Notes under the pieces: generated by a model
Database searches by the model: none
What the model was told of the DNA's origin: nothing
The model's input: the letters and a program-made list of their open reading frames with translations, nothing else
Origin: Leptonema illini DSM 21528
GTDB taxonomy: Bacteria; Spirochaetota; Leptospiria; Leptospirales; Leptonemataceae
Length of the DNA: 64,000 nt
Direction of reading: 5' to 3'
Assembly: GCF_000243335.1 (NCBI RefSeq)
Contig: NZ_JH597773.1
Location: 4,176,115 to 4,240,114, forward strand
In this document: positions 1 through 64,000 of the stretch, piece after piece
Layout: each line of letters opens with the position of its first letter
Numbering within the stretch: position 1 is the stretch's first letter
Made by a program: the position numbers and the translations under genes

Positions 1-395
1 GGGTAACTGCTGAAGGCGATGCGGTTACGCTCGGCGTCAAAGGCGTAGAGCGTAAAACCCGATTCGCCGGCAAGCAACTCTCTCTCTTCTAAAAAGTCTC
101 GCCACGCATCGGCGGCATCGGCGTCGATGGCGAAAGCGAGCAGATGAAAGCCCGCCTCTTTATCGTGAAAGGGGCGGGATTTTTTTTTGCCTGTGTGATC
201 GGCCCGTTCGAGCATGAGTATGGTCGGATGGCAATCCAGCCATACGGAGCGAAGTCCGCTATCGTCATGATGCCTCGATAGTTCCTTAAAGCCAAGCGAC
301 GTATAGAACTGCGTTTGCCGCTCTACGTCGTCACAGGCAAGGGCGATATGATGGATCATGGCGCCCTTGCGCAAGCCGGGGCTCTCGTCTTTCAT
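1..395 (-). CDS. VOC (glyoxalase/bleomycin-resistance) family protein, 3' end cut by window
   Basis: The reading frame runs left off the window edge, so the C-terminus is missing. The protein starts near MKDESPGLRKGAMIHHIALA. The HHIALACDDVERQTQFY stretch followed by GF, and later GFHLLAFAID, has the beta-alpha-beta-beta-beta rhythm of vicinal-oxygen-chelate proteins, with an early metal-ligand-like His. ATG at 395 is preceded by GGAAAG at good spacing; an in-frame ATG at 359 is an alternative start that begins directly at the VOC fold. VOC proteins range from glyoxalases to dioxygenases and resistance proteins, and the substrate cannot be read here. The start lies about 50 bases beyond the end of the leftward hydrolase gene, so both may share a transcript. 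Confidence 0.72.
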   Translation of the reverse strand, partial: MKDESPGLRKGAMIHHIALACDDVERQTQFYTSLGFKELSRHHDDSGLRSVWLDCHPTILMLERADHTGKKKSRPFHDKEAGFHLLAFAIDADAADAWRDFLEERELLAGESGFTLYAFDAERNRIAFSSY

Positions 396-441
396 GCTTC
401 TTTCCGTATCGTTAACATATCCAAAGGCCCGAGAGTCCGAC

Positions 442-1365
442 TCAATTCAGTCCTTGCAGAAATTCCTGAAAGACGGCGTTATACTGCGCGAAGTTATCAT
501 CGATGGACCGGGCATGAACGGCATTCCAGTCGGTTAAAAGCAGGCGACATCGGATGCCGGCCTTGAGCATCGTCGAGGCGATCTCTTCGGAATGTCGCGG
601 AACCGTATACGTATCGGAGAGCGAATGCACGACCATGACGGGCGCCCGGACCTGCGAGGCGTACCTGAGCGACGAAGATTCGTCGGGATCAAAGCCGGCT
701 CGCAGACCGGCCAGGACAAAAGCGCCTCCGGTAAAGAGCAGGCTGCCCTGTGTATAACGCTGCACGGCCTGTTCGGTTACGATCGTGCGCATGGCCGTGT
801 AGGGAGAATCGACAAGCAGAAACCAGAATCGGCGCTTGGAATGACCGGCGGCCTGAAGCGATGTGGCCGCTCCGTAGGATTCGCCGATCAGCGCCGTATG
901 TGCGTCGTCGACGCCTGTCTTCTTCTGTAAGAAATCAACGGCGGCAAGAAGATCGTACTTCTCGTAAAATCCGAAGGTGCCATAATCGCCGTCGCTTTCG
1001 CCGTGGCGTCGGGCGTCATAGAGCAGAAGATGGCATCTTTGATCTTTAAGAAGCGGCGTATATTTCAGCATGCCGTAGCGGGTGCCGCTGAAGCCATGAT
1101 GAAAGACGGCGGCGCAGGGGCGATCGCCGCGAAAGTACCATCCGCGAAGCGTCGTGCCGTCGTCGGGATTCTGGAAAGAAACGGCTTCAGGTTCGGCCAG
1201 GCCGAAGTCGGCCACCGAGCCGATCTTTAACCGAATTCGATCGGCTTCAAGGGTCCGGCTGTTAAAGGCGACGACCTGCGAGCTGAAATACCAGCTCACG
1301 CCGAAATAGATGCACAGAAGAGCGCCGACGGCCGCCGACCCTCGTTTTATGTTCGCTTTTCGCAT
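442..1365 (-). CDS. alpha/beta hydrolase, membrane-anchored or secreted
   Basis: A 307-residue serine hydrolase of the alpha/beta fold. Residues about 9-28 form one hydrophobic segment (signal peptide or N-terminal anchor). HHGFSG near residue 90 is the oxyanion-hole loop. GESYGA is the nucleophile elbow with catalytic Ser, SDTYTVP supplies the acid, and VHARS near the C-terminus supplies the His. The family includes esterases, peptidases and acyl hydrolases, and the substrate is unknown. Resemblance is closest to the YqkD/BEM46-like group (inference). It lies downstream of the VanY gene on the same strand, with a 9-bp dyad in the spacer. Confidence 0.85.
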   Translation of the reverse strand: MRKANIKRGSAAVGALLCIYFGVSWYFSSQVVAFNSRTLEADRIRLKIGSVADFGLAEPEAVSFQNPDDGTTLRGWYFRGDRPCAAVFHHGFSGTRYGMLKYTPLLKDQRCHLLLYDARRHGESDGDYGTFGFYEKYDLLAAVDFLQKKTGVDDAHTALIGESYGAATSLQAAGHSKRRFWFLLVDSPYTAMRTIVTEQAVQRYTQGSLLFTGGAFVLAGLRAGFDPDESSSLRYASQVRAPVMVVHSLSDTYTVPRHSEEIASTMLKAGIRCRLLLTDWNAVHARSIDDNFAQYNAVFQEFLQGLN

Positions 1366-1381
1366 ATCCCCTCTCTACGTT

Positions 1382-1402
1382 TCGGATCAGTGTCTGATCC
1401 GA
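1382..1402. promoter_or_regulatory. 9-bp perfect inverted repeat upstream of the alpha/beta hydrolase
   Basis: TCGGATCAG-tgt-CTGATCCGA is a perfect dyad 17 bases before the hydrolase start codon. It is not followed by a T-run on either strand, so an operator or mRNA hairpin is likelier than an intrinsic terminator. Confidence 0.5.
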
Positions 1403-1443
1403 TCTTTATCTCTTGTTGAAATCGCTTCCGTTGCCTGTTGATA

Positions 1444-2217
1444 CTATCGACATTCGGCGTTAATCGAACCGACGTATTCAGGCGCCAGAGAAAAGGCCGA
1501 CGGTGCGCCGGCAAACTTCAGATCGTCGCCTTTGATCTTCTTCTCTTTATGCAGTCGTTCCCAGTCCTTAACAAAAGGAGCTGATAGTGGTTTGAAAGAC
1601 CAGTGCCACGGCTCGAATTCATAGCCTTTCTTGCGGCCTTCTGTATAAACAAGGCAGAAGCCGTACTTCGGAGCATGGACAAGCATCCACTGATAGAGCT
1701 TCTTGCCTTCGCCCGAGCGATAGTAGTCGACGGTCAGGCTGTTGATGTCGAAGTCCGTGCCCCAGTGATGTCGCGATGTGCCCGGCATAGAAGAATACGT
1801 AAGGATGCGCCGCGCTCGCTCCACCGGATCTTTTACCGTATTGAGGCGGATGCCGCCAACGGCCACGTTGCCGTTCCACTTGGATTCCCAGATGCTTTTC
1901 TGGCTGGCGAAGTTGCGTGTTCCGCTCTGCACCCAGAACGGAACGCCGGGAAGGTCTTTTTGAATCTGGGCATACATCTTCTGGATCGCCTCAAGAGCCT
2001 CGCGACGCAGATAGATGCCGCGGCCGCGATCGGGAATGCCGTAAGAAGCGGCCGTAGCGAAGGCAGGATGACGATCAGGAGCAAACTGGCCTGTAAGATA
2101 GGCCGTCGGATCAATATCACCATACAGATCTGGAGCGCCGGCAGGCTGCGAGCAGAGCGGCAGAATACAGAAGAAAAGCGGGAAAAGAAGAGAGAGACGG
2201 CGGGAGAAACGTTTCAC
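1444..2217 (-). CDS. D-alanyl-D-alanine carboxypeptidase, VanY/M15B family
   Basis: A 257-residue zinc peptidase that would trim the terminal D-Ala of peptidoglycan stem peptides in the periplasm. The N-terminus (KRFSRRLSLLFPLFFCILPL) is an export signal, and LPLC-S could be a lipobox or the sequence could be cut after AGA. The M15B zinc site is visible as GTSRHHWGTDFDI (His and Asp ligands), and EPWHW carries the C-terminal catalytic Glu/His. Length is typical for VanY/DacB-like enzymes. The start is GTG at 2217 with no clear Shine-Dalgarno. A TTGACA/ATACGT promoter sits so close that the leader would be nearly absent. Confidence 0.88.
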   Translation of the reverse strand: MKRFSRRLSLLFPLFFCILPLCSQPAGAPDLYGDIDPTAYLTGQFAPDRHPAFATAASYGIPDRGRGIYLRREALEAIQKMYAQIQKDLPGVPFWVQSGTRNFASQKSIWESKWNGNVAVGGIRLNTVKDPVERARRILTYSSMPGTSRHHWGTDFDINSLTVDYYRSGEGKKLYQWMLVHAPKYGFCLVYTEGRKKGYEFEPWHWSFKPLSAPFVKDWERLHKEKKIKGDDLKFAGAPSAFSLAPEYVGSINAECR

Positions 2218-2225
2218 GATGATGA

Positions 2226-2254
2226 ACGTATCGCCCGCACGATGAAGTTGTCAA
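2226..2254 (-). promoter_or_regulatory. Candidate promoter for the VanY-type gene
   Basis: Read leftward: TTGACA (2254-2249), a 17-base spacer, then ATACGT (2231-2226). Predicted initiation falls within about 3 bases of the GTG start codon at 2217, which would give a leaderless or near-leaderless mRNA. Confidence 0.4.
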
Positions 2255-2266
2255 TCAAATGTCAGG

Positions 2267-2287
2267 AGCCATTCCTGGAGAATGGCT
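2267..2287. promoter_or_regulatory. 8-bp perfect inverted repeat between the DinB-like and VanY genes
   Basis: AGCCATTC-ctgga-GAATGGCT is a perfect short hairpin 14 bases beyond the DinB-like stop codon and just upstream of the VanY promoter. No T-run follows, so it is either a weak terminator or an operator. Confidence 0.4.
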
Positions 2288-2301
2288 GCGACGCTCTCAA
2301 G

Positions 2302-2808
2302 TTAAATCAGTCGTTTCATCTTTTCATCAAGGAAGTGTGCATGGTGTTCGAGATGCCATGTGCAGTAAGATAGTATCGTATGCACGGTCTGCTCGCCGCG
2401 CTGCGGATGCAATCCGACTCTGCTAAACTCTTCGCCGGCAAGCGACTTCAGCCAGGAGCCCGTCCAGTTGCGCAGAGAGCGAAGGGCCTGCATCGTTTCG
2501 TCAATGGAGGCGCTGCGATAGAGGCCTTTATCGATGAAGTCGTCCTCCTGCCATACGGTGAAGGCCGGACGTTCTTCGGCGACGGCACGACGCATACGGT
2601 GCACGAAGGCCATCTCGGCATCGAGCAGATGGCCGAGAAGCATGCGGCAGGACCAGGCCCCGGCAGCACCCTCGAAGGTGCGATCGGCCTTTTCTTCGGT
2701 AAGATCGGCGAGGCCAGGATGAATCTTGCTGATTCCGGACGTATAGGCGCCCGTCAGATCGCTGTGCGACAGGGCAAGGAAGGCGGAGATCTCGGGTTTT
2801 GCGCTCAT
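2302..2808 (-). CDS. DinB/YfiT-like family protein
   Basis: About 168 residues with the four-helix DinB-like pattern. GHLLDAE near the start and HLEHHAHFL near the end supply the three His ligands typical of this metal-binding fold. DinB-like proteins include mycothiol- and bacillithiol-dependent transferases and many proteins of unknown role; the name does not mean DNA polymerase IV. I chose MSAKPEI at 2808 because it begins the fold; an upstream in-frame start at 2841 would add 11 residues. It appears to be the first gene of a leftward run. Substrate and role are unknown. Confidence 0.8.
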   Translation of the reverse strand: MSAKPEISAFLALSHSDLTGAYTSGISKIHPGLADLTEEKADRTFEGAAGAWSCRMLLGHLLDAEMAFVHRMRRAVAEERPAFTVWQEDDFIDKGLYRSASIDETMQALRSLRNWTGSWLKSLAGEEFSRVGLHPQRGEQTVHTILSYCTWHLEHHAHFLDEKMKRLI

Positions 2809-2902
2809 AATCCAAAGGTAAATGAAAGACCCTTTTTGCACAGGAAAAAAAGCAGCATTGCAGGAATTGGGCAGTCGGCTGAGCGCACTTTGTGAAGGCA
2901 GA

Positions 2903-3061
2903 AGAATTTAACCGCGAAATACGCGAAAGGCGCGAAAAAGGAAATGGTGAACCACCGTTGAACCCGGAATCCAGGAGCAAGCATGAGAGCAGATAGGGGA
3001 AGAGCGAAGAAAGACGATCCCCGGATCAAACCTTTCGCGCTTTTCGCGGTCAATAAATTCT
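2903..3061. repeat. Inverted-repeat element with CGCGAAA-rich arms
   Basis: The left arm AGAATTTAACCGCGAAATAC matches the reverse complement of the right arm (3028-3061, ending CGCGGTCAATAAATTCT) over roughly 30 bases with small gaps. About 85 bases lie between. The arms resemble those of the two elements at 14277 and 15934, whose core is CCACGAAATACACGAAAAGC, but the interior differs. It looks like one member of a dispersed palindromic family. Confidence 0.65.
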
Positions 3062-3150
3062 GAGCGCTTCATCCCATCAACGTGCCGGCCTCCGTCGCCG
3101 CGCCGTTATCGCAACAACTCTCTAAACACCTCCTCACCCCCCCCACTCTT

Positions 3151-3215
3151 CCCTCCGCGCCCTCAGCGTCCTCTGCGGTACACCCTTTCTGAATTGCTAC
3201 CCTCCGCGCCCTCAG
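3151..3215. repeat. Pair of 16-bp direct repeats (CCCTCCGCGCCCTCAG)
   Basis: Identical copies lie at 3151-3166 and 3200-3215, 49 bases apart, within a pyrimidine-rich stretch that includes GTCCTCTGCGGT. It is probably part of an intergenic repeat; no function is visible. Confidence 0.5.
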
Positions 3216-3316
3216 TGGTCCACCCTCTTCTGGCTTTCCGGTTAACGCTGCGATAACCGACGCTCGTTCAGTTATCGCTGTTTTCTACTGTTCTATTTTT
3301 AATCTATGTTTTTTAT

Positions 3317-3355
3317 TATTTGCAAGGTCTTCTCATGGAAAACGTCTTGCAAATA
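3317..3355. promoter_or_regulatory. 10-bp perfect inverted repeat upstream of pdhA (candidate operator)
   Basis: TATTTGCAAG (3317-3326) and CTTGCAAATA (3346-3355) form perfect arms separated by 19 bases, centred about 70 bases before the pdhA start. The half-site spacing (about 29 bp) suits a dimeric regulator touching three helical turns. The surrounding AT-richness marks this as the promoter region. Confidence 0.55.
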
Positions 3356-3405
3356 TCACACTGTCGTAATTATGTAACACATCACTGTTCGTGAGGTGCT
3401 GATGC

Positions 3406-4416
3406 ATGGAAGTCCGACAGGTCAATCCGGGAACGGAACGCCCGATCGAAAAGCTCTCTTCGACCGATACTGATCTTCTGAAAAAGATGTATCGCGAGAT
3501 GGTGCTGATCCGGCGCTTTGAAGAAGAGGCGGCGCGAGCCTACGCTATGGGCAAGTTCGGCGGCTTCTGTCACCTCTATATCGGACAGGAGGCCGTCGGC
3601 ACGGGAGCGATCAACGCCCTCAACGAGCGCGATTACATACTTTCTACTTATAGAGACCACGGACACGCCCTTGCTCGCGGATGCGATCCCGGAGCGCTGA
3701 TGGCCGAGCTTTTCGGTAAGCGCACCGGTATCGTCAAAGGGAAGGGCGGCTCGATGCACTTCTTTGATCGTCGCCGCAACTTCATGGGAGGCCACGGCAT
3801 CGTCGGCGGTCACGTCGCCCTTGCAACGGGCATCGGCTGGGCCATTCAGTATCGCAACGAACAGGCCGTGTGCATCTGTTTCTTCGGCGAAGGCGCCGCC
3901 AATATCGGAGCCTTTCATGAAGGCCTGAATCTGGCCGCGCTCTGGAAGTTACCCGTCATCTTTATCTGCGAGAATAACCATTACAGCATGGGCACGCCCG
4001 AGTATAAGGCGCTGTCCGTTCCGGACGTGAGCATTCGCGCCGTCGCCTATAATATGGATCGCGATCTTTTCGACGGCGACGACGCCCTCTTCGTACAGAA
4101 GAAGGTTTCGGAGCATGTGGAGAAGGCGCGCAGAGGCGACGGCCCGTCGCTGCTTGAGATCAGTACGTATCGCTTTCGCGGTCATTCGATGTCTGATCCG
4201 GCGAAGTATCGTACAAAAGAAGAGGTGGAGATCTGGAAACAGCGCGACGCCATTCTGCGAGCGCGACGCATGCTTGAGTTCAATGGCGTCGCCGAGAAGG
4301 AATTCGCCCGCATCGAGGCCGAGATCAAAGATATCGTCACCGCCTCTTTGAAATTCGCCGAGGAGTCGCCCGAGCCTCCCGTGTCAGATCTGTATGCCGA
4401 CGTCTATGCCGTTTAA
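3406..4416 (+). CDS. pdhA: Pyruvate dehydrogenase E1 component, alpha subunit
   Basis: A 336-residue thiamine-diphosphate subunit that, with PdhB, decarboxylates pyruvate and passes the acetyl group to E2 lipoyl. RRFEEEAARAYAMGK and GFCHLYIGQEA are conserved openings. YRDHGHALARG and GGKGGSMHFF-like residues (KGKGGSMHFF) follow. The ThDP/Mg motif reads GEGAANIGAFHEGLNLAA, with Glu where GDGAxN normally has Asp. The YRFRGHSMSDPAKYR loop near residue 260 is the regulatory loop of E1 alpha. Length is standard. It is the first gene of pdhA-pdhB-pdhC, with 12 bases to pdhB. Branched-chain 2-oxoacid E1 is the alternative, but the loop and neighbours favour pyruvate. Confidence 0.93.
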   Translation: MEVRQVNPGTERPIEKLSSTDTDLLKKMYREMVLIRRFEEEAARAYAMGKFGGFCHLYIGQEAVGTGAINALNERDYILSTYRDHGHALARGCDPGALMAELFGKRTGIVKGKGGSMHFFDRRRNFMGGHGIVGGHVALATGIGWAIQYRNEQAVCICFFGEGAANIGAFHEGLNLAALWKLPVIFICENNHYSMGTPEYKALSVPDVSIRAVAYNMDRDLFDGDDALFVQKKVSEHVEKARRGDGPSLLEISTYRFRGHSMSDPAKYRTKEEVEIWKQRDAILRARRMLEFNGVAEKEFARIEAEIKDIVTASLKFAEESPEPPVSDLYADVYAV

Positions 4417-4428
4417 CCGAGGATCATC

Positions 4429-5406
4429 ATGGCAGTAATCAGTTATAGAGAAGCCTTACGCCGCGCCCTGGACGAAGAGATGGAGCGCGATAACAACGTC
4501 TTTTTGATGGGCGAAGAGGTAGGCGCCTATCAGGGGGCCTATAAGGTCAGCCAGGGCCTGCTTGAAAAATACGGCGAGAAGCGCGTCGTCGATACTCCGA
4601 TCTCCGAGCAGGGATTTGCCGGGTTAGGCGTCGGAGCGGCGATGTGCGGTCTGCGCCCCGTCATCGAGTTCATGACCTGGAACTTCTCGCTTGTGGCCAT
4701 CGATCAGATCTACTCGAATGCGGCGAAGCTCTTTTATATGTCGGGCGGGCAGATACCGATTCCGATGGTCTTTCGAGCTCCGGCCGGGGCGGGCGGCATG
4801 CTGGCGGCCCAGCATTCGCAGGCCCTTGAGTCGATTTACGTGCATTGTCCGGGATTGATCGTCGTCGCGCCGGCGACGCCCGCCGACGCCTGCGGATTGC
4901 TGAAAAGCTCCATACGCGATAATAACCCCGTCATCTTCATCGAAGGAGAGGTGCTATACGGCATGACGGGCGAGGTGCCCGATCAGGAGTTTCTCGTTCC
5001 TATCGGCAAGGCTGAAGTGAAGAAAGAAGGTCGGGATTTTACGATCATCACCTGGTCACGCGGGTACTCCTTCGCTATCGAGGCGATGGACGCCATACAG
5101 AAGCTCGGCTATGATCCGATGATTCTTGATCTGCGCAGCCTGCGCCCGATGGACGAGCAGGCCGTGATCGAGGCGGCTACGGCGACGGGCCGCGTCTTGA
5201 TCATCGAAGAGGGCTGGCCGCGCGCCTCGATGGGATCGCATGTGGCCGATTTCATTCAGCGGAACTGCTTCTATGACCTGCATGCTCCGATCCTTCGGGT
5301 AACGCAGGAGGACGTTCCGATGCCCTACGCCCGCAATCTTGAAAAGCTCAGCCTTCCCAATCCGGTGAAGATCGTTCAGGCCGTCGAAGAGCTGATGAAA
5401 TACTGA
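4429..5406 (+). CDS. pdhB: Pyruvate dehydrogenase E1 component, beta subunit
   Basis: A 325-residue transketolase-like subunit that pairs with PdhA in an alpha2beta2 E1. The start ISYREALRRALDEEM, then GEEVGAYQGAYKVSQGL, TPISEQGFAGLGVGAA and FMTWNFSLVAIDQIYSNAAK are classic E1 beta signatures. RAPAGAGGMLAAQHSQ and HCPGLIVVAPATPAD follow, and DLRSLRPMD begins the C-terminal domain. Length matches the family. A GAGG element lies 9 bases before ATG 4429. The pdhC gene follows after 25 bases. Confidence 0.95.
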   Translation: MAVISYREALRRALDEEMERDNNVFLMGEEVGAYQGAYKVSQGLLEKYGEKRVVDTPISEQGFAGLGVGAAMCGLRPVIEFMTWNFSLVAIDQIYSNAAKLFYMSGGQIPIPMVFRAPAGAGGMLAAQHSQALESIYVHCPGLIVVAPATPADACGLLKSSIRDNNPVIFIEGEVLYGMTGEVPDQEFLVPIGKAEVKKEGRDFTIITWSRGYSFAIEAMDAIQKLGYDPMILDLRSLRPMDEQAVIEAATATGRVLIIEEGWPRASMGSHVADFIQRNCFYDLHAPILRVTQEDVPMPYARNLEKLSLPNPVKIVQAVEELMKY

Positions 5407-5431
5407 GAACCTGCCCGAAAGGAGCGCGAAC

Positions 5432-6892
5432 ATGGCACGTATTCTTGAACTGATGCAACTCTCGCCGACGATGAAGATCGGCACCTTCGTTAAGTGGACG
5501 AAAAAGCCGGGCGATGCCGTCTCGCCCGACGACATCGTCGCCGAGATCGAAACCGATAAGGCGGTGATGGAGATGGCGGCCTTTGATACGGGCGTGCTTC
5601 TGGGCACGCTTGTAGAGCAGGGCGATCAGCTTCCGGTCGGAGCTCCGATTGCCATTATCGGCGAGGTGGGCGAAGACATCTCTGATCTGCTTCAGAAGGC
5701 GAAGGATCAGCTGCGTTCTCTGCGCGAGCAGGGGGCGGCGCCTGCACCGGCGCGATCCGAAGAGAAGCCGCCGGCGGGGCCGGTGTCGGCGGTCGCCGAG
5801 AATCTTATCCCTGATCCTGAGATGCAGCTCCAGGGCGGCGGCGAGCGGCCCGAGGCGAAATCCAGCGCTGCGCCGTCCGTTCGCGAAGATGCGTTAACAG
5901 GAGAGCCCTTACGCGCAGCGCATCCGCTGGAGCGCGTCTCGGTCGCCGTCTCGACGATCGATCGGCCGCTACTGGACGAGCCTTCGCTGAACGGCCTTAT
6001 CGCCCTGCCCGCGCATATAACCCTGGCCCGCTCGTCGTATCGCACACGACATCCGATCAGTCCGCTTGCGCGCAAGATCGCCGAGGCGCACGGCGTCGAT
6101 ATCAGCGTTATCCAACCGGCCGATCGCAAGCGCATCAAGGCCTCCGACGTCGAACAGTTCATCAAGCAGCGCGGCTCATCGCCCGGTCGATCGATTGCCG
6201 CCGCCCCCGATCGGCGAATGGAGATCTCGGGCATGCGCCGCGTCATCGCAAGCCGGCTCTCGGATTCAAAGACGCATATTCCGCACTACTATCTGACGGC
6301 GGAGTTCGATGCCACCGCCCTGATCGCCCTTCGCGAAGAGATCAATCAGGGGCTTGCCGAAGGCGAGTCGAAGTTTTCGATTAACGACTTCATCGTGCGC
6401 GGATGCGCCCTTTCTCTGAAGAGACATCCGGTTGTGAACAGCTCCTGGCGCGGCGATCATATCGTGCAGTACGGTCGGGTCGATGTCGGCATCGCCGTCG
6501 CCCTTGATCAAGGCCTGATCACGCCCTACGTGAGAAACGCCGATCAGCTCAGCCTGCGCGAACTGGCGGCGCGCATCCGCGAGCTGGCGAAGCGAGCGAA
6601 GGATCGCAAGCTGAAGCCCGAAGAGTATTCCGACGGCACGTTTACCGTTTCAAATCTGGGTATGTTCGGCATCCGCGATTTTGCCGCCATCATCAACGAA
6701 CCCGAAGCGGCCATTATGGCCGTCGGCGGTATCTTTGACAGAGCCACCGTGAAGGATGGGCAGGTCGTGGCGACGAAGACGGTGACCGTGACCTTGAGCT
6801 GCGATCATCGCGTCGTCGACGGAGCGGAAGGGGCGAGCTTCCTTGCGACCTTCAAGCACTTTATGGAGCATCCGCCGCTTCTGCTTGTATAA
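5432..6892 (+). CDS. pdhC: Dihydrolipoamide acetyltransferase (E2 of pyruvate dehydrogenase)
   Basis: A 486-residue E2 that carries the acetyl group on lipoyl-lysine and transfers it to CoA. Residues 1-80 are one lipoyl domain, with the modified Lys in EIETDKAVMEM. A Pro/Ala-rich linker follows. The peripheral E1/E3-binding domain (about 205-245) shows SPLARKIAEAHGVDISVI. The catalytic domain (about 260-486) ends with the active-site DHRVVDGAEGASFL. AAAGGAG precedes ATG 5432 at good spacing. No lipoamide dehydrogenase gene lies beside it, so E3 must come from elsewhere. Confidence 0.94.
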   Translation: MARILELMQLSPTMKIGTFVKWTKKPGDAVSPDDIVAEIETDKAVMEMAAFDTGVLLGTLVEQGDQLPVGAPIAIIGEVGEDISDLLQKAKDQLRSLREQGAAPAPARSEEKPPAGPVSAVAENLIPDPEMQLQGGGERPEAKSSAAPSVREDALTGEPLRAAHPLERVSVAVSTIDRPLLDEPSLNGLIALPAHITLARSSYRTRHPISPLARKIAEAHGVDISVIQPADRKRIKASDVEQFIKQRGSSPGRSIAAAPDRRMEISGMRRVIASRLSDSKTHIPHYYLTAEFDATALIALREEINQGLAEGESKFSINDFIVRGCALSLKRHPVVNSSWRGDHIVQYGRVDVGIAVALDQGLITPYVRNADQLSLRELAARIRELAKRAKDRKLKPEEYSDGTFTVSNLGMFGIRDFAAIINEPEAAIMAVGGIFDRATVKDGQVVATKTVTVTLSCDHRVVDGAEGASFLATFKHFMEHPPLLLV

Positions 6893-6898
6893 AGCGAC

Positions 6899-7174
6899 AT
6901 GACCTTTTTTCAAACGGCAGTGAGCCGCGTATGCGTTTACAGCCTGTTGTTCGGCATGTTCCTGTTAACCATGCCGCTTCAGGCAGAGAAGCGCATCATC
7001 GTCTTTGTCGCTCTTGCTGATAATGACTGGCAGGGAATTGTTCTCGTATCACCGCAACTCGGAGACGGAGATAATCCAGAATCTAATCTCTACTGGGGAA
7101 GCGCCGCCGATGCCTATGCGAAGAACCAGAGGATCAAGCAGAAAGCGGCTCTCGGAGTTTTTTCGCAATTGTAA
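6899..7174 (+). CDS. Small secreted protein, possibly a truncated remnant
   Basis: A 91-residue frame that begins 6 bases after pdhC. Residues 1-29 form a clear signal peptide ending MPLQA-EK. The mature part reads VFVALADNDWQGIV and later ESNLYWGSAADAYAK, then stops. From memory, this resembles the opening of a longer uncharacterised family with a DN-x-x-QGIV...NLYWG signature. If so, this is an N-terminal fragment and a pseudogene. No continuation was found in other frames. Function unknown. Confidence 0.5.
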   Translation: MTFFQTAVSRVCVYSLLFGMFLLTMPLQAEKRIIVFVALADNDWQGIVLVSPQLGDGDNPESNLYWGSAADAYAKNQRIKQKAALGVFSQL

Positions 7175-7233
7175 GAACGGGACTTTGATAAAAAAAGATA
7201 TTGCACGGCCGTTTCCCTGCGGCATAATGCACC

Positions 7234-7569
7234 GTGGATAATCGACGTCAGTTCCCTCGTATCATGGTCTTCAATCTGGGAATCGCATTTCAGTCCGAAG
7301 CTGGAGAGCGTTTCGATGTTGTGAATGCAGCCGATGGCGGTCTCTGCCTCAAGCGCCATGGGGCGCCGAAGGTCGCCCCCGGGCATCCTATTGCCGGGAG
7401 GCTGAGCTGGCCAGAAAAGAGCATCGAGAAGGACGTCAGAGGTGTGATTTGCTGGTCCCGTTCGGTCGATGATGGAGATATGTTCTATGGAGTTCATGCC
7501 GACGTCTCCTGGCTGATGGACACGCTTGGCGATGCGTCCAAGCTCGAAATCGGAGACGGAATACCTTGA
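7234..7569 (+). CDS. PilZ domain protein (c-di-GMP receptor)
   Basis: A 111-residue single-domain protein. RRQFPR at residues 4-9 is the RxxxR arm and NAADGGLCL (about 30-38) is the D/NxSxxG-type second motif, the two c-di-GMP contacts of PilZ domains. GTG start at 7234. The stop overlaps the TTG start of the next gene, so translation is probably coupled and the partner may be the regulated enzyme. The Ser of the second motif is Ala, a tolerated change that could affect affinity. Confidence 0.8.
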   Translation: MDNRRQFPRIMVFNLGIAFQSEAGERFDVVNAADGGLCLKRHGAPKVAPGHPIAGRLSWPEKSIEKDVRGVICWSRSVDDGDMFYGVHADVSWLMDTLGDASKLEIGDGIP

Positions 7570-9242
7570 TCTATTCGGAATCCGCCCTTGCGCGGCGGAT
7601 CTTTTCACGATTCTTACCCGCCTATGCTTCGAGAGCCGGTTACTTCGAAGGCGTTTCGCCCGAAGGGCTTTTTCCCGAAGGCATCTATCCTATTCCCGTG
7701 CATCTGGCGCCGGCGGCAAGCCTCGATGGGATCTGGGTTGATTCGGCGCACGCCCCTGAGAACAGCAGAGAGCTGGCGGCGCTGCTGCAAACTCTCGGCG
7801 CCGGTGGCATCGGCGTATTGTTTCTGCGTACAAAGCACTGGAATCGGCGGGCTATTCGCGATTTCTGTCGCGGTGCGGCTATGCAGCTGCTGTTCTTGAG
7901 CCCGATTCCCGCGAAAGGGCGCGTGAAGCTAACGCCTGCCGGATTGCCCGTTCCGAAGAGCATTCTGCGTCGTTTCGCTCTGCGTTTCGTCACGTCTTTT
8001 TTTCCGTCGTTAGCCGGTCTTTTCGGGCGCGAGCTTTTCGTCATCGTACAGAAAAGCCCCGCACGTCACCGCGAGACGGACGGCATGCGACTCAGCGTTA
8101 TCATCCCCGCTATTACTCCCGATCGCCTTCATCAGTGGGAGAACTTTATCGCGAAGCATCGCGTGCACGAGATCGAGCTGATTTCGGTCGAAGAGAATGT
8201 GATGCCGACATCAAAATCGGGTTCGACGATTCATGTGCAGCATTACAGAGAGGCGGGAAGATCGGCGGCCATTCGCAGCGGGCTGCTGCACAGCCGCGGT
8301 AAATCCGTTCTGCTGGATAACGATCAGCGCTGTGCGCCCGCCTATCTATTCGATCTCATGCAGGCGCGCATGCAGGCGAAACAGAGGGTCGACGTCGTCG
8401 CCGGTCTCGATGCCGCCGAGCGCCCATGGTGGCCACGTCGATTTCTTAACCGGTGGCTGACGGGATTCGCTGATCCCGAGCCTCTGTATCTTCTTCTTTC
8501 AGATAAGGCGATTCGCGATCTCATCGACGTGCATCCCGATCAGTTAAGCGGCTATGCATACGCCACCGGATTGCGCCTGCGCTCCAGACTGCAAATCGAA
8601 GAGGTCGATCTTGTAATCGAGCCGCCGCTTCCGCCGCGTAAGATCAAAGCGCCGTCGATCATTTCGTATTTGATTCACAGATTGAGGCGGGGTGCGATCT
8701 ATCTGCTTTTTCCACTATTATTGCCGGCGCTGCTGCCCGTTCCGGCCGCCTTTCCCGCTTCGCTGCCTGAATGGAGCCACTTGATGCCGGGTGAGGCGAT
8801 TCGCAAGCAGGCGGCCCGGCCGATCGAGCTTGAGCACTGGACACAGATACCCGATACCGCTTTAACGCTTGGAGCAAACGCCGTTTTGCATGCGGAGAAA
8901 GGCCTGGCAATCGTCGTGCATCGGGGGCATGAGGTTGTCGATCGCATGATCCGACCCGAGCTTCAGAAAGAGTTAGCCGCCCGCTTTTTTTTTGTGCTGA
9001 TTGTGGGGATGCTGATTCACGTCTGGAATGTCGTCTCGGTGTTCGGGCGTCCGTCGGGCTCGCTTCTTCCGTGGATCGTGGCGCAGGCCGAGGCGCTTTT
9101 CATTCTATTTCTACTTCTTCGGTTTGAGCCATCCGCTCTACAATGGTCGGCTACAATGCCCGCGGCTTTTATCCCCGTTGTATGCGGCTCACACCTGCTT
9201 TTCTTCGGCGTTTACCTCTGGCTTTTTCGCTACCGAACGTGA
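7566..9242 (+). CDS. Composite membrane protein with a GT2-like glycosyltransferase domain
   Basis: A 558-residue protein beginning at TTG 7566 and overlapping the PilZ gene by 4 bases. Residues 1-170 resemble the back half of a class I methyltransferase (IWVDSAHAPENSRELAALL, FGRELFVIVQK) but lack a glycine-rich SAM motif. Residues 175-370 look like a degenerate family 2 glycosyltransferase: LSVIIPAI at the start, then SAAIRSGLLHSRGKSVLLDND. One hydrophobic segment (about 375-400) and three near the C-terminus place it in the inner membrane. The canonical DxD is not clear; LLDNDQRC is the nearest. Coupling to PilZ suggests c-di-GMP control of a surface glycan (inference). Confidence 0.62.
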   Translation: MIYSESALARRIFSRFLPAYASRAGYFEGVSPEGLFPEGIYPIPVHLAPAASLDGIWVDSAHAPENSRELAALLQTLGAGGIGVLFLRTKHWNRRAIRDFCRGAAMQLLFLSPIPAKGRVKLTPAGLPVPKSILRRFALRFVTSFFPSLAGLFGRELFVIVQKSPARHRETDGMRLSVIIPAITPDRLHQWENFIAKHRVHEIELISVEENVMPTSKSGSTIHVQHYREAGRSAAIRSGLLHSRGKSVLLDNDQRCAPAYLFDLMQARMQAKQRVDVVAGLDAAERPWWPRRFLNRWLTGFADPEPLYLLLSDKAIRDLIDVHPDQLSGYAYATGLRLRSRLQIEEVDLVIEPPLPPRKIKAPSIISYLIHRLRRGAIYLLFPLLLPALLPVPAAFPASLPEWSHLMPGEAIRKQAARPIELEHWTQIPDTALTLGANAVLHAEKGLAIVVHRGHEVVDRMIRPELQKELAARFFFVLIVGMLIHVWNVVSVFGRPSGSLLPWIVAQAEALFILFLLLRFEPSALQWSATMPAAFIPVVCGSHLLFFGVYLWLFRYRT

Positions 9243-10100
9243 GCGCAGAAAGGCCGACGCCTCAGAGAGCATAACTCCGAAAAGAATGATGAAGCCGCCG
9301 ATCCATTCATGGGCGCCGGGCCAGATGCCCGGATACACGATGGCGATAAGTGTGGCGAAAAGCGGTTCCATGGCATAGAGTATCGAGGCGCGCACAGGCG
9401 TCGTGGCGCGCTGGTACTTGAGCATGATAAAGACCGTGATCAGGCTGGCAGGAATGGCAAGATACAGAAGCAGGGCGATCGAAGTAGGCGTCCAGACAGG
9501 AGCGGGCGCACCATTAAGCAAGGCGAGGGCGAATCCCGCGGCAGAGCAGAGCAGGAACTGCGAAAACAGAATCGAGGCCATGCGCCCCTCGGAATGTGTG
9601 CGATCGACGGCGAGAATATAACCGGCAAAGGCGCCGGCCGAGATAAAGGTGATCCAGTCGCCTCGGTTGATCTCGCCGGCGGCAGGCTGTACGAGCACAT
9701 AGGCCCCCGTCAGAAGAACGGCGGTGCTGATATAGTTCCAGAGAGTCGGAGCACGGCGATCCCATACGGCCTGAAAGACGAGTACATAGATAACGAGCAG
9801 ATAGGTGATAAAGGCGGACTTCGCCGGCGTCGTATAGGCAAGGCCGAGCGTTTGCAGATAGAAGCCCGAGAAGGTGAGGGCGCCGAGCACGATGCCGTCG
9901 CGAAAGCCTGCCTTGAGCTGCGTGAGAAATCCGCCGCTGAAAAGAAAGGGCAGAAGAACGAGCGAGGCGACGGCAAAGCGCAGGGCGACGATATAGCCGG
10001 CGTCGGCATAGTGCAAAAAGACGCTGATGGCAGGGAAGGTGCCGCCCCAGATCATCGTAGCGAGGATTAAAAAAAGCTCGGCCCGGAATCGGCGGATCAT
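9189..10100 (-). CDS. EamA/DMT-family transporter
   Basis: A 303-residue inner-membrane protein with about ten hydrophobic segments in two repeated EamA halves. The first opens ELFLILATMIWGGTFPA and the second IALLLYLAIPASLITVF. Members export amino acids, nucleobases or other metabolites, and the substrate cannot be told. Its 3' end overlaps the convergent glycosyltransferase-like gene by 54 bases. Its start codon is only 12 bases from that of the divergent symporter, and no Shine-Dalgarno is visible. Confidence 0.88.
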   Translation of the reverse strand: MIRRFRAELFLILATMIWGGTFPAISVFLHYADAGYIVALRFAVASLVLLPFLFSGGFLTQLKAGFRDGIVLGALTFSGFYLQTLGLAYTTPAKSAFITYLLVIYVLVFQAVWDRRAPTLWNYISTAVLLTGAYVLVQPAAGEINRGDWITFISAGAFAGYILAVDRTHSEGRMASILFSQFLLCSAAGFALALLNGAPAPVWTPTSIALLLYLAIPASLITVFIMLKYQRATTPVRASILYAMEPLFATLIAIVYPGIWPGAHEWIGGFIILFGVMLSEASAFLRSRSVAKKPEVNAEEKQV

Positions 10101-10112
10101 AAACGTATCCCG

Positions 10113-11930
10113 ATGTTCTCTTTAACGGCTCTGGATTTATCTGTCATCGTCCTCTATTTCGTCCTGGTCATCGGAATCGGCTTCACCATGCGAAAGCGGG
10201 CGGCGTCCGGAGTCGACTCCTATTTCCTTGCCGGGCGTTCGCTCGCGTGGTGGTGGCTGGGAACGTCCATCGTCGCCACGACCTTCTCGGCCGATACGCC
10301 GCTTGCCGTCGCCGGCATCACAGCGAAGCAGGGGATCTCGGGAAACTGGTTCTGGTGGAGCTGGGTTCTGAGCTACATGGCCGTCACCGTATTTTTCGCG
10401 AAACGCTGGCGACGCACCGGAGCGCTGACCGACGTCGAGTTCACCGAGCTGCGCTATGGCGGACGTCCGGCGGCGACGCTTCGGATAACGAAGGCCTTCT
10501 ATCTCAGCGTCATCATGAACAGCATCATCCTCGGATGGATCTTTCGTTCGCTGAGCAAGATCTTTCTTCCCTATATTCGCTGGAGCGAACTCATCGGGCC
10601 GGGCGCCTACGACGCCTTCGTTTCTGTCTGGCCGTCTATGCTGCATCTCGATTCGCCGAACAGCACGCTGACGTTGCTTGTGAGTCTGTCGGTGATCCTG
10701 ATCTATTCGAGCATGGGCGGCATTCGAAGCGGCGTCATCAACGATCTCATTCAGTTCACGATGGCTATGGGAGGCTCGATCCTTTTCGCCTATCTTGCCG
10801 TGCAATCGGCAGGAGGTATGGATCAGGTCGTGCATCGCGTCGAGGCCATCGATCCGGGGCTGCTATCGTTCTTTCCCGACTTCAATCAGATCCCCTGGAC
10901 GGTCTTCGGCGTGTATTTCGTCGTGCAGTGGTGGGCGCAGTATTTCTCGGACGGAACGGGTTATATCGCACAGCGCATCAACACGGCGCGAAGCGAGCGG
11001 GACGCCCAGCTGGGCTCGCTCTGGTTTAACGTGGCTAACTATGCACTGCGTACCTGGCCCTGGGTTATGATCGGCCTTGTCGGCCTTGCTCTGTTTCCGC
11101 CCGCTTCCGATGCCTGTGCAAGCCGGGCCGGCGCGATGATCTGCGCCGATCGCGAGATGGCGTATCCGGTTTTAATCCATCACGTGCTCTCGCCGCATCC
11201 CGGTCTCGTCGGCTTCCTGCTTGCCGGATTGCTGGCCGCCTTTATGAGCACCGTTGATACGCATATTAACTGGGGGGCGTCGTATCTGGTGAACGATATC
11301 TACCTGCGTTTCATGCGTCGCAAAGCGGGACGCCTGGAGCAGATGATCGTCAGCCGACTCTGCGTCATCGGCATCGCCATCGTCGGATTGGTCATCGCCA
11401 CCTACACGACGTCGATTGAGGCCGCCTGGAAGTTCCTGCTTGCGATGGCGGCCGGGCTCGGTCTGCCGCAGATCCTTCGCTGGATCTGGTGGCGTGCTAA
11501 CGCCTGGACAGAGGTGTCGGGTATGATCTCGTCCCTTGCTCTCAGCCTGATTCTGTATCCGGCCTTTCCCGACGCGCCTGCCGAGCATCTGCTTTTTGCC
11601 GTCGCCGTCGGATCAGCGTCGATCAGTATCGTCGTCACGCTGCTGACTCCGCCCGTTGATGCCGATCATCTGCGCCGTTTCGTCGAGCGAGTCGATCCGC
11701 TGGGCGCCTGGTCGGAGTTCCGACCTGCCGGCGCCGAGGGTGCGGGCCGCCGCTTTTTTGCCCATGTCGGATTGTGGCTGCTCTCATGCACGGCCGTTCT
11801 CGCCATGATGTTCACGATCGGCTACGCTCTGTTCTCGAACTGGACGGCAGCCCTGATAGCGGCGGTCGTCATGCTGCTTGCCGGCTATCCGGCCGTACAG
11901 GGCTTTCGCGGTCACCGGCTGCTCTCCTGA
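10113..11930 (+). CDS. Sodium:solute symporter (SSS family)
   Basis: A 605-residue integral membrane protein with about 13-14 hydrophobic segments. LSVIVLYFVLVIGIGFTMRKR is followed by DSYFLAGRSLAWWWLGTSIVA, the conserved SSS opening, and ATTFSADTPLAVAG lines the first unwound helix with Na+ ligands. SMGGIRSGVINDLIQF is a further family mark. It would import a solute with Na+; sugar, carboxylate and amino-acid carriers all look like this. The start is required to preserve TM1. It is divergent from the EamA gene across a 12-base gap. Confidence 0.9.
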   Translation: MFSLTALDLSVIVLYFVLVIGIGFTMRKRAASGVDSYFLAGRSLAWWWLGTSIVATTFSADTPLAVAGITAKQGISGNWFWWSWVLSYMAVTVFFAKRWRRTGALTDVEFTELRYGGRPAATLRITKAFYLSVIMNSIILGWIFRSLSKIFLPYIRWSELIGPGAYDAFVSVWPSMLHLDSPNSTLTLLVSLSVILIYSSMGGIRSGVINDLIQFTMAMGGSILFAYLAVQSAGGMDQVVHRVEAIDPGLLSFFPDFNQIPWTVFGVYFVVQWWAQYFSDGTGYIAQRINTARSERDAQLGSLWFNVANYALRTWPWVMIGLVGLALFPPASDACASRAGAMICADREMAYPVLIHHVLSPHPGLVGFLLAGLLAAFMSTVDTHINWGASYLVNDIYLRFMRRKAGRLEQMIVSRLCVIGIAIVGLVIATYTTSIEAAWKFLLAMAAGLGLPQILRWIWWRANAWTEVSGMISSLALSLILYPAFPDAPAEHLLFAVAVGSASISIVVTLLTPPVDADHLRRFVERVDPLGAWSEFRPAGAEGAGRRFFAHVGLWLLSCTAVLAMMFTIGYALFSNWTAALIAAVVMLLAGYPAVQGFRGHRLLS

Positions 11931-12107
11931 TTCAGGGGCGGCCGGTCGATCGGGCAGTCCGACCTCCGCTTTGCCGGATGGCCTGTACAGGATTTTTCTG
12001 GTCGCCTGTAAATTCGCGTGCAGGGCATCGGGCGCATGGAATTCAGGTTGAGCCGACACAGTCCGGTAATCCGAAAGCCTCTACTAATAAACGAGGCGGA
12101 GAATGTC

Positions 12108-14231
12108 ATGAAGCGTGAGAAAAAGAAATCCATCAGCGAAATATTCGGCAGTCGTGTTTTTAACGACGCTGCCATGAAAGAGCATCTTCCTAAAGAAACC
12201 TATAAGGCCATTCGCAAGGTTATCGATAAGGGCGATTCGCTTACCCCCGAGCAGGCGAACATCGTCGCCACAGCCATGAAAGAATGGGCCATCTCGCATG
12301 GCGCCACCCACTTTACCCACTGGTTCCAGCCGATGACCGGCTTCACCGCCGAGAAGCATGAGGCCTTCCTGTGGCCGGCTGAAAACGGCAAGGCTCTGAT
12401 GACCTTCAGCGGAAAAGAGCTGATCAAAGGCGAACCCGACGCCTCTTCGTTCCCTTCGGGCGGTCTGCGCGCCACGTTCGAAGCCCGCGGTTATACAGCA
12501 TGGGATATCTCTTCGCCGGCCTTCCTGAAAGAGGATGAAGGCGGCCTGACGCTCTGCATTCCGACGGCGTTCTGCTCGTATACGGGTGAGGCTCTTGATA
12601 AAAAGACTCCGCTTCTCCTTTCGATGGATGCCCTGTCAAAGCAGGCCGTGCGCGTTCTGCGACTTCTGGGTAACCGCAAGGTGCAGAAGGTCGTCGCCAC
12701 GCTTGGCGCAGAGCAGGAATACTTCCTCATCGATCGCCGATACTATGAGCAACGTCCCGACCTCATCTATACCGGACGCACGCTGTATGGTGCGAAGCCG
12801 GCCAAAGGTCAGGAGATGGAAGACCATTACTTCGGCTCGATCAAGGAGCGCATCTCGGCCTTCATGAGCGAGATCGACGAAGAGCTGTGGAAGCTCGGCG
12901 TTTCGGCTCGCACGCGGCATAACGAAGTCGCTCCGGCGCAGCATGAGCTTGCTCCGGTATTCGCGACGGCGAACATCGCCTCGGATCATAACCAGATTAT
13001 GATGGAGGTTATGAAGAAGGTGGCCATCCGTCACGGTCTCGTCTGCCTGCTGCACGAAAAGCCCTTCGCCGGCGTGAACGGTTCGGGCAAGCATAACAAC
13101 TGGTCGATGCAGACCGACGACGGGCAGAACCTGCTTGATCCGGGCAATACGCCGCACGACAACGCTCAGTTCCTGCTCATGCTCGCCGCCGTCATCAAGG
13201 CCGTCGACGAATACGCCGACCTGCTGCGCGTTTCGGCCGCCAATCCCGGTAACGACCACCGTCTGGGAGCGAACGAGGCTCCTCCGGCGATCATCTCGGT
13301 CTATCTTGGCGACCAGTTAACCGACATCCTCGAGCAGATCGAAGCGGGCGAGTCGCGCGGATCGCGCACCGGCGGGTTCATCGACGTCGGAACGTCCGTG
13401 CTTCCTCCGCTGCCGCGTGACGCTTCTGACCGTAACCGTACCTCTCCTTTTGCCTTCACCGGCAATAAGTTTGAATTCCGTATGGTTCCTTCTTCTTCGT
13501 CCGTTTCGGCTCCGGTGTTCACGCTGAACACGATCGTCGCCGAATCTCTCTCTCAGATCGCCGATCGCCTCGAAAAGGCGACGAACGTTCAGGAAGAGGT
13601 GAAGGCCATCATCAAAGACATCATCCACCAGCACAAGCGCATCGTCTTCAACGGCAACGGCTATGCGGCGGATTGGATTGAAGAAGCGGCCCGTCGCGGA
13701 TTGCCGAACCTGGCGAACACCGTCGATGCGGCGAAGGCCATCGTCGCCGAGAAGAACAAGAAGCTGTATGAGAAGCACAAGGTCTTCAAGGCCGGCGAGC
13801 TTGAGGCGCGCTACGAGATTACGCTTGAAACCTACATCAAGACCATCCGCATCGAAGCCGGTGCGATGATTGAGATGGCGGAACGTATGATCATTCCGTC
13901 GGTCATCACTTACACGAAGATGCTTGCCGATTCGATCAACGCCGTCGCTGCCACAGGAACGGGTGCCGATACGTCGATCGCTCAGGATCGACTGAAGCAG
14001 GTAAGCTCTCTGTTGAAAGACTTCGGATCCGGTATCGCCGCTCTGCGTGCTGCCTTTGACGAAGCCGAAAACGCTCACCATGGCGATACGTATGCAGTGG
14101 CTTCACTCTGGAGAGATCGTGTTTTCACGGCGATGGGAACGGCCCGCCAGAGCGCCGATCTTCTCGAAGGTCTGGTCGATCAGGACTTCTGGCCGATGCC
14201 GACCTATCAGGATCTGCTGTTCAAGGTTTAA
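12108..14231 (+). CDS. glnN: Glutamine synthetase type III
   Basis: A 707-residue GlnN-type enzyme making glutamine from glutamate, ammonia and ATP in the cytoplasm. The length (about 700) separates it from types I and [15 protein letters not shown] and [12 protein letters not shown] mark the type III N-terminus. [31 protein letters not shown] and [17 protein letters not shown] form the active site (metal ligands, ATP and glutamate loops). I chose MKREKKKS at 12108, behind a GAGGCGGAG element; the open frame extends 30 codons further upstream without similarity. A hairpin terminator follows the stop. No PII or adenylyltransferase gene is adjacent. Confidence 0.95.
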
Positions 14232-14240
14232 CTGTGACGT

Positions 14241-14280
14241 GCGAGGCGGCTAACGCAAGCTGCCTCGCGTTCCATCTTTT
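14241..14280 (+). terminator. Intrinsic terminator after glnN
   Basis: GCGAGGCGGC and GCTGCCTCGC pair over 10 bases (one G-U) across an 8-base loop. The stem is followed by a T-rich tract ending TCTTTT, which is only moderately strong. Confidence 0.7.
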
Positions 14281-14511
14281 ATCCACGAAATACACGAAAA
14301 GCACGAAAGTAATCCTTCGCTGTTAAGTGATGTATCTGCTCATTCACTTTGTTGATTTAGAACTTATTGATTGGCCTTTCGGTGTCGGCCTATAAAATCT
14401 CTGTGATCGAGTTTCGCGTATTTCGTGATTTTCGTGGACAAGAGGTTCTTATCCTTAGCTGGAAACTCCGCTGGCATATCGTAATATTGATTCGCCGATG
14501 AGTGAAATCCT
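14277..14511. repeat. Palindromic repeat element, left copy flanking a low-GC block
   Basis: It opens TATCCACGAAATACACGAAA and has an inverted arm at about 14413-14445 (GCGTATTTCGTGATTTTCGT, then GGACAAGAGG). Interior and right flank align along their length with the element at 15934-16161 in the same orientation, sharing TATCTGCTCATTCA and, at the right end, GAGTGAA. The two copies bracket about 1.4 kb of different composition. Confidence 0.75.
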
Positions 14512-14572
14512 GACAGAAGATCCTCGATTTCTTATTGACTGAACTGCGTTTCTGTATCAAGCCTGTCTTACT

Positions 14573-14863
14573 ATGAAGAGGTCAGGAATCCTCGTTCTGT
14601 TTCTGTTAACATGGGGTGAGATTTATTCAGAAACGTGTATACCTGTAGCCGGTCGTCATGTGAACGTTCGTAGTGGACCTGGAATCCAGCATCGTGCCGT
14701 TGCATCCATGCCGTATGGTGAATCCACCTGCACGACCAACTACCAGGTTTTCCAGTACAGGGAAGTTTACAGGGTTGATGATATGCACTTTGTAAACCTT
14801 TATTCCAATCCTCCCTGTGTTTTTGGTATGAATTTGGGCTGTCTCTGTATTAACCGTGAATAG
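14573..14863 (+). CDS. Secreted SH3b-domain protein, ended by an in-frame amber codon
   Basis: Ninety-six residues: signal peptide 1-19 (SGILVLFLLTWGEIYS-E) followed by a bacterial SH3 domain with GRHVNVRSGPGIQHRAVASM, the usual NVRSGPG core. It ends at TAG 14861-14863. The very next codons stay open in the same frame for 223 further residues, so this is most simply the first half of one longer gene split by a nonsense change. Bacterial SH3 domains bind cell wall or peptide ligands. Base composition is poorer in GC than the flanking glnN and zupT. It lies between two homologous repeats. Confidence 0.6.
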   Translation: MKRSGILVLFLLTWGEIYSETCIPVAGRHVNVRSGPGIQHRAVASMPYGESTCTTNYQVFQYREVYRVDDMHFVNLYSNPPCVFGMNLGCLCINRE

Positions 14864-14866
14864 ACG

Positions 14867-15538
14867 TTGAGAGCGCATCGCTCCGTAGCGAAATGGATTG
14901 CTGTCACCATGCCGGGTTGTTATTATTATGGAACAATCAGCGATCATACAGAGGTCCTGAGGTTCTTGTTCGAGCGCGATGAATGCGAGATCTATGAGAG
15001 TTATTCTGAATACGAAAGACCGCTCCGTCGATTCAGATCGGTCGAAGCGATTCTGCTGAAATTCGAAGAGCAAGAGAAGCACGGTAAAAAGAATCAGGCA
15101 GTTTCGTTGCGGCTCTATGTGAAAAATGCAGGACCAGGGTTTGCGCCGATGCGAGTATCATTGGATCCGGAAAAGTGCGGTGGAGCATCCTATAGATATG
15201 CTGCAAGTGGATGGGGTTTAGTCCAGTTCCATCTGTCAGATTCAAAGACTGACCTGGAATCATCGCACACAAACCATAATTCGCTGAACCGAGCAAACAA
15301 GTGGAGTCCAACGTATCCGGATCTCGGCTCGCCGTCTGAATGGGACTTTCGCATGATCAATCGCTTTTCTCAGCGCTTGATTCGACAGATAAAGAAGAGA
15401 GCCGTAGCCAGTCTGGGATCCAGAGCGGTGCTTTCTGGCGCTCTCAACCTGTGGCAGCATGGTTACAAGCTCTTGCCTTTTGATCCTCAAAACGATAAGA
15501 TAACCGTCCGCAGAGAGATTGATTGCAGCAGAGACTGA
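14867..15538 (+). CDS. Unrecognised protein, likely the second half of the interrupted SH3 gene
   Basis: The frame is identical to that of the upstream SH3 gene and separated from it by a single TAG. As an independent gene it would start at TTG 14867 or ATG 14909, neither with a good ribosome site and neither with a signal peptide. The protein is rich in aromatic and charged residues: CYYYGTISDHTEVLRFLFE, then NHNSLNRANKWSPTYPDLG and PSEWDFRMINRFSQRLIRQI. I do not recognise a named family; a Leptospiraceae lineage-specific paralogue family is my guess. The intact product would be about 320 residues and exported. No catalytic motif is seen. Confidence 0.5.
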   Translation: MRAHRSVAKWIAVTMPGCYYYGTISDHTEVLRFLFERDECEIYESYSEYERPLRRFRSVEAILLKFEEQEKHGKKNQAVSLRLYVKNAGPGFAPMRVSLDPEKCGGASYRYAASGWGLVQFHLSDSKTDLESSHTNHNSLNRANKWSPTYPDLGSPSEWDFRMINRFSQRLIRQIKKRAVASLGSRAVLSGALNLWQHGYKLLPFDPQNDKITVRREIDCSRD

Positions 15539-15592
15539 TTTTTCCTTCGATTTCTGATTGACTGCATTACAAATCTGTATCGCATTTGATTC

Positions 15593-15922
15593 ATGATCAG
15601 CCTGCGTATTCCCGAAGAGATGGAGAAAAGACTACGTTCTATGGCCCGTCTGGAAGGTAAGTCGCGTTCCGAGATCATAAAACAGTCTATTGCGGAGTAC
15701 CTCACCAGACGCGAGGGTGCTCTGACGCCTTATGAACTCGGTAAGGATTTATTCGGGGCTGCTTCTTCTGATAGAGAGGATCTCTCCGTAAACCGGAAAC
15801 AATACCTGAAGGAGTCCCTGCAGGCAAAACATGAAAAACGCACAGGCACTAAGAAATCTGATGGCACTATGACCTGGAGGCCAGTCGCAGAAATCGTGTT
15901 TTTCATATCATCCATGCCTTAA
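15593..15922 (+). CDS. Ribbon-helix-helix antitoxin-like protein without its toxin
   Basis: Residues 1-45 (MISLRIPEEMEKRLRSMA, GKSRSEIIKQSIAEYL) are a ribbon-helix-helix DNA-binding fold, the usual head of antitoxins that pair with PIN-domain RNases. Residues 46-83 match the antitoxin tail that wraps the toxin (TPYELGKDLFG, NRKQYLKESLQAKHEKR). The last 25 residues look unrelated, as if the true stop and the overlapping toxin gene were lost. No PIN frame follows; a palindromic repeat begins 12 bases after the stop. It would bind its own promoter region. It sits inside the repeat-bracketed low-GC block. Confidence 0.7.
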   Translation: MISLRIPEEMEKRLRSMARLEGKSRSEIIKQSIAEYLTRREGALTPYELGKDLFGAASSDREDLSVNRKQYLKESLQAKHEKRTGTKKSDGTMTWRPVAEIVFFISSMP

Positions 15923-15933
15923 AAGGCTAAGAA

Positions 15934-16161
15934 TTTTATCCACGAAATACACCAAAAGCACGAAAGAGAACCCTCACTGATAAACACTCTATCTGCTCAT
16001 TCATTTAGAAAAATCTTTGGATTGGCTCTTTGCGAATGGCTTATGGGATTTCTATATTTGCTGTTCGCGTATTTCGTGTTTTTCGTGGACAAGAGGTTTT
16101 TATTCTGAGCTGCAAACTACGAGAGGGTATCGCCGTATCCATTCTCCTGAGAGTGAAGCCT
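15934..16161. repeat. Palindromic repeat element, right copy flanking a low-GC block
   Basis: It opens TATCCACGAAATACACCAAA and has an inverted arm near 16066-16095 (GCGTATTTCGTGTTTTTCGT, then GGACAAGAGG). It aligns with the element at 14277-14511 over most of its length in direct orientation. It ends about 55 bases before zupT. Confidence 0.75.
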
Positions 16162-16216
16162 CGTCGCTCAGTTCTTTTCAATCGACAGCGCCGATTGCCG
16201 TTGATTTCTGTCCTGC

Positions 16217-17023
16217 ATGCATGACGTCGCCGGCGCTCTGTTCTTCACGACCCTTGCCGGACTATCGACCGGACTGGGCAGCGTGCTTGCCATCGTCGCT
16301 CCGCGGTCGAATCGCAGCATTCTCTCGCTTTCGCTTGGATTTTCGGCCGGCGTAATGCTGTATATCTCGTTTATGGAATTGTTACCCGTCGCCCGCGAGG
16401 AATTTGATCGTGCCGGAACGGGGAGCGGGATGCTGTATGCGGTGCTTGCCTTCTTTGGCGGCATCATCGTCGTAGCTCTTATCGACCGTCTTGTGCCCGA
16501 AAGAGTTAACCCTCATGAAAGCCACGATGCGGCCGCACTTGATCCCGAGCATGATACAAACAGGCCGGCGAATAAGCTATTCCGACTGGGAGTGCTGACC
16601 GCCCTTTCTATCGGATTGCATAACTTTCCTGAGGGGGCTGCCGTCTTTTTCAGTAATCTGAGCGGGCAGCAGTTCGGATGGGGGGTAACGCTGGCCGTCG
16701 CCCTGCATAACATTCCCGAGGGTCTGGCCGTAGCCCTGCCTGTTTACTTCGCTACAGGAAGTCGGGCAAAGGCGCTTCTGTATTCGTTTGCTTCCGGCCT
16801 TGCCGAACCGATCGGAGCCGTTCTGGGTTATACGTTGCTTCTGCCGTTTCTCGGGCCAACGGTGATGGGTATCTCTTTCGCCGCCGTCGCCGGCATCATG
16901 GTCTTTCTCTCTCTTGATTCGCTGCTGCCGTCGGCGCTGGCGCATGGCCGACACCATGAGGCCGTGTACAGCGTCATGGCCGGCATGGCGCTGATGGCCG
17001 CCTCGCTATTGATGCTGGGCTGA
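16217..17023 (+). CDS. zupT: ZIP-family zinc transporter ZupT
   Basis: A 268-residue inner-membrane metal-ion importer with about eight hydrophobic segments. LHNFPEGAAVFF and LHNIPEGLAVALPVY are the paired HNxPEG metal-site motifs of TM4 and TM5. LGFSAGVMLYISFMELLP opens TM2. A variable acidic/His loop (about 95-120: HESHDAAALDPEHDTN) follows TM3. ZupT imports Zn2+ and, more weakly, Fe2+ and Mn2+. Its last 18 bases overlap the convergent TetR gene. Confidence 0.92.
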   Translation: MHDVAGALFFTTLAGLSTGLGSVLAIVAPRSNRSILSLSLGFSAGVMLYISFMELLPVAREEFDRAGTGSGMLYAVLAFFGGIIVVALIDRLVPERVNPHESHDAAALDPEHDTNRPANKLFRLGVLTALSIGLHNFPEGAAVFFSNLSGQQFGWGVTLAVALHNIPEGLAVALPVYFATGSRAKALLYSFASGLAEPIGAVLGYTLLLPFLGPTVMGISFAAVAGIMVFLSLDSLLPSALAHGRHHEAVYSVMAGMALMAASLLMLG

Positions 17024-17581
17024 GCCGCGCACCGCATCCCAGCAGGATCGTATCGTCTCTTCAAGCACCTTTCCGCGGATGGGCGTTCCGCGCAGATGCA
17101 GGTCGGCCAGCGATATGACCGACCCGTAAAGCAGAGCGAGCGTGATCTCGGAGTTCAGATTGCGGATGGCGCCCGACCGTCTTGCCTCGCGAAGCAACTT
17201 TCGTATCGGCTTGTACTCGTCGGTTCCGCGTCGGGTGGTCTCGTTGATGATCGGCGAATCGACATATCGCGTCAGGAAGCGAAACTCGTCGGGGTGTTCT
17301 ATGAAATGGAAGAAGAGATTCTTCCAGATCAATCGAAAACGTTCCTCATACGGGAGGTCGGCGTCATAGCCGCGCAGCAACGCCGCCCCCATACTGGTTT
17401 TCAGTTCCTGATAGAGCGTGTCGATGAGCTGTTCTTTGCTCTGAAAGAACTGGTAGATGGTCCCGGCGGCGACTCCGGCACGGCGGGCAACGTCGGGTAC
17501 GGACGTGCCATGAATGCCGTGTTCGATGATGAGGCTGAGAGCGCATCGCAGGATGAGTTCTCGTTTTTCTGGACTGTTCAT
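17006..17581 (-). CDS. TetR/AcrR-family transcriptional regulator
   Basis: A 191-residue repressor-type protein. Residues about 6-52 are the TetR helix-turn-helix: ILRCALSLIIEHGIHGTSVP, then DVARRAGVAAGTIYQFFQSK. The C-terminal helical domain would bind a ligand and dimerise. It converges on zupT with an 18-base overlap, and the glycosyltransferase gene lies upstream on the same strand. The target is unknown; the dyad at 17657-17688, about 75 bases before the start codon, is a possible site. Confidence 0.88.
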   Translation of the reverse strand: MNSPEKRELILRCALSLIIEHGIHGTSVPDVARRAGVAAGTIYQFFQSKEQLIDTLYQELKTSMGAALLRGYDADLPYEERFRLIWKNLFFHFIEHPDEFRFLTRYVDSPIINETTRRGTDEYKPIRKLLREARRSGAIRNLNSEITLALLYGSVISLADLHLRGTPIRGKVLEETIRSCWDAVRGSAQHQ

Positions 17582-17656
17582 AGAGGAGCCTGCTGAGGAT
17601 CTTTTTTTTTCGAGAGTTCCATCGGCCTTCTATATGTCAGCGGCGTCAGGATGAGG

Positions 17657-17688
17657 CCGGAATTCACAGGTATTCAAACGAATTCCGG
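17657..17688. promoter_or_regulatory. 9-bp perfect inverted repeat upstream of the TetR gene
   Basis: CCGGAATTC (17657-17665) and GAATTCCGG (17680-17688), with 14 bases between, lie in the spacer between the glycosyltransferase stop and the TetR start. No T-run follows on either strand. It may be an operator for the adjacent regulator or a weak terminator. Confidence 0.45.
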
Positions 17689-17695
17689 AGCTCCG

Positions 17696-18571
17696 TTATT
17701 CTTTGCCTGCTTTCAAAACAGGCTCTATGTTTTTTTCCAGACTATCATAGTCCGCATTATCTGGGAATCCGTATTTTTTTTTCTGAGCGTTCAGGATGTT
17801 CCATTTTGATTTCAAAGCAATAAGAACGATACCCCTCTGCTCATCTGTCAATTGCTCTGTCTGCAAGATCTTGTACAGGGATTGCACGCGAAAGCGATCG
17901 ATGCTGCGCGTCGCGCTGAGCTGCTGCCACTGCCCCGATCTCTTGACCACATGCGGAACGGGAATCGGCGGAACCATGCCCATCGGATGTCGCAGGAAAT
18001 AACGAATCCAGAGGTCGTAGTCCTCGCAGGCGCGCAGGGCCGGATCAAATCCGCCCAGCGCGAAGAAGGTTGAACGTCGGATCATTGCGGAGCTTGCCGA
18101 TACGAGGCAGTGCTCAAGAGACTCGGCGAAAAGACGACCGGGAGAGGGTTGCAACCGAGCCGGTACCGTGATTGATGTGCCGCCCTTCAGCCATGTCTCG
18201 GCGCAATGCGACGCATGCAGGTGCGGACGCTGTGTCATATACGCAAGCTGCTCCTGCAATTTATGCGGCTGCCATAGGTCGTCGGAATCGAGAAAGGCAA
18301 GTAGAGAGTGGCGGGCGCGAGCCGCTCCGATATTTCGCGCCAGAGCAGGGCCGCGTCCAGGCCCGTAGAGGATGGTCAACGTTGTGTCGCTACGGCAGAG
18401 CGAGCGCATCTCTTCAGCGGCATAGGCATCGGCTTGAAGCTCTTCGCGCGAGCCGTCCAGCACGACGAGGATCTCGTCAGGTAGAACAGTGCCGGCAAGG
18501 ACCGAGGCGAGCGCCTCTTTGAGCAGCTGCGGCCTTTTGCGAACGGGGATGATTACGGAAACGTCGGGCAT
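17696..18571 (-). CDS. Family 2 glycosyltransferase
   Basis: A 291-residue inverting glycosyltransferase of GT-A fold. MPDVSVIIPVRKRPQLLKEA is the N-terminal nucleotide-binding strand, FLDSDDLW carries the DxD-type metal site, and ACEDYDLWIRY supplies the ED catalytic-base motif. No membrane segment is seen, so it probably acts at the cytoplasmic face on a glycan precursor. It is divergent from the UbiA-family gene (40-base gap). The sugar and acceptor are unknown; surface polysaccharide or LPS is likely. Confidence 0.9.
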   Translation of the reverse strand: MPDVSVIIPVRKRPQLLKEALASVLAGTVLPDEILVVLDGSREELQADAYAAEEMRSLCRSDTTLTILYGPGRGPALARNIGAARARHSLLAFLDSDDLWQPHKLQEQLAYMTQRPHLHASHCAETWLKGGTSITVPARLQPSPGRLFAESLEHCLVSASSAMIRRSTFFALGGFDPALRACEDYDLWIRYFLRHPMGMVPPIPVPHVVKRSGQWQQLSATRSIDRFRVQSLYKILQTEQLTDEQRGIVLIALKSKWNILNAQKKKYGFPDNADYDSLEKNIEPVLKAGKE

Positions 18572-18611
18572 ATATGGTTGACCCTGCAGTTTTTCAGGGA
18601 ATTCTGGACGG

Positions 18612-19514
18612 GTGCAAAAAGTAAAGGCTTATGTGCGGTTGATTCGCGTATATCAATGGACGAAGTCGGGCTTTATTTTCCTGCCCTTTGTCTTTTCTAC
18701 AAAGGCCATCTCGCTTGTGACCGAGCCTTTTGCCGATTACTCCCTCGTCATCCTTTCTGAAATCGCCTTCGCGTTTTTTGGCTTCTCTTTCATGGCAAGC
18801 GCCATCTACGTGCTCAACGACTGGAAGGATCGCGAACTCGACCGGCTTGATCCGAAGAAAAAGAAGCGTCCGCTTGCAAGCGGGACCGTCTCTGCGCTGG
18901 AGGGGGCTCTTATCGGAGTGGCTCTTGCCGTTTCTGGATTGTTTCTCGCTTCACAGGCCGGCACGATTACCGCAGGCATCGTTCTCGCTTATGCCGCTAT
19001 GAACGTCTTTTACACGTATTACGGTAAGAACGTCCTTCTGCTCGATGTCTTTATCATCTCTGTGGGTTTCGTGCTGCGTGTCCTGGCCGGCGCCTATGCC
19101 ATTGAGGTGGAGGCTTCTCCGTGGCTTCTGAGCTGCACCTTTTTCATCTCGCTTTTCCTTGGATTTTACAAGCGATACTTCGAGATCTCCAATGCTCCAG
19201 CCGAACCCATGCTTGGCGGACAGTACCGGCGTGAGTCGCTGAAAAGCTTCATTGATATCTCAGCCGGTCTCGCCATCATGACCTATTCGCTGTACACGAT
19301 TCAGGGAACGCATGCCGGGTCCATGCTGTATCTTACGATTCCCTTCGTCGTGATGGGAATCTTCAGGTATTACACGCTGCTTGATACGCCGGCAGAGATC
19401 GACGGCAATCCGTCTGACGTCTTGCTCGCCGATCTTTTTCTGGCTTTCGTCATCTTCGCCTGGGTGGCCGTCTGCTTCGGGCTGATCTTCTACTTCGAAT
19501 ATCTGCACGCTTAA
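18612..19514 (+). CDS. UbiA-family prenyltransferase, decaprenyl-phosphate phosphoribosyltransferase-like
   Basis: A 300-residue membrane protein with about eight to nine hydrophobic segments. LNDWKDRELDRLDPKKKKRP is the first Asp-rich NDxxDxxxD motif followed by the basic RPLASG turn. YTYYGKNVLLLDVFIISVGF holds the second region. The K/R-rich loop and overall pattern resemble enzymes that join phosphoribosyl pyrophosphate to polyprenyl phosphate more than quinone prenyltransferases (inference). Start is GTG 18612. It neighbours a divergent glycosyltransferase, fitting a glycan-precursor role. Confidence 0.8.
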   Translation: MQKVKAYVRLIRVYQWTKSGFIFLPFVFSTKAISLVTEPFADYSLVILSEIAFAFFGFSFMASAIYVLNDWKDRELDRLDPKKKKRPLASGTVSALEGALIGVALAVSGLFLASQAGTITAGIVLAYAAMNVFYTYYGKNVLLLDVFIISVGFVLRVLAGAYAIEVEASPWLLSCTFFISLFLGFYKRYFEISNAPAEPMLGGQYRRESLKSFIDISAGLAIMTYSLYTIQGTHAGSMLYLTIPFVVMGIFRYYTLLDTPAEIDGNPSDVLLADLFLAFVIFAWVAVCFGLIFYFEYLHA

Positions 19515-19516
19515 AA

Positions 19517-19547
19517 TCCGACCCGGCCTCCTGAGTTTCGGGACGGA
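19517..19547 (-). terminator. Hairpin terminator at the end of the GH2 operon
   Basis: TCCGACCCG and CGGGACGGA pair over 9 bases with one mismatch. Read leftward, the stem is followed by TTTTAAG. It lies between convergent genes and would end the leftward glycoside operon. Confidence 0.5.
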
Positions 19548-19567
19548 AAGGGTTCTGAGTGCAGACC

Positions 19568-21366
19568 TTACGACGCCGGGAGATCCTGGGTGCGCTTGAA
19601 CTCGCGCAGCAGGGCGTCGTTGATCGATCTCATCGCCTCGACGTCCATCTTGACGATCCTGCGATCATATGTGACGAATCCGTTTACCTCGTCTTCGACG
19701 TCCGATACCTGTGTGTACACGAGGGCGGATAACCCTTTCTCTATCTGCGGCTGCACCTGTCTGGAGTAAAGGTCAGTAACGGCCTTTCGATAATCTGCCT
19801 GCGACTTGAATACCTTATAGCCGAAGATCCTCTTCGCATCGAATAGATGTCCGTCGACCGGAAGGCTGTATCCGCCGAATTCGGTTAATGCCAGGATGCG
19901 CCTTCGGGCGTCTTTTCGCGCAAAGCGGATTTTTGTGAAGTAGATATGCCTGCTGTGATAGTGCCCGACTTTTTGATCGGACCATCCGCTGGCATGATCG
20001 ATCAGTCTCGTTCTGTCGATGGAGGCGACGGAATCGGCGATGCGCCGGGCGTCAAACTGCCCCCAGGCTTCGTTGAAGGGAACCCACGTGTTGATGCAGA
20101 CCGTGTTTTTCAGATGTGCGAGCATCTCTGCAAGCTCCACTTCGAACTGCCGACGGCCTTCGGCGTTCTTACGACCGAAAAGACGATAGCGATGATCTTT
20201 CAGATGAATACCGGCGATGGCGAGAATTCCATGAAAGAGGATGTCCTTGCGCTCGCTTCCGCTAACCATATCCTGCCAGACAAGCATGCCCAATCGGTCG
20301 CAATGATAGTACCACGCAGAGGCTCGATCTTGATATGCTTGCGCAGCATGTTGAATCCCATGCTTTTCATCAGCTCGATATCGTAGATCATCGCTTCGTC
20401 GGATGGTGGCGTTAACAGTCCATCCGGATAATATCCCTGATCAAGGACGCCTGTCTGAAAATACGGATTGCCGTTCAGATAGAACTGGGTCCGGCCTTTT
20501 GCGTCTTTTCGCATCTCGAAATGGCGCATGCCGAAATAGCTCTGGATAACGTCGTCGCCGCACTGCACGGTCAGATCATAGAGATGCGGCGTCTCGGGCG
20601 TCCAGGCGTGTAATTCTTTAAGGGGAAGAACGATCGTATCGCCGTCGGTCCGGGCCGTACCCTGCACGATTCCGTTGAGGCGCGCCTCTACGCTGACGAC
20701 GCCCGTTCCTGTACGGTCTACTTCTATCTTCAGAGCCTGTTCATGATAGAGCGGCGTCAGTCGCAGGTCTCTGATATGCGTAGAAGGCAGGCTTTCCATC
20801 CAGACTGTCTGCCAGATGCCCGATTGCGGCGTGTACCAGATACCTCCTCTCTCGATGCGTTGTTTGCCCGTTTGATGGCATCCGGTATCACTGATGTCGG
20901 TGACGACAAGCCTGATGTCGATCTCATCTCCCGTTAAGAAGTCCGTAATGTCGAAACGGAAGGGCGTATATCCACCCGTATGCGTGCCGACCTCGCGATC
21001 ATTGATGAAAAGCGTCGCCGTTTGATCGACCGCTCCGAAGTGAATCACAAGTCGATCTTTCATGAAGCCGTGAGGCAATGTTATCTTCCTGTGATAGTGG
21101 AGGTATTCGCCGGGGCGGACGGAGCGCTGCACGCCGGACAGGACGCTTTCAGGCGAGAAGGGAACGAGGATTTTCCCCTCATAAGAAGAGCAGGTCTCGC
21201 TCTCGTTGATCGAGTAAGACCAGTATCCGTTCAGATTCAGATAGCTATCACGCCGCATCTGAGGGCGAGGGTATTCAGCGAGAACGTTATCCGGATCAAT
21301 CGCATCCGCCCACGGTGTGCGAAGCGTGGTGCCTTCTTGCCGATCGAAGCTCGAATCTCTTACCAT
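19568..21366 (-). pseudogene. Glycoside hydrolase family 2 enzyme (beta-galactosidase/glucuronidase type), frameshifted
   Basis: Two leftward frames together make a full GH2 enzyme of about 600 residues. The first (21366 to about 20315) has the jelly-roll sugar-binding domain (YLNLNGYWSYSINESE; GGIWYTPQSGIWQTVWMES) and the immunoglobulin-like domain. The second holds the TIM barrel with acid/base Glu in WVPFNEAWGQFD and nucleophile Glu in LTEFGGYSLP. The frame breaks at CTG-CG-TGG (20319-20312), where one base is missing between the Arg and Trp codons. As given, translation stops after 388 residues without a catalytic site. It overlaps the DUF2804 gene by 7 bases and is last in a transporter/DUF2804/glycosidase operon. 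The exact sugar is unknown. Confidence 0.85.
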
Positions 21367-22385
21367 CGGTTGCGTACCTTTTCTGCAAATCCGAAGGCCT
21401 TTTCGATATTCAACGCCGTCCCGTCGTCGAGAACGACCCTGCCCGTGAATTGCCCGAAGACCTGATGAGCGTCATGCCGTATGAGAAGCAGATTGACGTC
21501 TGTGCGATTCTCGAAAACGGGCTCGAAGGTTAACGCAAGACGTCCGTCGTCCGATGTGAAATTCCAGGCGGACATAAAATCGTCGCGGCCGTTTTTTGCG
21601 GGAATACCGAAATGAACCTCGCCGAGCTTATGAGCCTGGCCCTTGTAGAAGACCATATTCTCGCTCGCCGCCGACGTATCTCCGAATCCATAACCCAGAT
21701 TGAAGCCGAACGTGCTGCCATCGGGCAGGTCAACGGATAGAGAACTCCAGTACCAGGTGTTGTCGTAGGTCCATACGCCGCGGCCCCAGTCGAGAACGGC
21801 GCGATTGCCGGTGAGATCGACGGACTCATCACCAAGCGTATAACCTCCGCTGGCCTTCATGCAGTTCACCTTTTCGTTATAATAGAAGGCATGCCTTTTC
21901 TCGAAAGGCGTGACGATGACCATCGTCTCTTCGGGCATCTCGTTCAGAACAAGCTCGGCATGGAATGGCTTTCTATCTGCGAAGTTGTCGATGTCGATCG
22001 TGATTTGCTTCTGTTCCGGGCTCGCCTCCATATCTATGAGCATGCCTCCCTTTTTGAAGAGGGTGCGGCCAGATGAGCTCGTCGGGGGCAGATTCAAGCC
22101 ACCGAGCGGCAGTATCGAAAACCTCTGACAGTCCTGCTTGTGACGCTTCTCGAAATCAAATACGGTGACGCCTCCGACACCCATATATCCGTTATCGGCG
22201 ACGACGAAGGATAGCCCTTTCTGTCGATTACCGACGAAATAGTAATCCCATTCTTTGATGCGAAATTTTGATGCGCGGATGCGACTGCGGTCGTAGGTGA
22301 GAAGCGGCTTCGTAGCATAGCCGACCTCGATCAAATCCCCGTTTTCGTCGTGCAGGGGATGCTCAGTTGTGATTCTTCTGTTCAT
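21360..22385 (-). CDS. DUF2804 family protein
   Basis: A 341-residue protein. VLDWGRGVWTYDNTWYWSSL is the signature of the DUF2804 family, whose biochemical role is not known to me. FGFNLGYGFGDTSAASENM and GKLGEVHF-like residues (HKLGEVHFGIP) further support it. No signal peptide or membrane helix is visible. It overlaps the transporter gene by 23 bases and the GH2 gene by 7, so it was translated with them and probably acted on the same glycoside or lipid-linked sugar. Confidence 0.85.
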   Translation of the reverse strand: MNRRITTEHPLHDENGDLIEVGYATKPLLTYDRSRIRASKFRIKEWDYYFVGNRQKGLSFVVADNGYMGVGGVTVFDFEKRHKQDCQRFSILPLGGLNLPPTSSSGRTLFKKGGMLIDMEASPEQKQITIDIDNFADRKPFHAELVLNEMPEETMVIVTPFEKRHAFYYNEKVNCMKASGGYTLGDESVDLTGNRAVLDWGRGVWTYDNTWYWSSLSVDLPDGSTFGFNLGYGFGDTSAASENMVFYKGQAHKLGEVHFGIPAKNGRDDFMSAWNFTSDDGRLALTFEPVFENRTDVNLLLIRHDAHQVFGQFTGRVVLDDGTALNIEKAFGFAEKVRNRW

Positions 22386-23186
22386 GGGCTTTTCCAGGTT
22401 GTGCGAGATTTTTGTATCGGTCGCTTTTCATAGCCTTTATGATGATGCCGGCGGGAATAAAGGCAAGCAGGCCGACGAGCGTGCCGCCCAGATAGATCTC
22501 AGGAATGGGCGTCGACTGGATAACGCCGAAGGCGTCCGTGTAGGTGGAGTCGCTGCTTTTGATAATGGCCGATCCGATAAAGGGGCCGGCCACCATCGGA
22601 ATCATAATAAAAAAGAACATACGGATGCCCGAAAACACCCCGATATGCGATACGGGCAGGAGATCCCGTCCCGCCGAGTTGAGCACGACCATCGAGATCA
22701 GATACGATCCCATCATGATGATGGCCGCTCCGGCAGTCACCAGCTGCGCCGTCAGGTCGAACGTCTTGAATCCCACACCCGAAAGGTAGATGGCCATCAT
22801 TCCGGCAAGATAGACGACGATAGAGCCGATGAGCAGGCCTTTTTTATCAAACCTGTCGACAAGGCGTCCTCCAAGGATGCTGATCAGCGAGGCGAAGATG
22901 AGGATGGCCGCAAGAAGCAGGGCATAATCCTTGATGCCGAGATAAAACTCAAAGTAGATGATGAAGTAGGGAAGAAATACCTGCTGCGCAATTCCGAGGA
23001 TGCAGATGCTCATATAAACGGTATAGAGCAGCCAGTGCTGCTTCATCGTCGAGAGTTGAAAGCCGTAGAGAAGATCTTTCATGTAGTGGGTCTGCGCGCG
23101 CTGGCGGGGTACATCCTGAACAAGCAAGAAGCCCAGGACGCCGGCGATGATGACGACGATACCGACGATAAAAAAGAAGGCCTTCC
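22363..23186 (-). pseudogene. MFS transporter, C-terminal part, severed by an insertion sequence
   Basis: The frame entering from the insertion at 23186 reads WKAFFFIVGIVVIIAGVLGF and continues through about six to seven further hydrophobic segments to the stop at 22363. RLVDRFDKKGLLIGS is the MFS loop 8-9 motif. It matches in register with the N-terminal part at 24902-25441, so both were one transporter of about 455 residues. An internal Met at 23127 could start a fragment, but no transport is expected. The operon partners suggest sugar or glycoside uptake. Confidence 0.85.
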
Positions 23187-23221
23187 AGAGTCTGTCGAAA
23201 AACCTATCTCGTTAAGCGCGT

Positions 23222-23247
23222 GAGCTCCCGGTCGCCCGACCGGGCTC
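23222..23247. terminator. Hairpin at the transposase 3' end inside the IS
   Basis: CCCGGTCG pairs with CGACCGGG within GAGCTCCCGGTCG/CGACCGGGCTC, a GC-rich stem of about 11 pairs with one bulge. It lies between the transposase stop and the left terminal repeat. No long T-run follows. Confidence 0.5.
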
Positions 23248-23251
23248 TTGC

Positions 23252-24828
23252 TCAGATATTGTCAGCCGCAATCGGATTTACCCGGACAAACCCGATCATT
23301 CGGGCAAGGTTATGGGCAATGCACCGCTCAGACCATTCAACTTGAACCCTTTCTCTTGTTCGCCGCAAGAACTGCCAGCCATTACGAGCACTTTTCATCA
23401 CACCAAAGACGCCCTCGACAGATGGAAATCGGCGAGCATAGGTTTTCTTCCCATCTGGAGTTGCCAGCTTCTCTCTCATGAGAAGGGTAAGGGGATTGGA
23501 AATAGACCGCATCCCCGTTTTCTTTTTTTGCTTCCATGATGGGGAGGTAAACTACGGACTTGTAAATCGGGAATATGTTTGGTCTGAATCCAGAGCTCTT
23601 TGCGCTTGCCTTCCGGGCCAATACATTGCTCTTTCATAGAGCACCGGGAACAGCCATAACGTCGATAGTGCCGGTAGAGGACTCCCTGTAGATTTCTCTC
23701 GCGCTGGAAGGTGAGGATTTCGCCGGCCGGACACTGAAAGCAATCGTTGTCTCGGTCGTAGTGGAATTGCAACAAGGCATGGCTGCTCTCAATCAGAGGC
23801 GGTTCAGCGGCAGCCTCATTTCTTTCCTCCGGCTTGATCTTACCGCCGGTCTTCTTGTGTGCCAGTTCCCGGTCTGGCATATAGAGGTCATGCCCTGTAA
23901 GCTCTTTGAGAATATTCTCGCTCGCATATCCACAATCGAGAACGTATTTGATTTCGTCTGTTTTTTTGGGAAGGAACTCCGCCTTTACGCCCTCAACTCT
24001 GTTCACAAGCGAACTGGTGAATGTACTGTCGCTCTGTCCCGTAACAATTTCCTGATAAACAATCATGCCACTCTGGAAATCCACTGCATTCTGGGCCGAA
24101 TAACCCACGATGAAGCTGTTGGATCCGTCTTTGTGCCAGTCTGCATCTGGATCTGTAAGATGAACTCGCTTTCGGTCAGGTCTGGATTTCAAGAACTCCA
24201 GCCCCAGAGACAGCTTCTCTTTCTGGATCTCCAGTTGTTGGATTTTCTTTGCCAGTAATTCCTGTTCTGCATCGTTCTGTGATGCCTCCCATTCATCGTA
24301 GCGTTTCTTACAGACAGATTCAAGATGCTCGTAACGCCTTTCAAGTTCCTCGCGAGTGCCTATATCCCGTCTGTTTGCACTGGCCTTGATCTTTGTGCTG
24401 TCAATGCTGACGGTATCCAGATCGATGAATCCCGATTCGATACCGAGGAACACTGTCTGCGTGAACAATTCCTGAATTGCTGCCGCATGCCTCAGCCGGA
24501 ACTTTCCGAGGGTTGAATGATCCATCTCCATCCCACCGGACAGATACATCAAATCTGCACGCTGTCCGAGATCTCGCTCAAGGGCTCGCATGGAAAGGTT
24601 TCCATACAACAATGAATAGATGATGATAGCCAGAACTCGGTCGGGCGGCATGGCCGGGCGACCTCCCTGCTTCGAATCATTCCTGTAACTCGCATCAAAG
24701 CGGCTGAGATCTAGCCGCCGGACCGTCTCAAGCAGGCGGGAGATGGGATGATCCTCCGGAAACAACTCCGAGAAATTCAAGATAACGATCTGGCTCTGAT
24801 CAGAGTCAGGCTGTTTGTAGCGTGCCAT
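23252..24828 (-). CDS. IS1182-family transposase, frameshifted near its C-terminus
   Basis: Starts at MARYKQPDSDQS (24828). LNFSELFPEDHPISRLLETV and GGRPAMPPDRVLAIIIYSLL are the IS1182/IS5-like N-terminal region. DLDTVSIDSTKIKASANRRD gives the first catalytic Asp, VLDCGYASENILKEL the second, and VEGVFGVMKSARNGWQF the C-terminal Glu region. The last part lies in a different frame (23512-23252). The switch fits a -1 shift at a run of seven A (reading strand, about 23523-23529), either programmed slippage or loss of one A. Without it, the protein ends at 23476 and lacks the catalytic Glu. The full product would be about 525 residues. Confidence 0.85.
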
Positions 24829-24901
24829 GCTCCCCGATAATCTACCCGGCCGGTAATTTCCAGGGGAATTCAGAATTGATTCAGGTTTTTCGACAGACTC
24901 T

Positions 24902-25441
24902 CCACTCGCCCCGCTGTGTATAACCATCGAGCGCTCCAAAAACGACGAGCATACCCAGCAGCGGCATCGTCGCAATAAGCCCCTCGGCCTTCCCGCGATT
25001 CGTCGGATGCGTGACGTCCGTTACCCAGGCGTTGAAGGCGGCGTCGTTAGCCGTAGAACCGATGAACGTCATGAGGCAGTCGAGTACGATGATCAGCGTC
25101 ACCGTCGCGGCGACGACCTCGAAACCCGGGAACCAGCTCCCCACCGTCTCTTTGTTGATGAAGCCGAAGCCTATGATCGAAACGCCCCAGATGATATAGC
25201 CCGACCACATGAAGATGCGTCGGCGGCCCAGTCGGTCCGAGAGGGCGCCCATCGTCAGCGTCGCTACCGTGGCGACGATGGCGCTCGCAGCGACCATCGC
25301 GGCGATGGCATCGGGATCAAACGTCACCGTCTTGTAGAGGTAGACGTTCAGATACATATTCTCGATGGTCCAGGCCACCTGTCCGATCAGCCCGAAAAGT
25401 GTGAAGACCGTCCAGATCTTCGCCGGTATGCGTTCGCTCAT
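24902..25441 (-). pseudogene. MFS transporter, N-terminal part, severed by an insertion sequence
   Basis: Starts at MSERIPAKIWTVFTLFGLIG and contains about five hydrophobic segments. GALSDRLGRRRIFMWSGYII is the classic MFS loop 2-3 motif. TNRGKAEGLIATMPLLGMLV leads to GEW, where the insertion sequence begins. The last residues of the open frame (RVCRKT) are read from IS sequence. The remaining half is at 22363-23186. It was the first gene of the glycoside operon, so polar effects on the downstream genes are likely. Confidence 0.85.
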
Positions 25442-25613
25442 GACCCTTCCCTCCGCCCGAGGCGGATTCCGAACATTTGTTTTTTAATGTACTGTGACGG
25501 GGGACGTAGTTCGGTTACAAGCATTTTTGGGCTCGCCGGATGCGCGGGCGCTGTGGTGCAGCACGATCTTCGATTCTGCTTGACCGGGCACGCTTCGAAC
25601 CGAGATCTGGCTC

Positions 25614-25865
25614 ATGCCTACCTACACATATCAGTGCCGGGATTGCGGCCATACGTATGATGCGTTCCAGTCCATGAAAGACGATCCGCATACCGAATGC
25701 CCCGCCTGTAAGGGGCATGTCGATCGGTTGATCGGAGCCGGTGCCGGAATCGTATTCAAGGGCTCCGGATTTTATGTCACCGACTACAAGAAACCGGGCT
25801 CGTCGGGCGGCGATTCTTCGGCCGCTCCGGCATCAAGCGGATCAAGCAGCTCTTCGGATTCCTGA
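25614..25865 (+). CDS. FmdB-family zinc-ribbon protein
   Basis: An 83-residue protein. CRDCGHTYDAF and CPACKGHVDRLI give the CxxC...CxxC zinc ribbon of FmdB/regulatory-protein-type small proteins. VFKGSGFYVTDY is the conserved FKGxGFYxTDY tail. The last 25 residues are a Ser/Gly-rich low-complexity tail. Members are often called putative regulators, but the role is unproven. Confidence 0.9.
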   Translation: MPTYTYQCRDCGHTYDAFQSMKDDPHTECPACKGHVDRLIGAGAGIVFKGSGFYVTDYKKPGSSGGDSSAAPASSGSSSSSDS

Positions 25866-25926
25866 GCTGGAAAGCGAATCCGAAAACTATTTGATCTGTA
25901 TGCGTCTCGCTTAAAAGTCAGCCCGG

Positions 25927-26787
25927 ATGGGCAGACTGGGGATTATTGCGGGGCGAGGCGAGCTGCCCTGGATTGCAGCGAGAGAGGCGCAAAGACGCGG
26001 AGAGGACTTCCGCGTCTTTCTTGTTTCGTCTGATCCGCCGCCCGAGGCGTTCGCCGACGTCAGCGAGCCTGTTCTTCTTACCAGGTTTTATACGTCCGTT
26101 CTCGCCGCTCTTCAGCGCGAAAAGATCGGGCGTCTGCTTCTGCTCGGTAAGTCGACGCGAGACGTGCTTTACGACCGCCCCTCCTTTGATCTGCGCACGC
26201 TCTGGATGCTTGCGCGCATGCCCAACCGCAATGATTATACGATCTTTCAGACCATCGAGCGAGCCCTTGCAAAGAGGAGGATTCGCGTGATCCCACAGAC
26301 CGACTATCTATCCGATTGCTTTCTTGAAGAAGGCCGTTACGGAAAGCGGCTCAGCTCCAGAGAACTTGAAGACATCCCCTACGGTATGCTCTATGCTATG
26401 GAAGTGAACCGCCTCGACATCGGGCAATGCGTCGTCGTAGGCGATCGCACCGTCTTTGCCGTCGAATGTGCTGAAGGCACCGATCGCTGTATCGAACGCG
26501 GCGGCGAACTCTTTCATAAAAAAGGGGCTGTCGTCTGCAAGGTCTCGAAGCGAAACCATGATCCGCGCTTCGATCTGCCGACGGCAGGTACACAGACGCT
26601 TGAAACGATGAAGCGCGCCGGATGCCGCGTTCTCGCCATCGAATCGAACTCCACCATCGTCGTGCAGAAGAAGGAATTCTTGAAAAAGGCGAAGGAGCTT
26701 GGTATCACCATCGTATCTCTGAAAGGAGATTTAACCGACGTGAAAAAGCTGCGTCGTATGAATCGTCCGTTTACGGCAAAATCATGA
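25927..26787 (+). CDS. lpxI: UDP-2,3-diacylglucosamine pyrophosphatase LpxI
   Basis: A 286-residue LpxI (formerly DUF1009) enzyme that cleaves UDP-2,3-diacylglucosamine to lipid X and UMP in lipid A synthesis. GRLGIIAGRGELPWIAAREA opens the N-terminal domain. VVGDRTVFAVECAEGTDRCI, KVSKRNHDPRFDLPTAGTQT and LAIESNSTIVVQK are hallmark LpxI stretches, including the conserved Asp-containing FDLP motif. It replaces LpxH, as in alphaproteobacteria and some spirochaetes. Its stop overlaps the lpxB start (ATGA), so the two consecutive steps are co-translated. Confidence 0.93.
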   Translation: MGRLGIIAGRGELPWIAAREAQRRGEDFRVFLVSSDPPPEAFADVSEPVLLTRFYTSVLAALQREKIGRLLLLGKSTRDVLYDRPSFDLRTLWMLARMPNRNDYTIFQTIERALAKRRIRVIPQTDYLSDCFLEEGRYGKRLSSRELEDIPYGMLYAMEVNRLDIGQCVVVGDRTVFAVECAEGTDRCIERGGELFHKKGAVVCKVSKRNHDPRFDLPTAGTQTLETMKRAGCRVLAIESNSTIVVQKKEFLKKAKELGITIVSLKGDLTDVKKLRRMNRPFTAKS

Positions 26788-28229
26788 CAGCAAAAAAAAA
26801 GGCGGCAGCCAGAAAATCCGCACAAGCGAAATCCGACCCGAAGAAGTCGGCCTCAAAAAAGTCAGCCTCGAAGAAACCTCCGTCGAAGAAATCCGCTTCG
26901 AAGCTACTCGCCTCGAAAACATCTGCATCGAAGAAGCCTGTTTCAAAGAAGGCTGTTCAACAGGCTAAACCGTCAGCGAAAAAGCCAGCCCATTCCGCAG
27001 TGCGCGGGCTGCATCTACGCGCTCCGATGCTGATCGTTGCCGGTGAACATTCCGGCGATCGTCTTGGCGGCGATCTGATCCATGAACTCAAGCAGCAGGG
27101 ATTTCGCTCCTTCTTTGGAACGGGCGGAGAGCGTATGCAGGCCGAGGGCATGCAGCTTGTCGAGCATGTCGATACGATGGCCGTGATCGGCTTCGTCGAA
27201 GTTCTGCGCGCCTACAGTCGCTTGAAGGCCCTGGCGCAGCGGTTAACTGCCATGGCCATCGAGAAAAAGGTGAAGACGGTCGTATTGATCGATTATCCGG
27301 GCTTCAACCTTCGCATCGCCGCCATGCTCAAAGAGGCCGATCCCGATATCTTCATCGTCTATCTTGTCAGTCCGCAGATCTGGGCCTGGAAGTACGGTCG
27401 CATTCATACGATTCGCAAGCATGTCGATCTGATGCTGACTCTCTTTGAATTCGAGAAAGAGATCTACGATAGCGAAGGCGTGCCGGCTGAGTGGATCGGG
27501 CATCCGATGGTGAACCGCATCCCCGAGGAACTGAAGCGTCAGTCTCCCGTTACCGCTCACCGTGGAACGTCGCTCGGCCTGCTGCCGGGAAGTCGGCGAA
27601 GCGAGATCCGCCTGCTGCTGCCGGCCTTTCTCGAAGCGGCACGCATCTTAAAAGAAAGACATCCGCATCTTCATATTCGGCTGCCCTTTGTAGATGAGCG
27701 TCTGCGTGAGTTTGCCGCGCCCTTTCTCGAAGGCAGTGAAGCCCTGGGCCTTGAGATTTCGGTGGGCAACTCCCTGGCCGTTATGGAGGCCTCTGACATA
27801 ATATTTATCGCATCGGGTACGGCGACGCTTGAAGCGGCTTTTTTCAAGAAGCCGATGGTTATCTGTTACAGATCGCACTGGCTGAACGTTTTTATCGCCT
27901 CGCTCGTTATGCGAACGAGGTTTATCGGTCTGCCGAATCTTCTGGCGGGCGAGCAGGTCGCCCTCGAGCTTCTACAGAATGAGGTCACGCCCGCTGCGAT
28001 CGCCGAAGAGGGGGAACGCCTGCTCAAAAAGAAATCGGAACGTGAGCGAATCATCCGTCGCTTGAGTGAAATCCCCTTTGCTCCGAAGAAGAAACGGCCG
28101 GCCCGTCTCGCCGTCGAATACATCGAACGTTACCTGACCCGACCGGATCTGACCCGGGCAGAGAAGTCTGTTTCAACGAGCAGAGTGGGATCGTCGAAAA
28201 AGAAGGTAGCCTCTGAGACTGTTAAATAA
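26784..28229 (+). CDS. lpxB: Lipid-A-disaccharide synthase LpxB with a lysine-rich N-terminal tail
   Basis: From ATG 26784 the protein has 481 residues. Residues 1-79 are a Lys/Ser/Ala low-complexity tail made of repeated SASKK-like units. From about 80, PMLIVAGEHSGDRLGGDLI is the LpxB start. GTGGERMQAEGM, LIDYPGFNLRIA, YLVSPQIWAWKYGRI and EWIGHPMVNRIP are typical family blocks. It joins lipid X to UDP-diacylglucosamine to form the lipid A disaccharide at the inner membrane. The GSRRSEIRLLLP loop is the nucleotide site. ATGA overlap with lpxI supports the start; an internal ATG at about residue 82 would give an untailed enzyme. Confidence 0.93.
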   Translation: MTAKKKAAARKSAQAKSDPKKSASKKSASKKPPSKKSASKLLASKTSASKKPVSKKAVQQAKPSAKKPAHSAVRGLHLRAPMLIVAGEHSGDRLGGDLIHELKQQGFRSFFGTGGERMQAEGMQLVEHVDTMAVIGFVEVLRAYSRLKALAQRLTAMAIEKKVKTVVLIDYPGFNLRIAAMLKEADPDIFIVYLVSPQIWAWKYGRIHTIRKHVDLMLTLFEFEKEIYDSEGVPAEWIGHPMVNRIPEELKRQSPVTAHRGTSLGLLPGSRRSEIRLLLPAFLEAARILKERHPHLHIRLPFVDERLREFAAPFLEGSEALGLEISVGNSLAVMEASDIIFIASGTATLEAAFFKKPMVICYRSHWLNVFIASLVMRTRFIGLPNLLAGEQVALELLQNEVTPAAIAEEGERLLKKKSERERIIRRLSEIPFAPKKKRPARLAVEYIERYLTRPDLTRAEKSVSTSRVGSSKKKVASETVK

Positions 28230-28283
28230 ATTTACAAATCCTGGTCCTGGCAAAAAGATGGGCCTTTTCACGCGGTAAAAACG

Positions 28284-29189
28284 ATGCGGCATCTGATCAA
28301 CCTGTTAAACCTGAATGAAGACGAGTTCTTCGGCATACTGAAACGAGGAAGGGAACATGCGGCGAACCGGCGCCTGAATCCCGACGTGCTGCGTGATAAG
28401 ATCATTGCGCTTATCTTCGAGAAGTCGTCGACGCGCACGCGTATCTCGTTTTCCGTCGCCATCCGTGAACTCGGAGGAAGCGATCTTGAGATGCAGGCAG
28501 GCTCGCTTCAGCTCGGTCGCGGCGAGACCATTGAAGACACGACGATGGTTCTCGGCCGTTACGTGCATGGCGTGATGATCCGTACTGATAGCCATCGCAA
28601 GCTCGAACTCATGGCCGGCCTGGATCAGGTGCCCATCATCAACGGTCTGTCCGATCGCCATCATCCCTGTCAGGCGCTTGCCGATTTTATGACGATTACC
28701 GAGACCGGGCGCGACCTTTCAAAAACGCGTATCGCCTTTATCGGCGAACCGAATAACGTCTTCAACTCGCTGGCGCTCGGAACGCTGCATTCCGGTTCGT
28801 CGCTTTGCGTGGCCAGTCCCGAAGGCTATGAGATTCGCCCGGGCATTCAAGAGCTGCTTCGTAAACGGAATAAAACCATCGATGTCTATCGCGACCCAGT
28901 CGAGGCCGTACGTCAGGCCGACGTCATCTATACCGATGTGTGGATTTCAATGGGGCAGGAAGGGGAGGCCGAGATCCGCAAGAAGGATTTTGCTCCCTAT
29001 TCGGTGAACGAGGCTTTGATGAAGCACGCTCCGGCCGATGCCATCGTTATGCACTGCCTGCCCGCTCATCGCGGCGAAGAGATTTCCGGCGATGTGATGG
29101 ATCGTCATGCGGCGACCATTTTCAGACAGGCCGAGAACCGACTGCACGTGCAGAAGGCGCTGCTTGAATGGATCTACGAAGCGATCTGA
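28284..29189 (+). CDS. argF: Ornithine carbamoyltransferase
   Basis: A 301-residue enzyme making citrulline from ornithine and carbamoyl phosphate in arginine synthesis. EKSSTRTRISF (about 47-57) is the carbamoyl-phosphate loop, DRHHPCQALADFMTI includes HPCQ, and VMHCLPAHRGEEI is the ornithine-side HCLP loop. The ordering and length are standard. The related N-acetylornithine and putrescine enzymes are alternatives, but the DVWISMGQE segment (SMG-type ornithine motif) favours ArgF. It stands alone here, without other arg genes. Confidence 0.92.
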   Translation: MRHLINLLNLNEDEFFGILKRGREHAANRRLNPDVLRDKIIALIFEKSSTRTRISFSVAIRELGGSDLEMQAGSLQLGRGETIEDTTMVLGRYVHGVMIRTDSHRKLELMAGLDQVPIINGLSDRHHPCQALADFMTITETGRDLSKTRIAFIGEPNNVFNSLALGTLHSGSSLCVASPEGYEIRPGIQELLRKRNKTIDVYRDPVEAVRQADVIYTDVWISMGQEGEAEIRKKDFAPYSVNEALMKHAPADAIVMHCLPAHRGEEISGDVMDRHAATIFRQAENRLHVQKALLEWIYEAI

Positions 29190-29204
29190 TCGTACGCCGG
29201 GCTT

Positions 29205-29735
29205 TCAATCTGCAGTAGTGGGAACAGGCTCGGGATAAAGCTGTCTGTTCTGGAAGCGTATCTCGAATTTCAGAGGAACCGATCGGGCCGTTTCAGGAAT
29301 GGTCAGATCAAGCGTCGCCGGTTTCTTAGCTTCGATAAGCAGAGGCTCGAACTGCGGCGCTTCTCGTAATATCAGGATCTGGTCCCCTCGATCAAGCTCC
29401 CAGCGAATTTCAGATAGCACGGCCGTATTGCGCTCCCTATCTTTTTCAACGGAGGCCTTACCGTCGACAAGCAAGATGTCGCGCATATCGCTTTTCACAT
29501 GAAGCCTGACCTGTTTCTCGTCGAGACGTTCATACTGCACTTTTAAAACGCCCTCTCCCGTCTTTACGAGATCGGCATAACCGCTCTTGTAAAGAAGCGT
29601 ACCTGCGATCAGAATGATTACGACATCGGCTACGAGCAGAAAGAATGTCCGGTTAAACATCGGATTCTTCAGCTTCTCGGTCGACTTCCCGAATTTTTCA
29701 CGCACTTCTTCGGGACTTCTGTAATGATACTTCAT
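29205..29735 (-). CDS. Single-pass membrane protein of unknown function
   Basis: A 176-residue protein. Residues 1-28 are charged (YHYRSPEEVREKFGKS). Residues about 29-48 form one membrane helix (TFFLLVADVVIILIAGTLLY). The remainder, rich in beta-strand-like alternation, would be periplasmic. No family is recognised. Its start overlaps the Nnr stop (ATGA), so it is the last gene of a leftward operon with Nnr and a lipoprotein. It converges with argF. Confidence 0.7.
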   Translation of the reverse strand: MKYHYRSPEEVREKFGKSTEKLKNPMFNRTFFLLVADVVIILIAGTLLYKSGYADLVKTGEGVLKVQYERLDEKQVRLHVKSDMRDILLVDGKASVEKDRERNTAVLSEIRWELDRGDQILILREAPQFEPLLIEAKKPATLDLTIPETARSVPLKFEIRFQNRQLYPEPVPTTAD

Positions 29736-31273
29736 GCGAGGATCTCCTGTATAAACTTCAGCTGCTGCTCGGGGTGCATGCTACTTTCGGCCGACCGACG
29801 TTGTAACGCCACACAGGCAGAGACGATATCACAGATGGGTCGATCGGCTTCATGGCCGCATGCAGCACGCAGAAGCAGACCTCCGAAAAGGTCTCCACTA
29901 CCGGCCACGGCAAGAGAAGGCAACGGAGCGTTATACACTGCGATTTGATCGGGAGCGAAAAGAAACGAAACGGGCCCTTTGAGGTAGGCATGAATGCGTC
30001 CGCTGAAGGCCCGGGCCGCTTCAAGATCGTCGACGCAGCTTACGGCCGGGCCGCCCAGCGACTTCCATTCGGCGACATGCGGCGTGATGAGGCATTGTAC
30101 GGAAGGGAAGCGATCGTCAAATGCCAGAGAGCACGCCGCCGCATCGAGAATGACGGTCAGCCTTTGCTGGCGCCGGCTCAGTATCGTCAGTCCTTCGATC
30201 AGTGCTTCGCGCAAAGAGTCAACCGTGTCGGAGCGCATGCCCGGGCCGATGAGGATGCTTCGTGGCGGTTTCTGCACTTCACAGGCTTTTACAAAGTCCG
30301 TGGCATCATGATAGATGGCCGAAGGCAGGATCGAAAGATAGCGTTCTCGCGACTGCGGCGACGGGTGGAAATGTCTGACGTAGCCTCCTCCTGACCCCAG
30401 AAAGGCTTGCAGAGCCAGAAGGGCGGCTCCTTCCATATCATGTTCCCCGGCGACCATCCACGCATGGCCGGCGCTGTATTTATGGTCGGCATCGTTACGA
30501 CGAAAAAAATGCAAGGCGTCAGATGGTTCGCTGCGGTACAGCGCCGTCGATGCGGCAAAGACGGCCTCTTCGTTCTGTGATTCAAATCCGCAGGGGATGC
30601 GGCGGACCCGTAGACCTGGAATCAAGGCGGTGACCGCCTTCTCGCTTCCGAACGTGTACACACAGTCGGGCGTCGGAGCGCTATCGGCGAGACCCGATTC
30701 GGTTAATCCGGCCGGAACATCAAGCGCCACCAGCTTCGCCCTGCCTGCATTGCGAATTGTATCGATAGCCTGTAGCGCCGTGGCGATATCGCCGGCCGGA
30801 AGGCGAGACTGCCCCGTCCCGAGCAGAGCCTCGACGATGGTTAATTCATTGTGCTTGACCATTTCTGCAACGTCTTCGCTTAGCTTTTGCAGCGGCCGGA
30901 TCGTTACGCCCTGTCGGCGCAGCTTTGCTTCATAGAACTGCGAGGCGGCGCTTTTTGGAGGAAGGGCATAGACGCTCATGCGTTTGTTGATATCGGCGTC
31001 CGGGTAACGATCAGGATCGGCGCACAGAAGGCCGGCAAGGGCGAGACCGTCGCCTCCGTTGTTACCGCTACCGCAGACGATGACCAATTGAAGGCCTTCG
31101 CTGTTCCAGAACCGGGTGAGATATTCCTGTTTCAGATGATGCAGGGCGCCGGCTGCGGCCAGGCCCATAAGCAGGGTTTCGTCGTTCCCCTGCTGGATGG
31201 TTAGCGTGTCGATGGATCGGGCGTCGTCATACCTGACCAGAGCATGCCCTTTATTTCCATTCGATAACTTCAT
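29732..31273 (-). CDS. nnr: Bifunctional NAD(P)H-hydrate epimerase / ADP-dependent dehydratase
   Basis: A 513-residue fusion that repairs damaged NAD(P)H. Residues about 1-220 are the YjeF_N epimerase (VCGSGNNGGDGLALAGLL, LLGTGQSRLP, VALDVPAGLTESG). Residues about 240-510 are the ribokinase-like dehydratase (ILIGPGMRSDTVDS, TVILDAAACSLA, LITPHVAEWKSLGG, and the GSGDLFGGLLLRA catalytic GxGD motif). This matches the E. coli Nnr layout. The start at 31273 overlaps the upstream lipoprotein gene by 23 bases; a later start would trim a poorly conserved N-terminus. Confidence 0.92.
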   Translation of the reverse strand: MKLSNGNKGHALVRYDDARSIDTLTIQQGNDETLLMGLAAAGALHHLKQEYLTRFWNSEGLQLVIVCGSGNNGGDGLALAGLLCADPDRYPDADINKRMSVYALPPKSAASQFYEAKLRRQGVTIRPLQKLSEDVAEMVKHNELTIVEALLGTGQSRLPAGDIATALQAIDTIRNAGRAKLVALDVPAGLTESGLADSAPTPDCVYTFGSEKAVTALIPGLRVRRIPCGFESQNEEAVFAASTALYRSEPSDALHFFRRNDADHKYSAGHAWMVAGEHDMEGAALLALQAFLGSGGGYVRHFHPSPQSRERYLSILPSAIYHDATDFVKACEVQKPPRSILIGPGMRSDTVDSLREALIEGLTILSRRQQRLTVILDAAACSLAFDDRFPSVQCLITPHVAEWKSLGGPAVSCVDDLEAARAFSGRIHAYLKGPVSFLFAPDQIAVYNAPLPSLAVAGSGDLFGGLLLRAACGHEADRPICDIVSACVALQRRSAESSMHPEQQLKFIQEILA

Positions 31274-32372
31274 ACACTCCGCGCATCAATCTGATAGAGA
31301 AGAGGCGGTCCTCCGCATTGAAGAAGGTATCCTGATAGGATTCGCGCAAACCTTCATACCGGATCCGGTTGTTATTCTCATAGTCACCGTCGGGCCCGAA
31401 AATCTTGAGAAGCATGGCCGTGCCGTCTTCGTCATGGGCAAGAAGAAAGCCTCCGTTCTCACGGCTCCAGATCGGCAGATCCTCTTTCTCGTCGTATCGA
31501 TAGATCTCTTCGGGATCGGCATTCGGACGCAGTCGGTACAGAGCTCTTTCTGCCGGTTCAAAGCTGTTCTTCTTGCGTAAAACAAGGCTGGCCAGGGCTT
31601 CGTTCTTTCCTCTGTATGGCAGGATGGCCTCAAGCTCCACGCTCAGATCCTTTGCTACAAAGAGCGAATCGGGCACGCTCAGAACATTCTGCAATTGAAG
31701 CTCATGATAGACGTTCAGAACGGGGCGCCCGCCCTTCGGCGAATGCAGCACGTAAAGAAGATCGTTTTCTCCGGCGAGGATCTGCCAGACCTGCGTGAAC
31801 GAGGTGCTGCCGGTTTCGTCGGCCAGCAGCTTCAGAGGCTTAGCATCTTCTGCGGGCAGGGCGATGAGTTCTGAGCCCATCTGTTCCATGGATTCCGGAA
31901 AGAGAATCGCCGGCATGCGATGTTCGGGCTCGATCTCTTCGGCCTTCTTGCCGGCAGCCGTCCCATACAGTTGAATGATCGTTGCCTCCTCAAGAGGAAC
32001 GGCCTGTCCGACCTGACCGGCGGGAAGGCGAGTCGCCTTGATCTTTGCATCTCTGTAGGGTGCTGCAGGCGTGCTATTCTCAGGCAGATAGATCCGCTCC
32101 GGCGTGGCATTGCCCTCAGAGAATTCGACGACCAGGTTCTTCTCTGGAAGCGGTAGTAGAATACGGTTCTCAAAAACCCCGGGTCTGGCGGGCAGATCGT
32201 ACAGCGCTCCTTCTTGAACGGAGACAAGAAGATGGTCAGCCTTTGCCTGATATGGATTATTATGCAGAGGAAGGGCAAGCAGAACGGATGGCTGTAAATC
32301 GTTGATCTTAAACCTTGCACATCCGGATGCAAAAGTGAGGGCCAAAAGGAAAGCGGTAGAGAAACGAAGCAT
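31251..32372 (-). CDS. Putative lipoprotein, Leptospira LIC_12708-like
   Basis: A 373-residue exported protein. Residues 1-18 are a signal peptide with lipobox FASG-C. The body is mixed beta, with many short strands and repeated DLPIW/YRYDEKE-like segments, suggesting a beta-propeller-like fold (inference). I recall a Leptospira lipoprotein family (LIC_12708) with a similar VSVQEGALYDLPA region, but I cannot confirm it. It heads a leftward operon with nnr and a membrane protein. No catalytic motif is seen. Confidence 0.72.
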   Translation of the reverse strand: MLRFSTAFLLALTFASGCARFKINDLQPSVLLALPLHNNPYQAKADHLLVSVQEGALYDLPARPGVFENRILLPLPEKNLVVEFSEGNATPERIYLPENSTPAAPYRDAKIKATRLPAGQVGQAVPLEEATIIQLYGTAAGKKAEEIEPEHRMPAILFPESMEQMGSELIALPAEDAKPLKLLADETGSTSFTQVWQILAGENDLLYVLHSPKGGRPVLNVYHELQLQNVLSVPDSLFVAKDLSVELEAILPYRGKNEALASLVLRKKNSFEPAERALYRLRPNADPEEIYRYDEKEDLPIWSRENGGFLLAHDEDGTAMLLKIFGPDGDYENNNRIRYEGLRESYQDTFFNAEDRLFSIRLMRGVYEVIEWK

Positions 32373-32500
32373 TGGTTTCGAAACAGCATTCCTGCAACCT
32401 GTGTAAACCAGAATTCAGATCCCGGCCGCTCCCCTCCTCACCCCGCGGGTGGCACCTTTGTTGCGTGGTTGAGCACCAGGCCTGGTTCGAACGGGGTCGA

Positions 32501-32683
32501 CTGGACCGGAGTGAAACAGTTGGTTTTTGACTCGCCTGTAGTACTCCTCTCGCCGCAAGGCCGGCCCGCCCGCTCCCCCTGTGTAGCGAAGCAGGAGTGC
32601 GAAGCGGGCGGCGATTGGCGCAGCCTGGGCCCTGTGGGTCGATCGCGCCACCTCGCCGCACACAGGGGGTGCGGGCGGGCAAT
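32501..32683. repeat. 183-bp structured repeat, unit 1
   Basis: Starts CTGGACCGGAGTGAAACAG and ends GCGGGCGGGCAAT. It matches unit 2 (32747-32929) at about 171 of 183 positions, with no gaps. Inside, CCCCCTGTGT (32575-32584) and ACACAGGGGG (32660-32669) are perfect inverted arms around a 75-base GC-rich loop, so a transcript could fold into a long hairpin. Confidence 0.8.
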
Positions 32684-32746
32684 AGTGCCAGGCGGGGTTC
32701 GGATGGGACCAGCCGGGATGGAATTGAGGCAACTGATCGGGGGCGC

Positions 32747-32929
32747 CTGGACCGGAGTGAAACAGTCGGCTCTGAGCTCGCCTGTAGAATTCCTCTCGCC
32801 GCAAGGCCGGCCTGCCCGCTCCCCCTGTGTAGCGAAGCAGGAGTGCAAAGCGTGCGGCGATTGGCGCAGCCTGGGCCCTGTGGGTCGATCGCGCCACCTC
32901 GCCGCACACAGGGGGTGCGGGTGGGCAAT
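32747..32929. repeat. 183-bp structured repeat, unit 2
   Basis: A direct copy of unit 1, 246 bases downstream. The 12 differences cluster near its left end. The CCCCCTGTGT/ACACAGGGGG arms are unchanged (32821-32830 and 32906-32915), consistent with constraint on the hairpin. Confidence 0.8.
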
Positions 32930-33056
32930 CGCGCCATCGTCGGGTGAGGACGAGAGTGGTGGGGCTTTCGGTTGACAGAGAGCGGATGCAGGGTTTTATG
33001 ACATGGGAAAGTGGGGTTGACCCGCTTTTTTTTTTCGTTTCGTATCAGTTGCAGTA

Positions 33057-33575
33057 ATGGAATTTGCTCTTTTAAAAGACATCGCACGCCGGGCCCTCAG
33101 TGCCGATGCAGACCTCTTTGATCTGCATTTAAAGCGTGTCAGGAACGGCTATCATATTCAGATCGAGCTTGATGGGCTGAAAGATCCATCGGGTTCTGTC
33201 AGTCTGGACGAATGCGAGCGGTTCAGTAAGGCTTTCATAGAGCTTCTGGATCAGGCAATTGGACAGGAAGGCCTGCCCGACGATCTGGATGCAGAGAATT
33301 ACAGCCTTGAGGTATCGTCGGCCGGCGCTGAAAGAGAACTGCGTATTCCGGCTGAGTTTGAGCGGTTTCGCGGACGTCCGTTGAAAATTCGATATCGAAC
33401 GGACGAGGATAAGATCCATGTAGGGCACGGCATTTTTGACGGAGTGGATGGAACGAAGATACGATTCCTCGGTTTTGTTCCGCGTGCTCCGAAAAAAGGC
33501 CGGGTCCGCGCTCCAGAGCCTTTTGTGCTGGAGCTGGATCGAATTGAAAAAGTGAATCTATATCTGGACGTGTAA
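33057..33575 (+). CDS. rimP: Ribosome maturation factor RimP
   Basis: A 172-residue RimP needed for 30S assembly. YHIQIELDGLKDPSGSVSLD, DECERFSKAFIELLDQ and YSLEVSSAGAERELRIPAEF are the family N-terminal blocks (the usual LEVSSPGxxRPL has SSAGAERELR here). RFRGRPLKIRY starts the C-terminal SH3-like domain. It is the first gene of rimP-nusA-infB-rbfA-truB, the classic conserved cluster, and only 2 bases precede nusA. Confidence 0.92.
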   Translation: MEFALLKDIARRALSADADLFDLHLKRVRNGYHIQIELDGLKDPSGSVSLDECERFSKAFIELLDQAIGQEGLPDDLDAENYSLEVSSAGAERELRIPAEFERFRGRPLKIRYRTDEDKIHVGHGIFDGVDGTKIRFLGFVPRAPKKGRVRAPEPFVLELDRIEKVNLYLDV

Positions 33576-33577
33576 TT

Positions 33578-34954
33578 ATGGCAGTTAAGAAAAGCGCAAA
33601 ACAGCAGGGCCCTGATCTGGCAGCCTTCTTCGAATCGCTTCGCGAACTGGCTCAGATGCGGAATCTGAGTTATGATCAGGTCATCGAGATCTTTCGCGGG
33701 ACTGTCCTCTCCGCCTGCCAGAAGAAGTTCGGGCTTGATGCCGACCTTGATGTCATTCTCGAACCGAAGGTGCCCGAGGTCTCCGTCGTCGCACGCTACA
33801 CCGTTGTCGAAAAGGTCGAGAACGCCGATCGCGAGTTGACAGAGGCCGATGCGAAAACCACGCATCCCGATGCCGCCGTCGGCCAGACGATCGAGCGCAA
33901 GGAGTACCTGACCGACTTCTCTCGCATCGGAACGACGAATATTCGCAATATTTTCTCTCAACGCATCAAAGAGCTCGAACGAGAGCTGGTTTTCAACGAC
34001 TATAAGGACCGTGTCGGCGAGCTGACGAACGGACAATTCCTGCGCTGGCGTGATAAAGAGATCGTCTATGTTGATCTTGGCAAGGCAGAGGGAATACTTC
34101 CCCGTAAAGAGCAGATTCCAGGCGATCGTTTTCACCCGGGATCTCGCATCAAGGCCGTGATCAAGGCGGTGGAGCTGAAAAAGGATAAGTCTCGAGATCC
34201 GGGGCCGTATATCCTGCTTTCGAGGGCTTCCGGTGATTTCGTAAAGCGGCTCTTCGAGCAGGAGATCCCCGAAGTCTATGACGGTATCGTCGAGATCCTG
34301 AACGTCGCCCGCGAGGCCGGATTCCGGACAAAACTGCTTGTGCGGTCAAACCGCATGGACGTCGATCCCGTCGGAGCTTGCGTCGGAATTAAAGGGGTGC
34401 GTATTCAGTCCATCGTAAGAGAACTGCAAAACGAGCGCATCGATATCATCTCGTACAAAGAAGATCCGGCGTTTTTGATTGCCGAGGCACTATCGCCGGC
34501 TCGCGTTCAAGAGGTCCGCGTTGATACAGGTGCGCGTGAAGCGCTTGTCGTCGTTCCGGATGATTCCTACAGTGCCGCCATCGGAATGGCGGGGAAAAAC
34601 GTCCGTCTTGCTTCTCAGTTGACCGGATACAGGCTTATCGTAAAATCGCAATCGCAGTACGAACAGGAATACTCGTCACCGGAAGCACGTGCCCGTCTGG
34701 AAGAATTGTTCAGCGATCGTAAGGAAGAAGCGACATCTGATCAGGCATTGGACGATGATTCAACGCCGCTTTCTGAATTGCCTGGCCTGACACGCCGGGT
34801 TATCGAAATCCTGAACTCTGCTGGAATCAACAGTGTAGAAGAACTCGTCGAAACAGACGAGTCCGAACTCGAAAAGATTGACGGAATTGGAAAAACCACC
34901 GCTCAGCTGATTATGAAAATCATCAGGGAGAACATCGAGTTCGAAGAAGTATAG
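33578..34954 (+). CDS. nusA: Transcription termination/antitermination factor NusA
   Basis: A 458-residue RNA polymerase-binding factor. The N-terminal domain spans about 1-130 and the S1 domain about 135-200 (GQFLRWRDKEIVYVDLGKAEG). Two KH domains follow (DPVGACVGIKGVRIQSIVRE, then YSAAIGMAGKNVRLASQLTG). A C-terminal helix-hairpin-helix (LPGLTRRVIEILNSAGINSV; IDGIGKTTAQLIMKII) resembles the acidic-repeat region of longer NusA proteins. It lies between rimP and infB as in most bacteria. Confidence 0.95.
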   Translation: MAVKKSAKQQGPDLAAFFESLRELAQMRNLSYDQVIEIFRGTVLSACQKKFGLDADLDVILEPKVPEVSVVARYTVVEKVENADRELTEADAKTTHPDAAVGQTIERKEYLTDFSRIGTTNIRNIFSQRIKELERELVFNDYKDRVGELTNGQFLRWRDKEIVYVDLGKAEGILPRKEQIPGDRFHPGSRIKAVIKAVELKKDKSRDPGPYILLSRASGDFVKRLFEQEIPEVYDGIVEILNVAREAGFRTKLLVRSNRMDVDPVGACVGIKGVRIQSIVRELQNERIDIISYKEDPAFLIAEALSPARVQEVRVDTGAREALVVVPDDSYSAAIGMAGKNVRLASQLTGYRLIVKSQSQYEQEYSSPEARARLEELFSDRKEEATSDQALDDDSTPLSELPGLTRRVIEILNSAGINSVEELVETDESELEKIDGIGKTTAQLIMKIIRENIEFEEV

Positions 34955-34963
34955 CGTTTCATT

Positions 34964-37397
34964 ATGACTGAAGAGAATAAGAACCAGAAAACCGGCAAGC
35001 CGAAGCTCAAGCTCAAGATCAAGAAGGGGAATGAAGCCCTTCCCTCAGATATATCCGAGGTGATCGAGGGGCAGCCAGGTCTGAGCCCCGCGAAGCCAGC
35101 CGACCGTCCGGCGGCAAAACAGCCCACACCGGGGCCGGCAAAGCCTGCTGCGCCCAGAGAACAGGCGCGACCGGAGCCCGAAAGGCCACAGGGACAGGAT
35201 CGTCCACAGCAGGGCGGTCAGGGTTCTTATCAGGGTGGCCAGGGCCAGCGTTCCTATCAGGGCGGCCAGGGTCAGCGTAGCTACCAGGGTGGTCAGGGGC
35301 CAGGGCCAGCGTTCTTATCAGGGCGGCCAGGGCGGTCAGGGCCAGCGTTCTTATCAGGGTGGCCAGGGTGGTCAGGGCCAGCGTCCTCAGCAGGGCGGAC
35401 AGGGCTTTCGTCCCAGACCGCCGCTCGGTGGTGCCACTCCGTTTGATGATCTGGTTCGCAAATCCGAAGCGAAACCTGAAGGCGTTCCCGGAGCTGCTAC
35501 GGGCAAAGACCGTGGCAAGATCATTCACAAGAAATCCGATGAGCTGAATCAATCGAAGAAACCCGGTCCGCGTAAAGACGGGGAGCGCGACGTACTGCGT
35601 CGGTTCGAACGATCCGTTAAGAAGCGCCGTAAAGCTCCGTCGGGAACGACGGTTCCCACATCTATTGACATACTTGAAAGCATCCAGGTTGGCGAGCTCG
35701 CTAAGAAGCTGAACCTCAAACCCGGTGATGTAATCGGTCGCCTCATGAAGATGGGCGAAATGGTCACCATCAACAAGGTGATCGACGCCGAAACCGCCGC
35801 TCTTGTGGCGACGGAGTTCGGTTGTGAGGTCCGCGTCGTCAGCCTTTACGACGAAACGATTATCAAAGAAGAAGAGGATCTTGCCGAGGCGATGGTCCGT
35901 CGTCCGCCCGTCGTCACGATTATGGGCCACGTCGACCACGGTAAGACGAGACTGCTTGATACCATTCGTTCTACAAACGTCATCGATACCGAAGCCGGCG
36001 CCATTACGCAGCATATCGGCGCCTATCAGGTGGAAACGCCGCAGGGCAGGATCACCTTCCTCGATACGCCCGGTCACGAAGCCTTTACGGCCATGCGTGC
36101 TCGCGGTGCGTCGGTGACCGATATCGTTATCCTTGTCGTTGCCGCCGACGACGGCGTGAAAGAACAGACCGTCGAGGCGATCACGCATGCAAAAGAGGCG
36201 AACGTTCCGATCATCGTCGCCGTTAACAAGATCGATCTACCCAATGCTAACCCCGATAAGGTGAAGCAGGCGCTCGTGCCTCATGGTCTTCAGCCCGAAG
36301 ACTGGGGAGGCACGACCGTATTCTGCGAAATTTCAGCGAAAAATAATATCGGCATCGAGCATCTGCTTGAGATGGTTCTGCTTCAGGCCGAACTGCTTGA
36401 TCTGAAGGCGAACCCGACGGTGAAGGCCGTGGGACGCGTCGTCGAAGCTCGCGTCGACCCGGGCAAAGGTCCGGTTGCGACGGTGCTTGTGCAGAAAGGA
36501 ACGCTGCGTGAAGGCGATCCCTTCGTCGTCGGCGTGTATTCCGGTCGAGTGCGAGCCATGTTCGACGATTTCAATCATCGTCTTAAAGAAGCGGGCCCGG
36601 CGACTCCGGTCGAGATCACGGGTCTGGACGGAGTTCCGGGATCGGGCGATCCGTTCCATGTTCTTGAAACCGAGAAAGAGGCCCGTGAATTCGCCTCTGT
36701 GCGTCAGCATTACAAGCAGATTACCGAGGCATCGCAGAGGGCGCAGCCTTCGCTCCGCACTCTGGATAACTGGATGGCCTCTCATAAAGAGATCAAGCTT
36801 ATCGTTAAAGGCGACGTACACGGCTCGGTTGAAGCGATTCGCGACGGCCTGCTGAAGCTCTCTGATGACGAAGTGAAGGTTCGCGTGATCTATGCCGCCA
36901 CGGGCGGTATTACGGAATCCGACGTGACGCTTGCCGCCGCTTCAGAGGCGCTGATCCTCGGCTTTCAGGTGCGTGCCTCCGTTTCGGCCACTGATCTGGC
37001 CGAGAAAAACGGCGTAGACATCCGCTACTACAGCATCATCTATGCGCTTCTTGAAGACATTAAGAAGGCGATGACCGGTATGCTTGAGCCGACCTATGAA
37101 GAGGAACGCACAGGCGATATCGAGATCCGTCAGGTATTCAAGATCTCCAAGATTGGCAACGTCGCCGGATGTATGGTCAAGCGCGGCAAGGTGCATCGCT
37201 CGAACAAGATCCGCCTTGTCCGCAACGGCGTCGTTATCCACGAAGGGGAACTGTCTGCGCTGAAGCGCTTTAAAGACGACGTCGCCGAAGTGGCCGAAGG
37301 CTACGAATGCGGTCTGAGCATCAAAGGCTTCAACGACATTCAGGAAGGCGACATCGTCGAGGCCTACAAGATTGTCGAAGTCAGCCGGCAGTCATAA
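34964..37397 (+). CDS. infB: Translation initiation factor IF-2, frameshifted in a repeat tract as given
   Basis: IF-2 brings fMet-tRNA to the 30S subunit and hydrolyses GTP at subunit joining. From ATG 34964 the frame encodes a Lys/Pro-rich head and tandem SYQGGQGQR repeats. It then breaks at GGGG (35296-35299), which should read CAG-GGC-CAG. The rest continues in the +1-compensated frame: IF2_N ([20 protein letters not shown]), G1 GHVDHGKT, G3 DTPGH, G4 NKID, and domains II-IV to 37397. If uninterrupted it would be about 810 residues. As given, the ORF ends at 35446. Being essential in bacteria, it is either mis-sequenced, corrected by slippage, or expressed from an internal start. A GTG at 35235 is open but poorly placed. 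Confidence 0.9.
35210..35410 (+). repeat. Tandem CAGGGCGGCCAGGGC-type coding repeat in infB
   Basis: Units of about 24-33 bases encode SYQGGQGQR or [12 protein letters not shown], repeated at least six times. The tract is prone to slippage and misassembly and contains the infB frame break. Confidence 0.8.
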
Positions 37398-37406
37398 GGG
37401 GATTCC

Positions 37407-37826
37407 GTGAACGAGATTCGCCGCCTGCGGCTTGAAAAGATGATCGTGCGTGAAATCGCCGAACGACTGCATCGACGGAAAACGAAGGACGATCGTATCG
37501 GCTTCGTTTCCGTCGTGCGCTGCGACCTGCTGCCCGACCTTTCTGAAGCGCACGTTTTCTTCTCCCTGTTCGGATCAGACGAAGAGAACGACGCCACCTG
37601 GCGCGCCGTAACGATGGCACGGCGTGAATTGCAGTCCGGCATCGGTCGTGATCTACGCCTGCGCCAGACTCCGCATTTTATCTTTAGCAAAGACGACAGC
37701 ATTCGCGAAGGGGATCGCATCCTCGAACGTATGGATGAAGAAGAGCGTCGGGCGACACGACCTGCTGCGACCCAGACAACTGAAACCGATGGCGATTCGG
37801 CGGGTAGCGATCCGGAAGCGGAATGA
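37407..37826 (+). CDS. rbfA: Ribosome-binding factor A
   Basis: A 139-residue KH-like protein that binds 16S rRNA during late 30S assembly. RRLRLEKMIVREIAERLHRR, FVSVVRCDLLPDLSEAHVFF and TPHFIFSKDDSIREGDRI (read RLRQTPHFIFSKDDSI) are RbfA marks. GTG start at 37407 behind AAGGGG. The last 25 residues are a Thr/Asp/Glu-rich tail. The stop overlaps truB (ATGA). Confidence 0.9.
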   Translation: MNEIRRLRLEKMIVREIAERLHRRKTKDDRIGFVSVVRCDLLPDLSEAHVFFSLFGSDEENDATWRAVTMARRELQSGIGRDLRLRQTPHFIFSKDDSIREGDRILERMDEEERRATRPAATQTTETDGDSAGSDPEAE

Positions 37827-38698
37827 TCGACGGACTTGTTCTCGCCGATAAGCCGACTGAGATGGGGTCGGCCGCCCTTGTCACACGCCTGAAGAAGGCC
37901 AGCGGCATGCGAGCCGGTCATACGGGCACGCTCGATCGATTTGCAAGCGGCCTGATGATTCTACTGATCGGTCGAGCGACGGCCTTTTCTGATTTCTTCC
38001 TCAAGCTCGATAAAACCTACGAGGCGACGTTCCAGCTCGGATGCTCCACCAATACGCTTGATCCGCACGGAGAGATCGTCGAGCAGTGGGATGCTAATCG
38101 TATCGAACGCTCTGTCGCCGATAACGCAGCGCAGATCGAAAAATCCATAGCAGACCGGGTTTTCCAGACCGAGCAGATTCCGCCCGAGTACTCGGCCATC
38201 AAACAGCAGGGCATGCGACTGTCAGATCGCACCCGTCTGGGGCTCAGGTCGGAACTCCGACCGAGGGCTGTGCGTTTTTACGAGGCCCGATGCCTGTCGG
38301 TTTCCGCCTCGGGCGAGGTGAAGGCCTTCTTCTCGGTATCATCGGGCACTTATATTCGCTCTGTGGCCCGTGATATCGGCGAAGAGCTGGGCGTTCCGGT
38401 GCATCTTTCGGCTCTGCGTCGTCTGTCGGTGGGGCCCTATTCGCTCATGCATCCGCTTGTCTGGAGCAATCTGGATGAGGCCCCTGTGCCGATCGGATTG
38501 CTGGCTGCCTTTCCCGACTGGCCCCGCCGCATCGTCGCCGAGGCCGACCGTGCCCGCGTGCGTAACGGAGCAAGGCTGCCGTTTGGTACGGATCGTCCGC
38601 ATGACGGCGATTTCTTTCTGCTCGATGAGCAGGGAGAGCTGCTTGCCTGGGCTGAGCAGGCCGGCTTCACCTACACCTACAAAAAGGTATTTACATGA
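37823..38698 (+). CDS. truB: tRNA pseudouridine-55 synthase TruB
   Basis: A 291-residue enzyme making pseudouridine 55 in the T-loop of tRNAs. LVLADKPTEMGSAALVTRL and AGHTGTLDRFASGLMILLIG carry the catalytic Asp (the usual GTLDPLATG reads GTLDRFASG). YEATFQLGCSTNTLDPHGEI and PPEYSAIKQQGMR are further TruB blocks, and GTYIRSVARDIGEELGVPVH follows. Overlaps rbfA by 4 bases. Length is standard. Confidence 0.92.
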   Translation: MIDGLVLADKPTEMGSAALVTRLKKASGMRAGHTGTLDRFASGLMILLIGRATAFSDFFLKLDKTYEATFQLGCSTNTLDPHGEIVEQWDANRIERSVADNAAQIEKSIADRVFQTEQIPPEYSAIKQQGMRLSDRTRLGLRSELRPRAVRFYEARCLSVSASGEVKAFFSVSSGTYIRSVARDIGEELGVPVHLSALRRLSVGPYSLMHPLVWSNLDEAPVPIGLLAAFPDWPRRIVAEADRARVRNGARLPFGTDRPHDGDFFLLDEQGELLAWAEQAGFTYTYKKVFT

Positions 38699-38724
38699 CG
38701 GGGCATGGCAGGATTCTGTACAAT
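38695..38724 (+). promoter_or_regulatory. Candidate promoter for rpsO-pnp
   Basis: ATGACG (38695-38700), an 18-base spacer, then TACAAT (38719-38724), about 40 bases before rpsO. The -10 is good and the -35 weak. A separate rpsO promoter is usual in bacteria. Confidence 0.4.
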
Positions 38725-38765
38725 TCCTGAAAGTATCGTTGTAATAAGTAAATTGAGGATCGGAA

Positions 38766-39032
38766 ATGTTGACCAGAGACGATAAATCCGCTGTACTGAA
38801 GCAGCATCAAAAACACGCCAAAGATACGGGCTCCACAGAAGTGCAGATCGCCCTCATCACCGCACGCATTCGTGACCTGACCGAGCACTTCAAAGCGCAT
38901 AAAACCGACCATCATTCCCGTCGCGGCCTGCTGAAACTCGTCGGCCGTCGCCGCCGACTGATTGACTACCTCAAATCCCGCAATCCGGAGCAGTATAAAA
39001 AACTGATCGAAGAGCTCGGACTGAGGAAGTGA
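38766..39032 (+). CDS. rpsO: 30S ribosomal protein S15
   Basis: An 88-residue ribosomal protein binding the central domain of 16S r[23 protein letters not shown] and the block [20 protein letters not shown], then [20 protein letters not shown], are nearly invariant S15 sequence. It precedes pnp as in most bacteria, and its stop overlaps a GTG that could be an alternative pnp start. Confidence 0.97.
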
Positions 39033-39034
39033 AG

Positions 39035-41239
39035 ATGCAGGAATCTATCTCCTGGAACGGAGAAGAGCTGTCCATCGAAACAGGCAACTGGGCAAAGCAG
39101 GCGCACGGGTCCGTCGTTTACCGTCACGGTAAACTCGTGCTGCTCGCCACCGTCTGTGCTGAGAAAGAGGCCCGCGAAGGACAGGAATTCTTCCCGCTCA
39201 CGGTTGATTACCGTGAGAAAACCTACGCCGTCGGTAAATTCCCGGGCGGCTACATCAAGCGCGAGAATCGTCCGGCTGAGCATGAAACGCTCATCTCCAG
39301 ACTGATCGACCGTCCTATTCGTCCGCTTTTCCCTGAAGGCTACTTCTGCGAGGTGCAGCTGCTTGTCACCGTTCTCTCCGCCGATCCGGAGAAGACGATG
39401 GAAGGCCATGCGATTACGGCCGCCTCGGCCGCCCTTGCCGCCTCTGATATTCCGTTTCTCGGTCCTGTCGCCGGCGTTGTCGTCGGCCGCAAGGACGGTG
39501 CCTTTGTCGCCGATCCCGATACCTCTGTCATCGAAGAAGGCGAGCTCGAGCTCGTCGTTGCCGGTACAAAAGACGCCGTAATGATGATTGAAGGCGCGGC
39601 GAAAGAGGTGTCTCCGGAATACTTTATCGAGGCCATCGATTTTGCTCATCAGAAGATCAAAGAAAAGATCGTAGCTCAGGAACGCCTTGCTGCGAAGCTC
39701 AATCTGAAGAAGCGCGAGGTTCACCTGCGCAAGCCCGATGAAGAGCTTCGAGCTGCCGTGCGTGAGTTTGCCCTTGAGAAGCTGCGTCAGGCGAACCGTA
39801 CTCCGAACAAACAGGAGCGCGGAGATGCCATCGATCAGGTGAACAAGGCAGCCCTTGACTTTGTTCGTGAGAAGCTGGCGAACGATACGAGTCGTGATCT
39901 TGACGCTTCTCTGCGAGAGATTAAAGGCTATCTGCACGAGCTGGAATACATTGTCGTACGTGATCTGATCTTCGGCGAAGGCGTACGTGCCGACGGCCGC
40001 AAGACCGACGAGATCCGCGATATCTCGACCGAGCTCGACGTGCTTCCGGCCGCTCATGGCTCGGCCGTTTTTACCCGCGGTCAAACGCAATCGCTTGGCG
40101 TCGTCACGCTTGGAACGGGCGACGACTATCAGCGCATTGAATTCCTATCAGGGGAACATCAAAAGAACTTTATGCTTCACTATAACTTCCCGCCGTTCTC
40201 GACGGGCGAGGTGAAGCGTATGATGGGCCCGGGCCGTCGTGAGATCGGTCATGGTAACCTTGCCGAGCGTGCTCTGCGCGCCGTCGTGCCCTCGAAGGTC
40301 GACTTTCCTTATGTGATCCGCATCGTATCTGAGATCCTTGAGTCGAACGGATCGTCGTCGATGGCCTCGGTCTGCTCTGGATCGATGGCGATGATGGCGG
40401 CCGGCGTGCCCGTAAAAGGTCAGGTGGCCGGTATCGCCATGGGCCTTATCATGGGCGACAACGGCAAATACGTCATCCTCTCTGATATCGCCGGTCTCGA
40501 AGACCACTTCGGCGATATGGACTTCAAAGTCGCCGGAACGGAAAGAGGCATCACCGCCTTCCAGCTCGACATCAAGGTGGCCGGCTTATCCGTCGCCATT
40601 CTGCGCGACGCCCTTGCTCAGGCCGACCGCGGACGTATGCACATCCTCGGCAAGATGAATGAGGCGATCAGTGCGGCTCGTCCGGCTGTGCCCGAGAATG
40701 CTCCGCTTGTGATGACGATGCAGATCAGCCCCGATCGTATCGGCGAACTGATCGGCCCCGGCGGCAAGATCATCCGCTCCATCATCGAACGCTCGAAGGC
40801 CGAGCTGAACGTCGAAGACGACGGCACGGTTACGATTGCGGCGATAAACAAGGATCGCGCCGAGCATGCAAAGCGTCTGATCGAGGAGCTCTTTCGCGAG
40901 GTGGAGGTCGGTCAGACCTACACGGGCGTCGTGAAGCGTATCACCGATTTCGGCGCCTTCGTCGAACTCTTCCCCGGCAAAGACGGTCTTCTTCATATCT
41001 CGAAGATGTCGAAGAACCGCATCCAGTCGGTGAAAGAGGTCATGGATATCGGTACCGAGGTAACGGTGGCCGTGCTGGGCGTGGATTCGCTCGGTCGTGT
41101 GAACCTGATCCTCAAGGATCTGGCCGATTCGATGCCTCCGGGATCGTTTGACGGCGGCCGTGAAGAGCGCGGCGGCGATCGTGAACATCGCGGCGGTCGC
41201 GGTGGTGGCCGTGGCGGCGATCGTGGCAGACGCCATTGA
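39035..41239 (+). CDS. pnp: Polyribonucleotide nucleotidyltransferase (PNPase)
   Basis: About 734 residues; a phosphorolytic 3'-5' exonuclease in the RNA degradosome. The first RNase PH domain holds GNWAKQAHGSVVYRHGKLVL and FFPLTVDYREKTYAVGKFPGG. An all-alpha linker follows. The second PH domain holds GSAVFTRGQTQSLGVVTLGT, FMLHYNFPPFSTGEVKRMMG and the catalytic Asp region DIAGLEDHFGDMDFKVAG. KH (IGELIGPGGKIIRSIIE) and S1 (YTGVVKRITDFGAFVELFPG) domains complete it. An RGG-rich tail ends the protein. I chose ATG 39035 because AGGA lies 8 bases upstream; GTG 39029 is possible. Confidence 0.96.
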   Translation: MQESISWNGEELSIETGNWAKQAHGSVVYRHGKLVLLATVCAEKEAREGQEFFPLTVDYREKTYAVGKFPGGYIKRENRPAEHETLISRLIDRPIRPLFPEGYFCEVQLLVTVLSADPEKTMEGHAITAASAALAASDIPFLGPVAGVVVGRKDGAFVADPDTSVIEEGELELVVAGTKDAVMMIEGAAKEVSPEYFIEAIDFAHQKIKEKIVAQERLAAKLNLKKREVHLRKPDEELRAAVREFALEKLRQANRTPNKQERGDAIDQVNKAALDFVREKLANDTSRDLDASLREIKGYLHELEYIVVRDLIFGEGVRADGRKTDEIRDISTELDVLPAAHGSAVFTRGQTQSLGVVTLGTGDDYQRIEFLSGEHQKNFMLHYNFPPFSTGEVKRMMGPGRREIGHGNLAERALRAVVPSKVDFPYVIRIVSEILESNGSSSMASVCSGSMAMMAAGVPVKGQVAGIAMGLIMGDNGKYVILSDIAGLEDHFGDMDFKVAGTERGITAFQLDIKVAGLSVAILRDALAQADRGRMHILGKMNEAISAARPAVPENAPLVMTMQISPDRIGELIGPGGKIIRSIIERSKAELNVEDDGTVTIAAINKDRAEHAKRLIEELFREVEVGQTYTGVVKRITDFGAFVELFPGKDGLLHISKMSKNRIQSVKEVMDIGTEVTVAVLGVDSLGRVNLILKDLADSMPPGSFDGGREERGGDREHRGGRGGGRGGDRGRRH

Positions 41240-41262
41240 TCGAACGATGTATAAATCAAAGA

Positions 41263-41286
41263 AGGGGACTGCGGTCCCTTTTTTTG
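41263..41286 (+). terminator. Intrinsic terminator after pnp
   Basis: GGGAC-tgcg-GTCCC, flanked by AA and TT, is followed by a run of seven T. It is a compact, strong rho-independent terminator about 25 bases after the pnp stop. Confidence 0.85.
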
Positions 41287-41333
41287 TGCCCCGGGTAAGC
41301 GGCGATGGCGATGGGGTGAGTAAAGCACAGTTT

Positions 41334-41783
41334 ATGAACATCCGTATTCGAAGAGTCCGACAGGAAGATATCGGTTTCATCTATGAGATGGTCTGCGACC
41401 TCGAGCACCAGAGGCTGAACAGGCGCGAGTTCAACGCCGTATTTCGAGCGAATCTGAATAACCCTGACGTCCACTATCTCATAGCGTTTAATAACGACGC
41501 GCCCGTCGGATTCGGCAGCCTTCATATTCAGCGTTTACTGCATCATACGGGGGCTGTGGGCGAAGTGCAGGAGTTATACACATCGCCCGATGTGAGAGGC
41601 CTGGGCATTGGAAAGCAGCTGCTGGCAGCCCTGCGTCGAATCGCCGTGAAGAAGAAATGTAAGAATCTCGAGGTGACCTCGAATAGAAGGCGTGAGGCGG
41701 CGCATCGCTTTTACGTGCGGGAAGGAATGCAGCAATCACATTTCAAGTTTGTCGAAGAACTCTCAGGTGATGCCGATGAATGA
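41334..41783 (+). CDS. GNAT-family N-acetyltransferase
   Basis: A 149-residue acetyl-CoA-dependent acetyltransferase. IRIRRVRQEDIGFIYEMVCD opens the fold. VGEVQELYTSPDVRGLGIGK is beta4 plus the acetyl-CoA pyrophosphate loop (R-x-x-G-x-G), and NLEVTSNRRREAAHRFYVRE is the C-terminal motif. I chose MNIRIRR at 41334; the open frame upstream runs back into pnp and includes the terminator. It overlaps the next gene by up to 14 bases. The substrate is unknown. Confidence 0.88.
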   Translation: MNIRIRRVRQEDIGFIYEMVCDLEHQRLNRREFNAVFRANLNNPDVHYLIAFNNDAPVGFGSLHIQRLLHHTGAVGEVQELYTSPDVRGLGIGKQLLAALRRIAVKKKCKNLEVTSNRRREAAHRFYVREGMQQSHFKFVEELSGDADE

Positions 41784-42369
41784 CGAGTACAATCCGTACC
41801 GACCGTCGCTGGCGCCCGTTGAAACGACGAGCTACGGCTGGTGGCGCTTCGTTTTCAGGATGGCATGCGTGACTCAGGCTCTGGAGCATCTGTTTGTCTA
41901 TCTGACTTTTAGCGACCGTCTTGTAATGTCCTCCACGGTGAACGGCGGGTTTGAGCCGGTACGACTCATCGTCCAGGTTGCAATGGCCGGCGTGCTTTTG
42001 CGCGCTACGGGTCTGCGTGTCTTTCTTTTTCTGATTCTGTCGCACATTGTTTACAGAAGCATGTCGATGCTTACGTACAGTGCTCTGTTATCGTATGCTC
42101 TGCCGCTACATCTCGCGTTCTATACTCAGATCTGTCTCTTGAGCTATGCCATCTGGAGAATTCCAGCCGAGTACAGCGGGCAGACGATTCGGCAGCTTTT
42201 CTCTGTTTCTCTTGTTATTTGGCTTGGCCTGTCTCTGCTTTCCCCTTCATACAATAGTATAATGCGTCAGGTCGCCAATCTTGTTCTTATTGCATGCAAT
42301 CTTCTCACCTTTGCCTCCTTCTGGAACTTCGATTTCGAGAAAAAGGGAGAGATTCGGTTTAACACCTGA
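41770..42369 (+). CDS. Integral membrane protein of unknown function
   Basis: About 200 residues with five to six hydrophobic segments, for example PVRLIVQVAMAGVLLRATGL, VFLFLILSHIVYRSMSMLTY and LVIWLGLSLLS. AGGTG precedes ATG 41776 at workable spacing; ATG 41770 is a close alternative. It overlaps the acetyltransferase gene, so the two are co-expressed. No family is recognised. Confidence 0.7.
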   Translation: MPMNDEYNPYRPSLAPVETTSYGWWRFVFRMACVTQALEHLFVYLTFSDRLVMSSTVNGGFEPVRLIVQVAMAGVLLRATGLRVFLFLILSHIVYRSMSMLTYSALLSYALPLHLAFYTQICLLSYAIWRIPAEYSGQTIRQLFSVSLVIWLGLSLLSPSYNSIMRQVANLVLIACNLLTFASFWNFDFEKKGEIRFNT

Positions 42370-42385
42370 AACATCGGTTTCGGGC
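42366..42385 (+). terminator. Weak hairpin after the membrane protein gene
   Basis: CCTGAAAC-atcg-GTTTCGGG forms an 8-pair stem with one wobble directly at the stop codon. No T-run follows, so termination would be inefficient or factor-dependent. Confidence 0.35.
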
Positions 42386-42424
42386 ATATCTCTCCCGCTG
42401 TTTGAAATGGCGAAAAAACCGCGC

Positions 42425-42470
42425 TTGACACCCCTTTATTGTACTGAATAGTCAGTACAATAAAGGGGTG
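42425..42470 (+). promoter_or_regulatory. Promoter with a 42-bp near-perfect operator for the GMC oxidoreductase operon
   Basis: Perfect 19-base arms CACCCCTTTATTGTACTGA and its complement (42429-42447 and 42452-42470) surround ATAG. The core TACTGA-atag-TCAGTA is a typical TetR-family site. TTGACA (42425-42430) overlaps the left arm, so binding would block RNA polymerase. The downstream operon ends with a TetR gene (44573), the likely ligand-sensing autoregulator. Confidence 0.85.
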
Positions 42471-42482
42471 GTATAAGAGCTA

Positions 42483-43025
42483 ATGAAGAAGATCACGCGA
42501 AAACAATTCCTCGGCTCGCTCATTCTGGGCGGCACGAGTCTTGTCATCTGGAAGTCTCTGCCGCTTGGCGACATAAAGGGATACTATCTGACTCTATCGA
42601 GGTGGAACCTCGATACATTAAAAAAGATGGCCGATGCCGTGCTGCCCCGGGGGGACGGCTTTCCATCGGCCGAGCAGGCGCAGCTTTTCAGGCGTCTCGA
42701 CGAAGAACTGTATTTCTGCACGGGGTCGATTTCATCAGAGATGCGAGACGCCCTTTTACTGGCCGAATGGTATCCGTTTTTTTGCGGATACTTTTCCAGG
42801 TTCTCGAGGCTGAGTACCGAGGATGCGGCCCGTGTCATCGACACAGGAATGAAAAGCGAGAACGATCTGGTACGAGTCGTTTTCAGCAATCTGCGCATGG
42901 TCATCTTTATGATCTACTACGGCCATGAAAGTACGTACGCAAAGATCGGCTACGACGGTCCTTTCGGCGGATTCGGCGAGATACTCTCAGAGCAGCGGAA
43001 ATATTATGCGGAGCAAACACGATGA
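42483..43025 (+). CDS. Probable small subunit partner of the GMC oxidoreductase (gluconate dehydrogenase subunit 3-like)
   Basis: A 180-residue protein. Residues 8-25 are hydrophobic (FLGSLILGGTSLVIWKSL) after a KKITRKQ head. This resembles a Tat-like signal, but the twin Arg is absent (TRK). WNLDTLKKMADAVLPRGDGF resembles the start of gluconate 2-dehydrogenase subunit 3 proteins, which accompany and export the FAD subunit. It overlaps the GMC gene by 4 bases, supporting a two-subunit dehydrogenase. The assignment of family is tentative. Confidence 0.65.
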   Translation: MKKITRKQFLGSLILGGTSLVIWKSLPLGDIKGYYLTLSRWNLDTLKKMADAVLPRGDGFPSAEQAQLFRRLDEELYFCTGSISSEMRDALLLAEWYPFFCGYFSRFSRLSTEDAARVIDTGMKSENDLVRVVFSNLRMVIFMIYYGHESTYAKIGYDGPFGGFGEILSEQRKYYAEQTR

Positions 43026-44572
43026 GCGGCAAGATCTACGAATGGAAAGACATCACCGAGAGTCGCAAGATCAAAACGCGGGTTTGCATTATCGGAACCG
43101 GATGTGGCGGAGCGACGCTGGCCTCTGAGCTGACGAAGCTTGGCGTCGACGTCGTCATGCTGGAGCAGGGCGGGTATTATCCCACGTATACGTTTGATAA
43201 CCATGAGCTGAACATGGCAGGCAAGGTAAGCGCCGAGCGCAATCTGCAGACGACGGCCGACGGAGCGATCAATCTTGTTTACGGAAACAACGTCGGCGGC
43301 GCATCCGTGCATTACTGGGCCGACAGCTATCGCACGCCCGCCGATCGCCTTGAGATGTGGCAGAGCGAATATGGCATCGAGCATCATACGGAAAAAGATC
43401 TGATCCCCGCATGGGACGAGCTTGATAAACGGTTAAACGTGCATCCGGCCACGGACGAGTATCTCAATCCCATGAACAGGCTTGTGGAGAAGGGAGCGAA
43501 GAAGCTCGGATGGAGCGGCCACCGCGTGCCGCAGGCGCGCAAGCACTGTCAGAAGTCGGGGCACTGTATGCAGGGATGCGCCTTTGCGGCAAAGCAGTCG
43601 CAGCTCGTTACGCATATCGACGATGTGGTGAAGCGAGGGGGTACGATCTACTCCGATGCCCGCGCCGAGCGTCTGAAGATGGATGGTGGAAAGGTGCGAT
43701 CGCTTCTGGCCCGCGTCATCGATCGTCCGAGCGGGAAGGACGGACCACATACGATCGAGATCGAGGCCGATGCCTTTGTCGTCGCGGCCGGCGGTTTTGG
43801 CAGCTCCACCTTTCTCTTGAAGAATGATCTCAAGAAAAAGCTGCCTGTGCTGGGTGAGTTTCTCGGGATGAATCCGTCGCCGTTTGTGCATGCGCTGTAT
43901 GCGCATGACGTCATTCAATGGAGGAACATCCCGGCCGGTTTCGGCGTCGATCATTTTCGCAAGCCCGTCTACGATGTGAAAGGCAATTACGTCGAAGGCG
44001 GTTATCTTCTCATGCCGAATCAGCTGCATCCTGGAACGCTTGCCGCTATGATTCCGGGTATGGGCAAAGAGCATCAGCAGTGGATGAGCGCTCTGCCTCG
44101 TATCGGTGGTACGATCGGCTGGATCGACGATGTGCCGACGGAGCTGGGCCGCATCGAGATGGACGGCGATGTGCGAAAGGTTCATTACAGTTTCGGTCGA
44201 GTAGGGGCGATGATGATTCGCGATCTTTTGAAAAAGCAGGTTTTGATCAACTTTGCAGCAGGGGCTGAGAAGGTGCTGATTCCTGACAACAGGGCGACGC
44301 TGTTAACCTCACCCGATCAGATAGGCGTCATAGACGGTATCAGTCTTCGTCCGGGCACTCTATTGATGGCGGCGCCGCATCCGAGCGGAGGCTGTCGTAT
44401 GGGCGCCGATGCAAAGACATCGGTCGTGAATAGCGAGCACCGGGTGCATGGCTTTGATAACCTTTATGTCGCCGACTCAAGCGTCTTCCCGACAGGCGTT
44501 TCGGTTGATCCGAGTTATACGATTATGGCCTTCAGCTATGTAGCGGCAAGGTCGATTTCCGGAGCCCTTTAA
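43022..44572 (+). CDS. GMC-family FAD oxidoreductase
   Basis: A 516-residue flavoenzyme. VCIIGTGCGGATLASELTKL is the FAD dinucleotide loop, YGNNVGGASVHYWADSYRTP the GMC signature region, and HCMQGCAFAAKQSQ a Cys-bearing block. VVAAGGFGSSTFLL and HPSGGCRMGADAKTSVV, then NLYVADSSVFPTGVSVDPSY, form the C-terminal catalytic part with His. GMC enzymes oxidise alcohols, sugars or sterols; the substrate here is unknown. It pairs with the upstream small subunit, and a TetR regulator follows immediately. Confidence 0.9.
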   Translation: MSGKIYEWKDITESRKIKTRVCIIGTGCGGATLASELTKLGVDVVMLEQGGYYPTYTFDNHELNMAGKVSAERNLQTTADGAINLVYGNNVGGASVHYWADSYRTPADRLEMWQSEYGIEHHTEKDLIPAWDELDKRLNVHPATDEYLNPMNRLVEKGAKKLGWSGHRVPQARKHCQKSGHCMQGCAFAAKQSQLVTHIDDVVKRGGTIYSDARAERLKMDGGKVRSLLARVIDRPSGKDGPHTIEIEADAFVVAAGGFGSSTFLLKNDLKKKLPVLGEFLGMNPSPFVHALYAHDVIQWRNIPAGFGVDHFRKPVYDVKGNYVEGGYLLMPNQLHPGTLAAMIPGMGKEHQQWMSALPRIGGTIGWIDDVPTELGRIEMDGDVRKVHYSFGRVGAMMIRDLLKKQVLINFAAGAEKVLIPDNRATLLTSPDQIGVIDGISLRPGTLLMAAPHPSGGCRMGADAKTSVVNSEHRVHGFDNLYVADSSVFPTGVSVDPSYTIMAFSYVAARSISGAL

Positions 44573-45175
44573 ATGGCGAAAGCGATTCAAAAGCGCAAGA
44601 ACGGCGAAGAGACGAAGATCCGCATTCTAAAAGAATGCCTGCAACTCATCGCCGAACAGGGGCCGCTGAGTTTTACGCTCGACGAGCTGTCGGATCGCGC
44701 CGGCGTCGCCAAGACCAGCATCCTCTGGCATTTTGGAAGCAAAGAGGATCTGATCCTCGAGGCCGTCGGTGCGCTGTTCGACGACTTTGAGGTCAGACTG
44801 AAATCGTTTGGCATCGTAGACCCGACGCCCGAGAGGCTGCTGGCCGAACTTTTCGCCAGGGTTTCGGAGTGGTTCGAATCGGCGCCTGAGCTGAACGCCG
44901 TCTTCTTTCAGTTCATGTTTCAAAGAGGCGTGCATCCCGACATCACGGCCAGGCTGCGAGAGATGTACAGGGAGTTTCGTCGACGGCTTAAAGAGGCTCT
45001 GAATAACCCGGCGCTCACGCCGAAGGAGAATGAGGCCGTCGCTATCGCCGTGCTTGCGCTCATCGACGGCGTCTTTGTGCAGTTCTATCTGGAACCGGAG
45101 GCGGTCAGCATGAAGAAGACGTTTGCAACGCTAACGAAGATGGTTGCCGCCGATCGACTGAAGCTCGGGCATTGA
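44573..45175 (+). CDS. TetR-family regulator, probable repressor of the GMC operon
   Basis: A 200-residue protein whose ATG directly follows the GMC stop. Residues about 12-58 form the helix-turn-helix: ILKECLQLIAEQGPLSFTLD, ELSDRAGVAKTSILWHFGSK. The C-terminal helices resemble AcrR-type ligand pockets. The 42-bp palindrome upstream of the first gene is its probable operator, which would place its own synthesis under feedback. Confidence 0.9.
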   Translation: MAKAIQKRKNGEETKIRILKECLQLIAEQGPLSFTLDELSDRAGVAKTSILWHFGSKEDLILEAVGALFDDFEVRLKSFGIVDPTPERLLAELFARVSEWFESAPELNAVFFQFMFQRGVHPDITARLREMYREFRRRLKEALNNPALTPKENEAVAIAVLALIDGVFVQFYLEPEAVSMKKTFATLTKMVAADRLKLGH

Positions 45176-45230
45176 GATCGCAGGCCGGCTCCGTCGGCGG
45201 CTTCGCCTCTGCCCGCTAAATTCGGTGTGT

Positions 45231-45284
45231 GCGGAAGCTTCTACGATTGCATCGGCGGTTGCTTCCGCTATTGCGTCAGCGGTT
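45231..45284. repeat. Structured leader with 8-bp inverted and 15-bp direct repeats
   Basis: GCGGAAGC (45231-45238) and GCTTCCGC (45261-45268) pair across 22 bases. ATTGCATCGGCGGTT (45246) and ATTGCGTCAGCGGTT (45270) are near-identical direct repeats. It lies between the TetR stop and the hydrolase promoter and may end the upstream transcript. Confidence 0.45.
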
Positions 45285-45295
45285 CTTTTCACTCG

Positions 45296-45332
45296 AAAAC
45301 TAATTGACTTAGTTTTTGGAAATCTGTACCTT
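45296..45332 (+). promoter_or_regulatory. Promoter with 8-bp dyad; predicted leaderless start for the hydrolase
   Basis: AAAACTAA (45296-45303) and TTAGTTTT (45309-45316) flank TTGAC. The same site holds a -35 TTGACT (45304-45309). After 17 bases comes -10 TACCTT (45327-45332). Initiation about 7 bases later coincides with the ATG at 45339. The operator would cover the -35. The TetR gene at 46169 is the likely binder. Confidence 0.7.
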
Positions 45333-45338
45333 GTTCGT

Positions 45339-46172
45339 ATGCAAGAAACACTGACAGAGGCGATTGCCTCGGCGGGCAATCCGGTTCGAGCGGAAAGAGT
45401 AACGGCACTCGGCGGTAAGATCGCCCTTCTCAAGGCAGGCAGGGGAACGACGTCCGTGATTCTGCTGCCGGGAATCGGTGATACAAAAGAGAGCTACGCA
45501 GCGCTTCTTCCGATGCTTGCAGGCGAGGCGACTCTGTACGTTCCCGATAGCCGCGGCTTCGGAGAAAGCTCCGTTGCCTTTGATTCGTTTAGCGTGACCG
45601 ATGTGGCCACCGACACCGTGCGTTTGATCGAAGAGACAGATCTAAAAGACGTAATTATCGTCGGCAACTCCGGGATGGCGGCAAGCGCCGTGTACACTGC
45701 GGCGGAGCTGCCCGGCCGTATCAGAGGAATCGTCCTCACCGGACCGTTTCTTCGCGATCAGCCGACTGGCTGGTTCATCACCTTTCTCATGAAGCAGCTG
45801 TTTCGCAGGCCGTGGGGGCCTGTGCTCTGGGCCGCCTACTATAAATCGCTGCATAAATCCGTATTGCCCGATGACTTATCCGGCCATGCCGCCTTATTAA
45901 AGAAGACGCTGAAGTCGAAGGCTCGCCTGACAGCGCTCGGGCAGATGCTCTTCTCATCGAAAGAAGCCTGTGAGCTGCGAATCCCTGAAGTAAAGGCTCG
46001 CGTCGCCGTCGTAATGGGAACGGCCGATCCCGATTTCAAAGATCCGATTGCCGAGGCCCGATGGGCTGCAGAAGTGCTCAAAGGCGAACTCTATCTTATG
46101 GATGGAGTCGGTCATTATCCGCACAGAGAAAGACCCGAAGAGATGGCCGGAATCATCAGGGCAATGCTGTGA
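45339..46172 (+). CDS. Alpha/beta hydrolase
   Basis: A 277-residue hydrolase from ATG 45339; an open frame extends back to GTG 45225 but would translate the operator. LLPGIGDTKESYAALLPML is the oxyanion-hole region, VGNSGMAASA the nucleophile elbow (Ser), MGTADPDFKD the acid, and GVGHYPHRERPEEM the catalytic His. Pattern resembles epoxide-hydrolase/lactonase-like or haloperoxidase-like members; the substrate is unknown. No Shine-Dalgarno is seen. Its stop overlaps the GTG start of a TetR gene. Confidence 0.87.
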   Translation: MQETLTEAIASAGNPVRAERVTALGGKIALLKAGRGTTSVILLPGIGDTKESYAALLPMLAGEATLYVPDSRGFGESSVAFDSFSVTDVATDTVRLIEETDLKDVIIVGNSGMAASAVYTAAELPGRIRGIVLTGPFLRDQPTGWFITFLMKQLFRRPWGPVLWAAYYKSLHKSVLPDDLSGHAALLKKTLKSKARLTALGQMLFSSKEACELRIPEVKARVAVVMGTADPDFKDPIAEARWAAEVLKGELYLMDGVGHYPHRERPEEMAGIIRAML

Positions 46173-46732
46173 GACCGAAGGGAGCGACGTTAGACCGGGA
46201 GGCCGTCATCAGCGAGGCGATGAGCCTTACGCTTCAAAAGGGATACAGAGGCTATCAGTGGAAGGATCTTGCCGCCGCATTGAACATTAAACCGCCGTCC
46301 CTGTATAACCACGTCAGAGATCTGGAAGAGGTGCAGATCGAAGTGACCTATCGATGTCTTGACCGGCTTGCTCAGTATCTTGAGGTGCATCTGAGCAGAG
46401 CGCTACCCGAGCACCGATTCGAGACCATGCTGACGGCCTTTCGAGGCTTTGTGCGAAAGTATCCCCATTTCTATGATGCGACCGTGCAGAGTCATTACGA
46501 CAGCCGTTCGTATCGAGAGAAATCGTCGAAGGTTCTTGAGATCATCCTGTCGGCCATGGGCTTAGTCGATAACGAATCGTCCGTTCACAGGGTTCGACTT
46601 GTGCGATCTCTGCTGCACGGCTTTATCGAGCTTGAGCGACGGGGTGGCTTCGGGAGGCCCGAAGAAATCCAGAAAACGTTTCGCCTCCTGATTCAGGCGG
46701 CAGAGATGATTCTTGAGATGGATGCGCGCTGA
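46169..46732 (+). CDS. TetR-family regulator coupled to the alpha/beta hydrolase
   Basis: A 187-residue protein from GTG 46169 (GTGA overlap with the hydrolase stop). The helix-turn-helix lies at about 10-55: AVISEAMSLTLQKGYRGYQW, KDLAAALNIKPPSLYNHVRD. The WHG-type C-terminal domain (LVRSLLHGFIELERRGGFG) is common in this TetR subgroup. It probably binds the AAAACTAA/TTAGTTTT dyad upstream of the operon. Confidence 0.88.
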   Translation: MRPKGATLDREAVISEAMSLTLQKGYRGYQWKDLAAALNIKPPSLYNHVRDLEEVQIEVTYRCLDRLAQYLEVHLSRALPEHRFETMLTAFRGFVRKYPHFYDATVQSHYDSRSYREKSSKVLEIILSAMGLVDNESSVHRVRLVRSLLHGFIELERRGGFGRPEEIQKTFRLLIQAAEMILEMDAR

Positions 46733-47119
46733 TCAGACATTGATGAACTGAAGAACGGTGGCAACTCCGGATATCAAGCAGACAAGGTTGACGAACGAGA
46801 GAAATGCAAGGATAACGGGCCGGTGAGATGGACGATGATATTCGATGAGGTATAACGCAGCAAAACTCAGGCAGATCGTGATGATGCCTGCAATCCAGAG
46901 ATATTGACCGATAAACATGAATTGGAGCATTACCAGTAAACTGAAGCCTTCGTGTATTGACTGAACGGATTCAGGATAATTCTGGCATCCACCTCGGTGA
47001 ATGCTGCAATGCATCAAATGATCGAGACCCTCTGCAAGAAAGGGCAGAGAGGTGAAAAGGCCCGCAATCATGGCCGATGCTGTTGTACAGAATTCTCTCA
47101 TGGCATTCTCTAATCTCAA
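46733..47119 (-). CDS. Small membrane protein of unknown function
   Basis: A 128-residue protein with about four hydrophobic segments: ASAMIAGLFTSLPFLAEGL, GFSLLVMLQFMFIGQYLWIA, IITICLSFAALYLIEY and PVILAFLSFVNLVCLISG. CSIHRGGCQNYP in the first loop has two Cys that could bridge. No family is recognised. It converges with the TetR gene, with adjoining ends. Confidence 0.65.
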   Translation of the reverse strand: MRLENAMREFCTTASAMIAGLFTSLPFLAEGLDHLMHCSIHRGGCQNYPESVQSIHEGFSLLVMLQFMFIGQYLWIAGIITICLSFAALYLIEYHRPSHRPVILAFLSFVNLVCLISGVATVLQFINV

Positions 47120-47359
47120 TCCTTACAATCCCTTTCCTTGCCTGGCGGGAGCTTTCGCCGGGCCTGGTAACACAAACCCCGCAGGCGGTGTGGGAGTGGA
47201 TCTGTGCGAAAGGGTCGATTCAGGATTACTGATGTGAACGGCAAGCGTGTCGTTGCCGCTACCGCCCCAGAAGAACTGCGTCGTATCGACGATCAAAGCA
47301 CCGTCCTGTGACGATCTGAAAAAAGCGCTACTCGAAGAATCGAAGGCCGTAAAGGGAAT

Positions 47360-48637
47360 TTACGTCGGGTTGATGATGCCGTACAACAGCTTTGATTGCG
47401 GATCGTGTGGAAACCACCTACCGCTTTTCGCGTCATAGATCTCGATGATGGCATGCGGCGTCGGCGGATCGAAACCGGTGTTAAGCCCGTAAACGAATCG
47501 AACAGGTACGCCAAGCGCTCTGATAAAGCCGACGGCGATGGCCGAATAATAGCCGCAATCGCCCTGACCGCTCTGGAACATGTCATAGATGTTACCTTCG
47601 GCGATACGTGAATCATAACGAAAGTTAGAGCGCAGGTGATTCATGGCCAGCTTTACCTTCTCTCCCGGATTCGAGCCCTGAGATGTGACCGAACGAATCA
47701 TCTGCGTGAATTCAGGATTGTCGAGCGCGTTGTAACCTCCCTGGTTATCTGAAGCGTAGGCGAAGAGATCCGTTCCGGGGGCGGCGATTGCAAGAGAGGA
47801 AGGCGACATCGATTTCATGTTCTGTTGCACCGTTAGCTCCAGTCGCATGGTTTCGGGCCAGCCGGACTGAGGCCTTTCGATCTCAATCAACCTGTTGCCC
47901 ATCTCGTTTATCTGTCGGCCTTGAATCGGCGAGATCCTGAATGCGGTGATCTTTTGATAGGGGCGATCGAGCGGCAACGTTAGCCGAATCTTTGTTTCGG
48001 CATCCAGCCTCCAATCTCTGAGGGCTCGGCCCAGTCGTATGTTCCACTCAAGACGCACCGTACGAGGTTGAAGATATTCATGGACCCATCCGGTCGATGA
48101 GGCGGCAAGGGCACGGTCTGTGTCGCCGAGATGAAAATAATTGTAGGCGAGTAGCTCGACTATCCAGGGATCAATACCTTTGCCGCCTGCACGCATCAGG
48201 CGCTGTGCCTTCAGGTTCCAGCGAATGGCGCTGCTTGCGTCTTCGAGCTCGCTAAAGGCGACAGCAAGTTCGAGCGAGGGCAGATGATCGGTATCGGTGC
48301 AGAGTTGCTCGGCCCTTTGTAGAAAGGGAATGGCACGGCCGGGATTTTTCTGGTAAGCACGGTCAATGAAACCGATCATGAAATGCGCCTGCCATCGGCT
48401 GTCGTCCGTCCTGGAGGCCTTTTCAAAAAAGCTGCGAGCCTCTTCGGCCCGGTTAAGCGTATACAGCGAATGAATGCCGCTGTTGTAAAGCTCGTCATAG
48501 CTGGCGGCACTCTGTGACGAGGCGCTTCCTCCCGCGCAGAACAGGATGAACGCTGTTACAGCGATCAAAAGGCGAGCGTTCCAGAGGCGTCTGCTCTGCG
48601 GAGCGCGGTGCTCTTTATTGTCTGAAGATCTGAACAT
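47360..48637 (-). CDS. Transglutaminase-like protein with helical repeats; probably truncated by a stop codon
   Basis: A 425-residue exported protein. Residues 20-42 form the signal (LLIAVTAFILFCAGGSASSQ). Residues about 45-200 are TPR-like (EEARSFFEKASRTDDSRWQA). The transglutaminase core carries Cys in GQGDCGYYSAIAVGFIRALG, His in TPHAIIEIYD and Asp in FPHDPQS, a complete triad. The frame ends INPT-stop (TAA 47362-47360) but continues open for 78 further codons beginning IPFTAFDSSSS, in natural-looking sequence to TAA at 47123. A Tyr codon probably became TAA, leaving a shortened but possibly active protein. Family members act as peptidases or amidases on the cell surface. Confidence 0.82.
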   Translation of the reverse strand: MFRSSDNKEHRAPQSRRLWNARLLIAVTAFILFCAGGSASSQSAASYDELYNSGIHSLYTLNRAEEARSFFEKASRTDDSRWQAHFMIGFIDRAYQKNPGRAIPFLQRAEQLCTDTDHLPSLELAVAFSELEDASSAIRWNLKAQRLMRAGGKGIDPWIVELLAYNYFHLGDTDRALAASSTGWVHEYLQPRTVRLEWNIRLGRALRDWRLDAETKIRLTLPLDRPYQKITAFRISPIQGRQINEMGNRLIEIERPQSGWPETMRLELTVQQNMKSMSPSSLAIAAPGTDLFAYASDNQGGYNALDNPEFTQMIRSVTSQGSNPGEKVKLAMNHLRSNFRYDSRIAEGNIYDMFQSGQGDCGYYSAIAVGFIRALGVPVRFVYGLNTGFDPPTPHAIIEIYDAKSGRWFPHDPQSKLLYGIINPT

Positions 48638-48739
48638 ACTCTTCTCCTTTAAAAGCTAAAGAAAGAACCATAGAAAGAACCGGGAAATGACTTCAGGCGA
48701 TTGCCGGTTGCTGCGACATTGGACGCACAGCGGGCGAAA

Positions 48740-48757
48740 TAACCTCGAAACAGGTTA
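48740..48757 (-). terminator. Weak hairpin at the end of the nitrilase-like lipoprotein gene
   Basis: TAACCT-cgaaac-AGGTTA is a perfect 6-base stem at the stop codon. Read leftward it is followed by TTTCG, so termination would be weak. Confidence 0.3.
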
Positions 48758-49900
48758 CAGATACAGGGCATAGATTCGGCCCTCGTTTTCTTCCTTCCCG
48801 GCGTGATTGGAGATCGCTCTACCGCTCAGCGAAAGGATCGCATCACCGCCGGCCGTCATATTCCAGAGCCTTCCACGGAAGAAGACGTTCACGGCGCCCC
48901 TGACCTTCGTGGATTTGAGTCTTCCGGTGATGGAGTACTTTTCCCACGCCGCCCGTTCGGTTATCCGCTCGATATCGTGCGTGTCAACATCTGCGGGGTT
49001 TGCATATCCGCTGTATCCCTTCCACTTCTGTGTCCAGGCGTCGTCCGGCGTTACCATCGACGGAACGGCCAGCAGTTCCGCTCCGGATCTGTTCAGCTCG
49101 GAGTAGGAGTCGGGGAACCACGAATCGGCGCAGATCATCGTATACAGCCTGCCGATCGGCGTGTCGATGGAAGCGTTCTCGTTTATCTTCGCCTCTTTCA
49201 GGAATGCCTTCTCTTCGGCGATAGGAAACCCTTTGCGAATAATGCGATCATCGACGCTGCCATCCGATTTGAAATAAAAGCTTACATTCTCAAGCGGACC
49301 ATCTGTGATAACGATCCTTCCCTGCTTTACTTCGGGATGAGGAAGGACGATAGAGCCGGCAACGATAGAAACACGGTACTCTTTTGCAAGACGCGAGAAG
49401 ACAGACTGATAGCGTTCAGCCATCGATTCGGCCTTCATGCGAAAGAGCGTTTCTTTCAGAGCATCCGGGGAATATGAGGTCGCAAATAGATAGTGTCGCA
49501 CGAAGCTTCCGGCATTCCGTATGACGAGGCTTTGCATGGCTTCATCAATGGTCTCGGCCTCAAAGATTGATCGATCTTCGCCTGTGGCGACAAGCCATGT
49601 GCCGATATATTCGGGCAACACGACTACGGAGCGATCTGCGAAAAGAGTATCGTTATCCTGTGCATGGCGGAAGTAAGGATCAAGCGCCTGATAAAGATTC
49701 TCTTCGGTGGCGTAGCTATATTTTGAAAGAACCGGCTCCATACCGATAAGTGTGCCGCGACTTCCCGTCCCGTCTTTTTGAAGATAGATGCTATGCTGCG
49801 GACGATATGCCTCAAGTTCAACGTTTGAAAGGGGATCGCTGCATTGAACGAAACCGACACCCGACAGGCTGAGCAGAAAAAGCAGATAGTAGCGGCGCAT
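48755..49900 (-). CDS. Nitrilase-superfamily (carbon-nitrogen hydrolase) lipoprotein
   Basis: A 381-residue protein. Residues 1-20 are a lipoprotein signal with GFVQ-C at the lipobox. The catalytic triad is readable: Glu in VVLPEYIGTW, Lys in IRKGFPIAEE, and Cys in YTMICADSWFPDSYSELNRS. Exported nitrilases are uncommon; apolipoprotein N-acyltransferase is an integral-membrane relative, but this protein lacks those helices. The substrate, probably an amide, is unknown. It precedes the transglutaminase gene on the same strand, 117 bases away. Confidence 0.82.
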   Translation of the reverse strand: MRRYYLLFLLSLSGVGFVQCSDPLSNVELEAYRPQHSIYLQKDGTGSRGTLIGMEPVLSKYSYATEENLYQALDPYFRHAQDNDTLFADRSVVVLPEYIGTWLVATGEDRSIFEAETIDEAMQSLVIRNAGSFVRHYLFATSYSPDALKETLFRMKAESMAERYQSVFSRLAKEYRVSIVAGSIVLPHPEVKQGRIVITDGPLENVSFYFKSDGSVDDRIIRKGFPIAEEKAFLKEAKINENASIDTPIGRLYTMICADSWFPDSYSELNRSGAELLAVPSMVTPDDAWTQKWKGYSGYANPADVDTHDIERITERAAWEKYSITGRLKSTKVRGAVNVFFRGRLWNMTAGGDAILSLSGRAISNHAGKEENEGRIYALYL

Positions 49901-50008
49901 GATACACGGTTGCGCCGGATCACCATTTCAGGCAAGGCGAAATTGAACGGCCCGATTTATGAAGAGTTCGTTTCTTTCCCGTTTTGAAAAGAGAAAATAT
50001 CGACCGAT

Positions 50009-50392
50009 TCACAGAAGCGCCTTGATAGCTTCGAGCAATTTTCTTCTGGTCAGAGGTTTGCTGATGAAAGCGTCGAAGGGAAAGGGTATATCTGTAAATT
50101 CAGCACTGGTCGCGATCAGGATTGCATGATTCTGCCGTGCTCTCATAAGTCGTGCTACGAGCTCGCCGCGTATATCCGGTAATCGAAGGTTTATCAGGAC
50201 GATATCGTAGGAGTTGTCTCTGGTATTCTCCAGCGCTTCCCTGCCCGAGGAAGCAAAATCAATAACGCCGATTGCATGAAGCGCTTCTTCAATATAGATG
50301 CGCGTAATCACTCCCGGCTCGACTGCCAGCACAGTGCACTGCTTTGCGGTTTTTTTCTGACATGGCGCTGACATGGCTTTTTTCATCGACAT
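50009..50392 (-). CDS. Stand-alone response-regulator receiver domain without the phosphoacceptor Asp
   Basis: A 127-residue receiver domain with a 17-residue basic head. VLAVEPGVITRIYIEEALHA, DIVLINLRLPDIRGELVARL, ILIATSAEF and DAFISKPL follow the fold. The usual phosphorylated Asp (VLLDxxMP) is Asn here (codon AAC at 50189-50191, minus strand). The acidic pair is reduced to Glu-Pro, whereas Thr and Lys are kept. It may signal without phosphorylation. It is divergent from the ECF sigma gene, with a leftward terminator in its leader. Confidence 0.85.
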   Translation of the reverse strand: MSMKKAMSAPCQKKTAKQCTVLAVEPGVITRIYIEEALHAIGVIDFASSGREALENTRDNSYDIVLINLRLPDIRGELVARLMRARQNHAILIATSAEFTDIPFPFDAFISKPLTRRKLLEAIKALL

Positions 50393-50452
50393 TCACTGTG
50401 TATTGAAATCGGGCTATCCTATATAGAGGTGCCGCCTTTCGCTGATTCTTGC

Positions 50453-50489
50453 AAAAAAAAGCCGACTTTCATAATTGATGAGGAGTCGG
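50453..50489 (-). terminator. Leftward intrinsic terminator between the sigma factor and receiver genes
   Basis: Read leftward: CCGACT and AGTCGG pair across a 16-base loop, followed by C and eight T. It lies 60 bases before the receiver start codon, so it could attenuate that gene or stop antisense transcription. Confidence 0.6.
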
Positions 50490-50554
50490 AGCGGCAGGTT
50501 CAGTCGTCGATCGAACTGTAAAAAACTTGAATAAACAGACGATCCTGGAGAAAC

Positions 50555-51157
50555 ATGTCTTGTATGAACCCTGAATTCCAGGAGATTCTGGCGGGCTGCA
50601 AGTCTGGTGATCCAGCATCCATGCGGGCTCTGATGGCGGAGTACTATGGTACCGTTATCAGGGCGGCGCGCAAAAGGGTCGACGATGAAGAAATAGCAAA
50701 AGACCTTGCTCAGGGTTTTTTTCTTCACCTCCTTGAAACCCGCCTTTTTTTCAAGTTTCGTGGAGACGGAGTCGCCCAGTTTCGAAGTTTCTTGCTCGCC
50801 TGTTTCCGAAATTTTGTTGAATCGGAGCGACGAAAGAACGGTCGATTCATTATTCATTCAGAGGTCAATCCTGACTCTCTTGAGTCGCATCATCCAGGCG
50901 TCGAGACGCAATTTGACCGGAATAGCATTCGCGAATTGATTGCACAGATCGACTGGCGTTACAGACAGGTGCTGGATCTGGAGCTGGAGTCGTTCCGTCA
51001 GCGGGAAATTGCGGAAATACTGAACCTGCCGCCGGGCACGGTCGCGTCGTATTCGCATAGAGCCAGGATTGAGCTCGCGCGATTGCTTCGATTGCACGGT
51101 TTTTTTGCTCTTCCGCTTTTCCTGTCCATCCTGATTCATTTTTCCCGGGTCGCATGA
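50555..51157 (+). CDS. ECF-type RNA polymerase sigma factor with a hydrophobic C-terminal tail
   Basis: A 200-residue sigma factor. Region 2 spans about 25-95 (MRALMAEYYGTVIRAARKRV, KDLAQGFFLHLLE, FRSFLLACFRNFVESERRK). Region 4 spans about 125-180 (QIDWRYRQVLDLELESFRQR, EIAEILNLPPGTVASYSHRA). After RIELARLLRLHG come 18 mostly hydrophobic residues (FFALPLFLSILIHFSRVA), unusual for ECF sigmas. GGAG lies 5 bases before ATG 50555. The last 4 bases overlap the anti-sigma gene. Confidence 0.88.
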   Translation: MSCMNPEFQEILAGCKSGDPASMRALMAEYYGTVIRAARKRVDDEEIAKDLAQGFFLHLLETRLFFKFRGDGVAQFRSFLLACFRNFVESERRKNGRFIIHSEVNPDSLESHHPGVETQFDRNSIRELIAQIDWRYRQVLDLELESFRQREIAEILNLPPGTVASYSHRARIELARLLRLHGFFALPLFLSILIHFSRVA

Positions 51158-51747
51158 GCAAGCATATTCAAGAGAGTCGACTCCTGGCCTACATTCGCAG
51201 GGAGTTGGATCTGGCCGAGCTTCGGAAGGTCGAACAGCATCTGGCCGCCTGTAAGGAATGCTACGAGGAGTACGTTTCTTTGCGCGCCTTCGAGTATGAG
51301 CGTAAAGAGAGGCCCACAGAAGATTTTCTATCAGCGGTTATCGATCGATTGAAGGGAGCATCGAACTATCGGCCGGTAAGAAGTCTCACAATAAGGAATA
51401 CGAAAGGAAGACTGCGTATTTTTGACGATGCGGAACAGACGGTGATGGAAAGCGTCGGGGATACCGGCAATGCTCTGATTGATCTGGATCTGGAATCGAT
51501 CAAATGGCGGCTACAGATCGAATTAGCCGGGAATGGTCGCTTTGTCGTCTCGATTGAACCCGCTGAATCAGCGGAAGTAAATGGTATAACGATCTACTAC
51601 GGCGAATCTGTCGCCGATACGCGCATGCGTCGCACGGCGGCGATATTTCGGACCACCATGAATTCCGCATCATACGTCCTATCGTTTCGGAGAAGGGGAG
51701 CGGAATTCACCAGGCTGTTGCTGACGTTCCGTGATGATACGATGTGA
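51154..51747 (+). CDS. Zinc-finger anti-sigma factor (zf-HC2 type), apparently soluble
   Basis: A 197-residue protein. Residues 1-45 are the anti-sigma zinc domain: HIQESRLLAYIRRELDLAEL, then VEQHLAACKECYEEY with the HxxxCxxC ligands. No membrane helix follows, unlike most such anti-sigmas; the rest alternates like a beta-sheet domain (LRIFDDAEQTVMESVG). ATGA overlap with the sigma gene. It should sequester that sigma factor until a signal arrives. Confidence 0.85.
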   Translation: MSKHIQESRLLAYIRRELDLAELRKVEQHLAACKECYEEYVSLRAFEYERKERPTEDFLSAVIDRLKGASNYRPVRSLTIRNTKGRLRIFDDAEQTVMESVGDTGNALIDLDLESIKWRLQIELAGNGRFVVSIEPAESAEVNGITIYYGESVADTRMRRTAAIFRTTMNSASYVLSFRRRGAEFTRLLLTFRDDTM

Positions 51748-52244
51748 CGATCCTTGTTTACCCGGACTTTTCTCCTCTCGTTCTCTTGAGTTCCCAGCAA
51801 AAAGCCCCGGAAGTCTACCTGATGGAAGCCCTCCGGGGATAACATATGCGAGAAACCAATTGAATGCCATTCTCCGCTTCCGGAGAACCGGGTAACAGAG
51901 CCCGCTCTCCGTGCTGTTCGATGGATCCTTTGAGGTTCTTAACAGGAAAGAAGGATTCTGCCTTCTGGATTCTTGCAAAAAAAAAACCGATCATTCCGGG
52001 TCCCTCGTCCTCGATTCTTTTTCGAGAACGTCGAGAGGGATGGCGGTAGCGTGTATCCCTGTATTCTTGAGGGAATAGGCGAAAAAACGCAACCGTTAAT
52101 TTTTTTAGCAAGAATTTGCTACTCTTAGACCCTCTTCTCTGTCGGCTGCCTCACAGAATCTCTTCATGTCCTTTCGCGGTGATGCGGACCATTCTACGAC
52201 TCTGAGTCGATTTATTTGTCTGGAGTCTTAGAGGAGTGTGTGGA
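51748..52244. other. Gene-free spacer of about 500 bp before the DUF1566 lipoprotein
   Basis: No convincing gene on either strand. It holds a leftward terminator (51799-51838), a run of ten A after GATTCTTGC (51968-51986) that repeats the sequence at 50444-50460, and a short AGCAA/TTGCT hairpin near 52110. It also contains the promoter region of the lipoprotein. Confidence 0.6.
51799..51838 (-). terminator. Leftward intrinsic terminator downstream of the anti-sigma gene
   Basis: Read leftward: CCCCGGA and TCCGGGG pair across 20 bases, followed by C and five T. No leftward gene is seen upstream of it, so it would stop an unrecognised leftward transcript or protect the sigma operon from antisense reading. 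Confidence 0.5.
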
Positions 52245-54269
52245 ATGCAGACGATCACGTTTTTTTTCTTCCGCCTTTTAAGGAATCTACTCTGTCGTCT
52301 GCCGATCGGGCTTCTTCTATGCGCTTCATTTCTTGTTTTAAATCTCTGCTCCCCAGGCAAAAGCGGCGACGGCGCCGGTTTGCTTGCCTTGCTTTCGGGC
52401 GACGCGGCTACGAGCAGAGGTGGCGGCTCCAATACGGGAGGGATTGGAGCAGATGAAGAAGAAACGGGTCAGATCGCCGCTCCGACATTTACGCCCGCGG
52501 CAGGAGGCTTTGATAGCGATCAGAATGTGATCATCCAGACCTCGACCATCGGCGCTACGATTCATTATACGACCGACGGTACAGAACCGACGATTTCCAG
52601 CCCTGTGTTCCTGTCGGCTATTCCCGTCAGCGGGCATGGAACGACGAAAGAGATCCGGGCAAAAGCGGTAAAGGACGGTCTGATGGATAGTATGGTCGTA
52701 AGCGGAATCTTTTCGATCGACTATGTCCGCGTGGTGGCCCCGCATTTCTCAACAGTTCCTGGGCAATATTCTTCAGACCAGAGCATCGGTCTCAGCACGA
52801 CCACTCCCGAGGCGATCATCCACTATACGATCGACGGAAGCTCGCCGACGACGTCAAGCCCCGTATATGCAGCGCCGATTCCAGTCAACGGCAGTGGAAC
52901 TACGCGCATCATCAGGGCGTTTGCCGTAAAGAATGGTATGCTCGATAGCACGGAGGTTGCAGGAGAGTTCTCGGTATCGTACGTCGCACGCGTCGTAACA
53001 TTTGTCCAGGGGATGAACACAGCGGTGACTCCTTCGCTTCTGGCTGAGGCTTACAACGGAAGTACCTATACGACCATTCCAACGACCGGAACGACGTTTG
53101 CGTGGAGCGATTCTACGACTCTGAACATCTTCCTGAGCTGGAAGCAGTTCCCCGCAAACACTCGACTTCGCTTAACTGTATCGGGGTTACAGAACGCTGC
53201 CGGCACACCTTTACCGAATCGCGTCGAGGAGTTCGAGACGGGACTTACCGAAGAGAGTCTGACCGTGGCCGATACGGGGCAGACGGCATGTTTCTTTTTT
53301 AACGGTTCTGCGTGGACGAGTGACCCCTCTTGCACGCAAACATACGTCGTCGGAGACGCTGACCGTCCGTACGGTCAGGATGCCCATTATGTCGACAGCC
53401 CTTCGGCACGGAGCATCAGTGGACCTTCGGTTCACGAAGTTTATACCGCTGATTTTATCACAGTCGATCACAGAACGGGGCTTGTCTGGAAAGCCTGCTC
53501 TGAGGGACAGAACGGCTCTTCGTGCGCAGGCAATCGCACGTCACTGACCTGGTATAACGCTCTAAACGCCTGTGCGGGGCTGAATACGGCGAACAGTGGA
53601 GAGGGTTATGCGGCTCGCACTGACTGGCGTCTGCCCGCAGAATGGGAGCTGGCCAGCCTGCTTGATTTCGGTCGCTCCGCACCGGCGATGGACGGTGCTC
53701 TGTTCCCCGGATCCCTCTCGGGGCCTTATTGGAGCAGTACTGCGAGTTCCTCTACGGCTGAAGGGGCGCAATCCGTCGATTTTACCGACGGTATCACGGG
53801 TGGAGGGGCGAGAACAAATCCCCTCTATGTTCGCTGCGTATCTTCGGGCTCGAAGCCCCTGACTCTTCCCTCTTTTTCGGCATCAGGAGGTATGGTCACG
53901 GACCATGTCACGGGTCTTGTATGGCAGAGATGCTCTGCGGGGCAGACCGGTGATGCTACATGCAGTGGAACGGCTGTGCGCTATGGCTGGGCCGCCGCTC
54001 TGAGCTATTGCGAAGGATTGACTCTCAACGGTCGATCGTGGCGATTGCCTGCGATCAGCGAGCTACGGAGTCTTGTCTTCGAGGGACAGGCGGTTCCGAA
54101 AATATCACAGGAGCATTTTCCAGGAACACGGACCAGCGGTTACTGGACGAGCACGACGTATGCGACCTCGCCTGTCAATGCATGGCGCATCGGCTTCGGT
54201 TTTGGAGAATCTGCTTACGGAAGCAAAGCTACCGGCACGAACTACGTTCGCTGCGTTTCCGGGCCTTAA
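52245..54269 (+). CDS. Large surface lipoprotein with two chitobiase-C-like and two DUF1566 domains
   Basis: A 674-residue protein from ATG 52245, with GAGGAG 8 bases upstream. Residues about 20-36 are the signal peptide with lipobox VLNL-C. A Gly/Ser-rich linker follows. Two beta-sandwich repeats are visible (APTFTPAAGGFDSD, ATIHYTTDGTEPT; then APHFSTVPGQYSSD, AIIHYTIDGSSPT), like the C-terminal domain of chitobiases. Two DUF1566 domains follow (VDHRTGLVWKACSEGQ, DWRLPAEWELASLLDF; then TDHVTGLVWQRCSAGQ, SWRLPAISELRSLVFE). Such proteins are common spirochaetal surface lipoproteins and probably bind a ligand. It may be a target of the upstream sigma factor (inference). Confidence 0.88.
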   Translation: MQTITFFFFRLLRNLLCRLPIGLLLCASFLVLNLCSPGKSGDGAGLLALLSGDAATSRGGGSNTGGIGADEEETGQIAAPTFTPAAGGFDSDQNVIIQTSTIGATIHYTTDGTEPTISSPVFLSAIPVSGHGTTKEIRAKAVKDGLMDSMVVSGIFSIDYVRVVAPHFSTVPGQYSSDQSIGLSTTTPEAIIHYTIDGSSPTTSSPVYAAPIPVNGSGTTRIIRAFAVKNGMLDSTEVAGEFSVSYVARVVTFVQGMNTAVTPSLLAEAYNGSTYTTIPTTGTTFAWSDSTTLNIFLSWKQFPANTRLRLTVSGLQNAAGTPLPNRVEEFETGLTEESLTVADTGQTACFFFNGSAWTSDPSCTQTYVVGDADRPYGQDAHYVDSPSARSISGPSVHEVYTADFITVDHRTGLVWKACSEGQNGSSCAGNRTSLTWYNALNACAGLNTANSGEGYAARTDWRLPAEWELASLLDFGRSAPAMDGALFPGSLSGPYWSSTASSSTAEGAQSVDFTDGITGGGARTNPLYVRCVSSGSKPLTLPSFSASGGMVTDHVTGLVWQRCSAGQTGDATCSGTAVRYGWAAALSYCEGLTLNGRSWRLPAISELRSLVFEGQAVPKISQEHFPGTRTSGYWTSTTYATSPVNAWRIGFGFGESAYGSKATGTNYVRCVSGP

Positions 54270-54390
54270 GACGAACAGGAAGTGACAGGAATACTATGCG
54301 CAAAGGCTTTCCATCGTTAACCGTAAGGCGATGAAGAAATATCGTACGGACCTGTGAATGCTCCGGAGTCACGCCTGGGTTTTGAACTCT

Positions 54391-54409
54391 ATTCGAAAAA
54401 ATTTCGAAT
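54391..54409. promoter_or_regulatory. Perfect 19-bp palindrome upstream of dut
   Basis: ATTCGAAA-aaa-TTTCGAAT has 8-base perfect arms about 80 bases before dut and 120 bases after the lipoprotein stop. No T-run follows. Operator is likeliest. Confidence 0.5.
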
Positions 54410-54488
54410 GGAGTAGCACGGCCTTGTTCACTCCTCCTTTTCCGGTCGCCCGCTCACCACGGCCGGGAAAAACGGGCCGGGGAACCAT

Positions 54489-54944
54489 ATGAGCGAAATG
54501 CGTGTAAAGATCCATGCGATGCGAGGGGCACAGCTGCCCGATAAGGCCTCAGAGGGGGCGGCCGGTTACGATGTGCGCGCCCTTCTGCCGCCCGATACCG
54601 AGATCGTGCTGGAGCCCGGCGACCGCTTCGCCGTTCCGACGGGCCTCTATTTCTCGATACCGAAAGGCTACTTTATTACCGTCCGTCCGAGATCGGGCCT
54701 GGCGATCCGGGACGGGGTGACGCTTGTGAACTCGCCCGGCACCATCGACAGCGATTATCGAGGCGAGCTGAAGGTGCTGGTGATCAACCTCGGACAGAAG
54801 GCCGTAACGATCCGGTCGCAGGATCGTATTGCGCAGCTTCTTCTTGAGCGTGAGACTCCTTTTCAGTGGGAAGAGACGCCGCTTGAAAATCTGGACCCGA
54901 CGCAGCGCGGAGCCGGGGGCTTCGGTTCTACAGGGTTAGCCTGA
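54489..54944 (+). CDS. dut: dUTP diphosphatase
   Basis: A 151-residue homotrimeric dUTPase hydrolysing dUTP to dUMP. All five motifs are visible: AAGYDVRA, PRSGLAIR, NSPGTIDSDYRGELKVLVIN with the catalytic Asp, RIAQLLL, and the C-terminal GGFGSTG arm. Length and order are standard. It stands alone between a lipoprotein and a chemotaxis receptor. Confidence 0.96.
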   Translation: MSEMRVKIHAMRGAQLPDKASEGAAGYDVRALLPPDTEIVLEPGDRFAVPTGLYFSIPKGYFITVRPRSGLAIRDGVTLVNSPGTIDSDYRGELKVLVINLGQKAVTIRSQDRIAQLLLERETPFQWEETPLENLDPTQRGAGGFGSTGLA

Positions 54945-55071
54945 AATTCCGCTTCCTGCGCCGGGTGCATACGAAAACTCTGGCTCTTTCCGTCTAACAC
55001 GTCGCTTTTAATCAAATCGTCGAAAAGCGAAAGCGGTTAGGTCTTTCTGGTTTTTTATCGGAGGCAGATGT

Positions 55072-56619
55072 ATGTTTTTCAAGGCAGATCGGAAGGTGTC
55101 GTCTATCTCTGACGACCTCATGACCGAGGTCATGGTCCGCAATAATCGTCGGCTCTTCTATTCGTTTCTCTCCATACTGGTGCTGGCGAACGTCGCCACC
55201 CTGGCCATTAAGATCGCCGGTAAAGGATCCGCTCATCTAACCTATGAGGCGATCCTGATTGAGTTTGTCTTCGCCGCCTCGGCGCTTTTCATCGGATTTG
55301 CCATATCGACGAAGCTGAAGGGACATCCGGCTTCGAGCTACGTTTCGATTACCGGGGTGATTCTCTGTCTGATCGCCTTTCAGTATGTGATCTTCGGCGC
55401 CACCGAGATCTTCGCTACATTCTATATCTCGTTCGTTTTAAGCGTTCTCTATTTTAACCGAAACGCTTCTCTGTATAACTTCATCCTCATCCTGGGGGCT
55501 CAGATCGCTCTCTTTATCCTGCGTCCGGAGTTGAAGCCGGTCGGCCCTCCGAGTAATCTTCTCGTTCGCTTTCTTGTATTCGTCTGGGTCGGAGTCGGAG
55601 CGACGGCCGGCGCCGCGGCGACAAAAGGTCTGCTCACGCTGGCCATCGAAAAGCAATCCGAGGCCCGTGAGACGCTTGCGAATCTGCGCACGATGGCTAC
55701 GGCGATCGTACAGACGATAGAGACGGTCAGGTCACAGAGCGAGCAACAGGATCGTATCTCTGATCAGCTGAAAGGCATCTCAGAGCATCAGGCCGCTTCG
55801 CTTCAGCAGATCAGGGCTGCCCTGGCCGAACTTGCGGAGCGCGCCGACGCGAATAACGCCATTGCGCGTTCCCTGAACAACGAGACGGCCGCATCGATTC
55901 AATCGGTGCACGGTCTCAAGGCGATTAACGCCTCCGTTCAGGATGGGGCGGGGCGCATCCTCACCAACCTGAATAACGTTATGGCCTATTCTACGAATAC
56001 GTCGCAGCAGATCCGCGATTCGATGGACAGATTCAATCAGGTGCAGACGCGAAGCGGCGAGATCGCGGCCATCGTCGAGGTCATCAACGATATTGCGGCG
56101 CGCGTAAACCTGCTCTCGCTTAACGCTGCCATTGAAGCGGCGAGGGCGGGTGAGCACGGGCGCGGCTTTGCCGTCGTTGCCGAGGAAATCTCGAAGCTTG
56201 CCGATGCGACGACGAAGAATGCGAAAGAGATATCGAGCATCATCGAAGAAAACCGCTCTATGATTCTCGAAAGCAGCCGAATGATCGCCGATTCGTCGGC
56301 GAGTATGGAGAAGCTGGATTCTGCGATCAACGTCATCAAAGGCGAGATCAGCGGCGTCGGCGAACAGATCCGGGACGTCGCCGGAGCGGTTTCGGCAATC
56401 GAAAGCCTGAATCAGAGCATCTCAGAAACCAGTCGCAGTATTGAGGCCTCCACGGAGCATCAAAAGAATTCCACCGAAGAGGCCAACCGAACGACGGTAG
56501 GTGTGTCGGACTATGCGACGAAGCTCGTCGAGGTGGCGCGAGAGGTTCACGAAAGCAGCCGGGCCACCGGCCGCAGCGTCGTGCAGCTTGAAGAGCTGGC
56601 TCAGAAAATGGCCGTGTAG
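55072..56619 (+). CDS. Methyl-accepting chemotaxis protein with six-helix N-terminal domain
   Basis: A 515-residue receptor. About six hydrophobic segments lie between 25 and 190 and replace the usual periplasmic sensor, so it probably senses the membrane or an integral signal. A coiled coil follows. The signalling hairpin [20 protein letters not shown], with [19 protein letters not shown], is the conserved tip that contacts CheA and CheW. It would control the periplasmic flagella. Confidence 0.92.
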
Positions 56620-56671
56620 CGCGACCCGAAAATCGCTGTACAGAACGGCGAATCTGCCGATACAGGAGGGG

Positions 56672-59600
56672 ATGGACTCTGCCTCGCCTCCTGCCTCGCC
56701 CCCGCCTCCTCCGCCGACGGCCGGGGCGCGTATCGCAGCCGCCCTGCATGCCCGGTCCAGGGCCGTTATCGACGACCTGGCCGTATCGAAGCGCGCCCGT
56801 AACGTCACAGGATTCATCTTTATCATCGCCGGCCTGCTTTCAAGCATCGCCGCCGCAACCATCGATGGCGACGCCGCCGATCTCACCGGACGTTTTGGCA
56901 TCTGGTCCGCTCATCTGCTCTTTGCTCTTTTCGGGAAGGCCGCCTACCTATTCGGGCCGGCCCTGATCTGGAGCGGCCTTCGCGGCATCGCCCGTGACGA
57001 CTGGCAGGCTTATCTATCGGGAGTGATCGGCAACCTGTCGCTGCTGTGGAGTCTCGCCGTCTTTTTTCATCTCTCGGGCGGAACCGAGCCCGGCATAGCC
57101 GGTGAGCAGTTCGGATTGCTGCTTGAATTCTTCACAGGCCGCACGGGCGCCTATACGATCAACGCTCTTCTGCTATTTACGGGCTTGCTCCTGCTCTTGC
57201 AGATTCCCTTTGATCAGGTCAAAGAGCGCGTTATCGACATGCTGGAGGGGCGTAATCGCACGCCAGACTCCGATTCTTCCGTATGGTTGAAGCGCGCCGT
57301 CGCTCTTGTTCCGTTGATTCCGATGGCCTATTCGATATACAGCAAGTTTCGTAAATCCCGAAAAGAACAGACAACGAACGCGCAGTCTGAGGCGAAGCAA
57401 TCGTCTACGCAGGAAACGCCTTTCAGCGGCGAGTCCGTTTATGGCGAACAGAATCAGCATAGCGCCGAACCTGTCGGCAAACAAGCGACATCCGGAGGTA
57501 CGCCCGTGTTAAAGCGATTTCGTTCGGAGGATCGTCCGCCCTGGATTCAAAAGGTCGTCGTTTCAGACGATGGGCTCGAAACCGGCTCTGATCTCGAAGA
57601 GATGACAGAAGAGGCTATCCGCGAGGCGGAGTCGCTGTCGGGCAGGCCGCACGAAGGCCTTGAGCACGCAGGAATGGAACAGGAGCGGCCGTTCGAAGAT
57701 CGTTACGCGCAGATTCGCAGGGCAGGCGGCAACCGCTGGCGGCCCGGTCATGGCTTCGATTCCACGGAAGATAGTGAGTATAACCCTTTTCCCGATGAAT
57801 CCGACGACGCACGGCCATTCTCGAACGGAGGAGATCTGATCATCGAAGAAGATCGCTTCCCTCTTTCATCGAGTAGAAATGATTTCAAGAATGATCTGCC
57901 GCCTTCGCATTCGTCGCGATCAGGGCGTCATAATCCGCGTATCGTCTTTGATCCTGTGAAGAATCGCTATCTGTTCCGTCAGAGCGCCGAAGAACAGGCC
58001 CTTACTCCGACACGGCAGCGCGTCGAGCTTCTGGATCGCATGGATCTTGATCTGCCGCATGCCTATAAAGGATCATTTGCCGGCGAGAAGGAAGCGTTCG
58101 ATAATGGAAACGGATTGGTCGCCACAGATGACGTCGCGGCGGATAGCTATGCCGACGGCTTTGTGGATAACGCTGGAGAAGGCTCTCAGGATGATCTTTT
58201 ACAGAATTTCGACGAGAGATTCGAACCGGACAGTGTGGATAACCTCGATGAGACCTTCGGCGACGCCTATAGCTACGCCGGACCGGAAGAGACGGAAGAT
58301 CTCGATGAAGAAGCGGACGACTTCACCGACGAAGAGCCTGCTATGTCTGCTCCGTCCGTAGCCGAAGCGAACGCCCCGAAGAAGAAGGCCGATCAGCCTC
58401 TGCTTCCGAATATCAACATGCCGCCCGTCGTTTTCTCTGAGAACCGCTTCTCGCGATATCGATTATCCCGCCGCATCGTGAAGCAGACGCCGAAGGTGGA
58501 GGCCGAAGATCCCGAGGCCGAGATTCGCGAAAACTGGCAGCGTCTCGAGAAGGTCATGAGCGATTATGGGATTCAGGCGAAGGTCGTCGGCGCCATCCGC
58601 GGACCGATGATTACGATGTTCGAAGTACTGCCCGAGCCCGGCGTTCGTGTGAACCGCATCCTTGGCATACAGGACGAGATTCGTATGCATCTTGCCGCTC
58701 TTTCGGTGCGCATTCTGGCGCCGATTCCAGGCAAGTCGACGATCGGCGTCGAGCTGCCGAATCGCAACCGACAGTATGTTTCGATGGGCGACCTCGCAAA
58801 CGGCGATCCGGAGTTTTCGTCGGGCAAGCGAGAGTTATCCATCGCCCTTGGCAAAGATATTACGGGAACGAACCGCTACCTGGACCTGACGCGCCTGCCG
58901 CATCTGCTGATCGCCGGCGCAACGGGTTCGGGTAAGTCGGTGTTTATGAACTCCGTGATCGGTTCGCTGCTTTTCAACCATTCGCCCGATGAGGTGCGCT
59001 TCTTGATGGTTGACCCGAAGATGGTGGAGCTCAAACTTTTCGAAGGCATTCCGCATCTGCTGTATCCCGTTATCACCGATGTACGTCTGGCCGATCGTGC
59101 TCTGAACTGGGCCGTTCAGGAGATGGAGTCGCGCTATCAGCTTCTTTCAAGTGCGAAGTGCCGCGACATCCGTTCGTATAACGAGCGTGTGAAATCCGGA
59201 GCGCTTTCGGGCAAGCTCATGCCCTACATCGTCATCCTGATCGATGAGCTTTCTGATCTCATGATGGTGTCGGCGAAAGAGGTGGAGGATTCGATCATTC
59301 GCCTGACGCAGAAGGCCCGCGCCGTCGGGATTCACGTCATCATGGCCACACAGCGACCGTCCGTCGATGTGATCACGGCGCTGATCAAGGCGAACTGTCC
59401 GGCGCGCATCTCGTTTCAGGTGGCGCAGCGCACGGACTCGCGCGTCATCCTCGATGCAAACGGCGCCGAGGCGCTGCTCGGTCGGGGCGACATGCTCTAT
59501 AAATCGCCGACGGCCGCCGATCCGGCACGCATGCAGTCGCCGATGATCTCAGACGAAGAGATCGAGCAACTTGTCGTCGAGGCCTGCCGTTACGGGCATC

Positions 59601-59857
59601 CGCGCTTTATCGAGTTGCCGGGCCGGGAGAGCGATGATGGCGGCGGCGATGACGGCGGAGCGGACGTCGACCAGGCCCTGCTTGACTCGGCATGGGAGAT
59701 CATTCAGGAATCGGGCAAGACGTCGACGTCCTACGTGCAGCGTCGTCTGCGCATCGGGTACAACAGAGCGGCAACGATCGTCGAAAAACTTGAACAGATG
59801 GGCTATCTGGGCCCCGCCATCGGCAATCGCCCGAGAGAGATCCTGAAAAGACATTGA
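56672..59857 (+). CDS. ftsK: DNA translocase FtsK
   Basis: A 1061-residue divisome translocase that pumps chromosome termini through the closing septum. About four membrane segments lie between residues 50 and 200. A long acidic, low-complexity linker spans about 220-570. The motor follows: LIAGATGSGKSVFMNSVIGS (Walker A), VILIDELSDLMM (Walker B), and VIMATQRPSVDVITALIKAN. The gamma winged-helix (SAWEIIQESGKTSTSYVQRR) reads KOPS-like sites. ATG 56672 has AGGAGG only 2 bases upstream, an unusually close spacing; no better start preserves TM1. The frame upstream overlaps the chemotaxis gene and looks non-coding. Confidence 0.93.
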   Translation: MDSASPPASPPPPPPTAGARIAAALHARSRAVIDDLAVSKRARNVTGFIFIIAGLLSSIAAATIDGDAADLTGRFGIWSAHLLFALFGKAAYLFGPALIWSGLRGIARDDWQAYLSGVIGNLSLLWSLAVFFHLSGGTEPGIAGEQFGLLLEFFTGRTGAYTINALLLFTGLLLLLQIPFDQVKERVIDMLEGRNRTPDSDSSVWLKRAVALVPLIPMAYSIYSKFRKSRKEQTTNAQSEAKQSSTQETPFSGESVYGEQNQHSAEPVGKQATSGGTPVLKRFRSEDRPPWIQKVVVSDDGLETGSDLEEMTEEAIREAESLSGRPHEGLEHAGMEQERPFEDRYAQIRRAGGNRWRPGHGFDSTEDSEYNPFPDESDDARPFSNGGDLIIEEDRFPLSSSRNDFKNDLPPSHSSRSGRHNPRIVFDPVKNRYLFRQSAEEQALTPTRQRVELLDRMDLDLPHAYKGSFAGEKEAFDNGNGLVATDDVAADSYADGFVDNAGEGSQDDLLQNFDERFEPDSVDNLDETFGDAYSYAGPEETEDLDEEADDFTDEEPAMSAPSVAEANAPKKKADQPLLPNINMPPVVFSENRFSRYRLSRRIVKQTPKVEAEDPEAEIRENWQRLEKVMSDYGIQAKVVGAIRGPMITMFEVLPEPGVRVNRILGIQDEIRMHLAALSVRILAPIPGKSTIGVELPNRNRQYVSMGDLANGDPEFSSGKRELSIALGKDITGTNRYLDLTRLPHLLIAGATGSGKSVFMNSVIGSLLFNHSPDEVRFLMVDPKMVELKLFEGIPHLLYPVITDVRLADRALNWAVQEMESRYQLLSSAKCRDIRSYNERVKSGALSGKLMPYIVILIDELSDLMMVSAKEVEDSIIRLTQKARAVGIHVIMATQRPSVDVITALIKANCPARISFQVAQRTDSRVILDANGAEALLGRGDMLYKSPTAADPARMQSPMISDEEIEQLVVEACRYGHPRFIELPGRESDDGGGDDGGADVDQALLDSAWEIIQESGKTSTSYVQRRLRIGYNRAATIVEKLEQMGYLGPAIGNRPREILKRH

Positions 59858-59887
59858 CCGCCGGGCCAGATCCGAAAACGGTGAGGC

Positions 59888-60589
59888 GTGAGCTCACGTC
59901 TTCGATTTCCGGTCCTGGCCGGACTGCTAATCCTGTTCCCGATGGTCCTTCTGGACGCCAATCCGCCCCATAACTGGCATTCTCATGCCGATGTGGTGCG
60001 CAAGGTCACCGATCTGTATAAGAAAATGAAGTCCTACAGGGCGGAGTTCCAGATCCAGACTCCGAAGAAGACCATGACGGGCACGGCCTCTTATCTGAAC
60101 CCCGGCAAGGTGCGTTTTGATTTCTCGAATCCGGCCGGCGATATGCTGCTGTCCGATGGCAAGGTGCTGTGGATCGTCATCTCCCGGCTGAACGTCATAG
60201 GACGACAGGATCTCGAACTGGATCAGAAGGACGAAAACGGCAACCGCATCTTCGCAGTCATGCCCGGCTCGGGCATCGATCGTCTGTTTCGCAAATATCA
60301 TTATCGCTTTGCCGGCCTCGAACAGCCGCGAAAGGTCGACGGCAAAGACTATTTCGTACTTGAACTTGAACAGAAAGAAAAGATCGGCGGTTATACGCAG
60401 ATGACGCTGTATATCAACTCTCAGACTTACCTCATTGAGAAAGCCGAGGCCATCGACAGCCTCGACGGGAAGACGATGATTCAGTTCCGTAATATTCGTC
60501 CGGACGAGCCTCTGGACGGGAAGCTCTTTCAATACAGTCCGCCCGATACGCAGCGAGTCGTGTATAACCCGCTCGTTTCAGAGGAGTAA
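59888..60589 (+). CDS. lolA: LolA-like outer-membrane lipoprotein carrier protein
   Basis: A 233-residue periplasmic protein from GTG 59888. Residues 1-25 are a signal peptide (VLAGLLILFPMVLLDA-N). VRKVTDLYKKMKSYRAEFQI, GTASYLNPGKVRFDFSNPAG and LLSDGKVLWI are the LolA/LolB half-barrel pattern. ALYFEK-like regions are replaced by TQMTLYINSQTYLIEKAEAI. It would ferry lipoproteins from LolCDE to the outer membrane. One base separates it from the RodZ-like gene. Confidence 0.85.
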   Translation: MSSRLRFPVLAGLLILFPMVLLDANPPHNWHSHADVVRKVTDLYKKMKSYRAEFQIQTPKKTMTGTASYLNPGKVRFDFSNPAGDMLLSDGKVLWIVISRLNVIGRQDLELDQKDENGNRIFAVMPGSGIDRLFRKYHYRFAGLEQPRKVDGKDYFVLELEQKEKIGGYTQMTLYINSQTYLIEKAEAIDSLDGKTMIQFRNIRPDEPLDGKLFQYSPPDTQRVVYNPLVSEE

Positions 60590-60590
60590 C

Positions 60591-61664
60591 ATGGTAGGTG
60601 GACAGATCGGCGACATCCTGAAAGAGGCGCGCCAGGCTAAAGGCTATTCCGTTCGTGAGGTCTCAGAAGAGATCCACATCATGTCCCGCTATATTGACGC
60701 CCTGGAGCGCGACGACTACAGCGTCTTTCCGGGCGAGACGTATACGACGGGATTCTTGACCCGCTATGCGGAGTTTCTCGGTCTGAATGCAGAACAGCTG
60801 CTTCAGCAGTACAGAGGCGTGAAGCTTGAATACAGCGAGACTCCTTTAAAAGAGCTGACCGAGGTTACCCGTCCCGGGCTTCTCTCGGGCATGAGTATCG
60901 ACGTCGGAATGATTCAGAAGGCGGCGCTTGTGCTTGCCGGCGTTATCATCGTAGTCGGCGTGATCTACGGAATCATGCAGAGCTCTATTTTCGAGGGCTC
61001 GGAATCCGCCGGTACGACATCGTGTGCCGATCGACTGGGCGAACGCGTCGGAGCGACGGGCGGCATCGATACCGTAACGATGCTTGATCCCGATCGTGCC
61101 GTCGTGCTTGATACGGAATCGGGCGACCTCAAAGTATGTATGATGTCCATCGATCGCAATCGCGGCGATCGTCCTCTTGTGGCGATGGAATTCGTCTACG
61201 GCGGAAAATCCTTCGACGTAACGAGCGGCGAGGGCGAAACCGTTCCTCTGCAGACGAATATTCCCACGCTCGGCGATCTGAAGAATCCGATTGTGTTAAC
61301 CGTACGCGAGATCGGCGACGTCTCCATCAAGCTGCAGATCAAGAACGAAACGGCGGTCGCTTCGACGAAGCCGATCAGCGTCGTTCTTGAGATCATTCAG
61401 GACTCCTATCTGGAATGGACGGCCGACGGTAAAACGCAGACGGCGGGGTATCTGACTCCGGGCGAGAAGCGCACGCTTGAGGCCGACAGCCGACTCGAGG
61501 TAAAGATCGGCAACGGCGGCGGCGTTCGTATTTACCGCGAGGGCATGCCTCCGCGACTGGCAGGCCCGCCGGCGAAGATCGTTAAGCTGACGCTGAGCAA
61601 GACGCCGAATCCCCTTGATCCGACACGCTTTGAGATCCAGGAGGAGCTGACGGTGGCGCGATGA
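60591..61664 (+). CDS. RodZ-like helix-turn-helix membrane protein
   Basis: A 357-residue protein. Residues 1-70 are the HTH_25 domain of RodZ/YfgA (GDILKEARQAKGYSVREVSE, ISRYIDALERDDYSVFPGE-like: SRYIDALERDDYSVFPGETY, GFLTRYAEFLGLN). One helix (about 103-125) crosses the membrane, and a C-terminal beta domain (SYLEWTADGKTQTAGYLTPG) is the DUF4115 fold. RodZ links MreB to the wall machinery. Its stop overlaps rimO (ATGA). Confidence in the exact symbol is lower. Confidence 0.85.
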   Translation: MVGGQIGDILKEARQAKGYSVREVSEEIHIMSRYIDALERDDYSVFPGETYTTGFLTRYAEFLGLNAEQLLQQYRGVKLEYSETPLKELTEVTRPGLLSGMSIDVGMIQKAALVLAGVIIVVGVIYGIMQSSIFEGSESAGTTSCADRLGERVGATGGIDTVTMLDPDRAVVLDTESGDLKVCMMSIDRNRGDRPLVAMEFVYGGKSFDVTSGEGETVPLQTNIPTLGDLKNPIVLTVREIGDVSIKLQIKNETAVASTKPISVVLEIIQDSYLEWTADGKTQTAGYLTPGEKRTLEADSRLEVKIGNGGGVRIYREGMPPRLAGPPAKIVKLTLSKTPNPLDPTRFEIQEELTVAR

Positions 61665-63016
61665 GCCACAGCTTCTACATTACGACGCTCGGTTGTCCGA
61701 AGAATACGGCCGACAGCAGAGAGATGGAACGCTCTCTGCTGCTGGAAGGCTTTCAACCCGCCGACGACGCAGAGTCGGCCGACTTTCATCTGATCAATAC
61801 CTGCTCCTTCATCGAAAGCGCCCGCGAGCAGACCATCGAAACCGTCTTTGAGGCCATCGACGTAAAAGAGGCCGTTCAGAGCAAACGAGCCGATCAGAAG
61901 CTCGTCGTCGTCGGTTGCTTTACAGAGCGTTATCAGGCCGCCGTAACCGAGGAATGGCCCGAGGTCGATTTCAGCTTTGGAACGGGCCTGTATCACCGAG
62001 CCGGAGCTCTGATTCGCGAGGCCTTTCGCATTCCGCGTCCGCATGATTCCGAGATCTCTTCGCCGTTCGAGCATCTGAAACGCCGCGAGCGTCACCCGTA
62101 TGCGCCGGTTAAGGTGTCGGATGGCTGTGACCGCAAATGCGCCTTCTGCGCAATTCCGCAGTTCCGCGGCGCCTTTCGCAGCCGCGAGAGCGACGAGATC
62201 TTTACCGAGTGCTCCGATCTGGGAGCGGCGGGCGTGCGCGAGATCTGCCTGGTCAGTCAGGACACTAACGCCTTCGGTGGTAAGCCCGAAGCCCTTGTCG
62301 ATTTGATCGAACGCCTGAATACGATCGATTCGCTGCACTGGCTGCGCCTGCTCTATCTTTACCCCGATAAAAAGACCGAGCGCATTCTGCGCCTGCTTGC
62401 CGAGCGCGGTCTTAACCGATCGAAGCTTGTGCCGTATCTTGAAAGCCCGGTGCAGCACGTTTCGTCGTCGGTTTTGAAGGCCATGAAGCGAGCGGGGGAT
62501 TCGTCTTACTTTAAAGATCTTTTTGCGCTGGCCCGCGAGCTCTTTCCAGGCCTGGAGATCCGCACGTCGTTTCTGCTCGGATTTCCGGGCGAGACGGCCG
62601 CCGATGTCGACGAGCTGCACCGCTTCGTCGAAGAGACGCGGCTTGAGAAGATGGCTCTTTTCGCCTATTCGCCCGAAGAGGGCACAAGCGGTTATGCCCT
62701 GGGCAATCTGCCCGATCCCGACGAGACAAAAGAGCGCATCAACGAACTGCGTCAGACGCACCTGAAAGTGCTTGCAGACATCCACCTGCAGCGCGTCGGG
62801 CAAACATATAGATGTATGGTGGACGAGCTGCATCCGACTGAGATTATTTGTCGTCGCCCGCAAGACGCCCCGGAAATCGACGAGACGGTCGTCATTCCTT
62901 TCAAATATCAGAAGGGAATGAAGTTGCCCGCTCCGGGGGATCTTGTAGAGGTGGAGATCACCGGCTTCTTTGAATACGATATGGAGGGAAGGCTGACCGG
63001 GGCCGAACCTGTATGA
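61661..63016 (+). CDS. rimO: Ribosomal protein S12 methylthiotransferase RimO
   Basis: A 451-residue radical-SAM enzyme adding a methylthio group to Asp in ribosomal protein S12. The UPF0004 domain opens with TTLGCPKNTADSREME and has NTCSFIESAREQTIE. The radical-SAM cluster is SDGCDRKCAFCAIPQFRGAF (CxxxCxxC). TSFLLGFPGETAADVDELHR and a C-terminal TRAM domain complete it. CPKNTADSR and SFIESAREQ favour RimO over MiaB. ATGA overlaps with both neighbours show a tight operon. Confidence 0.94.
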   Translation: MSHSFYITTLGCPKNTADSREMERSLLLEGFQPADDAESADFHLINTCSFIESAREQTIETVFEAIDVKEAVQSKRADQKLVVVGCFTERYQAAVTEEWPEVDFSFGTGLYHRAGALIREAFRIPRPHDSEISSPFEHLKRRERHPYAPVKVSDGCDRKCAFCAIPQFRGAFRSRESDEIFTECSDLGAAGVREICLVSQDTNAFGGKPEALVDLIERLNTIDSLHWLRLLYLYPDKKTERILRLLAERGLNRSKLVPYLESPVQHVSSSVLKAMKRAGDSSYFKDLFALARELFPGLEIRTSFLLGFPGETAADVDELHRFVEETRLEKMALFAYSPEEGTSGYALGNLPDPDETKERINELRQTHLKVLADIHLQRVGQTYRCMVDELHPTEIICRRPQDAPEIDETVVIPFKYQKGMKLPAPGDLVEVEITGFFEYDMEGRLTGAEPV

Positions 63017-63726
63017 CATGGAAAGATCTTAATATTCCGAATACGCTGACCATCCTCCGGGTGCTTTCCGTTCCGTTTTTCATCTACTTTCTTCTATCGC
63101 ATTCGCTGACCCTGCGTTTCGTCGCCTTTGTTCTTTTCTCCCTGGCGTCACTTACCGATCTCGTCGACGGCTATATCGCCCGTAAGCTGAATCAGGAGAC
63201 GGAATTCGGCAAATTCCTTGATCCGCTTGCCGATAAGTTCCTGGTGCTTGGCGCCTTCATTACGTTTCTCTTCATGACCGAACAGATTCAGATCTGGATG
63301 GTGCTCTGCATCGTCGGCCGCGATATGCTGATTACCGCCCTGCGCTACCTGGCGATCTGGAAAGGGAAGAGTATGCGCACGTCGCGCTTCGGCAAGATCA
63401 AGACGGCGTTTCAGATGTTCGCCATCATCGTCATACTGCTGAGCTTCGTGCTTATCACCTACAAAGAGCGCGGCACGATCAACCAGATGTATCTACAGGG
63501 AGCGGAGCAGGGCATCGGTCCTTTTCAGATGGCCGTCGACTCACTGCTGCGTTTTATCGAGGGCCCGAACGAGAGCGTCTTTTTCGGGTTATCCTCTTTT
63601 CTGCCTTATTTCCTGATGCTATTCACGACCATTATTACGGTGATCTCAGGGCTGCGATACGTGTACGCTAACTATCAGCTGCTTCTGCCTCCTTACAGGG
63701 CTCCGAAAGAAAAGCCTGAGGCCTGA
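63013..63726 (+). CDS. pgsA: CDP-diacylglycerol-glycerol-3-phosphate 3-phosphatidyltransferase
   Basis: A 237-residue inner-membrane enzyme making phosphatidylglycerol phosphate. LNIPNTLTILRVLSVPFFIY is the PgsA opening, and LVDGYIARKLNQETEFGKFL followed by DPLADK gives the CDP-alcohol signature DG..AR...G...D...D. About five membrane segments are seen. It overlaps rimO by 4 bases. About 45 residues longer than many PgsA proteins, through an extra loop (QMYLQGAEQGIGPFQM). Confidence 0.92.
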   Translation: MTWKDLNIPNTLTILRVLSVPFFIYFLLSHSLTLRFVAFVLFSLASLTDLVDGYIARKLNQETEFGKFLDPLADKFLVLGAFITFLFMTEQIQIWMVLCIVGRDMLITALRYLAIWKGKSMRTSRFGKIKTAFQMFAIIVILLSFVLITYKERGTINQMYLQGAEQGIGPFQMAVDSLLRFIEGPNESVFFGLSSFLPYFLMLFTTIITVISGLRYVYANYQLLLPPYRAPKEKPEA

Positions 63727-63771
63727 GATCAACGAGAAGGATAACGCGATTCTACTGCGAAGGGTGCGACG

Positions 63772-64000
63772 ATGATTGACTATCTCAAGAAAGTGATGCA
63801 GGGCGAAGATCTCACCTCCGACGAGGCCCTGCGTTCCATGACCGAAATCATGACCGGACAGGCCGGCGAGATTCGCACGGCCGGCTTCTTGATCGCTCTC
63901 GCTTTAAAAGGCGAAACGGGCGAAGAGATCGAGTCCTTTGCCCGTGCGATGCGCAAGGCGGCGAAACCCTGGCCGTCGCGCGAGAAGTTCGATATCGTCG
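63772..64000 (+). CDS. trpD: Anthranilate phosphoribosyltransferase, 5' part (cut by window)
   Basis: The frame from ATG 63772 runs off the window after 76 residues: MIDYLKKVMQGEDLTSDEAL, MTGQAGEIRTAGFLIALALK and GETGEEIESFARAMRKAA. This is the all-helical N-terminal domain of TrpD/thymidine-phosphorylase-like enzymes, and the spacing favours TrpD of tryptophan synthesis. The catalytic glycine loop is outside the window. Confidence 0.85.
   Translation, partial: MIDYLKKVMQGEDLTSDEALRSMTEIMTGQAGEIRTAGFLIALALKGETGEEIESFARAMRKAAKPWPSREKFDIV

Follow-up and report, generated by a model that had tools for sequence, protein, structure and literature searches.

The stretch of Leptonema illini DSM 21528 DNA analysed here (64,000 nucleotides, hereafter the window) probably carries a self-regulated catabolic operon, in which a TetR protein switches an FAD/[3Fe-4S] GMC dehydrogenase linked to long-chain alcohols or aldehydes and the arms of the operator may also act at the RNA level. 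What we computed comprises the palindrome and its overlap with the promoter, the operon, the co-conservation of TetR and operator, the cysteine motif, a Tat/PF13618 partner protein and an invariant Asp496. The features, in window coordinates, are:

42425..42452, plus strand: sigma-70-type promoter TTGACA-16-AATAGT (consensus scan, 10/12, the best of the region)
42429..42470, no strand: 42-bp palindrome, two perfect 19-nt arms around a 4-nt centre
42438..42461, no strand: operator core ATTGTACTGAATAGTCAGTACAAT, common to distant relatives encoding homologous TetR proteins
42463..42470, plus strand: Shine-Dalgarno AAGGGGTG within the right palindrome arm (sequence; folding)
42483..43025, plus strand: small subunit, 180 aa, Tat-like N-terminus TRKQFLG, Gluconate_2-dh3-like hitchhiker
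43022..44572, plus strand: GMC dehydrogenase, 516 aa, with C176-x5-C182-x3-C186 (predicted [3Fe-4S] ligands), His453 and Asp496
44573..45175, plus strand: TetR-family regulator, 200 aa, recognition region GVAKTSILWHFGSK

The genes lie in the order small subunit, GMC flavoenzyme, TetR and form a compact operon, in which a 4-bp ATGA overlap joins the first two and the TAA of the GMC gene is followed with zero gap by the regulator's ATG at 44573, just as the original prediction had read it; its GMC and TetR assignments also hold, with clear Pfam matches to GMC_oxred_N/C and TetR_N. Upstream of the promoter is a pnp-GNAT-membrane gene run, and no intrinsic terminator was found between this run and the operon promoter. 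The next cassette downstream (window 45296-46732) holds an alpha/beta hydrolase gene (ATG 45339) and then a second TetR gene, of the TetR_C_33 type; it has a palindrome of its own, AAAACTAA-TTGAC-TTAGTTTT, at 45296-45316 over a TTGACT -35, and is apparently a second self-regulated unit.

The palindrome (CACCCCTTTATTGTACTGA-ATAG-TCAGTACAATAAAGGGGTG) is by far the longest of the window, the runner-up having arms of 11 nt. The only other perfect inverted repeats with arms of at least 10 nt in the window are at 25991-26019 (11 nt) and 61714-61741 (10 nt). By chance, perfect arms of at least 19 nt with a spacer of 0-8 are expected 1.8e-4 times per 4.5 Mb genome and 2.6e-6 times per window. The promoter hexamers TTGACA (42425-42430) and AATAGT (42447-42452) are separated by a 16-nt spacer, and the transcription start is expected at about 42459-42461, within the right arm. 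The palindrome thus overlaps the -35 by 2 nt, as had been proposed, and it extends further, over the -10, the spacer before it and the position where transcription is expected to begin. A terminator role for the palindrome was rejected, as it has no U-run and is absent from the terminator list.

Regulator and operator core

The regulator has a TetR_N helix-turn-helix and a BetI-type C-terminal ligand domain, and in these domains and its autoregulated operon it is similar to BetI/AcrR-type TetR repressors. Its NCBIfam BetI score (52.5 bits) is below the equivalog cut-off of 201.3, and we therefore reject its assignment as BetI itself. The 24-bp core of the palindrome follows the pattern ATTGTACTGA-N4-TCAGT(N)2AAT. 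A search of the genome for the operator, named beforehand as a check, found the core GTACTGANNNNTCAGTAC exactly once in 4.52 Mb (3 contigs) and not at many unrelated loci, and further regulon members did not rise above control in this genome (86 sites at ≤3 mismatches vs 82 for the reversed pattern). The exact TTGTACTGANNNNTCAGT occurs at a single locus in each of three genomes (the spirochaete, a Halomonas MAG and an Oleiphilus MAG), always upstream of small-GMC-TetR. The motif that these three TetR-bearing operons have in common, upstream of the gene for the small subunit, is ATTGTACTGA-N-T-NN-TCAGT.

A fourth case of the operator, in Cupriavidus metallidurans, was reached through the TetR protein. 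When 309 Burkholderiaceae genomes were scanned with the operator alone (≤1 mismatch), 6 sites were found vs 0 for the reversed-pattern control, and all six adjoin a homologue of the window TetR (32-37% identity, E 1e-21 or better) whose recognition region VAKSSLLWHFGSK contains a helix near-identical to that of the window protein. These are related genomes and the 6 sites are not independent events; the association with the regulator is nonetheless complete. Each site is positioned between the TetR gene and a divergent gene, which encodes an aldehyde dehydrogenase in three cases and an alkyl sulfatase in the other three (two Pfam-confirmed, and one, L071, probable from a minus-strand open frame alone). 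The TetR/aldehyde dehydrogenase/GMC/alkyl-sulfatase loci of Cupriavidus and other Burkholderiaceae are similar to the window operon in their homologous TetR (~34%) and the same operator core, but differ in their divergent arrangement and in a GMC protein of the choline-dehydrogenase type, which lacks a small subunit of the window type. At L067, L068 and L071 the operator and this TetR subgroup are divergent to the alkyl sulfatase genes, which suggests that in Burkholderiaceae the subgroup is an undescribed regulator of alkyl-sulfate/fatty-alcohol degradation.

The operator pattern outperformed the TetR profile at finding new loci. Scans with the profile (294 order-level, 369 class-level and 300 Burkholderiales-level genomes) gave no new strong matches, and since few candidates were scored per genome they are weak negative evidence. 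The subgroup to which the window TetR belongs is apparently undescribed, with the recognition region VAK(S/T)S(I/L)LW(H/Y)FGSK and the operator ATTGTACTGA-N4-TCAG. Self-regulation had been predicted from the window alone; co-conservation of the regulator and the operator core across phyla now strongly supports that this TetR represses its own operon through the palindrome core, a reading that rests on sequence comparison.

Outer arms of the palindrome

The Shine-Dalgarno AAGGGGTG and the right outer arm are one and the same sequence. When folded, RNA with both arms reaches -32.1 kcal/mol (z -8.7) with the Shine-Dalgarno paired, whereas in RNA from 42458 on, without the left arm, the Shine-Dalgarno is unpaired. 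Read-through RNA would thus conceal the ribosome site, and RNA started at the native promoter would leave it free. The operator may therefore have a second role as a translational insulator, and we give slightly less than an even chance to the outer arms insulating the operon from read-through translation. Should the mRNA instead begin 5' of the left arm, the operon's own expression would be repressed by the hairpin. For I-TevI of phage T4, experiments have shown a promoter lying within a hairpin that contains the ribosome site (PMC2988022). In that and similar cases, as proposed here, read-through transcripts hide the ribosome site and transcripts from the embedded promoter expose it, and an operator overlaps the promoter; the difference is that here the operator is a bacterial TetR operator and the RNA role is predicted from sequence and folding.

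A competing explanation, which we hold to be nearly as plausible, accepts the TetR core but gives the extended arms no RNA role, and instead has them hold a second TetR dimer, as in long operators that bind two dimers. At 42 bp the palindrome is roomy enough for this, and its outer arms are paired at 9/10 positions just past the core. At the other operator sites, however, 1-6 of the next 10 positions are paired, so that strongly paired outer arms are seen in Leptonema illini alone among the operator sites examined, and the exact match of the outer arm to the Shine-Dalgarno sequence is a further point against this explanation.

The dehydrogenase, its small subunit and its substrate

The GMC protein has GMC_oxred_N and GMC_oxred_C domains and a GxGxxG FAD motif, and across 22 sequences G25, G27, G30 and H453 are invariant. 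C176-x5-C182-x3-C186 is likewise invariant across the family alignment, and these residues align with Cys212/218/222 of the Burkholderia cepacia FAD-glucose dehydrogenase (BcGDH), the [3Fe-4S] ligands of that enzyme (PMC6719666). By alignment, then, the GMC protein keeps its three predicted [3Fe-4S] Cys ligands. His453 aligns with the catalytic His476 and Asp496 with Asn519 (FAD-GDH numbering), and Asp496 is invariant in 22/22 aligned members (the window protein and 21 orthologues). The second catalytic residue of GMC enzymes is usually Asn or His, a usual rather than superfamily-defining trait from which this family departs; the rare exceptions among known enzymes are Pro, Arg and Ser in three (PMC8171062). 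An engineered equivalent of Asp496 exists in the cholesterol oxidase N485D mutant (PDB 3gyi). A His-Asp dyad given for pyranose oxidase (PMC9659204) was discarded as a precedent, as it appears in a figure legend only; the text has His-Asn, and the legend is probably a slip. The original prediction was silent on the [3Fe-4S] cysteines and the Asn-to-Asp active-site change, as on the Shine-Dalgarno in the palindrome arm. Two more small-subunit/GMC pairs occur in the same genome, L014 (G000:C1 2304898-2309376) and L015 (3979840-3984321), and both GMC paralogues have Asn at the Asp496 position; the L014 small subunit (SRREV..GAGC) resembles a lipoprotein of the Tat type, with an acyl-CoA dehydrogenase-like gene following at that locus.

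The AlphaFold model of the GMC protein has a pLDDT of 81.5, with residues 60-100 and 175-196 unsure, the cysteine loop included, and the top seven matches of a fold search with it are fructose dehydrogenase, with FAD-GDH alpha ranking next. Similar to FAD-GDH (gamma-alpha-beta) and the Gluconobacter fructose dehydrogenase, the window system combines a GMC catalytic subunit that has no signal of its own and carries the Cys-x5-Cys-x3-Cys ligands with a small Tat hitchhiker encoded next to it. It differs from them in identity (16-18%), in having Asp496 in place of the catalytic Asn519, in a substrate that is probably not a sugar, and in the lack of a multihaem cytochrome c subunit among the operon ORFs.

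A twin-arginine signal of the RRxFLK type starts nearly all homologues of the small subunit, 5/21 of which match the TAT_signal model and 13/21 PF13618 (Gluconate_2-dh3; best 3.2e-10), in agreement with the earlier proposal of an exported subunit. In the window protein the Arg-Lys motif of TRKQFLG is weaker than the twin arginine of its homologues; it has no Pfam match, PF13618 included, and, with a confident structure model (pLDDT 88), no PDB match by profile or fold. The resemblance suggests that it works like the hitchhiker subunit of FAD-GDH; neither sequence nor fold searches show a recognisable likeness to that subunit, and for this reason we claim the likeness for function and not for common descent.

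The small subunit as query against the genome contigs returned no relatives. The GMC alignment as query succeeded, with 25 near orthologues (48-62% identity) hosted by a Leptospiraceae MAG and by gamma-, beta- and deltaproteobacteria or Myxococcota; the small subunit is directly upstream of the GMC gene in all 24 loci with upstream sequence. The enzyme is rare, with 3 and 2 matches in scans of 342 and 296 genomes, respectively, which are partial samples, and a plasmid search with GMC found none. In two relatives the TetR gene directly follows GMC (Halomonas MAG, 40% identity; Oleiphilus MAG, 30%). Their GMC proteins are far from the spirochaete sequence on the tree, which means that the three-gene form either is ancient and has been lost many times or has been transferred. 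The nearest relative, in the Leptospiraceae MAG (GMC 62%; L020 4350-6509), is a small-GMC pair with a clear Tat motif, flanked by an FGGY sugar kinase gene and an NnrS gene, with neither a TetR gene nor the palindrome nearby.

Where the original prediction left the substrate open, gene neighbourhoods narrow it by inference to long-chain primary alcohols or aldehydes, a choice we consider somewhat better than even. The neighbouring genes differ among lineages, and those that recur encode an aldehyde dehydrogenase, an acyl-CoA ligase and an alkyl sulfatase. A Limnohabitans cluster reads aldehyde dehydrogenase, small, GMC, acyl-CoA ligase; a Ralstonia copy has DUF1302, DUF1329 and an acyl-CoA ligase as neighbours; and in C. 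metallidurans an aldehyde dehydrogenase is followed by GMC and then by an alkyl sulfatase. Alkyl sulfatases release primary long-chain alcohols, and the recurring neighbours together form an alcohol-to-acyl-CoA route, which points to this substrate class. No alkyl sulfatase was found in the window genome, so that the alcohol would here come from a different source than in Burkholderiaceae. Moreover, the Leptospirales obtain their carbon from long-chain fatty acids or alcohols (PMC3726837; PMC3746428).

It is unlikely that the same self-regulated operon serves a sugar, a sugar acid or a sterol, by analogy with the FAD-glucose, fructose and gluconate dehydrogenases and cholesterol oxidase. The nearest solved folds are indeed fructose and glucose dehydrogenases, the best NCBIfam match is cholesterol oxidase, though far under the cut-off, and the sugar kinase adjoins the Leptospiraceae MAG homologue. 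However, identity to the sugar enzymes is low, the contexts recurring in other lineages are those of the alcohol route, and the way of life of the Leptospirales, which grow on fatty acids or alcohols with long chains (PMC3726837), also speaks against a sugar or sterol.

Proposed mechanism

We infer TetR binding, inducer, substrate, electron path and RNA insulation to fit together as follows. A TetR dimer, or a pair of dimers, on the palindrome core over the promoter would keep all three genes off until a ligand releases it; this ligand is probably either a long-chain alcohol or aldehyde itself or something formed from it. The enzyme so induced would be a periplasmic or membrane-anchored FAD/[3Fe-4S] GMC dehydrogenase without a signal of its own, carried through the Tat system by the small subunit. 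It would oxidise the alcohol, and the electrons would leave via the iron-sulfur cluster and reach the respiratory chain by way of an acceptor encoded outside the operon. Read-through transcripts of the upstream pnp operon would fold the Shine-Dalgarno into the hairpin and stay untranslated, whereas transcripts from the operon's own promoter would start inside the right arm and be translated. That the palindrome is instead bound by another regulator, or is an RNA-only element (a terminator or mRNA stabiliser), with the TetR gene a passenger, is very improbable: the palindrome does reach well beyond the conserved core, and as RNA it folds into a hairpin of great stability, but the core turns up beside homologues of this TetR where the other genes are unrelated, and at the divergent loci among these a terminator role is impossible; the terminator list and the missing U-run speak against it here as well.

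A tentative proposal, which we regard as open to considerable doubt, is that these enzymes form a class of their own among the [3Fe-4S] GMC dehydrogenases, one in which a His-Asp pair is the natural working arrangement, and that in the spirochaete this is combined with a TetR operator that doubles as an RNA insulator. The analysis provides an apparently uncharacterised TetR subgroup, found from spirochaetes to proteobacteria, with an operator that is now defined and with a probable class of ligands, and defines an uncharacterised GMC clade whose active-site pair is outside the published list. To our knowledge the enzymes of alcohol oxidation are unassigned in bacteria living on fatty acids and alcohols, and the operon described here offers such bacteria a candidate long-chain-alcohol dehydrogenase.
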